Shown here in pieces: positions 1-64,000 of a stretch of 64,000 nucleotides of DNA. Numbering within the stretch: position 1 is the first letter of the stretch; the number at the start of each line of letters is the position of its first letter. The position numbers and the translations under genes were made by a program. The DNA is from Dryococelus australis (lineage: Eukaryota; Arthropoda; Insecta; Phasmatodea; Phasmatidae). Location of the stretch: positions 135,500,163 through 135,564,162 of the forward strand of contig CM057000.1 in assembly GCA_029891345.1 (NCBI GenBank), in the 5' to 3' direction. The notes under the pieces were generated by a model. It searched no databases, was not told the DNA's origin, and worked only from the letters and a program-made list of their open reading frames with translations.

Positions 1-120
1 TAGAACACAGAAACATTATGTGATGAAGTAAGAATTTTTCATATAGGCCAGCATCCCTTCCCATTATAAAAAAAGTGTTTTCCTGTTCCTCTAACGGTTA
101 TTGATCGTTTGGAAAGTTTC

Positions 121-450
121 TTATTCACAGCATTCTTTCCTGGCGTTTTCCAAAAAATAAGTGTCAAATACATAAAGATTTATAATTGGTGTTTGATTTT
201 TTAAAATCTTTATTTCTCCAGTAGCTAAAACACACATTGCAAACCCCTCAATTTCTTTCCGCTCGACATACAGAAACCGTGTTACGAGCCTGACAGTGTG
301 TGTAATGCTTACAAGTACATTAATATTAGGTTGGAAAGAGGAATTTTTCGTCTTATTCAGTAAAATTATGTTATTCAAATCATCACACTCTACAGCAGGG
401 TAAGAAATGATAATCCGCACGTGGTTCCTGCCTAATGCAGGGTCACGCAT
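121..450 (-). CDS. open frame of 109 codons, unrecognised, possible coding relic
   Basis: A 109-codon minus-strand frame with fairly balanced amino-acid composition, unlike the low-complexity frames elsewhere in the window. I recognise no domain, signal peptide or membrane segment. It lies upstream of and opposite to the mariner pseudogene and could be a remnant of an older element's coding region. It could also be a chance frame: no splice signals, start context or homologous copy in the window supports it. Confidence 0.15.
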   Translation of the reverse strand: MRDPALGRNHVRIIISYPAVECDDLNNIILLNKTKNSSFQPNINVLVSITHTVRLVTRFLYVERKEIEGFAMCVLATGEIKILKNQTPIINLYVFDTYFLENARKECCE

Positions 451-685
451 GAGTAAAAGGGGGCTGGCTCTAATCGTAGCTGGCCCGAAGAATGGAAGAG
501 ATTAGATTAGAATAGTTGTTCTAGATGTGGTCATTGCTCGCAAACCTGTTAAGGGAACGAGCGATGTGTTTCTGGGGGCGGAATATGGTAGATTAAAATT
601 GCACTGGTGTAGTTGTCACGAAATGCAGTATGTAGGCTACATGATAAAACATGGAAACATTCTCTGTTATTCACAGGCACGTACA

Positions 686-1899
686 ATGGGTTTAACAAAT
701 GTAGAAATGTTCGGCATGATTTTAATTCATGGAGAATGTCGTAAAACTGGTACAGAATCACAACAGATTTATGTCGAAAGTCTTCCTACTCGACATCATC
801 CACCCCCTCCAACCTTCACTAACCTTGTTGTAAAACTTCGTGAGATAGGCAACACTTTCTCCGAGGTAGCGGATTCAAAGCCAGAGCGTCACACATGAAG
901 CATTAGAAGTTTCAGTGCTAACCCTCAAGCCAGTTCTCGCGAAGTGGAACGACAGATTGTAAATATCCAAACAAGCTTGCTGCGCATTCTGCATGGACAT
1001 CATTGCCACCCCTATCATGCGTCGGTGTATAAAGAGCTACACGGCAATGACTTTCAACAGCGAGTACCATATTGTCAGTGCGTCCTACAACAAGCTCAGG
1101 AGTTTATGGGAGGGCACTGTTCACCGGTGAAGCAACGTTTACAAACTATGGAAACGTCAATATGCGCAACATGCATTACTGGTCACCGGAAAATCCTCAT
1201 TGGCTATGTCAGGTAGAACATCACCGCCATCGGTGGAGCGTCCATGTATGGTGTGGTATCATCGGACAACAAATCGTTCGCTCCAATTTGATTGAAGAGC
1301 CACTGAACTAAATTTGTTGGAAGATGTTGCGTTGAATAAGCGTCAAGTAATGTGGTATCAGCACGATGGGTGTCCTTCTCATAATGCCATAACTGCAAGA
1401 AATGAACTACAGCGTCTATTTCAGAATCGATGTGTGGGACGAGGTAGCCCTGTTCAGTTATATTCAGTACCTTCGCATGATCTAATACAGTTAGTATACC
1501 AACAGTTAGTGTACCAACAGTTAGTGTACCAACAGTTAGTATACCAACAGTTAGTGTACCAACAGTTAGTGTACCAACAGTTAGTATACCAGCAGTTAGT
1601 GTACCAACAGTTAGTGTACCAACAGTTAATATACCAACAGTTAGTGTACCAACAGTTAGTGTACCAACAGTTAATATACCAACAGTTAGTATACCAACAG
1701 TTAGTGTACCAACAGTTAGTGTACCAACAGTTAGTGTACCAACGACATTGGAAGACATGAAAGACCTTATTGTAACTATATGTGTTTCCATCATACCTCC
1801 AGATACGCTGGCAGACGTACGTCGATCAGTGATGACACGAGTAGCGGAGTGTCTCCATGCAAAAGTCGTCATTTTAAACATAATAATTAAAGCACACAC
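686..1899 (+). pseudogene. mariner-like (IS630-Tc1-mariner) transposase, broken
   Basis: Cut-and-paste transposase relic. The likely start is the ATG at 686, followed by the N-terminal helix-turn-helix region (TNVEMFGMILIHGECRK). The frame meets a TGA at 896-898, continues in the same frame through a HPYH...ELHGNDFQ stretch to about 1090, and shifts into the frame holding TFTNYGNVNMRNMHYW and VWCGIIG. It shifts again to the frame beginning near 1314 with WYQHDGCPSHNA. The first catalytic Asp is replaced: the site reads LFTGEATF where the family normally has LF(T/S)DEATF. The second Asp (QHDG) is present. The segment between GRGSP and the C-terminus is replaced by a 15-bp tandem repeat, after which the C-terminal sequence (LEDMKDLIVTICVS, then VRRSVMTRVAECL) resumes. 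I could not define TIRs. Family assignment is by motif recognition; the copy is certainly inactive. Confidence 0.85.
1485..1743 (+). repeat. 15-bp minisatellite inside the mariner pseudogene
   Basis: Sixteen full copies of a 15-bp unit (ttagtgtaccaacag and variants) run from 1491 to 1730, with partial copies at each end. The unit is five codons and stays in frame, reading V-Y-Q-Q-L; the reverse strand is open too. Unit variants (gtg, gta, aata) alternate in an A-G-G pattern for most of the array, which makes a 45-bp higher-order period. Confidence 0.95.
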
Positions 1900-2530
1900 T
1901 GTAATAAATGTCGCTACATACTTGCATTAACCAAGTTTTGCCAAAGCTACACTTTGTGTTTACTTTGTAATTAATGTGTACAGTGGAAACATGTGACAGC
2001 ACACCACCAGGATTTTCGTTGTGCCTATAAGAAATGTGTTTTATTTGTATAATGTGCAGTACTTCAATGTACTCTACATAACATGTGAAACGTTTCCACT
2101 TATAAAATATTACCACCTTATCATGTGTTTAAAGGATGTCAATTTTCATATCTTGCAGATTATGGTTACCTACGTATGAATACACAAACATAACTACGGC
2201 ATATGACACCATCTTCAATGCACTACAGCAAGTATATTAACTTAATACACTAAAGTTGATTCAATAAATAAATATTGAAATAATAAATAACTTAAAACCA
2301 ATAAAAAAATTTAAAAATTAAAGATAAAGGCAATTAACATTTCCAAGCTAAATATATCAACTTATCATAACGAAAACGAGGTAAGGTTCCACGAATACAA
2401 ACGAACAAAAACGAAATAAACATTATTTTAATAAAATACAATTATAGAAAGTAAGTCACAACCAAAAAAAAAAAAAAGATAATTTTCTTATAATTAAAAG
2501 TATAGAATATTCCCTCAAAAAAAAAATAAA
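1900..2530. other. A+T-rich spacer, no gene seen
   Basis: Downstream flank of the mariner relic, grading into very A+T-rich sequence with short A runs. Only short chance frames are present. Confidence 0.6.
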
Positions 2531-2878
2531 AATAAAAATACCTATTCTATTCAGCATTAAATCTTGAAACTAACTCAGTTTCACCCTCAGTAAAATCAAA
2601 ATAAAAATACCTCTTCCATTCAGCATTAAACCCTGAAACTAACTCAGTTTCACCCTCAGTAAAATCAAAATAAAAATACCTCTTCTATTCAGCATTAAAT
2701 CATGAAACTAACTCAGTTTCACACTCAGTAAAATCAAAATAAAAACACCTCTTCTATTCAGCATTAAATCCTGAAACTAACTCAGTTTCACCCTCAGTAA
2801 AATCAAAATAAAAACACCTCTTCTATTCAGCATTAAATCATGAAACTAACTCAGTTTCACCCTCAGTAAAATCAAAAG
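2530..2878. repeat. 69-bp tandem repeat, five units
   Basis: Units start at 2541, 2610, 2679, 2748 and 2817, each 69 bp long; the last is cut short at its 3' end. Units differ at only a few positions. Each carries the short palindrome gaaactaactcagtttc. There is no coding potential. Confidence 0.95.
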
Positions 2879-3303
2879 GAGTAAGATTAGTATCAGCTAA
2901 AAAGGAAGAAAATAAACACAAACACAAAGGAAAAAATGAAAAAAAATATTCCAACAATAATACTGATAAAAATAAAAATTAGGTAAACAATATCTACCAG
3001 TAATAAGAATCAGTAGAATCGGTTACTACATCATCGGCAAAATGTTTACGTTTATACGCACAGAACCCTAGACTACCCAAGGAAAACAGTATAGATAACA
3101 CTGGGGCGAAGACAAATACCTGACGATATCACAAAGACGACGCAGATGTACACAAGCCGTTTGTCTTGGCGAACCAATGTAGACTGGAATATGCTGCTGT
3201 CTTCAGGCAAACAGAATGAAGACTGGAATAATGACAAGAGTTTGCTGTGAGTTCGCCAAGGGAAGTTGCGTGTATGTGATCCTTTATGCTGTCTTCCTAT
3301 GTA
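2879..3303. other. spacer, no gene seen
   Basis: A+T-rich to about 3000, then ordinary composition. The 80-codon minus frame at 3073-3315 runs into the next MITE and has no recognisable content. Confidence 0.5.
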
Positions 3304-3522
3304 TAGGCTGTACACGTTAAAGGGAGTACTTTTGAAACCCTAGTTACTTTTTCCTTTCAGCCACTTTTTGAAAATGAATATTGCCATGCAAGTAATAAAC
3401 ACAGTGTGTGTATTCCAACGCACTAGGAAGTTAGTGTCTATGGGTAAAATAAAATGTATTTATTGACTATTGTTCCGAATGAGAGGGCTTTCAAAAGTGC
3501 TCACTTTATTGTGAATAGCCTG
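3304..3522. mobile_element. family A MITE, short form
   Basis: Both ends carry the family A TIR: the left reads like GGCTGTTCACGATAAAGTG followed by AGTACTTTTGAAA, and the right is its inverse ending gtgaatagcct. TA flanks both ends, which suggests a Tc1/mariner-type TA target duplication. About 219 bp, with no coding sequence. The interior differs from the roughly 420-bp copies and matches those at 34513, 44383 and 49927. Confidence 0.85.
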
Positions 3523-5544
3523 TATCGCTGTATCGTCAGGTTTTGAGTTTACATACATGTCTTCCTCTCAAGTGTTTCTTTTTTCCCCTGTTTTCTCCTC
3601 GTCTGGGTCGTCAAGAGTTTTGTGCCTGGATTTGTAAGTTTCATCTTGCTCGTTCGTTTGTTACTCGTCCTTGCCTACATTCCATGTGACATTATTTTTA
3701 TGTTTAAATATCTATTGATAAAGGTTGGTCTTGGCTTGTTCCCCTGTGGGTTTTAATATCATCATCTGTGTCATTCCTGGCGACATATATGTGCGATGGT
3801 TTACGTCCGAAGTAATTATTAATTTAATCACTTGGTACGCCCTCTATCGCTAACCAGGCCAACCAAAATGAGCAAAGCTATACTTTTCAAAACATCTCTT
3901 AATAATAGCATTTTATTTTCAGCAGGGTATAATATTATTTTTTGAATATCTTAACATTAACACAAGTTTTTTGTTAAGAAAATATATTTTTTGTCATATA
4001 AGAAACAACTGGGTGCCATACAAGCAAAACCACTAAGGCTTATATAAAATGAATTTTAGAATTGTTGCCCCTGAATGATATCATCGTGTCTACATGAATA
4101 AACAATTTTTATAGCGAAATACTTTGGCTTATACTGATTATTTTCAAACACACGTACAACCATTTGAAATTGAAGGCATCCATAAAAAGAGAAAACTCTA
4201 TCCAGAAAAAAAAAATTCTACAAAAATTATTTTCAAACTACTGCGGGACTCCCAAATGTTCCCTTTTAATTGCATGGCCGGAAGGATCTGATAATACTTA
4301 TCTCAGTCAGGGAGCTGCTTCTCATCGAGCCTGCAGCTTACCCTAGCTTATATAAAACCAAATACATACTTCCCCTCCTCAGTCAGGGGCTTTAAACGTT
4401 ACGTTTTTTTATTAAGTCAATCAGAGGTTTGAAGTATAAGAAATCAGTCCCCTTTTTACTGTAAATATCGCCACATGTCGCGCTGTGGCACTTCCTCATG
4501 ACGACGCTCCGACACGTCACGGCGACACTAGCGCTGCTAGGCGGCGAGCTTGGAGACTCTTCGCTGCACCATCAGTATAACCCTGTGCGTGGCGCGAATA
4601 CAATCCGAGCCGTCTCCACTGGCGGGGCTGTCCCAACTTGACTAGCTACAATGGCTGCCTTGCTCGCCCAAGGCAGGCCGGGAAAATGACGCGGTGTTTC
4701 TGCATCAAAAGGTACGACGTATGCTTCACGTAGTTACATATCATTCCGCAGAAGTTGGCGAGAATGCAGGAGTTGATACTAGACTTCTTATGCCCGGTTG
4801 CACCAACGTCTTCCCCGACCTGAGATCGAATTATCCCGGTACCGAACCAGGATCCAGTTTGAACTTGGTTCCAACGTAAAAGTATTGCACCAACGAAATT
4901 TCATGTACGTCTCGCTCCGGCACGGCGACATGTCTGTGAAGTGAGTAAAATGGCGTAACTAACTTCTCCGTCTCACCAGGTGAAATTGTTTAGTCTCATA
5001 ATGTCGTAACTGTTAGTGTTGATCCGGTTATCGTAACTGACGGATGTCTGTGACCTACTTCGGCAAGAAACAGGATTGTGTTCGTCAAATTATTGGTTGG
5101 GTATTTTTCCTCCCTCTCTAATACGGGTAGAAAACAGATTTCGCTATGGCTGTACGGGAAACTAAGGCCAGGAAAGACAGAACTGAACTGAACTATGTGG
5201 ACTTTACGCAGCTGGCAGGCGGAAAATTGGACAATAATGAGACGCTCCATCTCACACATACTTCCTTAGTAAGTAACATTCAAATAATTTCCGTTTATTG
5301 AATAGCACTTCAAATTATTCTGCTTTTCAATACCTTTTATTTCAAGAAATTTACTAGCCCAGAGAGTACACCCGATAATTAATCCTATAAAAGAAATGAA
5401 TTTATTAAAGCAAGACTCCGTGTTTTTGAGCTGATTTTACGACCTGACGTAAGGTTACTCTGTAATAGTTTCGCTATGACCGTGGCGCCATTGTGCGGCG
5501 CACACAAACCACTCACGCTGATAATCGCCGGTTCTGTTTCTAAA
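3523..5544. other. spacer with a CpG-rich patch at about 4470-4700
   Basis: No gene recognised. The stretch 4470-4700 is distinctly richer in G+C and CpG than its surroundings and could be an old promoter-like island or element remnant. The short frames here (for example 4694-4879 and 4996-5259) show no domain. Confidence 0.45.
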
Positions 5545-6214
5545 GCCCCTGCCACAGTGTCAAATTTTTGCCTTCAACCATATTTGAAAATAAAATTTGA
5601 AGACATAATACGGCCATAAAATTTTCCTTCCAACAAATTTTATCAAATAATCTTGACTGTGTGTGAAAATGTGTCACACTGTCAAATTTTTTTACTGGTA
5701 GAATATCATTTAAATTATTATTATAAAATAATTTTCGTAGTGAAATATTGCTTTCGTTTTCCAAGCAGTAAATTACACTAAGAAATATAAGGAATGGTAT
5801 AATTTATTTTCGTTTCTTTACTAAATTCAATTTTTATTTATCATAGATGTTTCCTGCACAATGCAATTTAATGCCGCCGAGTTCGTAATATTATGTGCAA
5901 TATTTGTAACAAATAGCATTCTTGCCCAGAAAGCTTCTACATAAATAAATTAAATTCGTAACCAACTTCGTTTCCAGCAATTGTTAGTTATTTTTAAAAA
6001 TTTTGACTTTTTTTTTTTTTGTCGTGCATAATTCTGATTGACTGAGAACGCCAAACTTCAAAGAAATGTTTGATGGGAACTGAAGCCACCCAACTCTCTC
6101 AGACAAATATGGCGCCATTTATGACGTTTCGATTACGTCATAACTGCCTAACTTTATTTGACCAAACTTAGTGCAAGCAGTTTAATGGAAAAAATTGACA
6201 GTGTGACAGGGGCA
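5545..6214. mobile_element. family D TIR element (MITE-like)
   Basis: The left end gcccctgccacagtgtcaaa and the right end, which reads inward as gcccctgtcacactgtcaat, form inverted repeats of about 25 bp, 670 bp apart. A further internal copy of the motif lies at about 5670-5692, as in subterminal repeats. No coding sequence. The target duplication is not clear, so the superfamily is unassigned. Confidence 0.65.
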
Positions 6215-6469
6215 TAGAGAGTCAAACATAAGTGCTATTACGGTGTATCCTGGTAAGCGGGACCATGTCTAACTTTCTTAGAATGAGGAGTGACAGCTAG
6301 GAATGTTAACTTGACTCCATAACTATTCAATATAAAGAATATTATGGTAGGAACAAAATAGTAAAACGGATAGCAGATTAATTTAATGATAGCCGTCTGT
6401 GTGTAAGTGTGTAGTGTATCTGCGAGTGTGCCTGGACATTTGTTTTTTCTTCTTTCCCGGGGACATATT

Positions 6470-8170
6470 TTCCCAATGGCGGCCATTTTAATATTTAGGG
6501 TGATATGTCATGTTTCGGGCACCATTCAACCGATTTAAAACAAATATTTTTATGTTGCCAGAGCTTCGTGTAAGCATTAAATTTGGAGATGGATAGTGTT
6601 GCTAGTCTCCGCCATTATGGAAGATCGCACCGAATGAAAATATAAATATTTTACACTATATCTCTAAAATTGTTAAACTGATTCTTACCCAATTTGGAAT
6701 GTAAATAATACTGTGACAGGCCAGGTATACGTAAGTAATTTAACTCGATTAGGTACCTATATTCAAAATGGAGGCCATACAAATATTTTAGGTTTACTTG
6801 GTCCCTCTTCCATACAATTTAAAAAAATTCTACCAAATTTTGTACACAGAAAGTATCTATTAGAAGCATTATATATGCCAACATATAGCCATTCTCTAAT
6901 TCATTTTGTAAGACATTCAACCGATTTTAACCAAATTTGGCAAACAAGTAGTACGCCAGCAGATGATGTAAAATTGTATGTTGTAAGTATGTCACGCACT
7001 TATTTTAAAAATGGCGGCCATATAATAATTTAAGTATAGAGTGCTATATCGTCGAAGCCATGTAATCAATTACAACTTAACTTTGTATACTAGCGGTAGA
7101 TATTACGAACTATCAACTATATCTACAAAGAGCATCTTTTGTTCGCCATTTTTTAAGATAGCGTCATGTGAATAAATACATTTTTGTCATATCTCGGAAA
7201 CAATTGTCCGATTACTACCAAATTTGGCAAACAAAAAGCACTGCGGTCGATAATGTAAAATAGTATATTTCATGTATATATCAGAACCTCATTTTCAAAA
7301 TGGTGACTATATAGCCATCTTAGCATAGAATACTAAATCGTCGACAATTATCTTTGTATGCTAACAGTATATATTACAACTATCAACTGTATCTAGACGA
7401 ATAAGTTAAGTTTTATGTCACTTCTCGGAAAACAAACGGCAAACACTTACCAAATTTGACAAACAAATAGTATTGCTATTGGTAAATTTGAAGGTCAAGC
7501 ACACATTTCCAAAATGGCGGCTGTATGGCCATTTTAATTCAGAATGTTCTATTGTCGGAACCATGGAACCAAGTCCAAATTATTTTGTATGCTTGCAGTT
7601 TATATTACAACTATTAAATACGTCTACACGGAACATCTATTTTCCGCCATTTGTAAGATATGCCACACGAAAAAATAAAGTTTTTATGTAATATCTCGGG
7701 AAATAATTGACGGGTTCCTAGCAAATTCGGCAAAAAAAAATAGCACTGCAGCAGGTGGTGTAAACTGGTATGTTTTATGTATGTGAGGCACTTATTTTCA
7801 AAATAGTGGCTATATACATATTTTAGCTCTGTAAATTTGATTGACCAAACCAATTACAACTTAACCTTGTATGCTGGCAGTATATATTACAAACGCCAAA
7901 TTTTTTCTATACAGACCATAATTTCTCTGCTATTTTGTAAGCTATCCCCACAATAAAAACTAAGTTTTTATGTCATATCTCGGAAAACAATCAAATCATC
8001 ATTACCTAATTTGGCGAAGAAGTTGCACTGCGATATGCCTTTTAAATATATGTATTTTTTTTTTTAGGTGTGACAGACACGTATTTTAAGAACGGCGGTT
8101 ACAAAATAATTTTAGCATAGCGTGCTAAATTTACGAAACTGTGTAATTGAATTTATCTAAACTTTGCCTA
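6470..8170 (+). repeat. degenerate array of 213-291 bp units (family F, forward)
   Basis: Two landmark motifs recur in order. One resembles ccgattactaccaaatttgg (about 6688, 6931, 7218, 7450, 7721, 8005); the other resembles aaaatggcggccat (about 6477, 6768, 7012, 7299, 7512, 7800, 8090). A third, tatctcggaaaacaa, precedes each unit's first landmark. Spacing varies from 213 to 291 bp. Units are diverged but clearly related. Short frames here (6713-7033, 7473-7691) are by-products of the repeat. Confidence 0.85.
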
Positions 8171-9267
8171 CTGGCAGTATGCAGTTATCAAATGTGCTAA
8201 TACATAACTTTCAAAATTACCCTATCATTCCAAACGTTGGACCAATTAAATCCGATGTTGATACGCCGAATCCGACATCCGTAATGCAGCTGATTGCACA
8301 CCAGCTTATGGTACGAAGTTTTTGTGAGTTCGAGTATCGGGTAAAGTACGTATATTTGTAATTTTCTCATTGCTGTTGCATATGTTTCTAGTTTTAACGC
8401 TAATGCTATTGCTGCCAACGAGATGCCACATCCTACTTGCCAAATGAGATTTTAAGAACTTGTTAATTTTCCACCTGTTGAGGAAAGAAGGCTCATTAGT
8501 TATATGAATAACTTGTTGTTCTCTAAGAGGTTCAAAACCTATGCACTGCTGTTGTGTATCGGTAAGGAGAGGAAACATGAAGAGCAAAGATTATCTTCAG
8601 TTTCTTGGCATGTCGCAAGATGGCACCACTGGTTAATCAAGTGATTAACGAGGTAACTATTTTTCGGGCCTGGAACACAGAATTGGATCCTACTTTATCA
8701 TTTTTTAAAATTCTGTCACAGTAGTGGTGAAAGTAATTGCATTTACATATAAACCACACGAAGTTGTCTTTGATATGTGCTTTACGATATTTAACTGTTG
8801 TATCGGAGCTTAGCTCGCTGAGCGGCTACCTCGCCAATGGGTATGCGAAAACATGGCTTGTCCCCGACAACACGCCGTGTGATTGGCTGTTGAGATTTCT
8901 CGCTGCGTCGTTTTCAGGGGAACTGATCCCAGTCGTCTTGGGCTGCGTATATTTCTCCATTGCATAATTCGTATACTCGATATTCGAAAACGGAACTCTT
9001 CAGGCCACGGGGAATATTTTGAAATCAAGATGCTATAATTCCCATTACTCAGTTCACATCCATAACCATAATCATAGATTCCCTCATAATATAGTAATTT
9101 TTGTTTCACATGGGAAACAAAATTATCAGGGGAAAAAAATACAAACTTAAAAAAATTCTATTGAGTAATCCGCTCAGTAATGTCAAGCGTTGAATTTTAA
9201 TGGCCGGTTGTGATGTTTATTTACGAATATTTGTACACCAATAGAAATTCATTGAAAAACAACTATA
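8171..9267. other. spacer, no gene seen
   Basis: Mixed composition. Three overlapping short frames occur at 8164-8587 and one at 8737-8967, none with a recognisable domain. A box-A-like string near 8812 has no box B partner. Confidence 0.5.
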
Positions 9268-9694
9268 GTTTATTCGCGGTTTCTTCACACTTTTTTAATC
9301 AAACCTTTGAAAAATCACTCCATGTATGAAGTGTATAGTTATTTCCTCAATTCCGCCATGTATCCCAACCGTTTGACACCTCCGTTAACATAAAAGTACC
9401 TTATTCTTTGTTAAATTGGAATTTCAGTTAGCTATATTCTGTTTATAAATTATGATATTTAATTTATAATAAATATGTTTAAAAACTGCGAGAAAACATG
9501 TGTTTGTAAGGCCTTTTAAGAAATAGGTCTCATTCAAAATATTATTACAACTGAGGGCGCACGAATTTGGTGCGTTGTCCTTCGGTGTAATTTCCAAGAC
9601 ATAGTTAAGCTTAGTTTGCACAAGACGAAGGCATATCCTGGAAGTAGAACTTTAGCAGGGCTTCAGAAAAAATTTGACCTAACCGTGAATGGAT
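9268..9694 (+). mobile_element. family B MITE, copy 1
   Basis: The left end begins after TA with gtttattcgcggtttcttc; the right end is the inverse, with ccgtgaatggat before TA. The interior shares blocks with the other three B copies, for example the gcgcacgaat..ggtgcgttgtcc block and the ggaagtagaactttagcagg block. No coding sequence. Confidence 0.8.
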
Positions 9695-9931
9695 TATAGT
9701 AAAGACCGTCCAATTGAAACGGGTACAGAACACAATCTGTTCCCGTGTAGAGGTCCTTCTGATCGTAAATGGAGATGCTGCACTCGCCTGCGTTGATCTG
9801 CAGTCATTAGGTCAAGTGCCTTAACGCCTTTCGTCTCACAACACAACACGACGAGTGCAGCTGGCTAGACGATTCCACTGCGCCTGTTATCACAGAGAGT
9901 GTATGCAATGCCTGGAACATGACGGCTATTA

Positions 9932-10338
9932 GTCCAGTCGCGGTCACTTCCCACTTTTATGAAAGCCCTGCTGAGGTTATAATTCCAGGATATTCCTCCG
10001 CCTCGTGCAAACAAAACTTAACCAAGTATAGAAAATTACATTGAAGGGGCTTCGCACCGCATTCGTGCGCGCTCAGTGTGACAACATTTTGCATAAGAAC
10101 TATTTCTCACCAGGTGTTACCAACACACCTATTTTCTCCCTGATTTTAATAATATTCGTTTCTAATGAAATATCATAACTAATGTATAACATATAAGTAA
10201 AAGTTCAATTTAGTCTAAAACAAAGTATAAAACACTTCTGATACATGGCATATCTAGGAAAAAAACCAATCACGTCATGCATGGGGCGATTTTCCAAAGG
10301 TATGATTCGATAAGTGTGAAGAAACCGCGTTTAGACTG
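9932..10338 (-). mobile_element. family B MITE, copy 2 (reverse)
   Basis: The same element in the opposite orientation. It begins after TTA with gtccagtcgcggtcacttcc and ends gaagaaaccgcgtttagactg before TA. The diagnostic gcaccgcattcgtgcgcgct and tttctcaccaggtgttacca blocks are present. It lies about 240 bp from copy 1 in inverted orientation. Confidence 0.8.
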
Positions 10339-10848
10339 TAGCGCCACTTGAGCAGATCAGAGATCTTGGGCGTGACCGTATAGTGGGACGTTGAATGGAC
10401 ATTCAGCAGAAGAGCCGCTCACTTGGTGCGTGATTTGTCAGTTGTCCGTCGATGGTGCGAGAAGAAGGCTGATAGAGGAGAGGGTTCCCACATCCGCCTA
10501 GCCCCACCAGTGCCACCTCGCTGCACTGATGAGCGCTTGGAGTGACTGACAGAACAGCAACCGCGCATGCAATCAGAGCTGCTGTACCGTGACTCAACAT
10601 GTGTTTGCACGAACGATAAACAATCGATGGAGGTAGTGAATTTTCTCGAAAAAAAATATTAGTATACGATGGACTTCAATACTATAAGCACCCAACAGCA
10701 GATTGCCTATTACCTTGGTTGCTGTTTGCTCATATTTGATCGGGTCGCTCAGAATTCGGTAACATTGGCACGATTATTGCGTGACTCCTCGTGAACAGAC
10801 AGCTAATATGTGTCAAGAAATAATTCAGTAAATCAAGACGTGTAAGTA
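10339..10848. other. spacer, no gene seen
   Basis: Two overlapping minus frames at 10403-10610 have no recognisable content. The end of this stretch may hold the left flank of the Tc1-like relic, but no TIR could be fixed. Confidence 0.45.
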
Positions 10849-11108
10849 GTGTTTCGAATTATAACTTGTCTCGGCATCTTTTCGCAAAATTCCACTACCC
10901 CAAGCAATCGACTATTGGGATTAGGTCTATGCTCTCGTGTTCCGCTGGCACGTTTACCCGCGACACCTGCCCATCGTTGGGCGAGAGCGTGTCTTGGACA
11001 AAATGATCGCTGTGCCCGCGTTCGTAGACGTTTGGGTGAGTGGAACAGTCCAACGAAGAGTAGTCCAACGTATATTATCACTCGCCGTACCGGAAGCACA
11101 CCTGGAAT
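10849..11108 (+). pseudogene. Tc1-like transposase, N-terminal/central fragment
   Basis: One frame reads GLCSRVPLARLPATPAHRWA and then RVRRRLGEWNSP...TYIITRRTGSTPGI. These are the region after the DNA-binding domain and the stretch after the first catalytic Asp in Tc1-family transposases. The piece between them that should carry the first Asp (FSDES-type motif) is missing, so this is an internally deleted fragment. Similarity stops at GSTPGI (about 11107). The rest of the same transposase reappears at about 11750-12116, so the copy seems to have been split by the intervening DNA. Confidence 0.65.
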
Positions 11109-11745
11109 CGCTTCCCCCACCTTCACTTTTGGGTGGAGCTCAGTTTGCGAATGAGTATAAAAGAAATGGTAGAAGTGCTTGGGAATCACATCCCATCTGG
11201 AGCAGTCAACCTCCAAGAGAAACTCTTCGATATATCACGAAAGAGGACTACCAAGCTCTCCACAATGTAAGTGTTTCGGATTTAAATTTTAACTAACAAC
11301 TGCATCATTGGCTCCGTCGGACCAAACGCATTAGCTATTTGGACACATTTATGGTCAAAAATAAGTAATTCCACAAATATATACATAATACTTACCTAGA
11401 ATATATTCGCTCTGTATGAGTTGGAAGCATAAGTGTTGCTGAAATAACTTTCATGTGCTGGAATAATGCAGTAGTTGAGCGGCGTAATGAATGGACGCAG
11501 TTTGGCCACTGTCGCAAGAAAAATCAACTGTATTTGTGGGGCCCCTCTAGTGTGGGTAAGACAAGTTGCTGGAACAGAATCTTACAGGGAGCGCGAATAT
11601 TTTATTCCAATATTGGGGAAATTCGCCTTCCAAGATATGGACGAACGGTACTATGATGTTATTGTTTTTGAGGAATATTCGCATGAGTGTGATTGTAACA
11701 GTTTTATTAAGAGATTATGCGAAGGAATGTCTGTTCACCTCTTGT
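11109..11745 (+). pseudogene. SF3 helicase-like fragment (Rep/NS1-type), inserted in the Tc1 copy
   Basis: The frame near 11453 reads KKNQLYLWGPSSVGKTS. GPSSVGKTS is a Walker A loop of the form seen in superfamily 3 helicases of small DNA-virus replication proteins and their endogenised relatives. A neighbouring frame continues with YYDVIVFEEYSH, a Walker B-like hydrophobic run plus acidic pair, then FIKRLCEGMSV. One frameshift separates A from B. Upstream, 11115-11267 is open (ending TKEDYQALHN) and is followed by gtaagt at 11268; a plausible acceptor (aatgcag) lies before the Walker A block, so the source may have been spliced. No endonuclease domain was found. It could instead be a cellular AAA+ fragment. 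A broken remnant, not functional. Confidence 0.45.
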
Positions 11746-12116
11746 AGAGGAGCATAACGAGTTTGTCGTACATCCATGATGCCAAGCCTGTACTCTTCCA
11801 TATCTCAACATTCTGCAAGAACAAATTTTCCAGCACGATAACGTGCGCCTCCGGGTCGCAATGGAAACAGAGTGTACTCCAAACGGCGTAAACATTTCAC
11901 CCTGGCTCTCCAGATCTCCAGACATCAGCCTAGTCGAGCATGTATGAGACATAACGGGACAGCGCCTGGCGTCCTGCCCCTCTCCAGCAACCATCATCAA
12001 GTTCCGCCAAGAAGTACGAGCGTGGGATATCATACCCCATAGAGACATTCACCAGTTGTGCGACAGGTTACGTGCTGCATGTATGACCGTTCGAGGTGGT
12101 TACACTCCTTATTGAG
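11746..12116 (+). pseudogene. Tc1-like transposase, C-terminal fragment
   Basis: Resumes the Tc1 sequence missing after 11108. A stretch ending IFQHDN carries the second catalytic Asp. SRSPDISLVEHV holds the third acidic residue in the usual S-P-D...E-H-V context. The rest reads GQRLASCPSP, VRAWDIIPHRDIHQLCDRLR, then CMTVRGGYTPY and a stop at about 12114. A TGA replaces the Trp after EHV, and small indels break the frame. Together with 10849-11108 this is one Tc1-family copy separated by about 640 bp of foreign sequence. Confidence 0.75.
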
Positions 12117-14498
12117 GTGTCTGTTTTGTTGCATTAATGTTCTGGGTGTCCCACGGATTAATGTTTTGATCAGTCCCAAACACCACCTCCTTTTCCTTGT
12201 GTACTAACTTTGGGGCAGATACCTGTGTTACTACTGAGTGTTCTCAAAAATATTTCCACCAGTGAAATAAAATACATATTGGATGGGATTTCTGCATTTA
12301 AACCGGCTGACTTGCACTTTCAGTACAACGTTATAGTGATCAACATGCTATTTACATTTAATTTTCACAGGTATTCAGTGGGCAGTCGAATCGCTTGACG
12401 TACTGTGTCAACTAAAAGACAGTTTACGTTATGTGTTGCTGTCACATTTATTTCATGTCCAAGATGATACGACGTGAAATGCACGTGGACTTCCTTGACG
12501 CTGATTAACCGTATTATATAATAGCATTATCTCACGCTACAAAATAAGTAAGGACGCCCGATTATCGTGAAAAAAGTTCGTGTCCAATTGTATTTAAAAA
12601 TCGCTTAAACTCAGATACACTTCTGTGGTTCGCTGGTTTGTACTGCTACGTGTCTTTTGTGCCTACCGGCGGACCACATTCTTATATACCCTCTAAGAGG
12701 ATATAACTCAATAGGTTCAAGTAGGACCGATCAGGAAGGGGAGTCAAGGGACTGTTAAATCATCTTGAGTTAACAAGTCAAGAGGATCTTTACTGAGACT
12801 TATTTCCAATATATACAATCTGATGTGGCTAGAGGGGTTAGGGGTCGAGGTAGGGTTAGGGACAATTAAGTAAGGGAGGACGAGGATATTAGGCTCCGGA
12901 CTTGCTCTCTCACCCTAATGTGAAGAGACTTTTTCCCCTCACCGCCTGGGGACCACTTTTCAGGAAGGACTGACACCGACTGACACGACACACCGACCCT
13001 TACCTGTCTTGTCCACCACACTTCTTGTTCATGTCCACCACCGATATCCTCGAATCCCATTGGCTCTGCCTTGTAGCCCGGGTGAAGTTACTGACGTTAG
13101 CTGTTGATGAAATTATCCGCAACCCCACTGTGTCAGCCAAACCCAGTTATTCTCCGAACTTCTGCAGATTCCTTCACATCGTTGCGGCATCGTCCGTCGC
13201 CGCTGTTTGCGAGTATTGTTCTAATAACAACCGTTGGCCGCGTTCCAGTCTTGTCTGGTCTCGCTTCTGGTGTCGTAATCGTAACATCGTGCATTTAGTA
13301 AGCTAATTCTGATTGGTCCAGTCAAAACCCACACTGACTTCTGCCGCCGACGATACACGGCCATTGAGCAACTGTATCTGTGCGAGTAGGGTATTGAAAT
13401 ATAGCCCACTTGGGGATCTTTTTGCAAAAATATCGGGTGTCCCTAATGATAAGACTTGGACCTGTTCCTGTGTGAATGTCTTCTTTTCCAGAGAAAAGTG
13501 ACCTTCCTAGACTGATGGGCGTATACGAAGGCAAAACGAACGGCATTTTATTTATATTAATGTTCACCTGTCATAGACTTAATATCAATATGAATTTTTC
13601 TAAACTACGTTATTGTATTTCACTACCGGTCATATAAAATGGTTGTAAATCACACATGCTGGAAAACGTTTCACGTACAAAGTTGCATGACGTGGTCAAT
13701 AGGATGAAAATATAAAAAAAAACATTCCCTAATTCCGTATAGCAGTGTCTTCAATATAATTATGAGTCACCCACGAAAGTATTCTGGAGAGCAGATACAC
13801 AACCACTTGAAAAAACTTATTCGACGAATCCGGGCTTTGACAGCGGAAGTCCTAACTTGTTTCACCGTGTAGCAGGCACAAGGTCGAGACAAATAAAAAA
13901 AAAGTAGGAAGGCAGACTCGGTTGTCAGGTGTAAGAGGAATATTGTTGCACTGCTTCTGATGGAATACTTGGAAGGTCGGGGAAACATTTCTCCTGGGAT
14001 GATGGAATGAAGTGGGGAGATGAAGAAACACGAGGGGTGGATGGCACAACTTCCACCCCCCCTCCTGCCTTCCCCTCCATCGCAGGCGGTGGCAACCCTC
14101 CTGAAATATTCAGGACCTCGCCGTCGCGGGAGAATTATTCAGCAGGAGCCAGGGACGGCAAAACGCGGAGTAAACCCGCCCTCCCAGCGCCGCTTCGCCC
14201 TGGGGAGAACTGGTCCCGACCTGGCTTTGCCGCGTCGAAAGGTCCTCCTAAGGTGGGCGCCTTCAAAGGCGCACAATAGCGCTCGTTTCCGACAGGAAAA
14301 TTCGAAGCAAATATCTCCAGTCGCCACCCCCACAAAGAAGTTAATCCAGCTGACGGGATAAAATACAATTCTGTCTAGTCCTGAGGCCGCCGCATAGGGA
14401 GTTAGACACAGAACAGCGCTATAGCAGGGGTTTTAATGATAGCTGATTAAACTCTAAAATATATATTAATTCGAAATGTATTAAACAGCCCTACAAAA
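12117..14498. other. spacer with a GC-rich block at about 14030-14340
   Basis: No gene recognised. Around 12830-12870 there are a few GGGTTAGG-like words, too few for telomeric repeat. The block 14030-14340 is GC-rich and open in several frames on both strands, as composition alone predicts; its proline- and arginine-rich frames match nothing I know. Confidence 0.45.
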
Positions 14499-14656
14499 AC
14501 TAAGCCGGTAGCCGCGAACTTCAAATGGGGAATCAATGTTAAACGAAATTCCTTCTCATTGCGTCAATTTTAAAGATAACTGCTTCAAACAAAAAGTGTT
14601 CTACGTAAATCTCCTAACGAATGTTGCTATATTAAGACATCTTGCCGATGGTTTTG

Positions 14657-14731
<75 letters not shown>

Positions 14732-14930
14732 AGTACAGTACTTAGATTTACATATAACAAAAAAATTGAACCTTTTTTTTTTTTCAAAAATAATTTTATA
14801 TTTGCAATATTCGCTGAGAAAGTCGCGTCATTTTTTTTTGTTTGCACTAGATATATTTTTAATTGACGCAATAAGAAGGAATTAAGTTTAACATTGACTC
14901 CCCTGAAGTTCGCTGCTGCCCGCTTACTAG
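14499..14930. mobile_element. foldback element centred on (TA)n
   Basis: The sequence 14503-14575 and the reverse complement of about 14855-14928 align well over roughly 70 bp (shared blocks gcgaacttca, tcaatgttaaac, aattccttct, attgcgtcaatt). Weaker matches continue inward, such as caaacaaaaa and cgaatgttgc/cgaatattgc. The two arms of about 150 bp surround a (TA)n run, so the whole could fold into one imperfect hairpin. No coding content. Likely a foldback MITE with the microsatellite at its centre. Confidence 0.7.
14660..14728. repeat. (TA)n microsatellite, about 34 units
   Basis: Uninterrupted alternating TA at the centre of the foldback. It generates Ile-Tyr repeat frames on both strands, which are not genes. 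Confidence 0.97.
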
Positions 14931-17184
14931 GAAGGACCGTTTAAAATCTGGGAATCCTTTCCCTGCGTATAAATATCTCATCGTGAGATTTCCACACACA
15001 GCACACTAGTTCAACATTTGTGGATTTTCTAGTTTCATAGTCCGGGGAGGAACGTGTATGCATTACGCAACAAACTAGCTCAGTTTGGCATTAAATATAT
15101 TTTCAGTAGTTTATAGAAGTCAATATAGCCCCAATCAAGAAAGGAAGATACTACAAATCTCTTTTAATGACATTTCGAGCAAACATTTGTACAGTATGAT
15201 GTATTTATGTAGAGCCATTGCTTAGGACTTAAATTTTTACGTCACTGCGGTGTAAGATTTTGTGCAAAAATAAATTCTCTAATCTGGTAATATATTTGCT
15301 CCGAAATTCGGCGAAAACCGTTATCCAGAACTGAACGTTCTTAGCTTGTCCATGTTATTTTCCGAAAACCTTGGGAACTTCAGATGACGTATTTGACTTT
15401 AATTATGCCCTCTGCACTCTTAAGTAAATTTGCACTCTAATACTCCATGTCGATTCCCTGAATACGTAGAGAAATCCTTTACATTACATCGCTCACGAAC
15501 GAACAATAACTAAAATATAAGTAACACCAAAATTTTAATATCTGAAATTTTTTGAGCAAAATTTTTTTATATTTGAACTTCACACAGTGTACTTCCTTAA
15601 AAAAAAATTAATGGTTTGTTGGTGCACAACCATAGAGAGGTTTCCCTTTTATGTCTTCTAAGAAGGAAACTAAGTGGCTGTCAAAACCATGTTGATATCT
15701 GAACTTAATGTTGACTGTTTACATGGGTTTTTAATTATTTCCAGTGTATTTTGTAGCATACTAATTACAGCACCTATGTTGAGAATATATTCTATGTATA
15801 AGGTAGTTAAAAAACATTTGGTAGGATAAATTACATTTTTTTAAGTGCGCACTGTATTATTGGTACAGCTCATGAAAACTTCATAATTTTTGAAGATAAT
15901 ACGTGTTTTGAACTAATTAAAATCATATTATGTTACCAACATTGCCATGTCCGTACACACAGCAAAAATTATTACTGTTTTTCGTTGTTATTTAACACAG
16001 TGTGTTTGAATAACAGCTTAAATTTGAAATTTATTTTAGTACTTGAAATTACATTCACATTTTACCTTATTATAAATATTACAATACGTTATTGTTGTAG
16101 TTTATCAGTCTACTTTCCTCCACATCTATATATGCGAGTAATCTTTACAAGTTTCTCACATGACTTGCAGAGGAGGAATGTGTTAATAAAAAAATAGTTT
16201 CAACAGAAGGATATTCAAGTATATTTATTTGTGATCGGGTATGTGACAACGGAGATGCATTGTGTAGCTATAATTAATTGAATTAAATCATCGAATTATT
16301 ATATTAATGATAATCCATCATTGATATACTGTACATTAGAAAATTTTTTTGGTAAAATTTAAATTTAAATTTTTAGTCTGAGATACAATAAATTAATCTA
16401 CTGTGAAAATGAATTATATTTTTAATTATTAATAAATTTGTTGTAGTGGTAAATAATGTTCAATTATAACGCATAAGCGCGAATAAAATAAAATTCCTGC
16501 TTTGATATTTCGAATTACTGCTTGAATTTCGTTAAATTTTGTTAAATGAAAACAAAAAATTAAAACTCTTTTTTTTTTTACGAACATTAGTTATTTTTTA
16601 AAATATTATTTAGAGAAAATTAAGGAAATTGCTATTTTTTTCATATTACATAAACAGAGACAAATTAAAACTTATTTATCCATCCATAAAATTCAATTTA
16701 ATATTTTATTAGTATTTTTAAATGTCATTTTTAATAAATTTGCGTTTTACTTTAGTCAAAATCGTTGTAGGTGTCGAATTTGCACATGTAGACGATCTGT
16801 AATTTATTTGTAATATGTTAAACCAAACTAAATGCTTCGCACTTTGTTTTAGTGCACGACATTTTATAGGTTCTAACCAAAGTGACTTTGGCGATAAATA
16901 TTTTTTTAAATTTCTTAAAAAAAATTTCAAAACAATTTTAAAAAATCAAACTAACGTGGTAACGAATGAAAATTCGTGCAAACATAAAGTTGTGCACAAA
17001 AAATAGGCCTTCACTACAGCAAGGTACTTCTGTAAAGATGCGTTTTTTTTTTTACACATTCACGCGAATCGTGTTAATGTCTTTATTTTTAAAGCAAACG
17101 ACATGTCCTACAGCCCTGCTGTTTATAGTCACAACGATTAATTTTTACTTGGAGAACTGCAGTCGCTTAAATCCGAAGGAATAA
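14931..17184. other. A+T-rich spacer, no gene seen
   Basis: More than 2 kb of A+T-rich sequence with T and A runs. Frames at 15985-16197 and 16718-17006 are lysine/phenylalanine-rich and have no domain. No duplication of the other families was noticed here. Confidence 0.55.
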
Positions 17185-17608
17185 AGGCTGTTCGCGATAA
17201 AATGAGCATTTTTGAAATCAACCTCAGGAATAAAAAGTCACTGCCCCTACGTGCATACATTTTTATGGGTGCAATGAGTGACATGTGTTCAGTAAAATTG
17301 GTAACGATGGAGGGGAAAGTAGTTCCATATATTAACTTCGAACAAAAAGTGTTCGGTAACCATTTGTGATAATTTAAATTATTCCTCTATTTTTCTGTAG
17401 TTTTTAATGCATGGAAGTATAAAAATTGGTTAGATTTGTACAATATTTACTTTTCTAATAATTTCACAGTTTCTCTTGACCGACGCATGAATAAAGTGAT
17501 GAGATCCATGGCAATGTTAATTTTACATACGGCGGAAGAACACAAGGTGTATACAATTATATCTTAAGCAGGGCTTTCAAAAGCGTTCTTTTTACCGCGA
17601 ACAGCCTA
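17185..17608 (+). mobile_element. family A MITE, long form
   Basis: Left end aggctgttcgcgataaaatg, right end the inverse ending taccgcgaacagcct before TA. The interior carries blocks shared by all long copies: a gttggtaacgatgg-like block, a cgacgcatgaataaagtgatg block, and an atcttaagcagggctttcaa block just inside the right TIR. About 424 bp. No coding sequence. Confidence 0.9.
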
Positions 17609-17729
17609 TACGAGGGTGGAATGAGATGTCTGTGCGGTGCGAAAATCGACTTCTTCCCCAAGTGCATTCTGTAGGCATATAGACTGTGACCTCGACTAAA
17701 ATTCTGAGCAGAGCCTTCACCTACATTCT

Positions 17730-18112
17730 GGTATAGTCCATTCTCCCCACGTATGTCGTGTTTAGTTATTTCCTGAATACGCCCTGTATCACAAGCGTTT
17801 TATACTCGTGTTCATAAAAGTTACTTTTTTCTTTCTTTTAAATTTAAATGTAATTAATATCATATCTACAAATTATAATGCTTCATTGATAAATAATTTG
17901 AATAAAAAACAGGGAGAAAATAGGTAAGTTGGTAACGCCTAGTGAGAAACAGTTCTTATACAAAATACAGTTACAACTGAGTGCGCACGAATGTGGTGCG
18001 TTGTCCCTCTGATGTAATTCTCCAGACTTAGTTAAGTTGGCGGAGGAATATCCTGGAAGTAGAACATTAGCAGGGCTTCAGAAAAGGCTGAAGTAACCGC
18101 GAATAGACTATT
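17730..18112 (+). mobile_element. family B MITE, copy 3 (left end uncertain)
   Basis: The right end aaccgcgaatagac before TA and the blocks gcgcacgaatgtggtgcgtt and ggaagtagaacattagcagg match copy 1. The left boundary is uncertain: similarity begins near tagttatttcctgaatacgcc (about 17767) and may extend to about 17680. Confidence 0.7.
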
Positions 18113-18132
18113 CCACTGTCGGCTGTCAAGAC

Positions 18133-18172
18133 GTCGCTGTTAAGAGCCGCCCAAATCTCTTCGCTCACTGGT
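18133..18172 (+). mobile_element. 3' fragment of the tRNA-derived SINE
   Basis: The string gctgttaagagccgcccaaa followed by tctcttcgctcact matches the 3' part of the SINE body read in reverse at 35035-35265 and 50215-50335. Only about 40 bp remain. Confidence 0.5.
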
Positions 18173-18432
18173 ACCAACTGCAAGTATTTGACAGGTACGT
18201 TTCGACACTAACATTACTAGAGCCCCGTCTTTGAAGAGCAGCTTGTGCCGCTAGTATACCAGGACAGTTGATACTGTCGAGGAATGCGAGAAGTATTGGC
18301 CTGCACCATCTATTTCCAACACCGTGGGTTTCTCAACACACCGAGGCTGCTGGTTTAACGAAAAATTCATTATTTAATTCTTGAAAAAAAAAAATGATGT
18401 TCGACTTATGAACATTACTTACTATAAATAAA

Positions 18433-18835
18433 AGGCTATTCACTCTAAAATGAGCACTTTTGAAAGCCATTCTTAAGATCTACTTGTACGCCTTATGCAA
18501 AATTAAAGGTTACCACGGGCCTCATCAGTTTATTCATGCGTCGGTCAAGTGAAAATTCGAAATTATTACAAAAATAATTATTCAGTAAATCTTCTCATTT
18601 TTACACTTCGATACATTAAAATTAAAAAAAAAGTGAAAGGAATAATTTATGTTATTACAAGTAGTTTCGTGACACTTTTTATTCGACGTTAAGTTATGAA
18701 ACTACTTTCCATCCATCGTTACCAACTTTACTAGGTGCATGTCACTCAGTTCGCCTGTTAAAATATATGCTGGTATGAGCAGTTACATTTTTCTAATGTT
18801 GATTTCACAAGTGCTCATTTTATCGTTAACAGCCT
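18433..18835 (-). mobile_element. family A MITE, long form (reverse)
   Basis: Starts aggctattcactctaaaatg and ends atcgttaacagcct. The interior matches the long form in reverse (tttattcatgcgtcggtcaa and atcgttaccaactttact). About 403 bp. No coding sequence. Confidence 0.88.
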
Positions 18836-19319
18836 TTAGTACCATTTACTCACATGACTAAGTTAGACGGCTTTTTTTTGTACAGTGGCATGGCAAATAC
18901 CAATTTTAGTGTTATCGTCACGTACAAATAAAAACTAACTTACTTACCTAAAAGAGATAATTGGCATTCAAACAGGATACCATGTGATACGTCGTGGAAT
19001 CTTTCAAATCACGCTATAAAATGTTTTCGCAATTTTTAGTAGAGAAACTTCTGACAAATCAAACGAGTTTAATTTCGTCTATAAGGGTGTAGTTAATATT
19101 TGACGAAGTTATTAAAAGCTAAGGTGATAGGTTGGGATTGACGTATCGTTGACAGCAATATAATTAGAGATGTGACCAGAAACAAATGCAGCATTGGTGA
19201 GACAATTACAAATACACACGTGCCTTACCTAGGGCTCGAACCTAGTAAACCACGTACCATTTCCTAGCGAGTAATTTGCTGCATTACGGGGGTATAATTC
19301 TTACGTAATCAGTCCAATG
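18836..19319. other. spacer with a weak tRNA-like block at about 19225-19285
   Basis: On the minus strand, 19228-19247 can form a T-arm-like stem (ctagg/cctag around ttcgagc), followed by a poor D-arm candidate. It may be a SINE head; no full cloverleaf was found. Otherwise nothing recognised. Confidence 0.35.
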
Positions 19320-20524
19320 TTTTGAATGAAGGTATTTATTAAGCTGAAATATTTACAAAACGCCTTCGTTTTGAAAATCAGTGTCTAAGCCTCTTAATGG
19401 CCGACCGTGGCGCTACTTTTGTGTGGAATTTGGTGAAAATAGGTTGGTTGTTTCCCGAGCATAAAAAGTTTCGTTGAATTTGGTTTGACCAACTTATCAA
19501 AATATTTATATGGCCGCTATTTTGAAAATCGATGTCTTACCCGCCTCAGTCATGTAAGTATACATGGCATACATGGTAGGCAAAATTTGGTGGAAATTAG
19601 TTTAATTTTTCCTGAAATATTGTAAAATGTTCCATTTTCTCACCAGACGCTCAGAGGATCTCTCTATGCATAATTGATGCTTCTAATGAATACTACTAGT
19701 AAACAAAATTAGGTTAAATTTTGATTAATTTTGTAATAGATACAACATAGTAACATAAATTATATATATTAACACCATTATATTCGTGCCTGCCACGCCA
19801 AAAATATGCTAGTTCACATAACCTAATCTAGCACTTCATGCGTGGAAGATTTGGTTGGAATCGGTTGATTGGTCCTCGAGATGTCATAAATCCTCCATTT
19901 TTGCATGTGACGATCTTCATTAATGGAGGATGAAAAGATTTTGTATTGGCACATTCGATAATTGTTATAGCTAGAGATTTGAAAGTTAAGCTAATATCGG
20001 TTATGTAGTTTTATAGATACAACATACTAGGCTCAATTGTTAAAATATCCGCCATTCTCAAAGTAAGTGTATGTCGTACTTAACATACAAATTCATATGG
20101 CCTACCACCTGCAAACGTCATCACCAAAATTGGAGAAAATTTGTTGATTGTTTCCCGAGATATGATATAAAAAATTGGAGGAATCTTACAAAATGGAGGA
20201 AAAATAGTTTCGGAGATATAACATAATGAGCAAAAATGTTCGTATAGTCGCCATTTTGATAATATATGTCTGGCCCACTCGAATAATATAAAATTACATG
20301 GCCTGCCGTAGTTCTGGTTGTTTGCCAAGTTCGGTGGGATATTTTCCTGGAGATTCGGTATGAAAGTTTCAATTGGTCATATGATGCTATCGTACAAAAT
20401 GGTGGACAAAAGAAACGTCGTGTGCACAGATTTGATGGTTGTAACACGTACTGTCAGCCTCCAAAGGTAAGTAGGAATTAATTACATGATTTCAACTATA
20501 TAGCATACTAAATTAAAATTATTA
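19320..20524 (-). repeat. family F degenerate array, reverse orientation, part 1
   Basis: The same landmarks as the 6470-8170 array, reverse-complemented: ggccgctattttgaaaat at about 19512, related motifs near 20045 and 20248, tttggtggaaatt-like strings, and tttcccgagatatg at about 20150. The array stops at the transposon inserted at 20525 and resumes after 23456. Confidence 0.8.
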
Positions 20525-23456
20525 AGGCGGTGAGTAACAAAACACCCCTTTCCCAAAAATTGAGTTACCAGTGTTAGTAGTGTTGAGTTTTCACATCTGC
20601 ATGTACTGTCATGATTGTAGGCAACAGAAGTGCTTGTTACCGCACTAAGCTGTTGTTACAAATGTAAGGTTGGCTACATAATTGCCTTTTCCAGCACATG
20701 ATGTGCAACAAAACTGTCCTTTTCAAGATCCAAATAGTCGCACCATATCTATCCTTTTCCAGCGTTGGCCATGTCTATATTTGTATCATTGGAATCAAGA
20801 CTGTCCATGATCTAGTATAAGAATATATTTGTCACTTTTGCATTACGATTAGATAGTACCGATTTTGAAATAAACGTTGCCTTTGAAAGTTTTTTTTTTT
20901 TTTAGTAAGTAGCTGATAACTAGTACGTTGGTAACATTGATCTCGAATTTATTTACACGGCAAAAGATAGTGTGGGGTTTGTTTGCAGCATACCTCTTCG
21001 TGCAGATAATTACTCATTTAAATAATATATATTTTGAAATGGATGTAAATATTAATGTGAAGGATGCTGGAGAAGAAGTAAGTAATGGGAGGAGTAGAAA
21101 GAGAAAGCGAGATGTTCGAAACTGGAAACAAACTAAGTGCAGAGAAGCAAGGTAAGATGTTTACTAGCACTTGCAGCTAAGGCCTATAAATTATTATATA
21201 TATGGACGTATATTGCCCTAAATAAAATTACCATTATCATTTCAGCTTGTTTATAATGTGTTATTAAACATATCTCTTTATTATTGTACTACAAACAGCA
21301 TGCTCTTTGCATCATGGCAATTGTGTAGGGGTGCTTATTGCATAACCTATTGCGAATGATAGTAATAAACCATGCAATTTTTGTTGTTTTAGATACAAGA
21401 CGAAATCCCTGTCAATAGCACCTCAATGTGACCAAGTCATTCAAGTGTTCTACAATAGGAGTGCAGGACATCAGAAGGTTTCACCGATCCTTCTACAATA
21501 CCTCAAGGAAAGTGCTTCAGGATGCTTTCAAGTACACCTCTCAAAGTAATCCTAGAACGACATCGAGAGCAAAAGTTCCAGGTTCTTCCAGAAAAACATC
21601 AACAAACTCCTATTTTATACAAACGAAACAAGGGCCGGGTATGGTGTGTGCCAAAACGTTTCTCGAAATTTTGTGAGTTTCACGATTTAGAGCGCAAAAT
21701 GTGCGTAGAATGCACCTTCAAACTGGTGCATCACCCCAAGAAAACAAGGGAGGAGACAGAAGCTCAAAGTTGTATGAAGACAGAAAAAAGCATGTCATTG
21801 CCTTCATAAAAGTTCTCAAACCTGTTGAATCACATTATGCACGTGACAAAAGTACGAGGCTCTATTTACCTTCTCATTTGAGCACTAAAAAGCTATGGCG
21901 GCTGTACAACAGTACCAAAAACAAAGAAAGTGGGTTAAATACCACTACTTTAGAGATATTTTCCTCTACAACATATAACATTAGTTTTAAATCTCCCTCT
22001 ACTGATGCATGTTCGACTTGCATTTAGCTGAAGTCACAGATAAAGCTAGCATTATCAAATTCAGTTCATAAGGATGAGTTGCTGATAAAGCTAAGAGTAC
22101 ATCATCTTAAGGCTTCAGATTTCTACACAATCTTGAAAAACGAAAATGAAAATGAACTGGAACTGTCATTTGATTGCCAAAAAAATTTGTTGTTGCTAAA
22201 GATTCCCGATCAGTCAGCGTATTATAGCAGGCAGCTTTATCAGTATAACCTATCTGTCGTGGGTGGGCATCCCAAAGCTAAAGAAACCAATGCTAACGTT
22301 ACTATATATGCGTGGCTTGAAAGTGAGCACTACAAGGGGTCAAATGAAACTTGCTCCGCAATTTGGGACTCTAGGAACAGCGTAAACCTTGAAGGCATTA
22401 GTAGTATTTTACTTTGTTCCCATGGCTGTCCCGGCCAGAATAAAAATACTATACTGATTGGGATGGTTACAAAGTGGTTAATTGAATCAGCTCCTAATGC
22501 CGTAAATAAAGTCACTGTACTATACCCTGCTGTAGGCCCTTTGTTCTAACCGCCCTACAGGATTTTCGGAAGGATCGGGAAGGCTATAAGAAAAAGAGGA
22601 ACCATCATTATTCTCGATGAGCACCTCTCAATTTTTAGAGAGTTTGGCCAAGTGAAAAGACTGGGACCTGAGGTACCTGTTCTGGATTGGAAACAAGCGG
22701 TTCAGGCGAATATCAAACCACTGGTAACTTGGCCTTTTTGGTTTTCGCAGACCAAGAGATTCATTCTCACCAAAACATCAAAAAAGACAGCGCTGGTGAA
22801 AGGGGAATTACATTAGAGGACAGACATTGCGAAGGGTGGGAAAAGCTTATCTTCAATCAATTCTACAGTGCGGGAAAGCAAAGTACCGGTGAAACGAGTT
22901 AAGCTTGCAGATGTCAGCAACTTGCTAGGTAAACATGATGGAACTGACTAGAGAGAACCCCCCACAGCTTGCATACTACAAAATGGTAATCGACGACACC
23001 AACATTGATCAAAATGAACCTGAATCAAATGACACACAAAACTGGGAAAACTTTGAAGGACATGAGGACTTGGTAGTTTAAAAATGTAGTTTTGTGTTCA
23101 TATACCTTTAATCTATACCACTCTTGAGAGATTATTGTTGAATAAATAATATTCCTTTTTCCGTACACACGAATCTTCTATTTACAGGACTGTCCTTTTC
23201 TACTCACTTTGGCAACACAACTGCCTATTTTATATAGTCGGCAACAAAACTCTCCTTCTCCCACATGTTTTCGTTAATAACTTAAAATCTAATGGGAGAA
23301 TTTTTATTTCCTTGTATAATACATTTAAATCCTGTATCAATGTACAGAGAAATTTTCACTACTGATTTCCTATTGGTACGCTTGCAGTGCGTTTTTCGTG
23401 ATTTTCCGAAAACGACCTATGTTGTAAAAGGAGAGTTTTGTTACTCACGGCCTCAG
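20525..23456 (+). mobile_element. 2.9-kb DNA transposon with TIRs, TTA flanks and subterminal repeats
   Basis: The left end aggcggtgagtaacaaaac and the right end, reading inward as aggccgtgagtaacaaaac, form TIRs of roughly 17-20 bp (the right end has two or three extra outer bases). TTA lies on both sides (20522-20524 and 23457-23459). Removing the element rejoins a family F repeat unit, so this is a clean insertion. Motifs like gcaacaaaactgtcctttt recur near both ends (about 20680, 20706, 20753, 23190, 23211, 23241). The only coding region is the transposase-like pseudogene at 21039-23081. The superfamily is not assigned. Confidence 0.85.
21039..23081 (+). pseudogene. transposase-like protein of the 2.9-kb element (DUF7869-like), broken
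   Basis: Resembles a large group of arthropod proteins usually called uncharacterised, with a DUF7869-type core (from memory, not a search). Likely start ATG 21039; exon 1 ends NWKQTKCREAR at a good donor (aag|gtaaga, 21151/21152). A 241-bp intron ends in a pyrimidine-rich tttag acceptor at 21392. A frameshift near 21430 leads into the main frame, which carries SFKCSTIGVQDIRRFHRSFY, VCAKTFLEIL, then PVESHYARDKSTRLYL, a Cys pair (TDACSTC), SFDCQKNLLL, YYSRQLYQYNL and CPGQNKN. It ends with an acidic tail and TAA at 23079-23081. In-frame stops: TGA 21674, TAG 22025, TAA 22547, TAG 22814 and TAG 22948; a second frameshift lies near 22955. The length would be about 600 residues. Protein function is inferred only from its position inside a TIR element. 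Confidence 0.75.
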
Positions 23457-23668
23457 TTATAAAGATGTCATTTTACAAAATATAGGTCACGCCTATTCAA
23501 AAACACACCACCTTATATCACCTGCTGCAGTACCAGTTTGCAAATTTGGTAGGAATCGGTTAGTTGTTTTACCGAGACGACGAAAATTTTATTTGATCTT
23601 GTTGCGCTATCTTACGAAATAGTGGACAAAATAGGCTCCGCGTAGACGCATATGATAGTTGCAATATA
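23457..23668 (-). repeat. family F array, reverse, part 2
   Basis: Continues the array interrupted at 20525: gatgtcattttacaaaatat, gcaaatttggtaggaatcgg and gttttaccgagacg are reverse-oriented family F landmarks. It is cut at 23668 by element E. Confidence 0.75.
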
Positions 23669-24573
23669 CAGTATGTCACAGAATGCGCGTATAAGAACCA
23701 CATCAGGTGAATCCTGAGTGAAAATGGGACGAAAATGTTAGTGCCGAAATATACGATGGAATTTTTCGGGTACAATGTCGCAACATAGCACAGAGTTAGT
23801 CCCTTTTTGCTCTCCACTGATATTGTACTACGTACCTTTGGCCTGGCCATCATGTTATGGGTGCGGGTGTGTTATGTTACTGGGATTCATGTTTGATTGA
23901 GGTACTGTTATTCCTCTTAGTATTATTATTATTATTATTATTTACGGTGGTAATTTCGGTAGTACCTGAATGTTTATTTCATGTTTGCACATTAAATGTG
24001 GGAATGTAAATGCATCTGTTTTAGTTGATACCGATGTGCACAGGTCCACATTTATAAAGGAAACGTGACAAGGGCACATTAAGAAACCAATCTGTCAAAC
24101 GATGCCAATGTAACAGCTGTTTTAACTGATCTTGCCAGCTCACCTACTGCTGTCCTCCTACCACGACAAGTGTGCTAAGCTTCCAGTGAGATGTTTCCAG
24201 TCACTCGACTTCAACTGGCGATTAGGGCGCAACATAACACATGGCATGACATTGACCGTGATATGATAAATGGGCTTCCATTACTTGTTCATTTCACGTC
24301 CAGGTATTCTTATAAATGTTACGTAAACTACACGTTGCTAAATTTTGTGGACTGGCCGGGATTTGAACCAGCGCCTATAATATGATGGCCAAAACCGCGG
24401 GAGAACGATTTCAGTGCAGCGCAAGAGGGGACTAACTCCGTGCGGTGTTGTCACATTGTGCACAAAAAATGCCATCGTGCGACATTTTGCCATTAGCATT
24501 TCCGACTTCCGTCACCAATTTTGCTCAGGATTCAAGTGGAACGGTACTTATGCGCGCGTTTTCAGACACTCAG
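23669..24573. mobile_element. element E, 0.9 kb with TIRs of about 150 bp, TATA target duplication
   Basis: The left arm (about 23669-23850) and the reverse complement of the right arm (about 24380-24573) align over long stretches: aatgcgcgtataagaacc/aacgcgcgcataagtacc, gaatcctgag, and a shared gagttagtcccctttt-like block. TATA occurs on both sides (23665-23668 and 24574-24577). Other family F units read ggcagtatatattacaa at this point, so the empty site can be recognised. The middle has no coding sequence. The right arm includes a box-B-like ggttcaaatcccgg on the minus strand near 24360, probably fortuitous. Confidence 0.75.
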
Positions 24574-25425
24574 TATACTGCCGGCATACCAAATAAAGTT
24601 GGAACTGATTACATGGGTTCAGCGAGAGGCCTATAGATTAGGTACTTATCTAAAGCATCTAAAGCAGGTATATAGCAACCATTTTGAAAATAAGTGCATG
24701 ACCTACTTAAAACATACCAGTTTTCGTCGGCTGCCGCAGTTTTACTTGTTTGACGATTTGATAGGAATCGGTTAATTGTTTCCCGAGATATGACAAAATA
24801 AATTAATTTATTTGTGCTGCACTAAGTTACAAAATGTGATTGTGTGTTAGCATATACGATGCTTGTAATAAAGGTTTTCAGCGTACAAAATTTGGTTGAA
24901 ATTGGTTAAACGCTATGGTAGATATACAAAATAAACCTAAAAATATTTGCGTTGCCGGCATTTTGAAAGTAAGTGCCTAATACATGAGTCGCGTGCGTTT
25001 ATATGTCCTACCGTAGTATTACTTACTTGCCAAATTTCACGAGGATTGTTTGAGTAGGTTTTGAGATAACATGTCAAGGCTTTATGTTTTCATGAAGTGC
25101 TATCATAAAAAATTGCGGGCGAACGACATCGCTTTATATGCTGCTTACACGAGGCATTGCCTGCATACTTGATTTGGTTTAAATCGGTTGAAAAGTTCCC
25201 GAGATAAAACATATCGCCCTAAATTTTAAATTGGCTGCCATTTCTGTATGTAGCGCCTGCATGGTTTATAATTGTGGAAGTCAGAATTATTTACTATGTG
25301 CTATGTGTGTACAGAGTTTGGTAAAATTCGGGTCACCCGTTCAAAAATTTTAAGGGGAAGGGACACGCGCACATGTAGACACAGACCAGACGCCAACACA
25401 CACACAGACGAACAGACAGGAATGT
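24574..25425 (-). repeat. family F array, reverse, part 3, ending in a CA/GACA-rich tract
   Basis: Further reverse units have landmarks at about 24675, 24955 and 25235 (attttgaaaataagtgc-like) and tttcccgagatatgac at about 24778. The array ends near 25350 and is followed at 25370-25425 by an ACACACAGACGAACAGACAGG-type tract that may mark the end of the parent element. Confidence 0.75.
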
Positions 25426-26271
25426 GATCTTATAAGAATTTCTTTCTACGGAAAGAATGATAAAAACTGCTCAAAATAAGGGAATTGTTATGATTTTTGT
25501 CAACTAAGTTTTGTTAAGCATAACTTAAAGTGAAATAAGATATGCCAGTTATTACATTTTTTCTGTAAATGATTTCGTTTAATTTATTTGCACGTCACAA
25601 AAAATCTTATATTAAATTTTGACATGCCACGATGCAAAAAACTATGTGATTCAAAAATGTTTGTTACGCGAGGAAAGAGTACTTATAAGTAACTAGTGTT
25701 TGCTCGCGACTTTGTCCGCGTGGAATTAATATTTTCATTACAGTATTTGTTAAATAATAAGTACGCCTTTAAAGTAGAATGTGGAATTAAATGCAAGTCA
25801 CAAAATAACGTAGTTGAAGCTGCTAAGTTTGGAGTTGTTATTAGTAATCGGCCGTGTCAACATGTAAGTTAGGCTTTTAAAAACACTTCTTTTGTAAACT
25901 ATGTTCTTTACTATCAATTTAGAGGGTGGAACCAAAGCAACCTGCTGGCTGAGGGGTGAGCTTGCTTACACGCAAGCGCGTCACAACTGACCGTGGAGAA
26001 ACAGTCCTCGTCATCGAGTACTGTTTCTCCACGGTCAGTTGTCATCGAGAGGTCATTGGGAGGTAACTGAAGCCTAGTGCCATTACAGAGTTTCGGTGTC
26101 TTCAACTGACCATCTTATATTTTTTTCTCCATACAAAATTTGAATCCTCATTCCACCCTTTTAGGGGTTGAATTTTTAAAAATCTCTCAAAATTTCATGT
26201 TTATTGTATCTATGGTTGAGACTGGGCGTTTGATATGTCAGTAAGCCTGTCAGTCAGTTTTTCCTTTTGTA
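25426..26271. other. spacer containing a perfect 23-bp hairpin
   Basis: A+T-rich to about 25910, then more G+C. The minus frame at 25914-26105 overlaps the hairpin and has no recognisable domain. Apart from the hairpin (separate entry) I see nothing. Confidence 0.45.
25983..26042. repeat. perfect inverted repeat, 23-bp arms, 14-nt loop
   Basis: Arms 25983-26005 and 26020-26042 are exact reverse complements (outer bases acaactgaccgtgg, inner bases ctgtttc on the right arm). The loop is cctcgtcatcgagt. The word gtcatcgag also occurs directly after the right arm, and a smaller hairpin (gcttg..caagc) lies just upstream near 25960-25977. Confidence 0.95.
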
Positions 26272-26843
26272 TACAGAATGTTCGAAAATTAAACGCTCAA
26301 ACTATAGGAAATGATTCCTTATGAAAAATGAACTCGAAAGTGTAGAGTAAACCGTATCCCTAAACGGAATATTTAAGGATATATGAGCCTGTGAACATTG
26401 TGTTTTGAAAAAGTATTTTTGCCGAATGCCTGGTGCAACGCCTACAAAGTCCGCAGCAGAAAGTAGACTAAGCTTCCCATATAGTAGAGACACATGTGTA
26501 ATGCTGGCCGTCCTCGGTCTGTGCGCACTGATCGGCTTGAGGAAGTGATACGTCAGCACATCAACAATATGCCCTCCACTAGTACACACTCCACAGCTCG
26601 CCAAATTGCCGTGTCCCATTCAACCGTGTGGGACATACTGCGGGTATATCGCCACCATCCCTACCGCTGACAGAACGTACAGGGCATTTGGCGAAAATAC
26701 GTTTTCAAAACCCAATTTTCGCAGGCTAATATCTCATGTAATATTCAGTTTCGGTATACGGTGGCCTGTATATTTTCGACTTTATTTTTTCGTAAGGAAT
26801 TTCCTTCCGTAGTTTGGTCGTCATATTTTCGAACAATCTGTAT
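26272..26843 (+). mobile_element. internally deleted mariner, TIRs of about 58 bp, TA flanks
   Basis: The left end begins tacagaatgttcgaaaatta; the right end reads inward as tacagattgttcgaaaatat. The match continues with indels for about 58 bp (shared caaacta, ggaaa, attccttacgaaaaa). TA flanks both ends. At about 26500-26665 the plus strand encodes VRTDRLEEVIRQHINNMPS, then ARQIAVSHSTVWDILR and HHPYR: the helix-turn-helix part of a mariner-like transposase. It ends at a stop, and the catalytic domain is missing. A non-autonomous deletion derivative. Confidence 0.85.
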
Positions 26844-27004
26844 ATAGAAGTGTAAAATTTGAATGGCGCCTCTTACAAGTATAAAGTAATGTAATTTTTA
26901 GGTTACCACCATCTGTAATAGTGAACTGCTCTATTATTAGAAATGATTCTGCAATTTTTGAGGCATATGTTTTGAAAATGAAAAACCTTACTCCCTCGCC
27001 AAGA
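26844..27004. other. short spacer
   Basis: Nothing recognised. Confidence 0.4.
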
Positions 27005-27290
27005 CAAAATATACTGTGACCGCGTTTGGCGCATGTTGTGGATAGAGCGCCTGCCTCCCACCAAGGCGAACCGGGCTCAATTCCCAGCGGGGTGGCTCCT
27101 GGATATTCGCCCATGGGTAAACGCATCGGACGATATTGCATATCGGCAGGTTTTCTCGGGGATCTCCCGTTTCCTCCGCCCTTGCGTTTCGGTTTTGCTC
27201 CATATCCATCTCGCTCCACTCCGACCAGCTCTCAAGATGAACAGACCTCTTCACATCACCCTGCTGCATTTCTTAACACTTTTGTTTTAC
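27005..27290 (+). mobile_element. tRNA-derived SINE
   Basis: The head has a tRNA-like block with box-A-like sequence (gttgtggatagagcgcctgc) and a box-B-like ccgggctcaattcccagc. The body runs gcaggttttctcggggatct, then cccgtttcctccgccc and a tctcgctccactccgacc stretch. The same body occurs at 29282-29480, 35035-35265 (reverse) and 50215-50335 (reverse). Confidence 0.75.
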
Positions 27291-27749
27291 ATAAGGAAAA
27301 AATATTTTCTGTGTGTTTAAATATTTTCATTTTTTTTTTTTCATATTTAAAGAATATACAATCTTCAATGTTACACGCATTTAAATGGTTTAAGCATGTA
27401 TATAAATAACTTTCGTAAGCGAATATTTGTGTCTAAGAGAAATTGGGGATTGTATGAAAACGCATTTTTTTTCCGCCTTGAATTTTCGAAAATGTCTAAA
27501 ATGTTTTCAATATTTATGTAGGTAGGCTTTTGCCGTAAAAAGTGCTGTAATTTATTTCATTGCATTTAAATGTATACCGATAAATAAATTGAAATATCCC
27601 TGAAATAATTCTCATGCCATGCAGATGGATTTACGGAAAATATCGAAATCATCTCTTAGGCAGTAGGTATTTCCTGAAGTGAATACACCACAGCATCAAA
27701 TCTGGCTTAAGCGATAAGGGTATTCATTAAAATATTTCAGTTGAATGAG
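27291..27749. other. A+T-rich spacer, no gene seen
   Basis: T runs and A+T-rich sequence only. Confidence 0.5.
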
Positions 27750-28700
27750 ATGAGTGAATGTGCGCTACCTCTCGTCGAACTCATCGAAATGCTGTGACGA
27801 TGTCTTGTTTGTTGGCAAAGCGTTTACAATGCAATTTCCTCTTCCCTCTGGCAATGAGATATTGACCAAGATCGGATGAACAGGAAGGGTGGGGCAACAC
27901 CTCCCATCCCTAATGCCGTAAACAACGCGTGATGCTACCTGCTGTATTAGTTCTAGCGTTACCCAACAGTTTAGGATGTTTGTCTCGAACTGCACGACGA
28001 AGACGGTACAGCAGAGATGAAAGGTGGTACTGTGCATCTACTGCACAGCCCTCACGAACTGGATGACACAGTAAAACAACTCAGCTGTCCTACGCCAAAA
28101 TGATCATCAGCTTTGTGGACGACGTGTTTGGTCCTACATTGTGTCTCTGTGGTGATCAAGGATGACGCCATTCATTGAACTGTCGCTTCAATGCGGGTTC
28201 GTATGCTCGTGCCCATGTTTCATCATATGCAATGATGCGGTTCAGCATGCCGTTACCTCCGCAATGAAAGCGTTCCAGATTGATACATCTCATATCGGGT
28301 CCATTTCTCTGCCTCAGTTAAGTGATGTGGCACCCACTTGTCATAAATCTTCCGTACATTTTAGTCCCGCCGTTGAATTCGGCGCACTGACGACGCGGAA
28401 ATACTTTTGCATGCTGGGTTAACTCGATAACAGTCAAGCAAGTGTCATCCACAAGGCGCTGATCGATCACAGCCACTCTTACGTCGTGGTCAGCTGACAC
28501 AGCACGTCCCCTGAGAGGTTGGTCGGCTGTTGACTCTCGTCCCTGTATGAAGGCCTCTACCCACCCTACCGTTATACGATAGGGTACGCCATGATTACCC
28601 AGTACTTCCCGTAGTTCTGCGTGCATTACGGCTGCGGCATACGGCTATCTTGATGCACGCCCACTGTTCGCCTTCGTTCACATCAATTTCGCACCGCTGT
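27750..28700 (-). pseudogene. mariner-like transposase, minus strand, broken
   Basis: Reading right to left, the N-terminal part (28626-28318) gives HAELREVLGNHGVPYR, VGWVEAFIQGRES and DQRLVDDTCLTVIELTQ: the helix-turn-helix and linker of a mariner-type transposase. The middle (about 28330-28040) has a PHHLTEAEKWTRYEM-like stretch in another frame. The C-terminal part (about 28037-27760) carries a GWEVLPHPSCSSDL motif, where SSDL holds the third catalytic Asp. At least two frameshifts and several stops separate the blocks. It is a different lineage from the mariner at 686 by its N-terminal sequence. No TIRs were located. A dead copy. Confidence 0.7.
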
Positions 28701-29281
28701 CATCCGACAACTGACATAGTGAAGGTGCTCATGGCCGGACGGATGCACTCATATCCCAACTGACGGCGACATCAATTCTACGTGGGGTAGCACACATTGA
28801 CGAACCGTGGACAACCTAGGAGACTACTTTGAAGGATGTTAAACAGCTTGTGCACGTACAATATGCACCCGTTCACATGAGTGAACAAAGGATCTACGAG
28901 AATAAATCAATCAAACGGTGATGCCAAGCAGCCATGTTTGTCTTTGTTCCTTGCCGGATATGCCTGCATCCATACCCCATGTGGTGTCACCTTTCAAACG
29001 AACTCGTACACTTTCACCTGTGCATAGCACATTTCCTATGTTGGATCAAATTCGGGAAATAAACAATAGTTGCCATTACTTCTGAATCGGCCTTTGTGTA
29101 TAGTAGTCTGCGTCCACATCGTGAGGGGAAGCGATTCTTAAAACTAGACGTTTAATGCCCAACATTTTGGGCTGTGAAATGATGAGTCCGTTGTACAGAG
29201 ACAAATGTAGAATAAATTCAGATAAATGTTGTATCTCGAAAAAGTTAATATACACTTTCTCATGTATTATACTGAATCTTA
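28701..29281. other. spacer, possibly the mariner 5' flank
   Basis: Moderate G+C to about 28900, then ordinary sequence. No gene or clear TIR seen. Confidence 0.4.
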
Positions 29282-29480
29282 AATGGCCGCGGGGTATACC
29301 AAGGCGAACCGGGTTCGATTCCCGGCGGGTTCGCTCCCGGACAACACCTCTGATCGACGGGTTTTCTCGGGTATCTCCCTTTATCCCGACCCTTGCATTA
29401 TGGCGCTGCTCCACACTCACCTCGCTTCACCCCCATCCGCTCTCAACATCCTGTAGATGTTACGAGACGGCCAATTCTCT
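29282..29480 (+). mobile_element. tRNA-derived SINE, head partly deleted
   Basis: Opens with a short head (ggccgcggggtataccaagg) lacking the usual middle of the tRNA-like part. Box B is excellent (ccgggttcgattcccggc). The body gacgggttttctcgggtatc and the ctccacactcacctcgc stretch match the 27005 copy. Confidence 0.75.
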
Positions 29481-29575
29481 CTCTCCCCGTTTCGCTCTCC
29501 ACCCATCGATCCATTATAGACGAGGCTGCATGTAGAATTCAAGTACGCGGTAAATCCACCTGGTATTGCTTGCAT

Positions 29576-30006
29576 AGGCTGTTTACGGTAAAATGAGCAC
29601 TCTTGAAAGCCTTGCTTGGTTCTACTTGTATGCATGTTAGGTATTTTTCCGCGTTCCGCCTTATGTAACATTAACATTACAATGTGCCTCATCACTTTAT
29701 TCATGTGTCGGTCAAGTGAAACTGTGAAATTATTAGGAAAGTAAATATTTTAGAAGTCTTCTTATTTTCACACTTTGATGCATTAAAAATAAACAGAAAG
29801 CAAAATAAATGATCTAAGCTATCGCACATGGTTACCTAACACTTTTATTCAACGTTCAGATATAGCACTACTTACCAATTAATTGTTACCAACTTTACTG
29901 GGCTAATGTCCCTCGACGTACCAGTTAAAATACGTGCAGGCAGGGGAAGTAGGATTTTTTTTCTAAGGTTCATTTCCAAAGTGCTCACTTTATCGTGGAC
30001 AACCTT
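29576..30006 (-). mobile_element. family A MITE, long form (reverse)
   Basis: Starts aggctgtttacggtaaaatg after TA-like flanks and ends actttatcgtggacaacct. The interior matches the reverse long form (ttcatgtgtcggtcaagtga and gttaccaactttactggg). About 431 bp. Confidence 0.88.
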
Positions 30007-30658
30007 TAGCAATGATAACGATTTTGTGAAGACTCCTGTGCTTTTACGAGCGTGCGACTCAGCCACTGGGAACGACGCCTTCGGACGACCGCATCGTCGG
30101 CTCTGCAATTCTCACCCTTAGTCGCACAACGGGTGCTGACGCCATTCACGTCGTCGCGGCACGAGTACCCATTGCGTATCCTCGCAGATCTAACTCTTAT
30201 TTTTCACTCTCAATGACTGCGTTTCCCGACTGCCTGTGCCAAAAAGGGGGGGGGGGGGGGAGTTTCCTGCTCTCTCGCGAGTCGCGGTCATATTTTCGGA
30301 GGCGTGCGTATTTGACATCCATTCTTGTGTTCGACAAGCGACCAACCTTTCATCCCCCCCCCCCCCCACCACCACAACGCTGCATCACCAACCAGCGGGG
30401 AATATAGAATTTCCCTTCAACGAATTTCATTTTTATATTTTCTATTCCCCTCTCGCCCTGGCTCCTCCCGCTTTCTCCCATGCTCCACACTCGCCCCCCC
30501 CCCTTTTTTTTTTTGCAGAAGCTGAGGATAGGGAGTATAAAGGAGGGCGGGAAGACGGGGCCCGAGTCTTAGATGGGGAAAAACTCGCCCCGACAGGAGC
30601 GGATTCTTTGGCTCACCGTGACACAAAGGCCAGGGACCCACCCCGCAGCCGCGCCGTG
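30007..30658. other. CpG-rich block with G and C homopolymers
   Basis: The stretch 30050-30650 is G+C- and CpG-rich, with a G run near 30245 and C runs near 30354 and 30494. Several proline/arginine-rich frames run through it on both strands; none has a domain. It could be a promoter-like island. Confidence 0.4.
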
Positions 30659-30902
30659 CGATATGGCGATATACCGATCACGAAACAACATTTCTGAAAT
30701 ATTGCCACTGCGATATGGCACGTCAGCGCAGATCAACACACTGCATATCTCTATGTGATCTTAGCAATGTGTGATGTTAACGATATGCAATATTTGCGAT
30801 GATGATACAATCGATTTTTTCCTGTACCGATATCTGGGGTACGAATGTAAGCGATATTTTCGATGTATCGCCATCGATTTTCGTTCTCTCCGAGAGCGAT
30901 AT
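30659..30902. promoter_or_regulatory. cluster of eight CGATA/TATCG motifs
   Basis: CGATA starts at 30659, 30667, 30711, 30781, 30828, 30852 and 30898, with TATCG at 30866: eight in 244 bp, far above chance. In Drosophila, CGATA clusters are bound by the insulator protein BEAF-32 and overlap DREF sites. Whether that applies here is inference; the cluster could instead be a decayed cgatat satellite. Confidence 0.35.
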
Positions 30903-32082
30903 ATCTCACCAATAAAGATACGGTTAACATGTTTCGAAATGATAGGCTACGTTGGGGTAAAGCCGGGAACAAAACAGATTTGTTTAGCTCATGTCATATT
31001 CATAGGAGAATAAGTGTACTGTCTTACATATAACCGTATATTTATCTATATTTACGAGCTTTTATTAATAATATATCTGATTCAGACAAGAAAAAAAAAC
31101 AGTGTTTGTGTCCACTTTATGTCCTCAAAATGGGGTTTAAAAAAACGGCCAAGAGTAGGGTGAATAATTAAGAGCTTGTAACTCATAAACGATGGGTGGC
31201 ACACACTTGGTGATGGAGAGGGAAGGGGGTGGGGCAAGAATTGAAAAAAAGCAGATAATTTCCTGTGCACTACAATTTGTTTCATGGCTTAACTATTTTG
31301 GTTCATCTTTAAAGACAGGCCTAGAAATTTAATAAATAAAATAAAAAATCTTCAACTCTGAATTGAAGTGTTTCACAAATTGCATTTTACAGCAAAAAAT
31401 AAATGTTAAAAGTGTTTTATTTTATTTTCTCTATTTGTTTAAAATTATGCTGAAAAGGCTTACGTACGAAGTATAGGTTATAACGGTATCGAATAATGTT
31501 GTTATTGTGGCAGCATTGCAACGTGAACTCCTCTTTGAGCAGGAAGCAGAAAAGTTAAACACAAAACAATGCACGGGAAGCGAATGTGTTTGTTCATTGT
31601 GGTAAATAATATGATCGTTGAAAAAGTGTTTGAAGAGTAAGTGTTCTGTACCATACTGCAGATATAGAGGTGGGAATGCATTTATGCTAGCTTTGTTAAT
31701 AAAATATATAGACAATATACTACAATTTAAAAAAATCCAGGATTACTTGAGAATTTTTTGTAAGAAAAAGTTACTTCGAAGCCTACTTTATATTAAATAT
31801 TACAAACCATTGCAACAACATTCCTACTCCAATTATAACTACTCGGAAATAAACTTTTTCATTAGGAGTTCTCGAGTAAATATTTACGTTCTGTTAGGTG
31901 GCTACTTTCAATTCGCGGTTGCATGGAATTGTGGCACTATTACCGGATTCCCGAAGAAAATAAAAGCGTTAGTTTTTAACATTGATTTGCGGCAAGGGAC
32001 ATAGCCAGGAATTTACTTCCCGGGAGGGGAATTAAAATTTATATTTTCGGAAAAAATATGAAAGCCATAGTATTAAATATAA
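30903..32082. other. spacer, no recognised gene
   Basis: Contains a 128-codon plus frame at 31618-32004 rich in Lys, Tyr and Ile, and a minus frame at 31431-31715. Neither shows a domain, and both are what A+T-rich DNA can give by chance. Confidence 0.4.
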
Positions 32083-32503
32083 AAGGCTGATCACGATAAA
32101 GTGAGCACTTTTGCTATGAACCTTAGAAAAAAGTCACTGTCTCTGAGCGCGTATATTTTAACGGGCCCACTGAGTGACATTTTCCCAGTAAAGTTGGTAA
32201 CGATGGATGAAAAATAGTTTAATATCCTAACGTAGAGTAAAACATGTTAGGTAACAATTTCAGATAACTTAAATTATTTCTTTCACTTTCTGTTATTTTA
32301 ATGCATCGAAGTATGAAGATGAGCAGATTTCTATAATATTTACCGTCCTAAACATTTCACTGTTTTACTTGAGCGACGCATGAATAAAGTGCTGAGGCCC
32401 GTGGCAATGTTAACGTTACATAAGGCGGAAGGACACACAACATGCATACAAGTAGATCTTAAACAGGGCTTTCAAAAGTTCTCATTTTACCGTGAACAGC
32501 CTA
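32083..32503 (+). mobile_element. family A MITE, long form
   Basis: Starts aggctgatcacgataaagtg, ends ttaccgtgaacagcct before TA. The interior matches the 17185 copy. The last 20 bases plus about 104 bp of downstream flank are identical to the corresponding part of the next copy at 33366. Confidence 0.9.
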
Positions 32504-33365
32504 TAAGTGGAAAGTACAACCAATCAGCTAATATACAGATATGGAACTACACTATGTTATAAACATCCTTCATGTTCGAGGCGGATCACATATTCCTTAT
32601 GTTTAGAAAAATATATGTTGTAACTTCTTTTAAAATTTTCTATCTTTTCAAAACAGCCTTTGCATAAAAATGATTCTCCAGGAAACTTTGTACTTAAACA
32701 AACATTACGTATCCCTGCCCTACTCTTTATCGTTACGTTAACGTGAAGTACTTTGGCTTTCATTATTTACATGACTTTACAAATGTTATTATAGTCTGAC
32801 AAAGGCTGAAAACGTTTACTTTAAGTTTCTAACAGCCTTTAAAATGCTTTAAAAATTAACGTCCACCTATTCCAATAAATGGACATTTTTACACACATAT
32901 TATTGCCTAACAAGGACTTGCGAACGTCAATGTCTAGCGTTTCTTGGCCTAAAGGGCCCTATCTACATAAATAAGTACTTAACTTGGTTTCGTCCCCAGA
33001 AGCCTACACTCCCCGCGTACCCGGCTCCTGGGATATATATATATATATATATACACCAACATTTTGGGAACTCGCCCCCCTCCATGTTAGTTCTGTCGAG
33101 TTACGCCGCGCCATGCGACTACACGTCGGCTACCGCGACCATACCGCAAGGCACAAGTTATTGTCCGAGGTCACGTCACGTATCGATCGCCGTGGCACAC
33201 ACCCGTGGCAAGTTTTTAAGGCAAGGCACAAATCTTCCACAAAGTTGATTGCATTTCTGCAGATTTAGGATTGAAAAAGTTGACGGTCAATGACCGGGTA
33301 GTTGTTTCAGGCGGGCAAGAACCATGGCATTTCGGTGCGTAGAATGGCGAGTTAACTTGGGCAAA
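32504..33365. other. spacer; first 130 bp duplicated at 33788
   Basis: The stretch 32504-32635 is repeated at 33788-33919 with only a few differences. The rest holds a short (TA)n at 33033-33052 and the remainder of a CpG-richer patch at 33070-33230. No gene seen. Confidence 0.55.
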
Positions 33366-33787
33366 GGCTGTTTACGATCAAGTGAGCACTTTCGAAATAA
33401 ATCTTAGAAAAAAAATCACTTTCTCTACCTACATATATTTTAACGGGCGCGTTGAGTGGCATGCGCCCAGTAAAGTTGGCAACGATGGAAGGAAAGTAGT
33501 TCTATATCTCAACGTAGAATAAAAAGTGTTAGGTAACGATTTGCGATAACTTAAATTATTTAGTTCGCTTCGTGTTTCTTTTACGCATCGAAGTGTAAAA
33601 AGGGAGCAAATCTGAAAAATATTTATTTTTCTAATAATTTCACAGCTTCAATTGATCGATGCATGAGTAAAGTACTAAGGCACATGGCAATGTTAATTTT
33701 TCCGTGAGGCGGAAGAATACACAACGTGCATACAAGTAGATCTTAAGCAGGGCATTCAAAAGTGCTCATTTTACCGTGAACAGCCTA
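33366..33787 (+). mobile_element. family A MITE, long form
   Basis: Starts aggctgtttacgatcaagtg and ends ttaccgtgaacagcct before TA. The interior is of the long form but clearly diverged from the neighbouring 32083 copy despite the identical flank. Confidence 0.9.
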
Positions 33788-34512
33788 TAAGTGGAAAGTA
33801 CAACCAATCAGCTAATATACAGATATGGAACTACACTATGTTATAAACATCCTTCATGTTCGAGGCGGATCACATATTCCTTATGTTTGGAAAAATATAT
33901 GTTGTAAATTCTTTTAAAATGTTATTCTTAAATATTTTATTTTAATTTGGGAAGGGGGGGGGGGATATGTCCTGACACGCTCCCCACCCCCACCACCCTC
34001 GGCTAAAACCCTTGTTGCGGCTCTTTATCTTCCTTGTATTGTAGTTTCGACGTCTGACGTCGACTAGCGATGCGAGAGCTCTGAAGGGCGGCATCTCAGT
34101 GTCCCGTTACAATTCATCCGGATCCACTTTGTTTCTCTCTCGCCACACACCGCGGGCTTCCTCACTCTCTCTCTCTCTCTTTCTCCTCTCTTTCCCTGTG
34201 CCCTTTCCTTCAGCATCTGACAGCCCTCTGGAAAGCTGCCTGCTCGCGCGGGGCCAAAGTAAATATTAACACACACGACGTCGAAACGTCCCGGCGTTGG
34301 AAACACAACATGCGGGTATCACACGAACTTCTTCCTGCTAATGAGGCCATACTTGAATGTGCTCGTTTAAAGGCACTGTCTGCTGTGGGAACAGTGGAGC
34401 GATGGATGATTTTAGACGCGTCTAGGTTACCTCGCACAATAACTCTCTCAAACAAAACTCTTCATGCCTTTCGAACAGAACAGTCATGCTAAAAAAAAAA
34501 AAAGGCAACTAT
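33788..34512. other. duplicated flank, then CpG-rich spacer
   Basis: After the duplicated stretch and a G run at about 33954-33964 there is a CpG-richer region (34030-34460). It has a (CT)n-like run near 34165 and inverted words gtttcgacgt (34044) and acgtcgaaac (about 34275). Its short frames have no domain. Confidence 0.4.
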
Positions 34513-34590
34513 AGGATGTTCACAGTAAAGTGAGCACTTTTGAGGCCGTAGTTACTTTTTCTTTCAGCCATTTCTCGTCGTAGTGATAGT
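34513..34590 (+). mobile_element. family A MITE, short form, left end only
   Basis: ggatgttcacagtaaagtga followed by gcacttttgag and the tagttactttttctttcagcc block matches the copies at 3304 and 49927. No right end follows, so this copy is truncated. Confidence 0.7.
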
Positions 34591-35034
34591 GTAATTTGTT
34601 ATTTACCATTTGCACAGTTGCTCAGAAAGATTATTTTTCACAAATTTTGTTTTTACTCGGAAATACCTTTTTCCAGCAAAAACCATACTCCTTGGCTAAA
34701 AAAACTTGTCATTTGATATCTACGTTTACCAAAAATTAAAATTTTCGCTTAAATATAAGTGTTAACTTCTTTTACAAAAATTAAATAGACTTACAAAAAA
34801 CCCTATTTTCTTTGTTCGTGACTATTTTATAATTCACAAAAAAAAAACTTTCCGTAGAGATAACAGTGTTTTGCAAAAAAAAAAAAATTGAATTCACAAT
34901 ATAATGATTTGTATGCAAAGCTGTTCGGTTGTATCAAGACATTTATACCCAATAAAATATGGTTTAATGGTGACATATTTTCCGAAGCATCTTTCGGACA
35001 CCACTCTTAGGGTGAAGGAGTAAAGAGATTTTGG
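34591..35034. other. A+T-rich spacer
   Basis: A runs and A+T-rich sequence; no gene. Confidence 0.5.
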
Positions 35035-35265
35035 CGGCTCTTAACATCGAGGTCTTGGTCGTTGAGGGTGAAGAGTGGGGTGAGTATGGAGCAGCGCCCG
35101 AATGAAAGGGCGGGGGAAACGGGAGACCCCCAAGAAAACCCACTGAGCAACGGCATCGTCCGGCACGATTCCTACATGCGAAAACTGGAGCGACAATGCC
35201 GGGAGTCAAACCCGGTTCGCATAGGTGGGATGCGATTAGTCTATCTACTAAACCACCGCGGCCCC
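35035..35265 (-). mobile_element. tRNA-derived SINE, nearly full length (reverse)
   Basis: On the minus strand it begins with a tRNA-like head (ggccgcggtggtttagtaga), has the box-B-like aaccgggtttgactcccggc, and continues into the gggttttcttgggggtctcc body. It ends with gaccaagacctcgatgttaa. The best copy of the family in the window. Confidence 0.8.
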
Positions 35266-35502
35266 ACCATTTTTAAGAAACACTTATACATTTGTACAAA
35301 TACATGCATGTAAATTTCCCCGTTTACCGCTGTCTCTAGCTTGTGATAGCCATTCTCTAAACATATGTGGGAATTGCTTATACTCGTCTACAGAACGTGA
35401 TATGCTCTTATCAAACATCTTTACCAGTGACGAAACATGGTCTTACTTCTGGAATTAATCCTGTATTTATCGAATAATATGAAATATTATATAAAGTTTC
35501 AT

Positions 35503-35551
<49 letters not shown>

Positions 35552-35949
35552 TCGTAATATCATATTTGTTTAGAGAAATTAGTTAATAGTAATAACCATA
35601 AAATGTGTGTTTAATTATTTATTATTAACACATTGTTAGAATTTTTCTATCTATAGTCAGTGGGCTAACCAAGTTCGTTCAATGATGAAGGTCTTGATTA
35701 AATAAAAGAGTTAATTATGATTTCCTAATTTTATTTACAGTAACTACAAACAAAATTCTGTCGACTCAACATCTCACAATAAATCGATATCACTTATTGT
35801 TTACAATTGGTAAGTTCAATTAGTACGATTTGTAATTACCTCAAATAAATCAATGTAATTAAATAATTAATAATCACTCTCAACAGAGAGAATATCAAGA
35901 CGTATACAATTATTTAATGAATTCTGTGTCCATATTTGACAGTTCCAAT
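35266..35949. other. A+T-rich spacer with (TA)n at 35506-35551
   Basis: Alternating AT run of about 40 bp with one interruption. No gene. Confidence 0.6.
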
Positions 35950-37221
35950 ATTTACAATAAAATCCGCATTACACCTAAGTTCAGTCCATGTCCCGCCAGG
36001 CCGCCATGATCTAGAGTTCTCCGAGCTCCCTCGCGTACATTAGCCTTCACTCGTCGGGTTTCATGCTCTCTCGTCCATTGACAGGTTTGACGGCCCTCCA
36101 TCCTCCCGCACTGCGACTGTACTCTGAAGAGTAACACAATTCTCAGCACTTTCTCCTCTTCTCTTTCTGGGTTATTCACTGTGCTTTATGCCTTTACACG
36201 GTATTCTACCGGTCTTCTCTGTAAAACCTGCCCTCCTTACCAATCTGAGATACTCTGACTTCGTATTATTGAAGCCTTTACCCGAGTAGCCCATCATGGG
36301 TCATCGGGAATTTGCTCTCCTTGCCACTTGTCGAAGTCCTTCAGTCTGCTACCAATCTTAGTGGCAAACTCTTTCCAGATCTTATGGAGAGCTTTGTCAA
36401 TCATGACAATTTCTGGTCTCAAGTGAATGCCCTTTATTTCTGTAATTCCATGCAGCAATTGTCTAATATCTTCGGTCTTCAGGCATTCTGTGATCACGTG
36501 CTGGACTGTGTCATCTGCTTCACAGACGGAGATTGCACAAGCTGCAGACTGTGTAACTTCGCTTTGAAGTTGCCACGACCTGTTAATAGTTGCATACTGT
36601 AGTAGTTAACACTAATTCACTTACTTTTAAATCTAGCTCTGATGTTGGGCAGCAACTCATATGCCATTCTTCCTTTTTCTGTCTCATCCCATCTTGTCTG
36701 CCATTCTTGTAGGACGTTCTCCATGATCTCCTCCTTATCTTCATTCGACAGTCTTGCAACCCGTGTTCTCTCCGTTGTGATTCCCCTGTATTTCACCAAC
36801 AATTCCTCCAGCAACACAGCAGTGCTGCCGTTTGAGCACCAATGAGTTTCCTTTTATGATGCACCAACTCGGCCCTGTGGTACCACATCACAGAGACGTA
36901 GGGCACAGTGGCCTCAAACACTGCTCCGTATATCGTCCTTAAAATTTTATATTTAAGGCTCCAGCTCGTATTACCCATTCTTCGCAGCTTATCGAATACC
37001 ACCAGAGCTTTCCTTGACACATACTCAATGTGCTTGTGGAAACTTATCTTGTCATCCATGATGACTCCCTCTCGTCCATTGACACCACAAACAACTCGCC
37101 CGCCGCCGTCATCTTGCGGTCTGTACCTGACTTCGCTCCCGCACTCTGCCGCATGGCCTCCGCCAAACTGACGGCAATCCAGCTGTGACTTGTATTTATA
37201 GGGTCGTAGGCCATCACCCAT
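35950..37221 (-). pseudogene. LINE (I/R1/Jockey-like) reverse transcriptase, 3' part, 5'-truncated
   Basis: Minus-strand frames cover the C-terminal part of a non-LTR retrotransposon ORF2. From 37221 to 36793: IMDDKISFHKHIEYVSRKAL, FDKLRRMGNTSWSLKYKIL, then YGAVFEATVPYVSVMWYHR. A second frame (36817-36617) continues ITTERTRVARLSNEDKEEIM and EWQTRWDETEKGRMAYELLP. A third part near 36600-36300 has LLTGRGNFKAKLHS and ITECLKTEDIRQLL. The last spans the region where such elements carry a Cys/His knuckle, here without a clear set of Cys. The polymerase active site (FADD-type) lies upstream of the truncation and is absent. 35950-36290 is probably the 3' UTR. 5' truncation is usual for LINEs; the clade is a guess. 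Confidence 0.75.
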
Positions 37222-38937
37222 AAATATCGCTAAACCCCGCGTTGCGCCGAGTATTCATTCGGAGAAATTCTTGCGCCTCCTGTACATATGTCAGCTTCTT
37301 CAGTGGGGAGGAGGAGGACTGTGACGCCAGCCAGGCGTCGCCGCTGTCAGTCATTCACGAACTTCCCAGAGGGAAGGCAACAAGGCAGCGAGCGTGTCGG
37401 TCTGGCTGGGAGTGGAGGGAGGGGGGGAGGTTCGAGGTGGGTCATCTCGGACCGCGCATAACTGGAGTTCGCGGTAATGCTAGCTACAGCGCGTGAAAAT
37501 ATTCTGCACCAAGCTTGGAAGGAAAAGTTTTCTAAGCGTAACAGAATAATATTTTCAGCATAATTTCTTTAAAAATATGTAGAGTTGGTTACTGCGTTAG
37601 ATAACTGGCACTTCTTTCGAGTATCGAAAAAATTTAGCATTCTCGATATGTGGTGATTAGTGCGTAAGATTAAATAAAACAACACAGTCATCTTGAATAA
37701 ATGTGCTAGTGAATAAATTCTTTCCCTCTAGCCGCTTACCTTCACAACTAAAATTATGTTTGTTATATTAAGAATATTTGAGATTTCATTCCAAGGATTA
37801 CGGTTACCAGCCACGGCATAGTAAGTAATATGCGTCAACCGTGATCTAGAACTGGTTCCTACAAGATATTCCGTACTAATATTTTTACAAACTAAAATTG
37901 CCTGCTATTATTATATCATACGTTAACCCGTGTACTTCAGTGAAATTGCACATAATAACTTAGTACGATAGAAAAAAATTTTATTATTTTTTTTGCAACA
38001 ATTCGATTCAACATGCAAGACGCACGTCAGTTACGCTGGAGATTTTGAACTTAATGCGTCTTTTCCAATTCTGTTGCTAAATGGAGGGATCCAGTATCGG
38101 AATGGGACATCTTGGACCAGTTTTTTTCCAGAAGCACTTATCATCAGCATGTTACAAGTGGTACAGAGATGCTGTAATGTTCGAATGACTTCACACTCTA
38201 CTCAAGGGCACCCACATACTATATCTGAATCAGTGATTTCAATAAGTAGAATTATTTCACTGAATCATCAGTGTACTGGAGAATCAGAAGTAAGCAATGA
38301 TGTTTTATTGCAAGGCCAAAGGCATTTGCAATGAATCAGTATAAATCAATATTTAATCACTTAATATCAAGAACTAAAATGATCAGTAGAATTCCACTGA
38401 TTCAAGTGGACCAGATGCAATAGATCTGCAGTCAAATTCGTATTTATTTTAGAGTGAAACACCGTCTTCGGTGACGATGTATTTGGGTTCGTGTCCATAA
38501 GTAGTTGTTTTTATCTCTATGATGCTTTTAATATGTGAGTTATAGACGCCTTTATAGTGACGTCTATTCACACAAGCGTCTGACATGTCATGATTTGATT
38601 ATAGATTTCAAGTAAAATTTATTTGGTGGCGCGATTGTTTTACGTAATAGCTGTAACTTTGGCGAATAGGTTCTTAAATTATGAGAGCTTGGAAAGGACT
38701 GTTACGAAACCTCTTTTACTTACCCAGTAATCGTCCCTATGATACTCTAGGTGAGCAGTGTAAGTTTATACCGTTTGCTGAACAGATCGGTGCTCTTGAG
38801 ATAAAGAGGAACTCGCCGGTGCTACATACTCTGAGTAGGTCTCATAGCGTTGGAACGATGCTAACAGCTGAGTCGTAGTGGTGCTTAGCAAAGTGGATCG
38901 TATATATAACAATGGAAGAGTCCCGGACTCTTCACAA
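37222..38937. other. spacer; CpG-rich at 37240-37490
   Basis: A GC-rich stretch abuts the LINE truncation point. Further on, the 113-codon frame at 37993-38334 has no domain. No element ends were noticed. Confidence 0.4.
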
Positions 38938-39357
38938 AGGCTGTTCGAGGTTAAATGAGCACTTTTGAAATCAATCTTATAACAAAACACTGCCCCTGCC
39001 TGCATGTATTTTACCGGGCGGACTGAGTGGCATGCGCCTAGTAAGGTTTGTAACGATGAAGGGGAAGAAATTCCATTTTTTAAATATAGAATAAAAAGTG
39101 TTGGGTAACCGTTTGCAATAACTTAAATGATTTATTTTGCTTTGTATTTCTTTAACGTATCGAAGTGTAAAAATAGGCAAATTTGTAAAATATTTACTTT
39201 CCTAACAATTCTACAGTTTCACTTGACCGACGTATGAAAAACGTGATGAGGTAGGGGACTGTGTTAACTTTACACAAGGCGGAAGAATATACAATGCACA
39301 TACAAGTAGATCTTAAGTAGGGCTTCCAAAAGTAATCAGTTTACCGAGAACAGCCTA
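38938..39357 (+). mobile_element. family A MITE, long form
   Basis: Starts aggctgttcgaggttaaatg and ends tttaccgagaacagcct before TA. The interior is of the long form (gatcttaagtagggcttcca near the right end). About 420 bp. Confidence 0.88.
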
Positions 39358-40886
39358 TACTATAATTTACTGTCGGTAAAATAATTAAATTCAGTACTAA
39401 CATATTGAGGAGCCTCCAAGTGAAAAATGTATTTTAACCTCCTTGAGAACAATGTCGCCGTGAGGGGACGCCTTTTGTAATAACTTAAGTTGCAAATGTC
39501 GCATATTATAACTCGGATGCTCGCATCCAACATGATTTCGCGTTTAGTTAGGACGCCAAGCATCTTTCCGTGGGACATGTTACAGACACAAGAAATACCA
39601 ATAAGTAATTTGATCTCCGAGCAACGAGAGATTTTTCCGGCAATTCACTGGGACCGTTGCATGAAAAAATAAAATACTCTGCATTAGATATTTTCTCCAG
39701 TTTGTAATTCAGATGTTTGTGGATTACACATATGGTCCCACCTCCATTGATTAAAGTTATGTTATTAAATAACAACTATATTAAACATTTATAAAGCTAA
39801 ATCGATATACGGCTGATTTAAAATGTGTTATGATTTGTAATAAATAATTGCTTAAACATAATTTTTACAAAATTTATAGATTTAGACATTTCTCACTTGG
39901 TGTCCATAACTGTTTAAAAAATCATGGCCAGTTTTTTACCACCACTCACTCTTCATTTGTGGAAGTTATTATTATTACTACAGTGTCAGAAACATGACTG
40001 AAACACAATTACATACAACTTCAGACCAGAATTGGGCTACATCCAGCGCTTTCTCCAAGGCTTGAAGCAGGTCTCGCCTTCTGTGCATGAAGTTGTACGT
40101 AGTCGACATTGAAGATGTTTCCGACAGTCTGGTCTTTCTGATCTTCTCCGCAATCGCATTTGACGTTATCTTTAATATAGGCACATATGGCCAAGTTCAC
40201 CTTCGATCAGTCCACTCTTGATCTCAGCCTATTCAGTGATTTCCATATCAACCATCCTTCGTCATGGCCAGGTGGTAAACTTCCAGTTACATTTTTTTTT
40301 TTTTTTTTTTTTAACCATAGAGCAGGGGGTTCTTCGCTTTCCGCAGCTGTAATCTGCCCTTCTCAGCTGGAATTTTGAGTTCCTTTGATGTACTTTCAAG
40401 AATCTCTTCCTGGACTGAAGTCTTTGCACAGGGAGCTCGTGTCCATATAGCAGGTGGGTAGCCTACTCTTCTGTTCCACTCTCTCGCTGCTACATCTTTC
40501 AGAGAGTGGTGCCACTCCTTCAAGGGCAAAAAGCAATTCGACTGGAATAGCTTTCAAACTGCTTTTGGGTTTCACACCAGAAACATTTATCACCACCTGT
40601 GGAAGTGAAACTACAGCACTAAATTGATAGACCTTTTTGGGTATTAAATATGGGTTATAGTGTATTTTTCGTAACATATGCATTTCAATTAAGCTGCGTT
40701 ACACTATTATACTTCTGCATCGCGGAAGTGCATTTTGTGCGTTTTGCAAAAAAAAAAATGATATTTGTACTCCAGATTGAGATACTGGCCGTTTTCCACA
40801 ACATGTTTTCGTAATAAGTCAAACATAAGTGTGATAATTTTTTGGCGAATCGGACAACTATAAAATATAGAGTACAAATTGCATAA
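39358..40886. other. spacer with a T run at about 40292-40311
   Basis: Minus frames at 40311-40529 and 40396-40683 are the least repetitive in this stretch but match nothing I know. No gene called. Confidence 0.4.
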
Positions 40887-41268
40887 ATGTTGGTTACGAT
40901 AAAGTGAGCACTTTTGAAATCAACCCGAGAAATAAGTCTCTGCTCCCACCTGCATATATTTTAACGGGCGCACTGCGTGACATGCACCCAATAAAGTTGG
41001 TAACGTTTGAGGGAAAGTAGTTCCATATCTTAACGTCGAATCTCAACTATTTATTTCGCTTTCTGTTTTTGCAGAGAAGTGTAAAGATGAGCAGATTTGT
41101 AAAACATTTCCTTTTCTAATTTTACCTTTTCACTCGACCGACGCATGAAAAAAGTGATAAGGCCCATTGAAGTATTAATTTTACATAATGCGGAAGAATA
41201 CACAACGGGCATACACGTAGATCCTAAGCAGGGCTATGAAACGTGCTCATTTTGCCGTGAACAGCTTA
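40887..41268 (+). mobile_element. family A MITE, long form with internal deletion
   Basis: The left end is decayed (ttggttacgataaagtgagc) and the right end is gccgtgaacagctta. The interior lacks about 35 bp between the tcttaacgtcgaat block and the tttatttcgctttctg block relative to other long copies. About 382 bp. Confidence 0.8.
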
Positions 41269-41896
41269 TAGTCTATTGTCTGCAGGATATGAGAAGAAGT
41301 GGCTGTATCTAGGACAGAAGTAATGGAGTTGCCCTGAAACTCGGGAAGAAGACATCTCGTAGTCCAGTTTTCATGTTTTCTGTTCGTGTTTGCAGATACA
41401 GGCAGACGGGAAAAAAAGAATGTCTCGCGCAAAAAAATAAATAAAATAAAAACGTTCAGGACGCGTTTCAATGCAACCTATTTCTGAAGGGAACTGGATC
41501 TGAGCACTTTTTTCATCGGCTAGCGGTTGTGGCATGAGGAAATAAATTCCGCGGGAGGATCGCATCGAAAACATATTTTTCTCTTGCAAGAAGTGTGCCT
41601 GTTCTGCGAAAATGTCATAGGTGGGACCATAAACCAAAGAGCCTGAGAAAAGTGCTATGCAAAAGTTCTTTTTTGTCATAATTCCAGTTTAGGAAGTATT
41701 ATTTATGATGTTTGGTTATAGAAAATTTACAATCTACTAGGTGTTTAATGCTTTTATATCTAATTGTCGCTGTGTGTTACTTCCTGCTGGCAAAAAAGGC
41801 AAAAACTTATTCATAAAATATAAATATATCCCTGAGATTTTATAACAGGCAGATAACCCAACTAAAATCATAAAACGTAAATTTTCAGTAATCGCA
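41269..41896. other. spacer, no recognised gene
   Basis: Minus frames at 41247-41679 have no domain. Confidence 0.4.
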
Positions 41897-42650
41897 CACT
41901 GAGAGAAAGTCGAACAAAATATTTGTTTGTATAGGGCCAAATATATATTTAGTTGCCCTAACAAAATATATGTTGAAAAAACAAAATTTGAAAAGTAACG
42001 AAATTACTTTTGTTCGTCTAGCAAAATATATGTTTGAATAAAGAGAATCTTTTTGTTGGTCAAAAAAAAAAAAAAAAAAAAAATTATACACTGTCAACTA
42101 AATATTTCGTTAAATCTACTGTATATTTGTCTTCGTTCGAAAATACAGCTCGAGAGTTTGTTTGTATTTTTTTGTGACAATTAGGATGGTATCCGTGTTT
42201 ATTAGTCCATATTGATGCTTAGCTAACAATCGTATAAACACATTAATAAAATAATGCAACAAGAAACTGACAAGTAAAGCTGTAAAACTTGAAATATTTT
42301 CTTGCACACGTTGCCCAATATTTGCAGTAGATCTATAAAAAAGCTTTCCAGTGTTATCAGTTGTCACGTTAGCTGAGATTACTAAGGCGTGGCGCTCGGA
42401 CGCAGATGGTCTAGGTTCGAAACTCGGTCGAACTTGTGAAACCTTTTTATATCGGCCCAAACTGTTTCATGTACATGTAGCCAAACAAATGTTTTGTTGC
42501 ACGAACCAAATCTTGCAGTTTGGGACAACCAAATGAGAACAACAAAATAATTTTGTTTCAGAAACAAAATGTTTCATTGCCCCCATACAAATAAATAATT
42601 TGGTTGCACCAAACAAATCTTGTTTGATTCAACTAAACCTTTTCTCAGTG
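41897..42650 (+). mobile_element. family C element, copy 1, CACTGAGA termini
   Basis: Left end cactgagagaaagtcgaaca; the right end reads inward as cactgagaaaaggtttagtt. TIR-like similarity extends inward through aaca(a)atttgttt(g/t) words. Both arms are unusually rich in Ttgttt/aacaaa words. The interior at 42368-42429 is tRNA-like. About 754 bp, no transposase. CACTG termini recall CMC-type (CACTA/Mirage/Chapaev) ends, but the target duplication is not clear. Confidence 0.7.
42368..42429 (+). other. tRNA-like (box A/box B) block inside family C
   Basis: tagctgagattactaaggcg resembles the box A region of class II (Ser/Leu-type) tRNAs, and ggttcgaaactc is a near-consensus box B; the spacing fits a tRNA. 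The acceptor stem does not close, so it is a tRNA-like remnant, not a tRNA gene. Equivalent blocks sit in the other two C copies. Confidence 0.5.
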
Positions 42651-43974
42651 TATACATTGTCAGTAATTACTATGAATCCGAAATTATGACACCAAACGAA
42701 GACTTTCTGCAAAAGTGGTGAAGGTGAGCCTTAACAATAATTTATTACGATATTTCATTATCGTTGGAGGTTAAGTACATTTTGGACTGTAAAATATTCT
42801 GTGTTACCTGTAAGAGAATCGCTAAGAGCTATGTAATATATCGTATTCATTATTTTGCAGTATTTTCCTTTGTATTGATCAAAATCCACATGTTATGACA
42901 GATCGCGATACAGTTAACTTAAATAATCACACGTAAAAGTTACAATTCTTCAACTCTCGCAAATTTGCAATAAGATTATAGCGCGCAATTTAACACCTGT
43001 CGAAACAACATGCAGCACTTAAATTGCATGGAATGTCGGACATCATTCTGACATGAAAATAATTATGGCATAACGTGAAACCTCTCATCACGGGCGAAGT
43101 ATTAAAATAACAAATTCAGAACAGATGTAAAATGTAATAAAATATTTTGTTTTACATATAACTAAGTATTACTGAATCTTGCACGTATGCGAAGTTTCAA
43201 TTAAGCAGCGAATATTTACATGTTGTTTGTTTGAGCCCTCAAATAATTTGGACATAATTTACCGAAGAATTCTTTAGCGAGAAGTGTAGAAAACGGAGCA
43301 GAATGGCTGGAGGTATAACGTGAGTTAAACAAGGTCTGTGTGCGAAGGAAATGTAATGCTTTTGTCGTCCATACCTCAGTTCCAGAAACTTTTAAGTGAA
43401 ATAAATTATTAGTAGAATTCGAATTTAAAAAAAAAATTTTGTGTTTCAGTCTACAAGGCTGGCATACCTGACTCGAAAATTTATGTGTTCTATGTAACGT
43501 GCAAGATTTCTTCAAGCACGTCCTCAAACAACTGGCTGGTTTCGGAAAACTGTCTGTCACATCCAGCGAGTGCAGGATTTTAATTTCGGGAATTTCGTCA
43601 ACTGCGAGACTTTTCCATTATCGTTTCGTGGCAAAATTTTATTATTTTAAGTTTCCGCCAAAATACGTTCAATTTGTCGCCAGAATGTGTAATGACAGTA
43701 AGTAGTATAGTATGATTTCACACAGTTAGAAATTTCTCTAGACTTAGAAAATTTTACGGATCTCTAGAGGTCATTTACGGAAAGGCACGTCGTAATGACG
43801 AATAACGGAAATGAGCTCCGTAAATATAAAATACGGAAGCTTTCCGTATTTCTTACGGCTTCGAATTTAAGACACGAACAATGCCGATGATACCTGAGGC
43901 GTATAAAATCCCATCTTCACATTACTACTTCGTGTAAAGTATTAGTATTTGAGTGGCGAACCACTCATGGAGAG
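42651..43974. other. spacer, no recognised gene
   Basis: Mostly A+T-rich. The minus frame 43216-43560 and plus frame 43499-43705 have no domain. Around 43745-43860 there are several tacgga/tccgta words, including a short palindrome tacggaagctttccgta. Confidence 0.45.
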
Positions 43975-44880
43975 ACGATTCGTTGATTCTTGTTCAAATG
44001 TCACTACAGAACAAAACCTTCTGTATACACAGTGAAACCCGCACATAACGAAAATGCAACTATTTTTTGTAACCTCGTTTTACAAACCACAAATAAAACA
44101 AAATAGCAAGCGCTCTAACGCCACTTGAAACTAAGGGAGGAGCGTGCGTGAATTTCATGTAAAGACCATAATTACGAATTACTTTGCGTGGAAATGTAGT
44201 TAATAAGTGTTTAATGTTTCGATTCGTGTTCAAATTCCATCAAGGGACAAAATACTTAAATGTTTTTAATTTCTCTATTATACACAGTGAAATATAACTT
44301 ACACAAATAAATTTATTTTTCTTACCCCTGTTTGCAAACCTGAAATAAAAAACAAACTCGCGAAAAATTCCAACATGACTATAGGTCATTCACGATAAAG
44401 AGAGCACTTTTTAAGGCCCTTTAAAAATGCATTAACCCCTAATAAATATAATTTATTGCAGCCTCAGACGTTAACTTTTCAGAGAAGTGAAAGGTATACA
44501 CTGTGTTTATTAGCAATAGTGCAATGTGTATATTAAAAAGTGGCATAAAGTTAGAAATTAAATGAATGGAAAATTTTAGCAGGGCCTTAAAAACTGCTCA
44601 CTTTACCATGAATAGCCTATAGAAATTAAGGGAGGTGCATGCCCTAATCTGTATTAATCCTGTATTTACAAGAATATTTTTACGTAAAACCGTGGTAGTT
44701 GATTGGATACGGTGATGAACTATCGAATTTTTTCTATTTCAAATCCTGCTAGAGGACAAATTTTTTAAATACATTTTACAGTAATTTTTGTACACAGTGA
44801 AACACCCACCTAACGAAAGTAAAACGTTATCTTCACCCCTTCTTATAAAGAGCCGATTTGCAAAAAACTAACTTGGAAGT
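43975..44880. repeat. degenerate 255-275 bp tandem repeat, three units, split by a MITE
   Basis: The landmark cacagtgaaa followed by a cataacgaaa-like string recurs at about 44031, 44285 and 44797. A second landmark, actaagggaggagcgtg / attaagggaggtgcatg, is at about 44130 and 44626. Spacing is 254 bp, and about 275 bp after subtracting the MITE at 44383-44619. Confidence 0.65.
44383..44619 (+). mobile_element. family A MITE, short form, inside the tandem repeat
   Basis: Left end aggtcattcacgataaagag, right end ttaccatgaatagcct, both next to TA. About 237 bp. Confidence 0.85.
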
Positions 44881-47004
44881 TTATGGACACGTTCCGTGAA
44901 TTCACGGAGATTTATGGAAAATTTACGGAGATAACGTTATTGAAAAAAAAAAAAAAAACAACGAAGAGTCTGTAATTTAAAGCAGATATCTGGATAATTT
45001 TTAACCTGTACTTTCTGTAATAGTACATTTTTTTTTTTTTTTTTTTTTTTTTTTCCCAACAAGTCAATAACAAAATTTTACTTTTTTTGGAACTTAACAA
45101 TAACAAAAACTAATACACAGAGTAACATATTTCAGTTTTAATATTCTTTTTTTTTTTGCATACAACAAATATATTGCGGTCTTGGAATTTTCATAGAGCA
45201 ACAGTAAAAAAAAAAAAAAAGGCATCCTTTAACGAATTGCGACAGCAGATTTCAGTTTCCTGAGTGTTTTTTGCTTAAATGTATTCCAGAAACCAAAAAA
45301 TTTTTCATCTTATGTATACGAAAATAAAAATTCAAAATTACTAAAATAAATTTGAAATGCTTCGTGTATAATGTCTACAAAATACAGTGTTTTGCATTAT
45401 ATAAATAATGTGTAAGATTTTTCACCAAATACAGTATATCTTTTCCTGTCTGCATTATTTTTTCAGAAATATTTATAAAAATCAAAATTTAATATTTAAT
45501 TTTGATCATGAAAGAGCAAGTAAAACTTGAAGATTTGCCGATATGAGACTTCGTGAGCTTAAATTATAGGTCAGTCGTTTTATTAATATAATGCGAAAAG
45601 TAATTCTTCGAAAAACTGTTTTATCTTTTTTTAAGCTTTGAAGCATGGATTTTGACCATAGATAACACAAATGAGATTCTATTTTAATTTTATATATTCA
45701 CACTCTTCGTTCGTCCCAAAGAAAAAAATATTTGGTAATAAATCATTTGCTACATGAAGACTGAATACTCCGGAGAAAAAAAAAGATGGTTACTGTATGA
45801 AAATGAATGCCGCAAGTTTTCCTGCAAAACGATCAGAAACACCTAAAGCAATGAGCGCTAAGGGCAAATACGCTGTAATATGCGTATTGTGATTCCTCGT
45901 CCTTTAGCCCATGTCCCTGATTGCTATCCCATGTCCCTGATTGCTGTTCATGCACGAAAGAAATATATGTTGTTTATTTTATTGTTATATTGAGGAAGTT
46001 GAAAGAGAGCACTTTCTTTTGTACTTCTTGGCTATCAGAACTTCTTCTTCAGAAGGGGATATGTTTTGAGGGTTAGGTACGTACTTCGCATGATTTACCT
46101 CGCGCTCCGCTCAACGGAGCAAACGTCGCGGTGGACGCAGGGTTTACCCCCCCCCCCCCCGGGGGGGGGGGGGTTAGTGTAGAAATGTCTGGCGAGGCGA
46201 GTCTTGGGTGGTGGATGAAAGCGTTTCCTTGTGGGAGTAACCTCGCCGTTGACTCGCCCACACAGGAAATAGAGAGAGTTGAGATGTAAGGGATGCTGGG
46301 CGAGTATCGTACTGAGCTGAGCTGAGATGATTTCAGCGTCGAGGAGAGAGAGGGCTAGCAGAACTATCCATACAGGAGATTGCAAGACTGGTGTCAGGCA
46401 CGTTGCAATAGTGTTATAAAAATATATTTAAAAATAAGTTCAATTTAAGTTATATATATATAACACATTCACTAAAATGCAGCAGAAACCAATTAGAAGA
46501 TTATAATACTGGTAAGAATATTTTAAAATCGACTTACTTATGAATTCTGCCAGGAAGTATGGATGTTTTAATTTACTACGGAATTAATGAACTGGCCATG
46601 TTTTTCACACGGTAGGGTGAGAATACGAAGATTATGATTAGCAGCAAGATAACGGAAAAAGCAACTGAAGTAATACATAAATGCCGGTGCAGTATCGATG
46701 ATATTCATTAAAATTTCTTAAAAGACTGAACTAACTTTCAACTCACGCTGTAGAAGGTGGAACGTAATCGTCCAATCTGCTTGACCAATGAGAGGAGTCA
46801 GCTGGTGACTCACAGATATCCTGGGAGCACACCGATGCGACCCGCAAGATAACTAAACCACAGGTAGCTCTCTTACAAGAGAGGCGTTATTCCTTGCTGC
46901 AGACTGCAAACACTCTGATCTTTCATTTACACCTAGCACGTAAGACAGAAGGCTCTAGGAAATATACATTGGCTGTCGCCCAATTAATGTTTACACTCTT
47001 GTAT
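44881..47004. other. spacer with long T/A runs and a C14G13 palindrome
   Basis: T runs at 45030-45054 and elsewhere. A 21-bp unit (cccatgtccctgattgct...) is duplicated at 45908 and 45929. CpG-richer DNA at 46080-46400 contains the C14G13 run. No gene seen. Confidence 0.5.
46147..46173. repeat. C14G13 homopolymer palindrome
   Basis: Fourteen C followed directly by thirteen G, able to form a pure GC hairpin or, on each strand, G-quadruplex/i-motif structures. It may also be an assembly or polymerase artefact. Confidence 0.85.
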
Positions 47005-47429
47005 AGACTGTTCAAAATAAAATTAGCACTTTTGAAAGCCCTGCTTGGTAAATACTTGTATGCACGTTGTGTCTTCTCCCGCCTTGTGCAAAATTATAAT
47101 TGCCATTTGCGTCATCACTTTATTCATACATCGGTCAAGTGAAACTGTGTAATTATTTAAAAAAGTAAATATTTAACAAATATGTTTATTTTTACATTTC
47201 GATGCGTAAAAAAAAAAAAACAGAAAGTCGAAGAAATAATTTAAGTTACAACAAATGGTTATATAACACTTATTTTTCGACGTTAAGATAGGGAACTACT
47301 TTCCATCCATCGTTACCAACTTTACTGGGCACATGTCACTCAGCGCGCCTGTTGAAATATGCACAGGCAGGTACAGTGACTTTTTCCTAAAGTTGATTTC
47401 AGAAGTGCTATCTTTATCGTGAACAGCCT
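47005..47429 (-). mobile_element. family A MITE, long form (reverse)
   Basis: Starts agactgttcaaaataaaatt and ends tttatcgtgaacagcct. The reverse interior is complete (tttattcatacatcggtcaa and atcgttaccaactttact). About 425 bp. Confidence 0.88.
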
Positions 47430-47619
47430 TCACGGTACAGTAATAACAGGTAAACTATTAAAGACGGTCTGATGAGACAGATTGTATTTGACGCTATAAG
47501 GACAACGTTGCGTGGTTGTGGGCGAGTGCGGGTAGCCATTCAGCTGCAGCCACGAGCGGCAGAAATATATTTCTAGGGGAAATGTTGAAGGTGTCAATGT
47601 TTTATTCCCAGCAACACAA

Positions 47620-47905
47620 GTGGATTTAAAAATGATATTACACTCATGAAAAATGTATTGGATGAAACAAAGTTTGTTTGGTGTAAACAAATTAATTACT
47701 TTTACAGGGGCAATAAAATATTTTGTTGCTGATCATTTTGTTGTTGTTATTTTGTTGCCTCAAACCAAGACTAATTTTGATACAACTAAAGAGTGGTTCT
47801 GCTCTACGTAAATTAAACTCTTTTGGTTAATATGAACAATATTTTAAGCTCAGCCCATATTCTAAACATCACCAGCTGCGTCCTAGCGCTACAGCTTAGT
47901 AAGGT
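47620..47905 (-). mobile_element. family C element, copy 3, partial
   Basis: Matches one arm of family C (gtttgtttggtgtaaacaaa and caggggcaataaaatatttt) and then the tRNA-like block in reverse at about 47862-47901 (gcgtcctagcgctacagctt). It is cut off at a T run near 47910. Confidence 0.6.
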
Positions 47906-48913
47906 TTTTTTTTTTTTTAATTTTTTGTCTATATACATGTAAATTGAAATAAGACACATTACAAAACATTACAATGAAAAGTTTCAAAACGAGACATATT
48001 ACAAAACAGCAACATGACAAGTTGAACACAGACAAGACACATGATCGAACAAGTCATTGTTATGAGCTGACTCCACTCTTAATGAGAACATGAAAAGGAA
48101 TGACAGTATTTTGTTTAAGCGTAAGCTAGGAAGATGACTTATACAAAGAGAAATGCAGTATTTAATTTACATCTTCAGCAGTTATAAAATTGTTACATAG
48201 AATTTAAGACATAGGCCGAAACAAGAAAGGATGGTAAGGAACGCTAATTATACAATAGAGATAGAGGACATCGCAGCACCAGGTCCAGCAGCTGACCTCG
48301 CCCTTTGACAATCGCCGACTGTCCCGATGACCTTCCTCGCAGCCCAGTCCACTCTTCGCCCCCCTCCACGTGTGTGTGGATTGACGTAATGCGTTGTGAT
48401 TGGCTCCCGTTGTGCTCTAGAGGCGGAGTCTGCTTGTAGTTCCATACTCTATAATCAAGAACGGAAAATTTCGGACGAAAAACGCTGTTTTTGGAGGGCT
48501 GCTGTGGGCAAACGCAATGGAGGAGGGGAAGCCGACCGCCCCCCCCCCCAGCTGATCACCCATTCTTCCTCTTTAAAACCATCCCCCTTCAAGTACCCCC
48601 TTCACCCCCCCCCCTGGGAGGAGTTAGAGGGACAAGGGGGGTATGTTTTCCATTTTGTGGGATTGTAGTGCGTCCCATATTTAACCTTTTCGAGCCTCTT
48701 TATGGTGAAGCCAGTATAGGCAAATGATAGTAAGCCCACAGGAGAAGGTCTAAGCATGATTTGGGACAATTGCCCTACAAAGGGGGAGGGAGGTAATTCA
48801 ATGGCCGCAAATGTTGTTTGTGGATATTTGACTTCCAAAATCAGTGTGACAAGTGTTATCCGTGGAGTCTGTGTACATGCAACCATTTCGGTCGGTGACA
48901 AAAGCCCTCCATT

Positions 48914-48944
<31 letters not shown>

Positions 48945-49926
48945 GGAAGGCAGTGGCAATTGCTCATTCCTCTTTTCTTTGGCTGTATTCGGCCTGGAAG
49001 ACACATTTTCGACCGATTTTCTTGAAATTTTGTTCAGTGTTGTATTTCTTTGCCCAGCCTTCGGATATATGGTTTGAAGCTTTACGGCCAAGTCTTAAGT
49101 GTGAGTCTTAAGTGTTACGTTTTCCATTTTTATTCTTACTTTCTCCATATTTGCATCTGCATGTCCGGATGTGCAAACCTAGCGCCGATAGGCGCGAGCG
49201 AGCATGTGCCGAAGTTCCCAGACGACATTGCACCATAAATACTCATTCGTACGGTTACCTGATGGCTCAGTCCTCGGGTTCCGCGGGTCCGGCCCTTGGT
49301 GTAATAACTATCCAGGAATATCCTGATGTCTGCTTGACTCACATTTTCTGGTGTTCATTGCTCATTGCTATGACAGTTTAGACATTCACTCTGGCTCGAT
49401 GTTATGGTTTATTAGTTTACCAAGCTCGCCTGTGGCCTCTTTCGCAGCTGTTGTTTTGACAGGTGGTGTACAACGGGGCCGTGTATAGCACCATGAATAT
49501 GTGAGCAGAAAACATGTACATATCACTGACATTGATCACACATACAATAAATATATTACTCTAACTCTGCCACAGCAAGTAATTTTGAATGCTTAAAACG
49601 CTTCATAGTGGTAATAACTAGGTCGGGACATCGCTCGGCGTACATCCTGTGACTCTAAACCCAGGCGATATAACACGAGGGTGACACGACATTTACGTGA
49701 CCAAATGGGGGAACCCCAAGCAAGGGCGGCAGCGAGCACTATTGAGTCATTATCATGAAGCCGCAAGCTCACATGTCCTTGCGAATAGTTAGTTAGAACT
49801 TGTCAGAAGAAAAACAAATCCTGGTGTGCCATCCTTGCAGTGTTCTGTGACGTGCCATGCTCCAGTGGTTTTCGCAGAGGATGAGAATGAAGTCTTCAGT
49901 TGAGACGGGGTGTACTGTGATTACAC
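47906..49926. other. spacer; CpG-rich and homopolymer-rich at 48230-48980
   Basis: A 42-bp unit is imperfectly duplicated at about 47952 and 47993. 48230-48470 is CpG-rich with a gattggct (CCAAT-like) word. C runs lie near 48540 and 48605, and a (TG)n-G run at 48914-48947. Poly-proline and poly-glycine frames there reflect these runs. No gene. Confidence 0.45.
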
Positions 49927-50128
49927 GCAGTTCACGGAAAGTGAGCACTTCTGAGACCCTAGTTACTTTTTCCTTTCAGCCATTTTTTTTTAATCCTTGA
50001 ACCACCTTTTTAGAATAAATATGACGATAATAATCCCAGTTTGTATATCCCACCGCATTCAGAAGTTAACGTCTTGTGCTAATTGACTAGTATTCCAAAT
50101 GAGAGGACTTTCAATCATGAATAGCCTA
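49927..50128 (+). mobile_element. family A MITE, short form
   Basis: The left end is decayed (cagttcacggaaagtgagca); the interior gttactttttcctttcagcc matches 3304; right end atcatgaatagcct before TA. About 202 bp. Confidence 0.8.
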
Positions 50129-50214
50129 TAATAAGAAATGAATAGCGTGTAATATTGTCCAGTGGCTGCCGTAGATGTACTAAAGGAAATATACAGTAGT
50201 CGCAAGAGAAGAAA

Positions 50215-50335
50215 CTCTTCGCTGACGTTGTTCCCATCACTGTGAGTGAGTGAATGAAGATATTTGGGCGGTTCTTAACATCGAGGTCTTGAGAGCCGAT
50301 GAGGGTGAAGTAAAATGAGTATGGGGCATTTATGG
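50215..50335 (-). mobile_element. tRNA-derived SINE, 3' body fragment (reverse)
   Basis: gggcggttcttaacatcgag followed by gtcttgagagccgatgaggg and agtatggggc matches the 3' body of the SINE at 35035. The head is missing. Confidence 0.65.
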
Positions 50336-51100
50336 CGTAACGAATACGTGGAAATAAATTTTCAAACGAAATGGGCAACGAGATTTGTTCTTTCTTAATC
50401 TTCCCCTTGACGAAGTGCTCCACGAAAATTATTAATGCTATTCAGCAAGTATCTTAACAAAACTGTTCAAGTTCCACGTGTGTACTAATTTATTTTGGAA
50501 TGTTTTTTTTTCCCCTGGTTTGCGATCTGCACCAACGAGTAAAATCATCGATGGTAGGTGACACATTCGCGCGGGATAAGATAACGTCGATGAATGAAGC
50601 GCCATTCTGTGTCGCAGGCATCTCTAGAGGTAAGGCGGCGTGTGGTTGGCTTTCGACCGTAATAGGAGGTTACTGGAGAAGCTTCCCTTCTCTCTCTCTC
50701 TCTCGCAGCCAACACTTTTCCCTCCGTTCCAGTTGCCCTCCGGCACCTCAGCATATAACGACGTCAACGTAGGCGAGCACCCTTTTAGAGCTGGAAGGTT
50801 TCACTGCGAACATTGTTGGGTACTTGAGTAAAGAAAATAACGAGCTGTTCGGTTGAGTTCCTGCTAAAAATTTTTTAGCCAACTGCCTACTCATTTTTGT
50901 TAGGCTAATATGTAACTTTGCGAGGAAAGGTATTAACGATGGTGGCCAGCTTAACGTCATCTTAGCCATTCATTTTAAATTATACAGCAACATCTTATTA
51001 CAACAAGGAACTTGCGCTATTCAAACAAATGCATTTACATCATCCATATTTTGCCTGCCATTTCCACCTTGCAACGACAGGATTTAAAAATGCAATAAAA
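50336..51100. other. spacer, CpG-richer at 50560-50800
   Basis: Includes a short (CT)n run at 50690-50705. No gene recognised. Confidence 0.45.
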
Positions 51101-51536
51101 ATCAATTACCATCAAAGAAACTGTATGGAAACGTACTTCGTAGCTGTAGCATGTGGGACGAGAACGCTAATAATCAAGTACCATCAAAGAAACTGAACGG
51201 AATCGTACTTCGTAGCTGCAGCATGTGGGAAGAGAACGCTAATAATTAAGTACCATCAAAGAAACTGTATGGAATCGTACTTCGTAGCTGCAGCATGTGG
51301 GAAGAGAACTCTAATAATTAAGTACCATCAAAGAAACTGTATGGAATCGTACTTCGTAGCTGTAGCATGTGGGAAGAGAACTCTAATAATTAAGTACCAT
51401 CAAAGAAACTGTATGGAATCGTACTTCGTAGCTGCAGCATGTGGGAAGAGAACGCTAATAATTAAGTACCATCAAAGAAACTGTATGGAATCGTACTTCG
51501 TAGCTGTAGCATGTGGGAAGAGAACTCTAATAATCA
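51101..51536 (+). repeat. 72-bp tandem repeat, six units, open reading frame
   Basis: Units start at 51108, 51180, 51252, 51324, 51396 and 51468. Seventy-two bp is 24 codons; from 51269 an open frame reads repeats beginning MESYFVAAACGKRT. Units alternate tgcagc and tgtagc in the last four copies, giving a 144-bp higher-order period (Ala/Val alternation). No promoter or domain suggests it is translated. Confidence 0.95.
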
Positions 51537-52073
51537 ATTTGCGAAGATTGATCATGGTTCTACGCGTGATCAGGAATAATGATTGTGTGTAAAATATCGT
51601 ATTAAATTTTTTGTCAGCTTGTATTCGTACATAGAGGGCAGCTCTCAACGGGCCTGTTCCTTGCCTATTGAACGTATTACCTTTAAAAATTCGCCTAGTG
51701 GCTTTATTCGACGGTCGTGCAATAGAGTATGCTATCTTTTGAATTTTGGATTTTTAATTCAGTGTTAGTTTAATCGCGCATTCAAATTAAGTGAATTTCA
51801 ATGTGTTCAAAGATTTTATGAGGTGTTGATTTCTTTCGCCATGAAGGTCTGTGAGTTTTATAGGTCCACAATGTGTTTCTGATTTCATCCAATAGTTTCG
51901 TCTTGAAAACATTTTGTGAACCGATTTCATGTTCTGAGTTTTAACTGGATTAAATTGTAAAATGAGAAGCGCCCTTCCTAACCCATTCAGACTTAGTACA
52001 CACAATTGGGCACATGTTGTACAGAAAGATTATCTCTGGTTTGTTCTTTAGACTGTGAGGCCCAGGGCCCTTA
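51537..52073. other. spacer, no gene seen
   Basis: Ordinary composition; short frames only. Confidence 0.45.
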
Positions 52074-52165
52074 ATATGGTGTACCATTTAGACGGAGCAC
52101 TTTTCAAAGCACTGCTTAAGATCTACTTGTTTGCACTGTGCGTATTCTTTCACCTTTAGTGATGA
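52074..52165 (-). mobile_element. family A MITE, long form, one end only
   Basis: gacggagcacttttcaaagc followed by actgcttaagatctacttgt and gtattctttcacctt matches the reverse long form's left end. The rest is missing. Confidence 0.65.
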
Positions 52166-53999
52166 GATAATCGCATAATTTTGTAATTAGAATGAATCGA
52201 TTACGATTATTTTTTATCGAATAAATAAATGGTATTGATTGTCTCGTTCTAATCCATACATGAGAATAAATTTGTTTAAAACTATTCTCACCAAACACGT
52301 TTATGTTTATTTATAATATTTTCTGCTATTTTGTAAATTTGTTGCTTCAGAATTATTTTTACATTTTTTATAAATGTGAAACATGTAGGTATATCTGCAA
52401 TTTTTGTTTTGTCTAAGTATAAAGAGCTGAAAATCGTGAATAATTGAATTGTTTTAAAATAATGAATGAATCAATTATAATAATAGAATAATTTCTTATT
52501 TTACGAGTGATTACCCCATGAGTAGTAAAAGTAACATCGCCACGGACCTGATAGTTTTATTCGTGTGACGGTCACGTTGTGACGATGCCTCGTCAGGTAA
52601 CTTGGCGCCTGATTGTTTTATGACAAGGTTGGCAACAATTGGTTGCCGTGGCGCGACTGTAGAGTACTTTTATTCAGTGTATTTTAAATCGACCGGCCGA
52701 TTATTATTTTGCTATTGTATATAAAATGTAGTGGAATATTTAATAGTCTTAGAATGTAGTAATTTTATTTGCTTATTGTACGTTTATTTTATGCTCGTAT
52801 ATTTCAAATAGTACTTCATTGGTTGTTAGGGCGATCGCCACCAGGTGCGCTGCGTGCCGTGGCGCTGCACTGGCTATGGCCTAGTCGGCTAACGCCCATT
52901 GCAAGGATCACAAGAAGTGTGTAATGCTCCACGCATCGTGCGATCGCTGCCAAACTGCGGCCGGCGATACACGAATGAAGGCGGTCTCGGGCCGCAATGT
53001 TTTGCACGTAACGTATAAGTAAGAAGCTGCTAGCTTGGTGTAAAGACTGCATGTTTATTATTACGCAACGTAACTTAGAGCTACGCCCTCGCCACCGCAG
53101 AAGTGTGACGGTCCTGCTGTAATGTTTATTTATGAAAACTTGCAAGCGCCGGGAGTGATAGATAATTGTGCGCAGCAACGTAACTGTAGCGTGGCTGTTG
53201 TGTGCACAAACGCTAAGAGCATCGAGGCACATTCAATGCGCCGGAGCAGCGGTCAGCTGACGAGCTGTGCGACCAAGTCGTCCTGGCGGGCGCTGGGGCC
53301 TGCGACTCGGCGCGACAACGAGCATTTTCCTGGGGCTGCGTGTTGTCCCGTGCTGCTACGTCACTGCTAAATACCAGGTGTGAGAGGAGCGAATCTTGGT
53401 GTGGCCAGTACTGTGTATATGTTATGCATGTTCTGCGTCGTTAAAATGTTGTGAAAGTTTGCGACGCGGAGCGCACCTCGTCTGCGAGCGTCTTGTACTG
53501 CGACACGTAATATTAAATGTATATAGGGCCAGGAATATTTTATTAAATGTGTTGCCCGTAAACGTAATTTTTTTAGTATAAATGTTTAACCACTTGATAG
53601 TGAATTTGGAAGCGTTAATGCTTGTTATGTATGAGACGGAGTGTTAAAGCAAGTGAAGATAGCAGACTGTAAAATATTAGTAAATAAAATAACTAGCAAT
53701 TTAAACTGAAAATTAGTGTGCATTATCAGTTACTGTTTAAATCCTCTGCCTGCATATCTGACAGTTGCAAATATTAATATTGAACTGATGGCCTATTGTG
53801 TGGATAATGAGACTGCGCAACGTTCACACCGATACTCGAGTAATTAAACCTAACAACGAGTTTGCTACCTGTTCTTAAGATTTGTTGTTCTTTTCTATAA
53901 TTGAGTTCGTCGTCTACTCACGAGTTATGTTTGGCGGTTGAGAGTACTTTGGCAAAGTGAGGTAGCATTTTAGTATCCTGAAACCCGCGCTGGGTAGAA
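52166..53999. other. spacer with a CpG-rich block at 52840-53480
   Basis: The block has many CpGs and a 138-codon minus frame (53232-52816), plus frames on the other strand. None contains a domain. A promoter-like island or exon of an unrecognised gene cannot be excluded. The flanks are A+T-rich. Confidence 0.4.
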
Positions 54000-54841
54000 G
54001 GCGGCTCAACGTGAAACTGCAAAATTATCAGAAAAATAATTATTTTTCAGATTTTCTCAATCTTGCACTCATGTGATTAAAAATAAAGCAAAATAAATAA
54101 CTCCATTATTGGAAAATATTTACCTAGTACTTTTAAATATACCCGTTAAAACATAGTACTACTTTCCCTCCGTCGATACCAACTTTACACTGAGAAAAAG
54201 GTTTTGTTGAATCAAACAAGATTTGTTTGGTGCAACCAAATTATTTGTTTGTATAGGGGCAATAAAATATTTTGTTGCTGAAACCAAATTATTTTGTTGT
54301 TCTCATTTGGTTGCCCCAAACTGTAAGATTTGGTTCGTGCAACTAAATATTTGTTTGGCTACACTTCACATTAAACAGGTAGGGCCGACATAAGTAATAT
54401 TACAAGTCGGACTGAGTTTCGAACCTAGATCACCTGCGTCCGAGCGCTACGCCTTAGTGATCTCAGCTAATATGACAACTGATAACAACGGAAAGCTTTT
54501 AAATAGTTATACTGCAAATATTAGGCAACTTGTGGAAACAATTATTTCAAATTTTATGGCTTTACTTGTCAGTTTCTTGTTGCATTGTTTTATTAATGTG
54601 TTTATACGATTTTCGGATAAAGGTAGTCAAATGAATATCCAAACAAATATATAGAGTTGATTCAACAAAATATTTTAGTTGACAGTCTAATTTTTTTCTG
54701 GCCCAACACAGACATTTTGTTAATCAAGCATATTTTTTTAGACGAACAAAGGTAATTTTGTTGCTATTCAAATCTTGTTTGTTCAACAATATTTTTTGTA
54801 CGTTGATTTCAAAACTGCTGAAATAACCGCGAAGAGCCTGT
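54000..54841 (-). mobile_element. family A MITE (reverse) split by a family C element
   Basis: 54001-54187 matches the reverse long form (gctcaacgtgaaactgcaaa to tcgataccaactttac). 54793-54841 is its right end (gttgatttcaaaactgctga to gaagagcct). Between them lies family C copy 2. The normal outer left end is missing, so the copy is both truncated and interrupted. Confidence 0.7.
54188..54790 (-). mobile_element. family C element, copy 2
   Basis: Left end cactgagaaaaaggttttgt, then the aaacaagatttgtttggtgc arm seen in copy 1. The tRNA-like block is on the minus strand at about 54405-54472, followed by the shared tttacttgtcagtttcttgt stretch. The right end is decayed, ending near ttcaacaatattttttgta. 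Confidence 0.7.
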
Positions 54842-56600
54842 ACCTTCCCTGCAGGTAGGTAACTGGTTTGTCAACTGTGCGTCTGCCTAGGTTATAAACG
54901 GTTCGTATTTCTAAAACCGAAAGCAAAGCGTACAGCTCACTGTGTGTGTCAATGAAACACGTGCAGTGTTGATGTAATTGCAGCATGCATCAAATTTTTT
55001 TCTCACACCTGAAGCAATGGATTAATGCGAGGCAAAAATGGTTAAACATGATTTCATTTCCAACAAGTGGTACAATTATAAAAATTAATTTAATTTAACT
55101 GTTTCATTTTACTCCGTGCTTTTGCGGATTTGAGATATAAATTCATATACACAAGCATCTATAGGTGCTGTGAACAATTTAAACCTTAAAGTTACTTTTC
55201 AAGTAATCTATTTTTTTTTTCCCCACTACGCAGCAGTTAATATCAAAGATTTTGTCTACAGTGTTTAACAGTTAAAGCTGGATGTGGACTTTTGGAGTTC
55301 TGGTTTTTTTTTTTTTTTTCGTAAACGTCACAATGCAGGTAATTCTGCGTTTACGAATTTGTCTGAAATTGATCCCCGAGATGTTATTTGTTCGAAGACA
55401 GTTCCTGTACACGAAGGTGTTGTTAATCAGACTGCTGTAATTAGTTTTCATTCATCGCCTGTTTTGTTTTATCGTTGTTAGGAGAGTCGCTGCAGTCTTT
55501 CTTTTCCTCTTCAGGTATGTAAGTCTGTTGTGTGCATGCAATACTCTTTGTGTGGATTTTAACTATACTCGTTGACAAAAAAATTTAGTGTCGTGTCTAG
55601 CAGAAAATTTTTTTGTCACTTAAAAAAAACTGTTATTCATATTCGTTAAATAGCTTGGCTATGTCATGGTTCATTGAAAAAAAAATCTCACTATATTATT
55701 CTGTTTTAAAGCATCCCACTGACGAAATTTTTTAATATTGTGGAAAAATTTAAAGAAAAGTTTTGCCACATATTGTATAAATATACTTGGAGACAGAGTA
55801 GTTATGCATGCTTTCTTGTCATACGTATTTGCGTGTTAATTAAACATATTTTCCAGCTTCACCACCAAATTATTTTTCGCATAAAACTACCATGAACAGA
55901 TTATTAATCATATTCGCGTCCGTGCGTTGCAGATTTTGTTGAAGTCTGCAGCATGGGCAGCGACCGTATCGACGTAGGTACTTCGGGGAGTTTCCAACTT
56001 CCTTCTCCTCCTCCTGTCACTGGGGTAGGTGCAATACCACTGCTAGGGTTACACTGGAGTTTCTGCAGCAAATATGTTGCCATTCGCTGCAACAGATTGA
56101 GGCACACAAGAGGACACGCATACATAACCCTCACAGGGAAGAGGAATAAGTCTGCGGGAAGTGTGGGGCGCAGATTGGGTCGAAGAACAGCATGGATCGG
56201 CATTCGAGGAACTGCAATGGCGCAGTGTAGCATAAATCAGCTGGCAACTGTTAGCATTGAAATGCATCATTTGCCAACACAGCAGATGCCCGAAGACAAT
56301 AAAAGGGGTGCAAATTCAATCCGGATAAGAAGACTATTGCCTGCGAGGACTATGGGAAATAATATCCCAGGGCATACAAGCTGAAAGAACATGCAAGAAA
56401 TGCACCTCCCCCCCCCCCCGCCCCCCTCGACCGTGTAGAAGGCCAGCCATGATGTTTCCAGCTAGCAGCCAGTACCAGCACCTTGGCAGTGGATCATTTT
56501 GTGTTGGCCGAGTCTACCTCTAGGGGCAACTTGAAGATATAAGTGGCAGAACACGTGAGCGAAGAGGCCAAAGATGTATGCATATACATTGAAGGACTGC
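54842..56600. other. spacer; unrecognised frames at 55904-56384
   Basis: A+T-rich to about 55940. 55953-56384 holds a 143-codon plus frame and overlapping minus frames of higher G+C. They lie just upstream of the polymerase relic and might belong to the same element, but I recognise nothing in them. A C run lies at 56407-56425. Confidence 0.4.
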
Positions 56601-59480
56601 AGAAAATATTATTGATCAGCTACGGGAAGAAATAATGGAAAACAGGACAGTTAAATTCAATTTGTTCCTGGAGTGCGACTATGACAAACCTGAGCCCCAC
56701 GAAGATGAATTAGACCAGCACGTCTTCAAGACCAAAAATGTTCTAGTATATAATGAACATGAAGTGGAGGAAGCTGTGGTCGCCAGTTTCATCAAGATAT
56801 GCCAGGAGGAGGAGGAGTGGTACCTGACAATGGACATGGCAATGGGTCCTTGATGGACACTTACCACAGTGAAGATAATGCAGCTCAGAATAAATCAATT
56901 GGTCCTGCCGCACGCATCCAGCTACATTGATTTGCCAGCGCCAATATAAAACGAGAACGCAGTGATAAACCCGTAAAAAGGAGGATCACAAGAGCTTCCA
57001 GTGGGCAATACTCGTCAGGTGCGTTGAAGGCTGGAATCCTGAGAGAGTAAATTATAGATACAGAGAACTGGAAAACGAGTCCAACTTAGATGGCATCGAG
57101 TTCCCCACACCTCTGCACCAGATAACCAAAGTCGAGAAACAAAATCCTGGCGTGACTGTAAATAGATTTATTCTCAATGATAAAATGAAGGTGGCATCGA
57201 GACCAATATGTAATGAATAGAAACACATACATTTCGACATTCTCCTGACGACCGATAACAATGCACACTTTAGATATTTTAAAAGTTTTTCTCTCCTGAT
57301 GAGGTCTCGAACGACAGCCCAAGAGGAAAAATTACACATTTGCAAAAGGTGTTTTACATCCTACCAAGACATTACACGAGTGACAGAAAAGACTGGAGAA
57401 GTGATGATCGCAGAGCACAAAACATATTGCAGCCCTCACGCTCCTGCACGGACTGAGATGCCGAGCCATTACAAAAAGGAAGAAGTCCAACCCTAAAATT
57501 AAAAAAAACACTGCAACGCAGACAAGATGCCAATAAATATACATGCTGTACAGTTTTTGCTATTATGTTAAAAAAGATAATGATATCATACTTGCCGCCA
57601 GAACAACAAGTCTGCCCACGAGGTCAATAATTTACACTGAGGAACATACTGCCAAGAAATTCATCAACGAAATTGTTGATGTTGGAAATAAAGGTTAGGA
57701 CATTTATAAAACAAGCGGACACATGAAGCCGCTCTGTTACCTTGGGTTACTAAATCATGTCATTTCAGATACCTGATGCTACTGCGAAGAAAAATTCCCC
57801 AATGGCAACTGGAAGGCTGGACCATGACCACTTCACTGGAAAATACACCGGGGCCTCCTGCAATAACTGCAACAAACTCCGCAACCAGCCGAAAAGATTG
57901 CCTGTATTATTCCACAACTTGATGTATAACGAGAACTTTACTAAAAAACCTCTTGGCTATGACGAAGAAAACATATTCATTATCCTTCATACAGAGGAGA
58001 AATTAATCAGGTTCTCGAAATCGCTGGGGGATATTTTCATCTTACAATTTATAGATTAGTTCCGCTTCACATCTGCCAGCCTCGCCGCCCTCGCCGGAAT
58101 CCTGTCAAGAGACCAGCTGAGAAATACAGCAAAGTTCTTCATCCCAGACGAGCTGGAATTAGTAAGAAGAAAGGTAATGTTTGACTATGATTACACAGAC
58201 AGCATGCAAAAACTTGAAGAGACGCAGTTGCACCACAGCAACACATTTTATAATAAATTGACGGACACGGCCATTAGTGCAAAATATTATGCTCATGCAC
58301 TTACAGTCTAGGAAAAATTCGACTGTAAGACAATAGAAGGTTATTACAATGTTTATTTAAAAACAGGTGTGTTGCTGTTATCAGGCATTTTTGAAAACTT
58401 TAGGAAAATGTGCCTGGAAATCTACTGCCCGGACTGTGTCCATTACGTGAGTGCACTAGGCTTCTCGTTCCGTGCAATGTTGAAACGCGCAAAGGTCGAG
58501 CTGAAACTGCTAAACGATTACGACAAGTAATTATTTATTGAAAAAGGTCATAACAGGTGGAGTGGTCCAATGTGTGAAGCACCATGGAAAGGCCAATAAC
58601 AAGTACATCCCGTCCACATATGATGCCAGCAAGGGGCCCCCCCTCCCCTTTTTTCTCTATCTCCAGTACCTAGACGCCAATAATTTGTAAGGGTGGGCAA
58701 TGTCTCTGCCACTCCCCATACGCGACTTTCAGTGGGCGAACACCGACACAGATGTCACAGCGGTGGCAGACGATGGCCTATTCGACTACATGCTAGAGGT
58801 AGATGTAGAATATGCTGTGGCACTCCAAGACTCACACAGAAACCTGCCATGCTTGCCCCTCAACAAGCGTCCTTCTGGTTGGCAAAGACCAAAATGTTGA
58901 CGACTCTGGAAGAAAAGGGAAAAACTATATTGTACCCTACGTAAACGTCAAACAAGCAATAGGACATGGACTCAAAGTTAAGAAAATTCATTGTGTGCTG
59001 CATTTTGAACAAGAGGCATAGTTCACGCCCGACATCGATCTCGACATAAAAAAGAGGCAAGTAGCAGACAGTGATTTTGAAAAACATTTCTTGAAGCTCA
59101 TGAACAACGCAACATTTGGAAAACTGATGAACAATAAGAGAAAATAACGAATCGTGGAATTGGTGTGTAACGAGAAAAGACTGAAAAAATGGATTCCGAA
59201 GCCCACCTGCAAGTGTTGAACAATTTACGATGAAAACCTATCCTTAATGAAGTTGGAAAAAGAATCAACATTATTTGATAAACCCCATTTATGCTGGCTT
59301 TTCAGTGCTAACTGAAATTCTAACTATTCTTCAAAACTTTAATGTACAGGTTCCATCACGACATCATGAATAATAAGTATGAAGACCACATCAATAAACT
59401 CTATATAGATACTAACTCATTACTTTTGGAAATTGAAATGCAAGAATATTTCGCAGACCCCATTCTCATTGACGAGACGA
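56600..59480 (+). pseudogene. Polinton/virus-type protein-primed DNA polymerase B, broken
   Basis: Old copy of a DNA_pol_B_2-type polymerase, as found in Polintons/Mavericks and related large DNA elements. In order: an N-terminal stretch (VFKTKNVLVYNEHEVEEAV, about 56720); GIEFPTPL..KVEKQNPGVTVN (57090-57170); a C..C..H..C zinc knuckle (ICKRC to EHKTYC, 57339-57430); an exonuclease-side block with DHDHFTGKYTG and PVLFHNL (57815-57920); DYTDSMQKLEETQL (58195); VYLKTGVLLLSGIFENFRK (58350); motif A region YLDANNL-stop-GWAMS (58667-58705); motif B region KLMNNATFGKLMNN (about 59095-59135); and motif C as YIDTNS (59402-59419). In-frame stops (for example 57218, 58057, 58309, 58528, 59019) and several frameshifts break it. 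Motif C has Asn where the second catalytic Asp is expected. No integrase, ATPase or capsid gene was found beside it. Confidence 0.85.
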
Positions 59481-61380
59481 ATGCCAGTGCCTGACCCCTT
59501 CCTTAATTCATCCCTGTTACTCCCCCACCAAGTACATGCAAGAGCAATCTTTAATTCTTTTCATGTGTGTCACTTTTAGTCTGATGATGATGAATGAGAT
59601 AAGTAGTAATTGCAACTTTATAACTAATCAATAATATAATGCTGATTGAAGCAATGAGTTAGTTTTGGTGATAAAAAAAGGGGGGGGGGTTCTGGCATGG
59701 TCAAAATAACATGTATTTCACTGAGTATTAGGTGAATGAGGCCGTGATGCAAGGGCAGTTCCTTCCCTTCGGGGTGTCATGAGAAGTGATTTCACCTCCC
59801 CCACATCCACCCACTATAAAATAATAATTTGCTTTTTCCTTCGGAGTATGGATGGAAGTGTTAAATGTTAAGCAATTTCACTCCTCGCCGTCTACCCTCG
59901 GCTAAAAATAATTATCTAATTTTGGTGAAAATGATTACTGTTTTTTTTTTTACCTCATGCACACATGTATGGGTCCTGATGCACTGCTACTATTGCCATC
60001 ATGAAAGAAATTGTGCCACCACAATCAATTCTGACTATAGATTGTTGCTACTAGTATTTCACGTCGACAATTTCGCTTTTGCACTCCTGCACAGGGATTT
60101 GGGGCTACGACTTCTATTTGGGCCTCCGACCAGGGTTTAAAGACAATTCCTGGGGGTTCTTACCCTTAATTATTCTTTACAGAGGTTGTGGGGGGTGAAA
60201 TAATTTTTATTTGCGACATCACGGCACTTTGTAACCACTAGAGGCGATTTTGTTCTTACCCACCCTGTCTATCTGCTTTCTTTTCTTCCTCTTTATCTGC
60301 TGTTCTTTTGTTCTCTTACTCTCTGATGTTTTCTTTATTCTTGTTGATTTTTCTATCCATTGTGTTTTTTGTCCTAGGTTGTATATTTTTCGCCACTATA
60401 CCCACCTGTACAGCTCATTCTTGCAGCACCATGGAGATTTAAAATGTTTGTTTTATATCTCTGCAGTACTGTAAAAGCGTACTGTATTGCTCCATCCCCA
60501 GCTGGAGCCCCGCGCACTTGATTGCTTTAGCATTCATGCGGTGGTGAAGTGGGAGGGCGATGACGAAAATTATACCAGTTCCAGACCGAACGATGGATGA
60601 CCTGTTCCAAACTGAAGGTTGGATAACTGGCACAAAAAAGAAATGTCTTTAATGAAAAAATATATATATGAAAATAAAAACTGAATAAAAATGTAGTAAA
60701 AATATGTTTAGTTTCTAAGGTACACCTTTTCCTTATATTTTTAAAAAGAAAATACTTAAAAATTCTTAAACATAAGAATTTACTTAAAAAGAAAAGAAAT
60801 ACTATTAAAAAATCTTACCTATGACTGTAACAAGAAAAATATGCAAAAAGAAAAAAAATACTTAAAAAATTACTATTTGAAAAAATTCTTATTGCATGTC
60901 TACAACTATATGAAAAAAAAAGTCTTATTAATGGTCTGTATAAGTCTTGGATAGCCATAAGGGCTACAAAAACACATATAAAAATACTTATTGCATGTTT
61001 GTGACTATATAAAAAATGTATTATTGCTGGTCTATGTCTCGGATAGCCAAAAAAAAATTACTACACATTCTTAATCTAGAATTATCATGACAAAATATGT
61101 ATTCGTCCCCTGCATACACACACATACGCACATGCTATTACTTCTTTGAAACCCCGCTTTCCAACACTTACTATATTAATTTAGTTGGCTAGGTTAACAA
61201 TTATGCCAGTGACCACAAGGTCCGGCAGTTCGATCCCCTACCCCTCCACAGGGTTTTTAATCTCTGCGAAAATCTAACAGCACTCCTGGTTGTCGCTCGA
61301 TGACTTAAAATACTGTAAACAAAATATCAGACAACAGTGACACACAACAGCGCCTCACAGCAGGTGATGAAGGAATAACT
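59481..61380. other. spacer, no recognised gene
   Basis: Follows the polymerase relic. Contains a G run near 59681, A+T-rich sequence at 60640-61080 and a weak box-B-like word (cagttcgatccccta) near 61229. Frames at 59865-60633 are hydrophobic or short and show no domain. Confidence 0.45.
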
Positions 61381-61502
61381 TCAAACAATATGGCGGACAC
61401 ATACCAGCACCCCTAGTGTGTCGTTCATCGACTTAGGCGAGATAACTACGTAAATGGCAGGCGAAGAAGGCGACAAGAGAAAGATGAGGGGGAGGCATGT
61501 TG

Positions 61503-61508
<6 letters not shown>

Positions 61509-61556
<48 letters not shown>
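61509..61556. repeat. (GA)n microsatellite
   Basis: About 24 uninterrupted GA units; gives Ser-Leu repeat frames on the minus strand. Confidence 0.97.
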
Positions 61557-61560
<4 letters not shown>

Positions 61561-61564
61561 GGAA

Positions 61565-61822
61565 TAACATAGCATGTATAAACAAGATGGAATAACAGAG
61601 AGCCCAGATGGAATGATAGAGTATGAAAAAACAAAATGAAATGATAGAGCACGAAAAAACAAGACAGAACAATAGAGCATGGAAAAAAACCCGAAGGAAT
61701 GGTATATTATAAAGTGGAAAACAAAATTGTGGATGGAAACAAGATAGCAACTGGAAACAAAATGGCTGGCGATAACAAGATGACAACCGGGAACAAGATG
61801 GTTGACGAAAACTAGATGGCGG
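61565..61822. repeat. diverged short tandem repeats, including an 18-bp unit
   Basis: 61575-61690 has imperfect units of about 30 bp (atggaatgatagagtatg-like). 61712-61822 has six units of about 18 bp (ggaaacaagatggc-like). On the minus strand the 18-bp units read as a loose hexapeptide repeat (NHLVPG, CHLVIA, SHFVSS, CYLVSI). The 180-codon minus frame here is therefore repeat-driven. Confidence 0.75.
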
Positions 61823-62426
61823 CCAATCCTTAGTTGCCAACCCTTGCCCTGGAACCTACATTTCCCTGCCACTGTCACTTTGTTTGAGCAGTTGGAATAA
61901 TTATAACGGCTTTTCTTATGCACAGCAAGTATTGTTTACAGTTATCGTTTTAGTGCGGCTGTGCCTGCTGTTTTCATTTATGTAAGTTTTGCTGTATTGC
62001 ATTTTTTAGCGTATCAGCACAAATAATAACGAAAATAGCTTCGGAATTACGTGTTAATTTAAAAGTAAATGAAAATTTTCGTGAGTTAGTTTACCGTGTG
62101 AATGCAGTCAAAAATTAATTTATAACTGTTAGGTACCTGCGTTTTTTTTTTTTCTTTTTTGTCAATGATACGAGTAGCATTAATGGCCTAATTTTGCGCT
62201 GTTTTAAATTATGTGAACGGAATAAACAATCTTTACGTGAAATAATCTTTTGAGTACCTAGGTTAAGTTACTGAATGTTTTTTTTATAAGTAATGTTTTT
62301 AAACGTGGTTTAACTTTTTATAAATCTCACAAAACTAGAATTCATTTCAAAATTAAAATAACTTTCGAGTAATGGCTCACCCAACACTGGCCCTCTACTG
62401 ATAGGTACTCCCACCTAACACACATT
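61823..62426. other. A+T-rich spacer
   Basis: No gene seen. Confidence 0.5.
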
Positions 62427-62853
62427 AGACGCTTAGCACTGTCTTCACAAATTTTTAATCAACGGTTGAAAAATCACCCCATGATGAGCGTGGCTTTTTC
62501 CAAGTGAGGCACGTATCAGAAGTGTTTCTATATATCCAATAACACAGAATTGCCTCATTTTTGTTTGAATTTGAAGTTTCACTGAACTTATATAGTATCT
62601 CTAAATTTTAATAATTCATTTACATTTAATATGAATATAAACAGGGGAAAAGTACGTGTGTTGGTGATGCCTAACAAGAAATAGTTCTCCTACGAAATAT
62701 AATTAGACCAGGTGCGCACGAATGCTGTGCGTTGTTCCTTGGGTATAATTTTCCAGACTTTGCTAAGCTTTATTTGTTTTAGGCTGGGAAACAGCCTGAA
62801 ATTAGAACTTAAGTTGAGTTTCAAAGAAGTTGGAAGTTACCACGAAGCCTAGC
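62427..62853 (+). mobile_element. family B MITE, copy 4
   Basis: The left end after TTA aligns to copy 1 (gtcttcacaaatttttaatc and gttgaaaaatcaccccatg). The interior gcgcacgaatgctgtgcgtt and tttccagactttgctaagct are diagnostic. The right end taccacgaagcctagc is diverged. Confidence 0.7.
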
Positions 62854-64000
62854 TACGAGCAGGGACACGACCAATCTGTAAAGTTTAAGGGGCGACTGAA
62901 TTTGTTAACTGAATTTTCAGTCTTTCTGACTAATTTACATAGAAAGTGTCTTTCCGCAGCTGGATCGTTGAAATATTTGGACATGGGTTTCATTGCCATT
63001 TTTGTTTAGCGCCCAAAGTGTTAGGATATAATGGCAAACCGCTGGTTTATACGTTCACTTCGCCGAGCCTCATTCTTTCAACGTAATGCAAACAGCCTGA
63101 AACAAGCCTGCAGGTATCAGATATCATCGTGGGGAAACTGAGCAATCTAAATTGATATGATACTATTCAGTAAGTAAAGAAATTATGCCACTTCTAACCC
63201 CGTCAAAGTGTAGCACAAAAACTTTTTCTTTCTGTTTGTAGCCAAACCAAAACTAAATATAGCAATATAATAGTTTAAAAAGTCCGCAAGAAAAATACTT
63301 ATGTCGTTGTTCTTCTTATAGGCCGTTTATCTTTGTCAATATGTATCCATGTAGGAACTTCTACATTTTTAACGAAAAATAATTACTATACGTCTTAGTA
63401 CACGTGTGTGACGTGTGTGTGTGTGATGTGTGTGTGTGTGCGTGCTTGCGGGTGTGTTTTAGTCGTTTGCGCGATGTTGAATGTTTTTTAGCTTTAGATT
63501 TTATTGTTTTTCCCCTCTTTATGTTTGGTACTGTACATTATTGTCAGTTAGTGACAATTATATCCCTTTCGTTTCTATAAATCGTTCTATTACAAATTAA
63601 GAATTCTTTATCTGCTACTTAGATGCATGTAAACTTACTGTAACTTATTTTGATATCCTTTGTTTCATAGCCTATATCTTGCTGTCGCTGTGCGTTAGCT
63701 TTGTTTTATTGCAATTCACATGATATTCTTAGTTTCATAACTTCGTGATTTGGTATCTCTGTGCGGTATCTTTTATTTAATTTATTTTTATTTTTCATTC
63801 TAGCAGTAGTAAAGTGTAAGGCAAGGCAGATATGACTTAAATTTTCCCCTTGTATAAATAAGTAGTAATTAAATTAATAACTCTCTACTTGGAGGAAAAA
63901 TGATGACAGTCAACTACCTTGATACAATACTTATATTTATTTTATTGATTAAAACTAATTAACTTTTCCAGCCACAGCTACCCTCACATACTCCTTACTC
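62854..64000. other. A+T-rich spacer with a (GT)n-like run at 63403-63460
   Basis: No gene recognised to the end of the window. Confidence 0.5.

Follow-up and report, generated by a model that had tools for sequence, protein, structure and literature searches.

The window analysed here is a 64,000-nucleotide stretch of the genome of the stick insect Dryococelus australis (Lord Howe Island stick insect), and it carries an insertion of about 2.9 kb with inverted ends. Within the insertion lie a broken, formerly spliced gene for a DUF7869 protein and groups of subterminal motif sites. The features are given below in window coordinates, with the target sites under both a 4-bp and a 2-bp reading of the duplication.

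20520..20523, no strand: left target tetramer TATT, placed by the flanks of the family and read as TATT also in the empty-site copy at window 7171; duplication 20520-20523 in the 4-bp reading, or 20521-20522 in the 2-bp reading, with 20523 as the first base of the element
20524..20551, forward strand: left terminal inverted repeat, 28 nt, of which 24 are alike with the right end
20536..20759, forward strand: left subterminal motif sites, at 20536, 20707 and 20742
21039..21151, forward strand: exon 1 of the DUF7869 gene, from the translation, with a basic RKRKR stretch
21152..21392, forward strand: intron with GT...AG borders, from the sequence and the junction residues CREARYKAKSL of protein P0116
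21393..~23081, forward strand: exon 2, broken, with the putative transposase core and tail, from the translation
22160..22640, forward strand: predicted catalytic core, from the alignment to P0001 positions 241, 324, 369 and 376
23183..23442, both strands: right subterminal motif sites, at 23183 (+), 23243 (+) and 23425 (-)
23427..23454, reverse strand: right terminal inverted repeat, GAGGCCGTGAGTAACAAAAC...
23455..23458, no strand: right target tetramer AGTT, placed by the flanks of the family; duplication 23455-23458 in the 4-bp reading, or 23456-23457 in the 2-bp reading, with 23455 as the last base of the element

The two ends are GGCGGTGAGTAACAAAAC at 20526-20543 on the forward strand and GGCCGTGAGTAACAAAAC at 23435-23452 on the reverse strand, the only two matches found with up to three mismatches, where 0.07 would be expected. 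An earlier note on this DNA had placed the unit at 20525-23456; the inverted ends hold as written there, but the limits shift slightly. In all four close relatives of the element (on C1, C5, C6 and C7, about 79-86% identical to it over long stretches), the right end continues with TC(A/G) past ...C(C/T), and the conserved terminus over 23 DUF7869 loci of the genome is (T)GAG. Because the terminus rule of the family is GAG or TGAG, the corrected limits are 20524-23454 (GAG, 2,931 bp) or 20523-23455 (TGAG). The first base of the left inverted repeat is A in the window copy and mostly G in the family. The right end is retained in all four close relatives, while the left end is recognisable only in that on C6 (L014) and not in those on C1, C7 and C5. 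The arrays of subterminal motifs noticed earlier are confirmed: the motif AACAAAACTCTCCTTTTC, a query derived from the window element itself, has six sites with up to four mismatches, all no more than 320 bp from the ends, as compared with 0.075 in 200 shuffles. An additional 75% copy lies at 23212.

The flanks of the insertion belong to a dispersed repeat with at least 42 matches in the genome, two of them being the window's own flanks; the search scored 40 of 786 first-look candidates. In nine alignments, one at window 7171-6908 and eight from the six loci L045-L050, other copies of this repeat continue across the joined flanks, so that the rebuilt empty site proposed earlier is indeed present. 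In all nine the stretch without gaps extends at least 5 bases to the left and 17 bases to the right of the junction, and in eight it extends at least 75 bases to the left. The site of insertion is exact to a few bases, but the empty site has no power to separate the readings of the duplication, because every reading rebuilds an identical target. In the window the repeat occupies 6908-7776, 20000-20519 and 23459-24835, with related pieces nearby in both orientations and more copies elsewhere in the genome. The window also contains tandem arrays at 2523-2877 (69-bp unit, five copies) and 51096-51534 (72-bp unit, six copies), and a 15-bp tandem repeat of 17 copies at 1487-1743 inside an open frame. 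The part of the frame preceding this repeat presumably resembles a mariner-type fragment; a Pfam search of it found nothing.

The gene had been described as a spliced one of about 600 codons. Its extent agrees with the lengths of relatives (595 aa for P0005, 611 aa for P0027), and the predicted D. australis protein P0116 spans a matching junction between exons 1 and 2, but the gene is not intact. Exon 2 has five in-frame stops (at 21674, 22025, 22547, 22814 and 22949) and frame breaks near 21430 and near 22950. At P0001 positions 241, 324, 369 and 376 the window copy has D, H, Y and G, and thus three of the four conserved acidic residues are replaced: the first D is retained (FDCQKN), the second has become H (SHGC), the third Y, and the following E has become G. 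The DUF7869 gene of the window copy is dead. An H at the second catalytic position is found also in L056, a different DUF7869 copy, and both carry other changes as well.

The assignment of the protein to DUF7869, made earlier from the letters, agrees with its intact relatives, which exceed the Pfam gathering cut-off of 26 bits for PF25273/DUF7869 (P0001 with 37.8, P0005 with 39 and P0027 with 40 bits). The broken pieces of the window copy do not match PF25273 at E values up to 1, and its membership therefore rests on its 62% identity to P0001 over 88% of the query, the best among the 120 relatives listed of 189 found. PF25273, the family of these intact relatives, is labelled in Pfam as a domain of unknown function, and a literature search found no paper naming DUF7869 or PF25273. 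One deposited protein of the family, from Nesidiocoris tenuis, already bears the name ‘transposon protein’, so annotators have linked the family to transposons before.

A protein search of the D. australis genome, to which all DNA-level analysis refers, gave at least 137 matches to the DUF7869 protein (135 scored of 3,453 first-look candidates). From these, 53 distinct loci were analysed, a first set of 38 and a later check set of 15, with two places that had been fetched twice (L018 = L056, L029 = L057) each counted once. In the first set, inverted repeats scoring at least 18 between the upstream and downstream flanks were found at 20 of 38 loci, against none for mirror, none for complement and four for direct repeats; at a score of at least 12 the contrast is weak (32 of 38 against 17, 12 and 27, respectively). 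GAG-type ends on both sides are present at 17 of 38 first-set and 6 of 15 check-set loci, 23 of 53 in total, with a terminal consensus of roughly GAG(G/T)N(G/C)(C/T)(C/T)NANTTNCAAA and element lengths of 2,615-3,570 bp. The boundaries were placed by eye at the GAG column, with changed bases tolerated in L013, L017, L021, L028, L037, L065 and L066, and that of L021 was placed by analogy with L017. Most copies fetched are decayed: D, D, D and E are all kept in 23 of 53, and 52 of 53 have at least one stop, although the aligned stretches can extend beyond the end of the gene.

Thus, the tie between DUF7869 and defined ends that the earlier note drew from this locus holds for other loci too, and the view of the insertion as one mobile unit is borne out by its inverted ends and empty sites and by the repetition of the pattern elsewhere. 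As to its proviso that gene copies lacking such ends would count against the tie, the outcome is mixed: paired ends at 23 of 53 loci stand against a left end seen in one of four close relatives, an end 18-mer that is not enriched, and 30 of 53 loci with no GAG-type pair in the stretch analysed. Missing pairs are expected of old or truncated copies, which is not proof that these loci are such. The bare 18-mer has 99 + 75 matches genome-wide, with no excess over the 101 + 108 of a reversed control, and was rejected as a marker of other copies; five places with one mismatch (L003 and L005-L008) are similar at the end alone. L006 and L007 lie within an array of 134-bp spacing, and at G000:C5:3021471-3023765 a tandem-like series of places about 134 bp apart carries GGCCGGGAGTAA(C/T)AAAAC, exactly or nearly so, which resembles the transposon end. 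A subfamily (L020, L024 and L042) differs in its ends, for example CTGTCA(A/T)CCATTTGCAAAAGGGGACAA, and shows no evident duplication.

At the GAG boundary, the flanks of the 23 loci have the consensus A-W-W-T, mostly ATAT, ATTT, AATT or AAAT, with the variants ACTT and GTAT. All four bases agree between the two sides at 8 of 17 first-set loci, where re-pairing of the flanks gives an expectation of 2.5, and at 3 of 6 check-set loci (1.0 expected, equalled by 3-4% of re-pairings). Over all loci the count is 11 of 23 (3.3 expected, equalled in none of 5,000 re-pairings); these counts leave out the 30 loci lacking a GAG-type pair. Two, three, five and six bases show no excess of agreement at this boundary. 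Since the GAG boundary was chosen after the agreeing flanks of the first set had been seen, only the six loci of the check set are independent of the register. The outer flank bases are A and T with few exceptions, and therefore a second reading is possible, with TGAG...CTCA ends and a 2-bp duplication: the middle two bases agree at 12 of 17, 4 of 6 and 16 of 23 loci (4.6, 1.5 and 5.4 expected). An outer base differs at 10 of the 23 loci; at nine of these the deviating base falls where the 2-bp reading sees ordinary flanking DNA, and L052 deviates on both sides. Within AWWT targets the duplication is thus 4 bp with GAG ends or 2 bp with TGAG ends; the mismatches somewhat favour 2 bp, in a small sample where several flanks are simple repeats. 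The window tetramers TATT and AGTT are alike at two of four places and at one of the middle two, and those of L036 at one of four. At both L022 and L059 the left end is preceded by TATGTAT and the right end by TATATAT, which may reflect a shared target preference or a longer terminus in a subfamily.

The structure prediction proposed in the earlier note as a check for an RNase H-like DDE/D fold was positive. The predicted DUF7869 fold matches the catalytic cores of integrase, Mos1 and Metnase, the neighbours being limited to transposase families present in the VIA lists. The conserved acidic residues D, D, D and E are D241, D324, D369 and E376 in P0001 numbering, D369 and the E seven residues after it both being invariant among relatives. 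Arithmetic on the end ranges of the Mos1 and Metnase matches, which uses ranges and not a residue-level alignment, points to D369 as the third catalytic residue. Foldseek alone gave no clear match (best E of 6e-4 to a carboxylase, with IstA at 1.6e-3); with the window copy's own core the best match was IstA at 1.2e-3, and a viral library gave weak matches to a herpesvirus protein (9e-4) and an IS4-like protein (1.5e-3). A PDB profile search by sequence returned three matches, all with E above 0.6, and no Tc1/mariner sequence match, while searches of viral and of bacterial and archaeal contigs for DUF7869 relatives yielded pattern matches, none of them confirmed. The predicted fold, together with the conserved D, D, D and E, makes DUF7869 very probably a DDE/D transposase, and the worn-out window copy, by linking the family to defined transposon ends, argues for the same.

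Taken as a whole, the feature is with high probability a cut-and-paste DNA transposon copy that is no longer active; a DUF7869 protein, its transposase, would once have been made from its one spliced gene. The features of a transposon with terminal inverted repeats are found here, namely paired repeats (23 of 53 loci), whose flanks agree at four bases in 11 and at the middle two in 16 of these 23, and a predicted RNase H-like core with three acidic residues. To judge from the predicted fold and the anatomy of the element, the transposase would bind the subterminal motifs and inverted ends and then bring the two ends together. Its RNase H-like DDE/D active site would cut at (T)GAG/CTC(A), the ends would be joined to an AWWT target opened by a cut with a stagger of 2 or 4 bp, and gap repair would leave the short duplication. 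DNA binding and cutting chemistry are inferred in this scheme.

Other origins of the locus are far less probable. That DUF7869 is a passenger gene in elements moved by another transposase is very unlikely; its transposase function is itself a prediction, but the 2.9-kb unit shows no further long reading frame, and both the predicted fold and the conserved acidic residues of the protein are those of a transposase. That a host gene, or a copy of one, lies between chance inverted repeats would agree with the lack of 18-mer enrichment but is extremely improbable given the ends common to relatives, the nine empty-site alignments and the family-wide ends with agreeing flanks. An element of Kolobok, piggyBac or PIF/Harbinger type, targeting TTAA or TTA, is extremely unlikely, even though the left end is preceded by ATTATTAA and the window copy is bordered on both sides, as pointed out earlier, by TTA (20522-20524 and 23457-23459, three of three bases alike). 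PIF/Harbinger elements make a 3-bp TTA/TWA duplication; in the family, in contrast, 3-bp agreement occurs at none of 23 loci at the GAG boundary and at no more than one of 17 in the seven registers examined, although the window copy itself shows TTA twice, and TTAA is absent from all 46 flank tetramers. Both TTA and TTAA were therefore rejected as the family rule. Kolobok shares a DDE/D transposase and 5'-RR...YY-3' termini, as printed in PMC9587614, which GA...TC satisfies, but only one of 115 relatives has the C/DxxH motif printed there between the second D and the E. Tc1/mariner elements (Mos1, Metnase/SETMAR) are alike in the predicted catalytic-core fold and a possible 2-bp duplication, but the two-base unit is TA at only 8 of 16 agreeing loci and otherwise TT, AT, AA or CT. 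With retroviral integrases the resemblance is of fold only, LTRs and reverse transcriptase not being seen in the unit.

As for the class of this transposon, the best guess, held with somewhat better than even confidence, is the Sola2 branch of the Sola superfamily, compared here by printed description and not by sequence. Sola was reportedly first described by Bao et al. in 2009. The guess is based on AWWT, the duplication printed for Sola2 elements of amoebae, where ATAT, AAAT and ATTT are given as 4-bp duplications (PMC3627910). Inverted repeats longer than 11 bp, a length within the 2-9 kb printed for most Sola elements and a possible DDD-type triad (D241, D324, D369) also agree (PMC10741241). 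However, the printed amoeba transposase has 888 aa and DUF7869 proteins about 550-610, the duplication may be 2 bp, and there is an additional invariant E seven residues past the third D. That the DUF7869 elements form a separate superfamily outside Sola, duplicating 2 or 4 bp within AWWT targets, has an appreciable though lesser probability, because the length of the duplication is unsettled and the likeness to Sola is by description only. In its favour, a 2-bp duplication fits the outer-base mismatches (9 of 10 loci) better than the 4 bp of Sola, neither D369 nor E376 varies, while the triad given for Sola is DDD (PMC10741241), and 1.56 Gb of repeats in the host genome are unclassifiable (PMC10268593). 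Against it stand the AWWT signature, which matches the printed Sola2 set of ATAT, AAAT and ATTT, and a size and repeat length within the printed Sola range. Its fuller form, an unrecognised, arthropod-abundant superfamily of eukaryotic cut-and-paste elements with TGAG termini, a 2-bp duplication in AWWT and a D-D-D/E RNase H core, hidden among unclassified insect repeats, is rather doubtful.

Annotation of the family would be easier with its ends, its AWWT rule and its subterminal motifs, and these would also make it testable in standard excision assays. Many insect proteins now deposited as ‘uncharacterised’ or DUF7869 could be relabelled as transposases, which would give cleaner gene counts and repeat classification.
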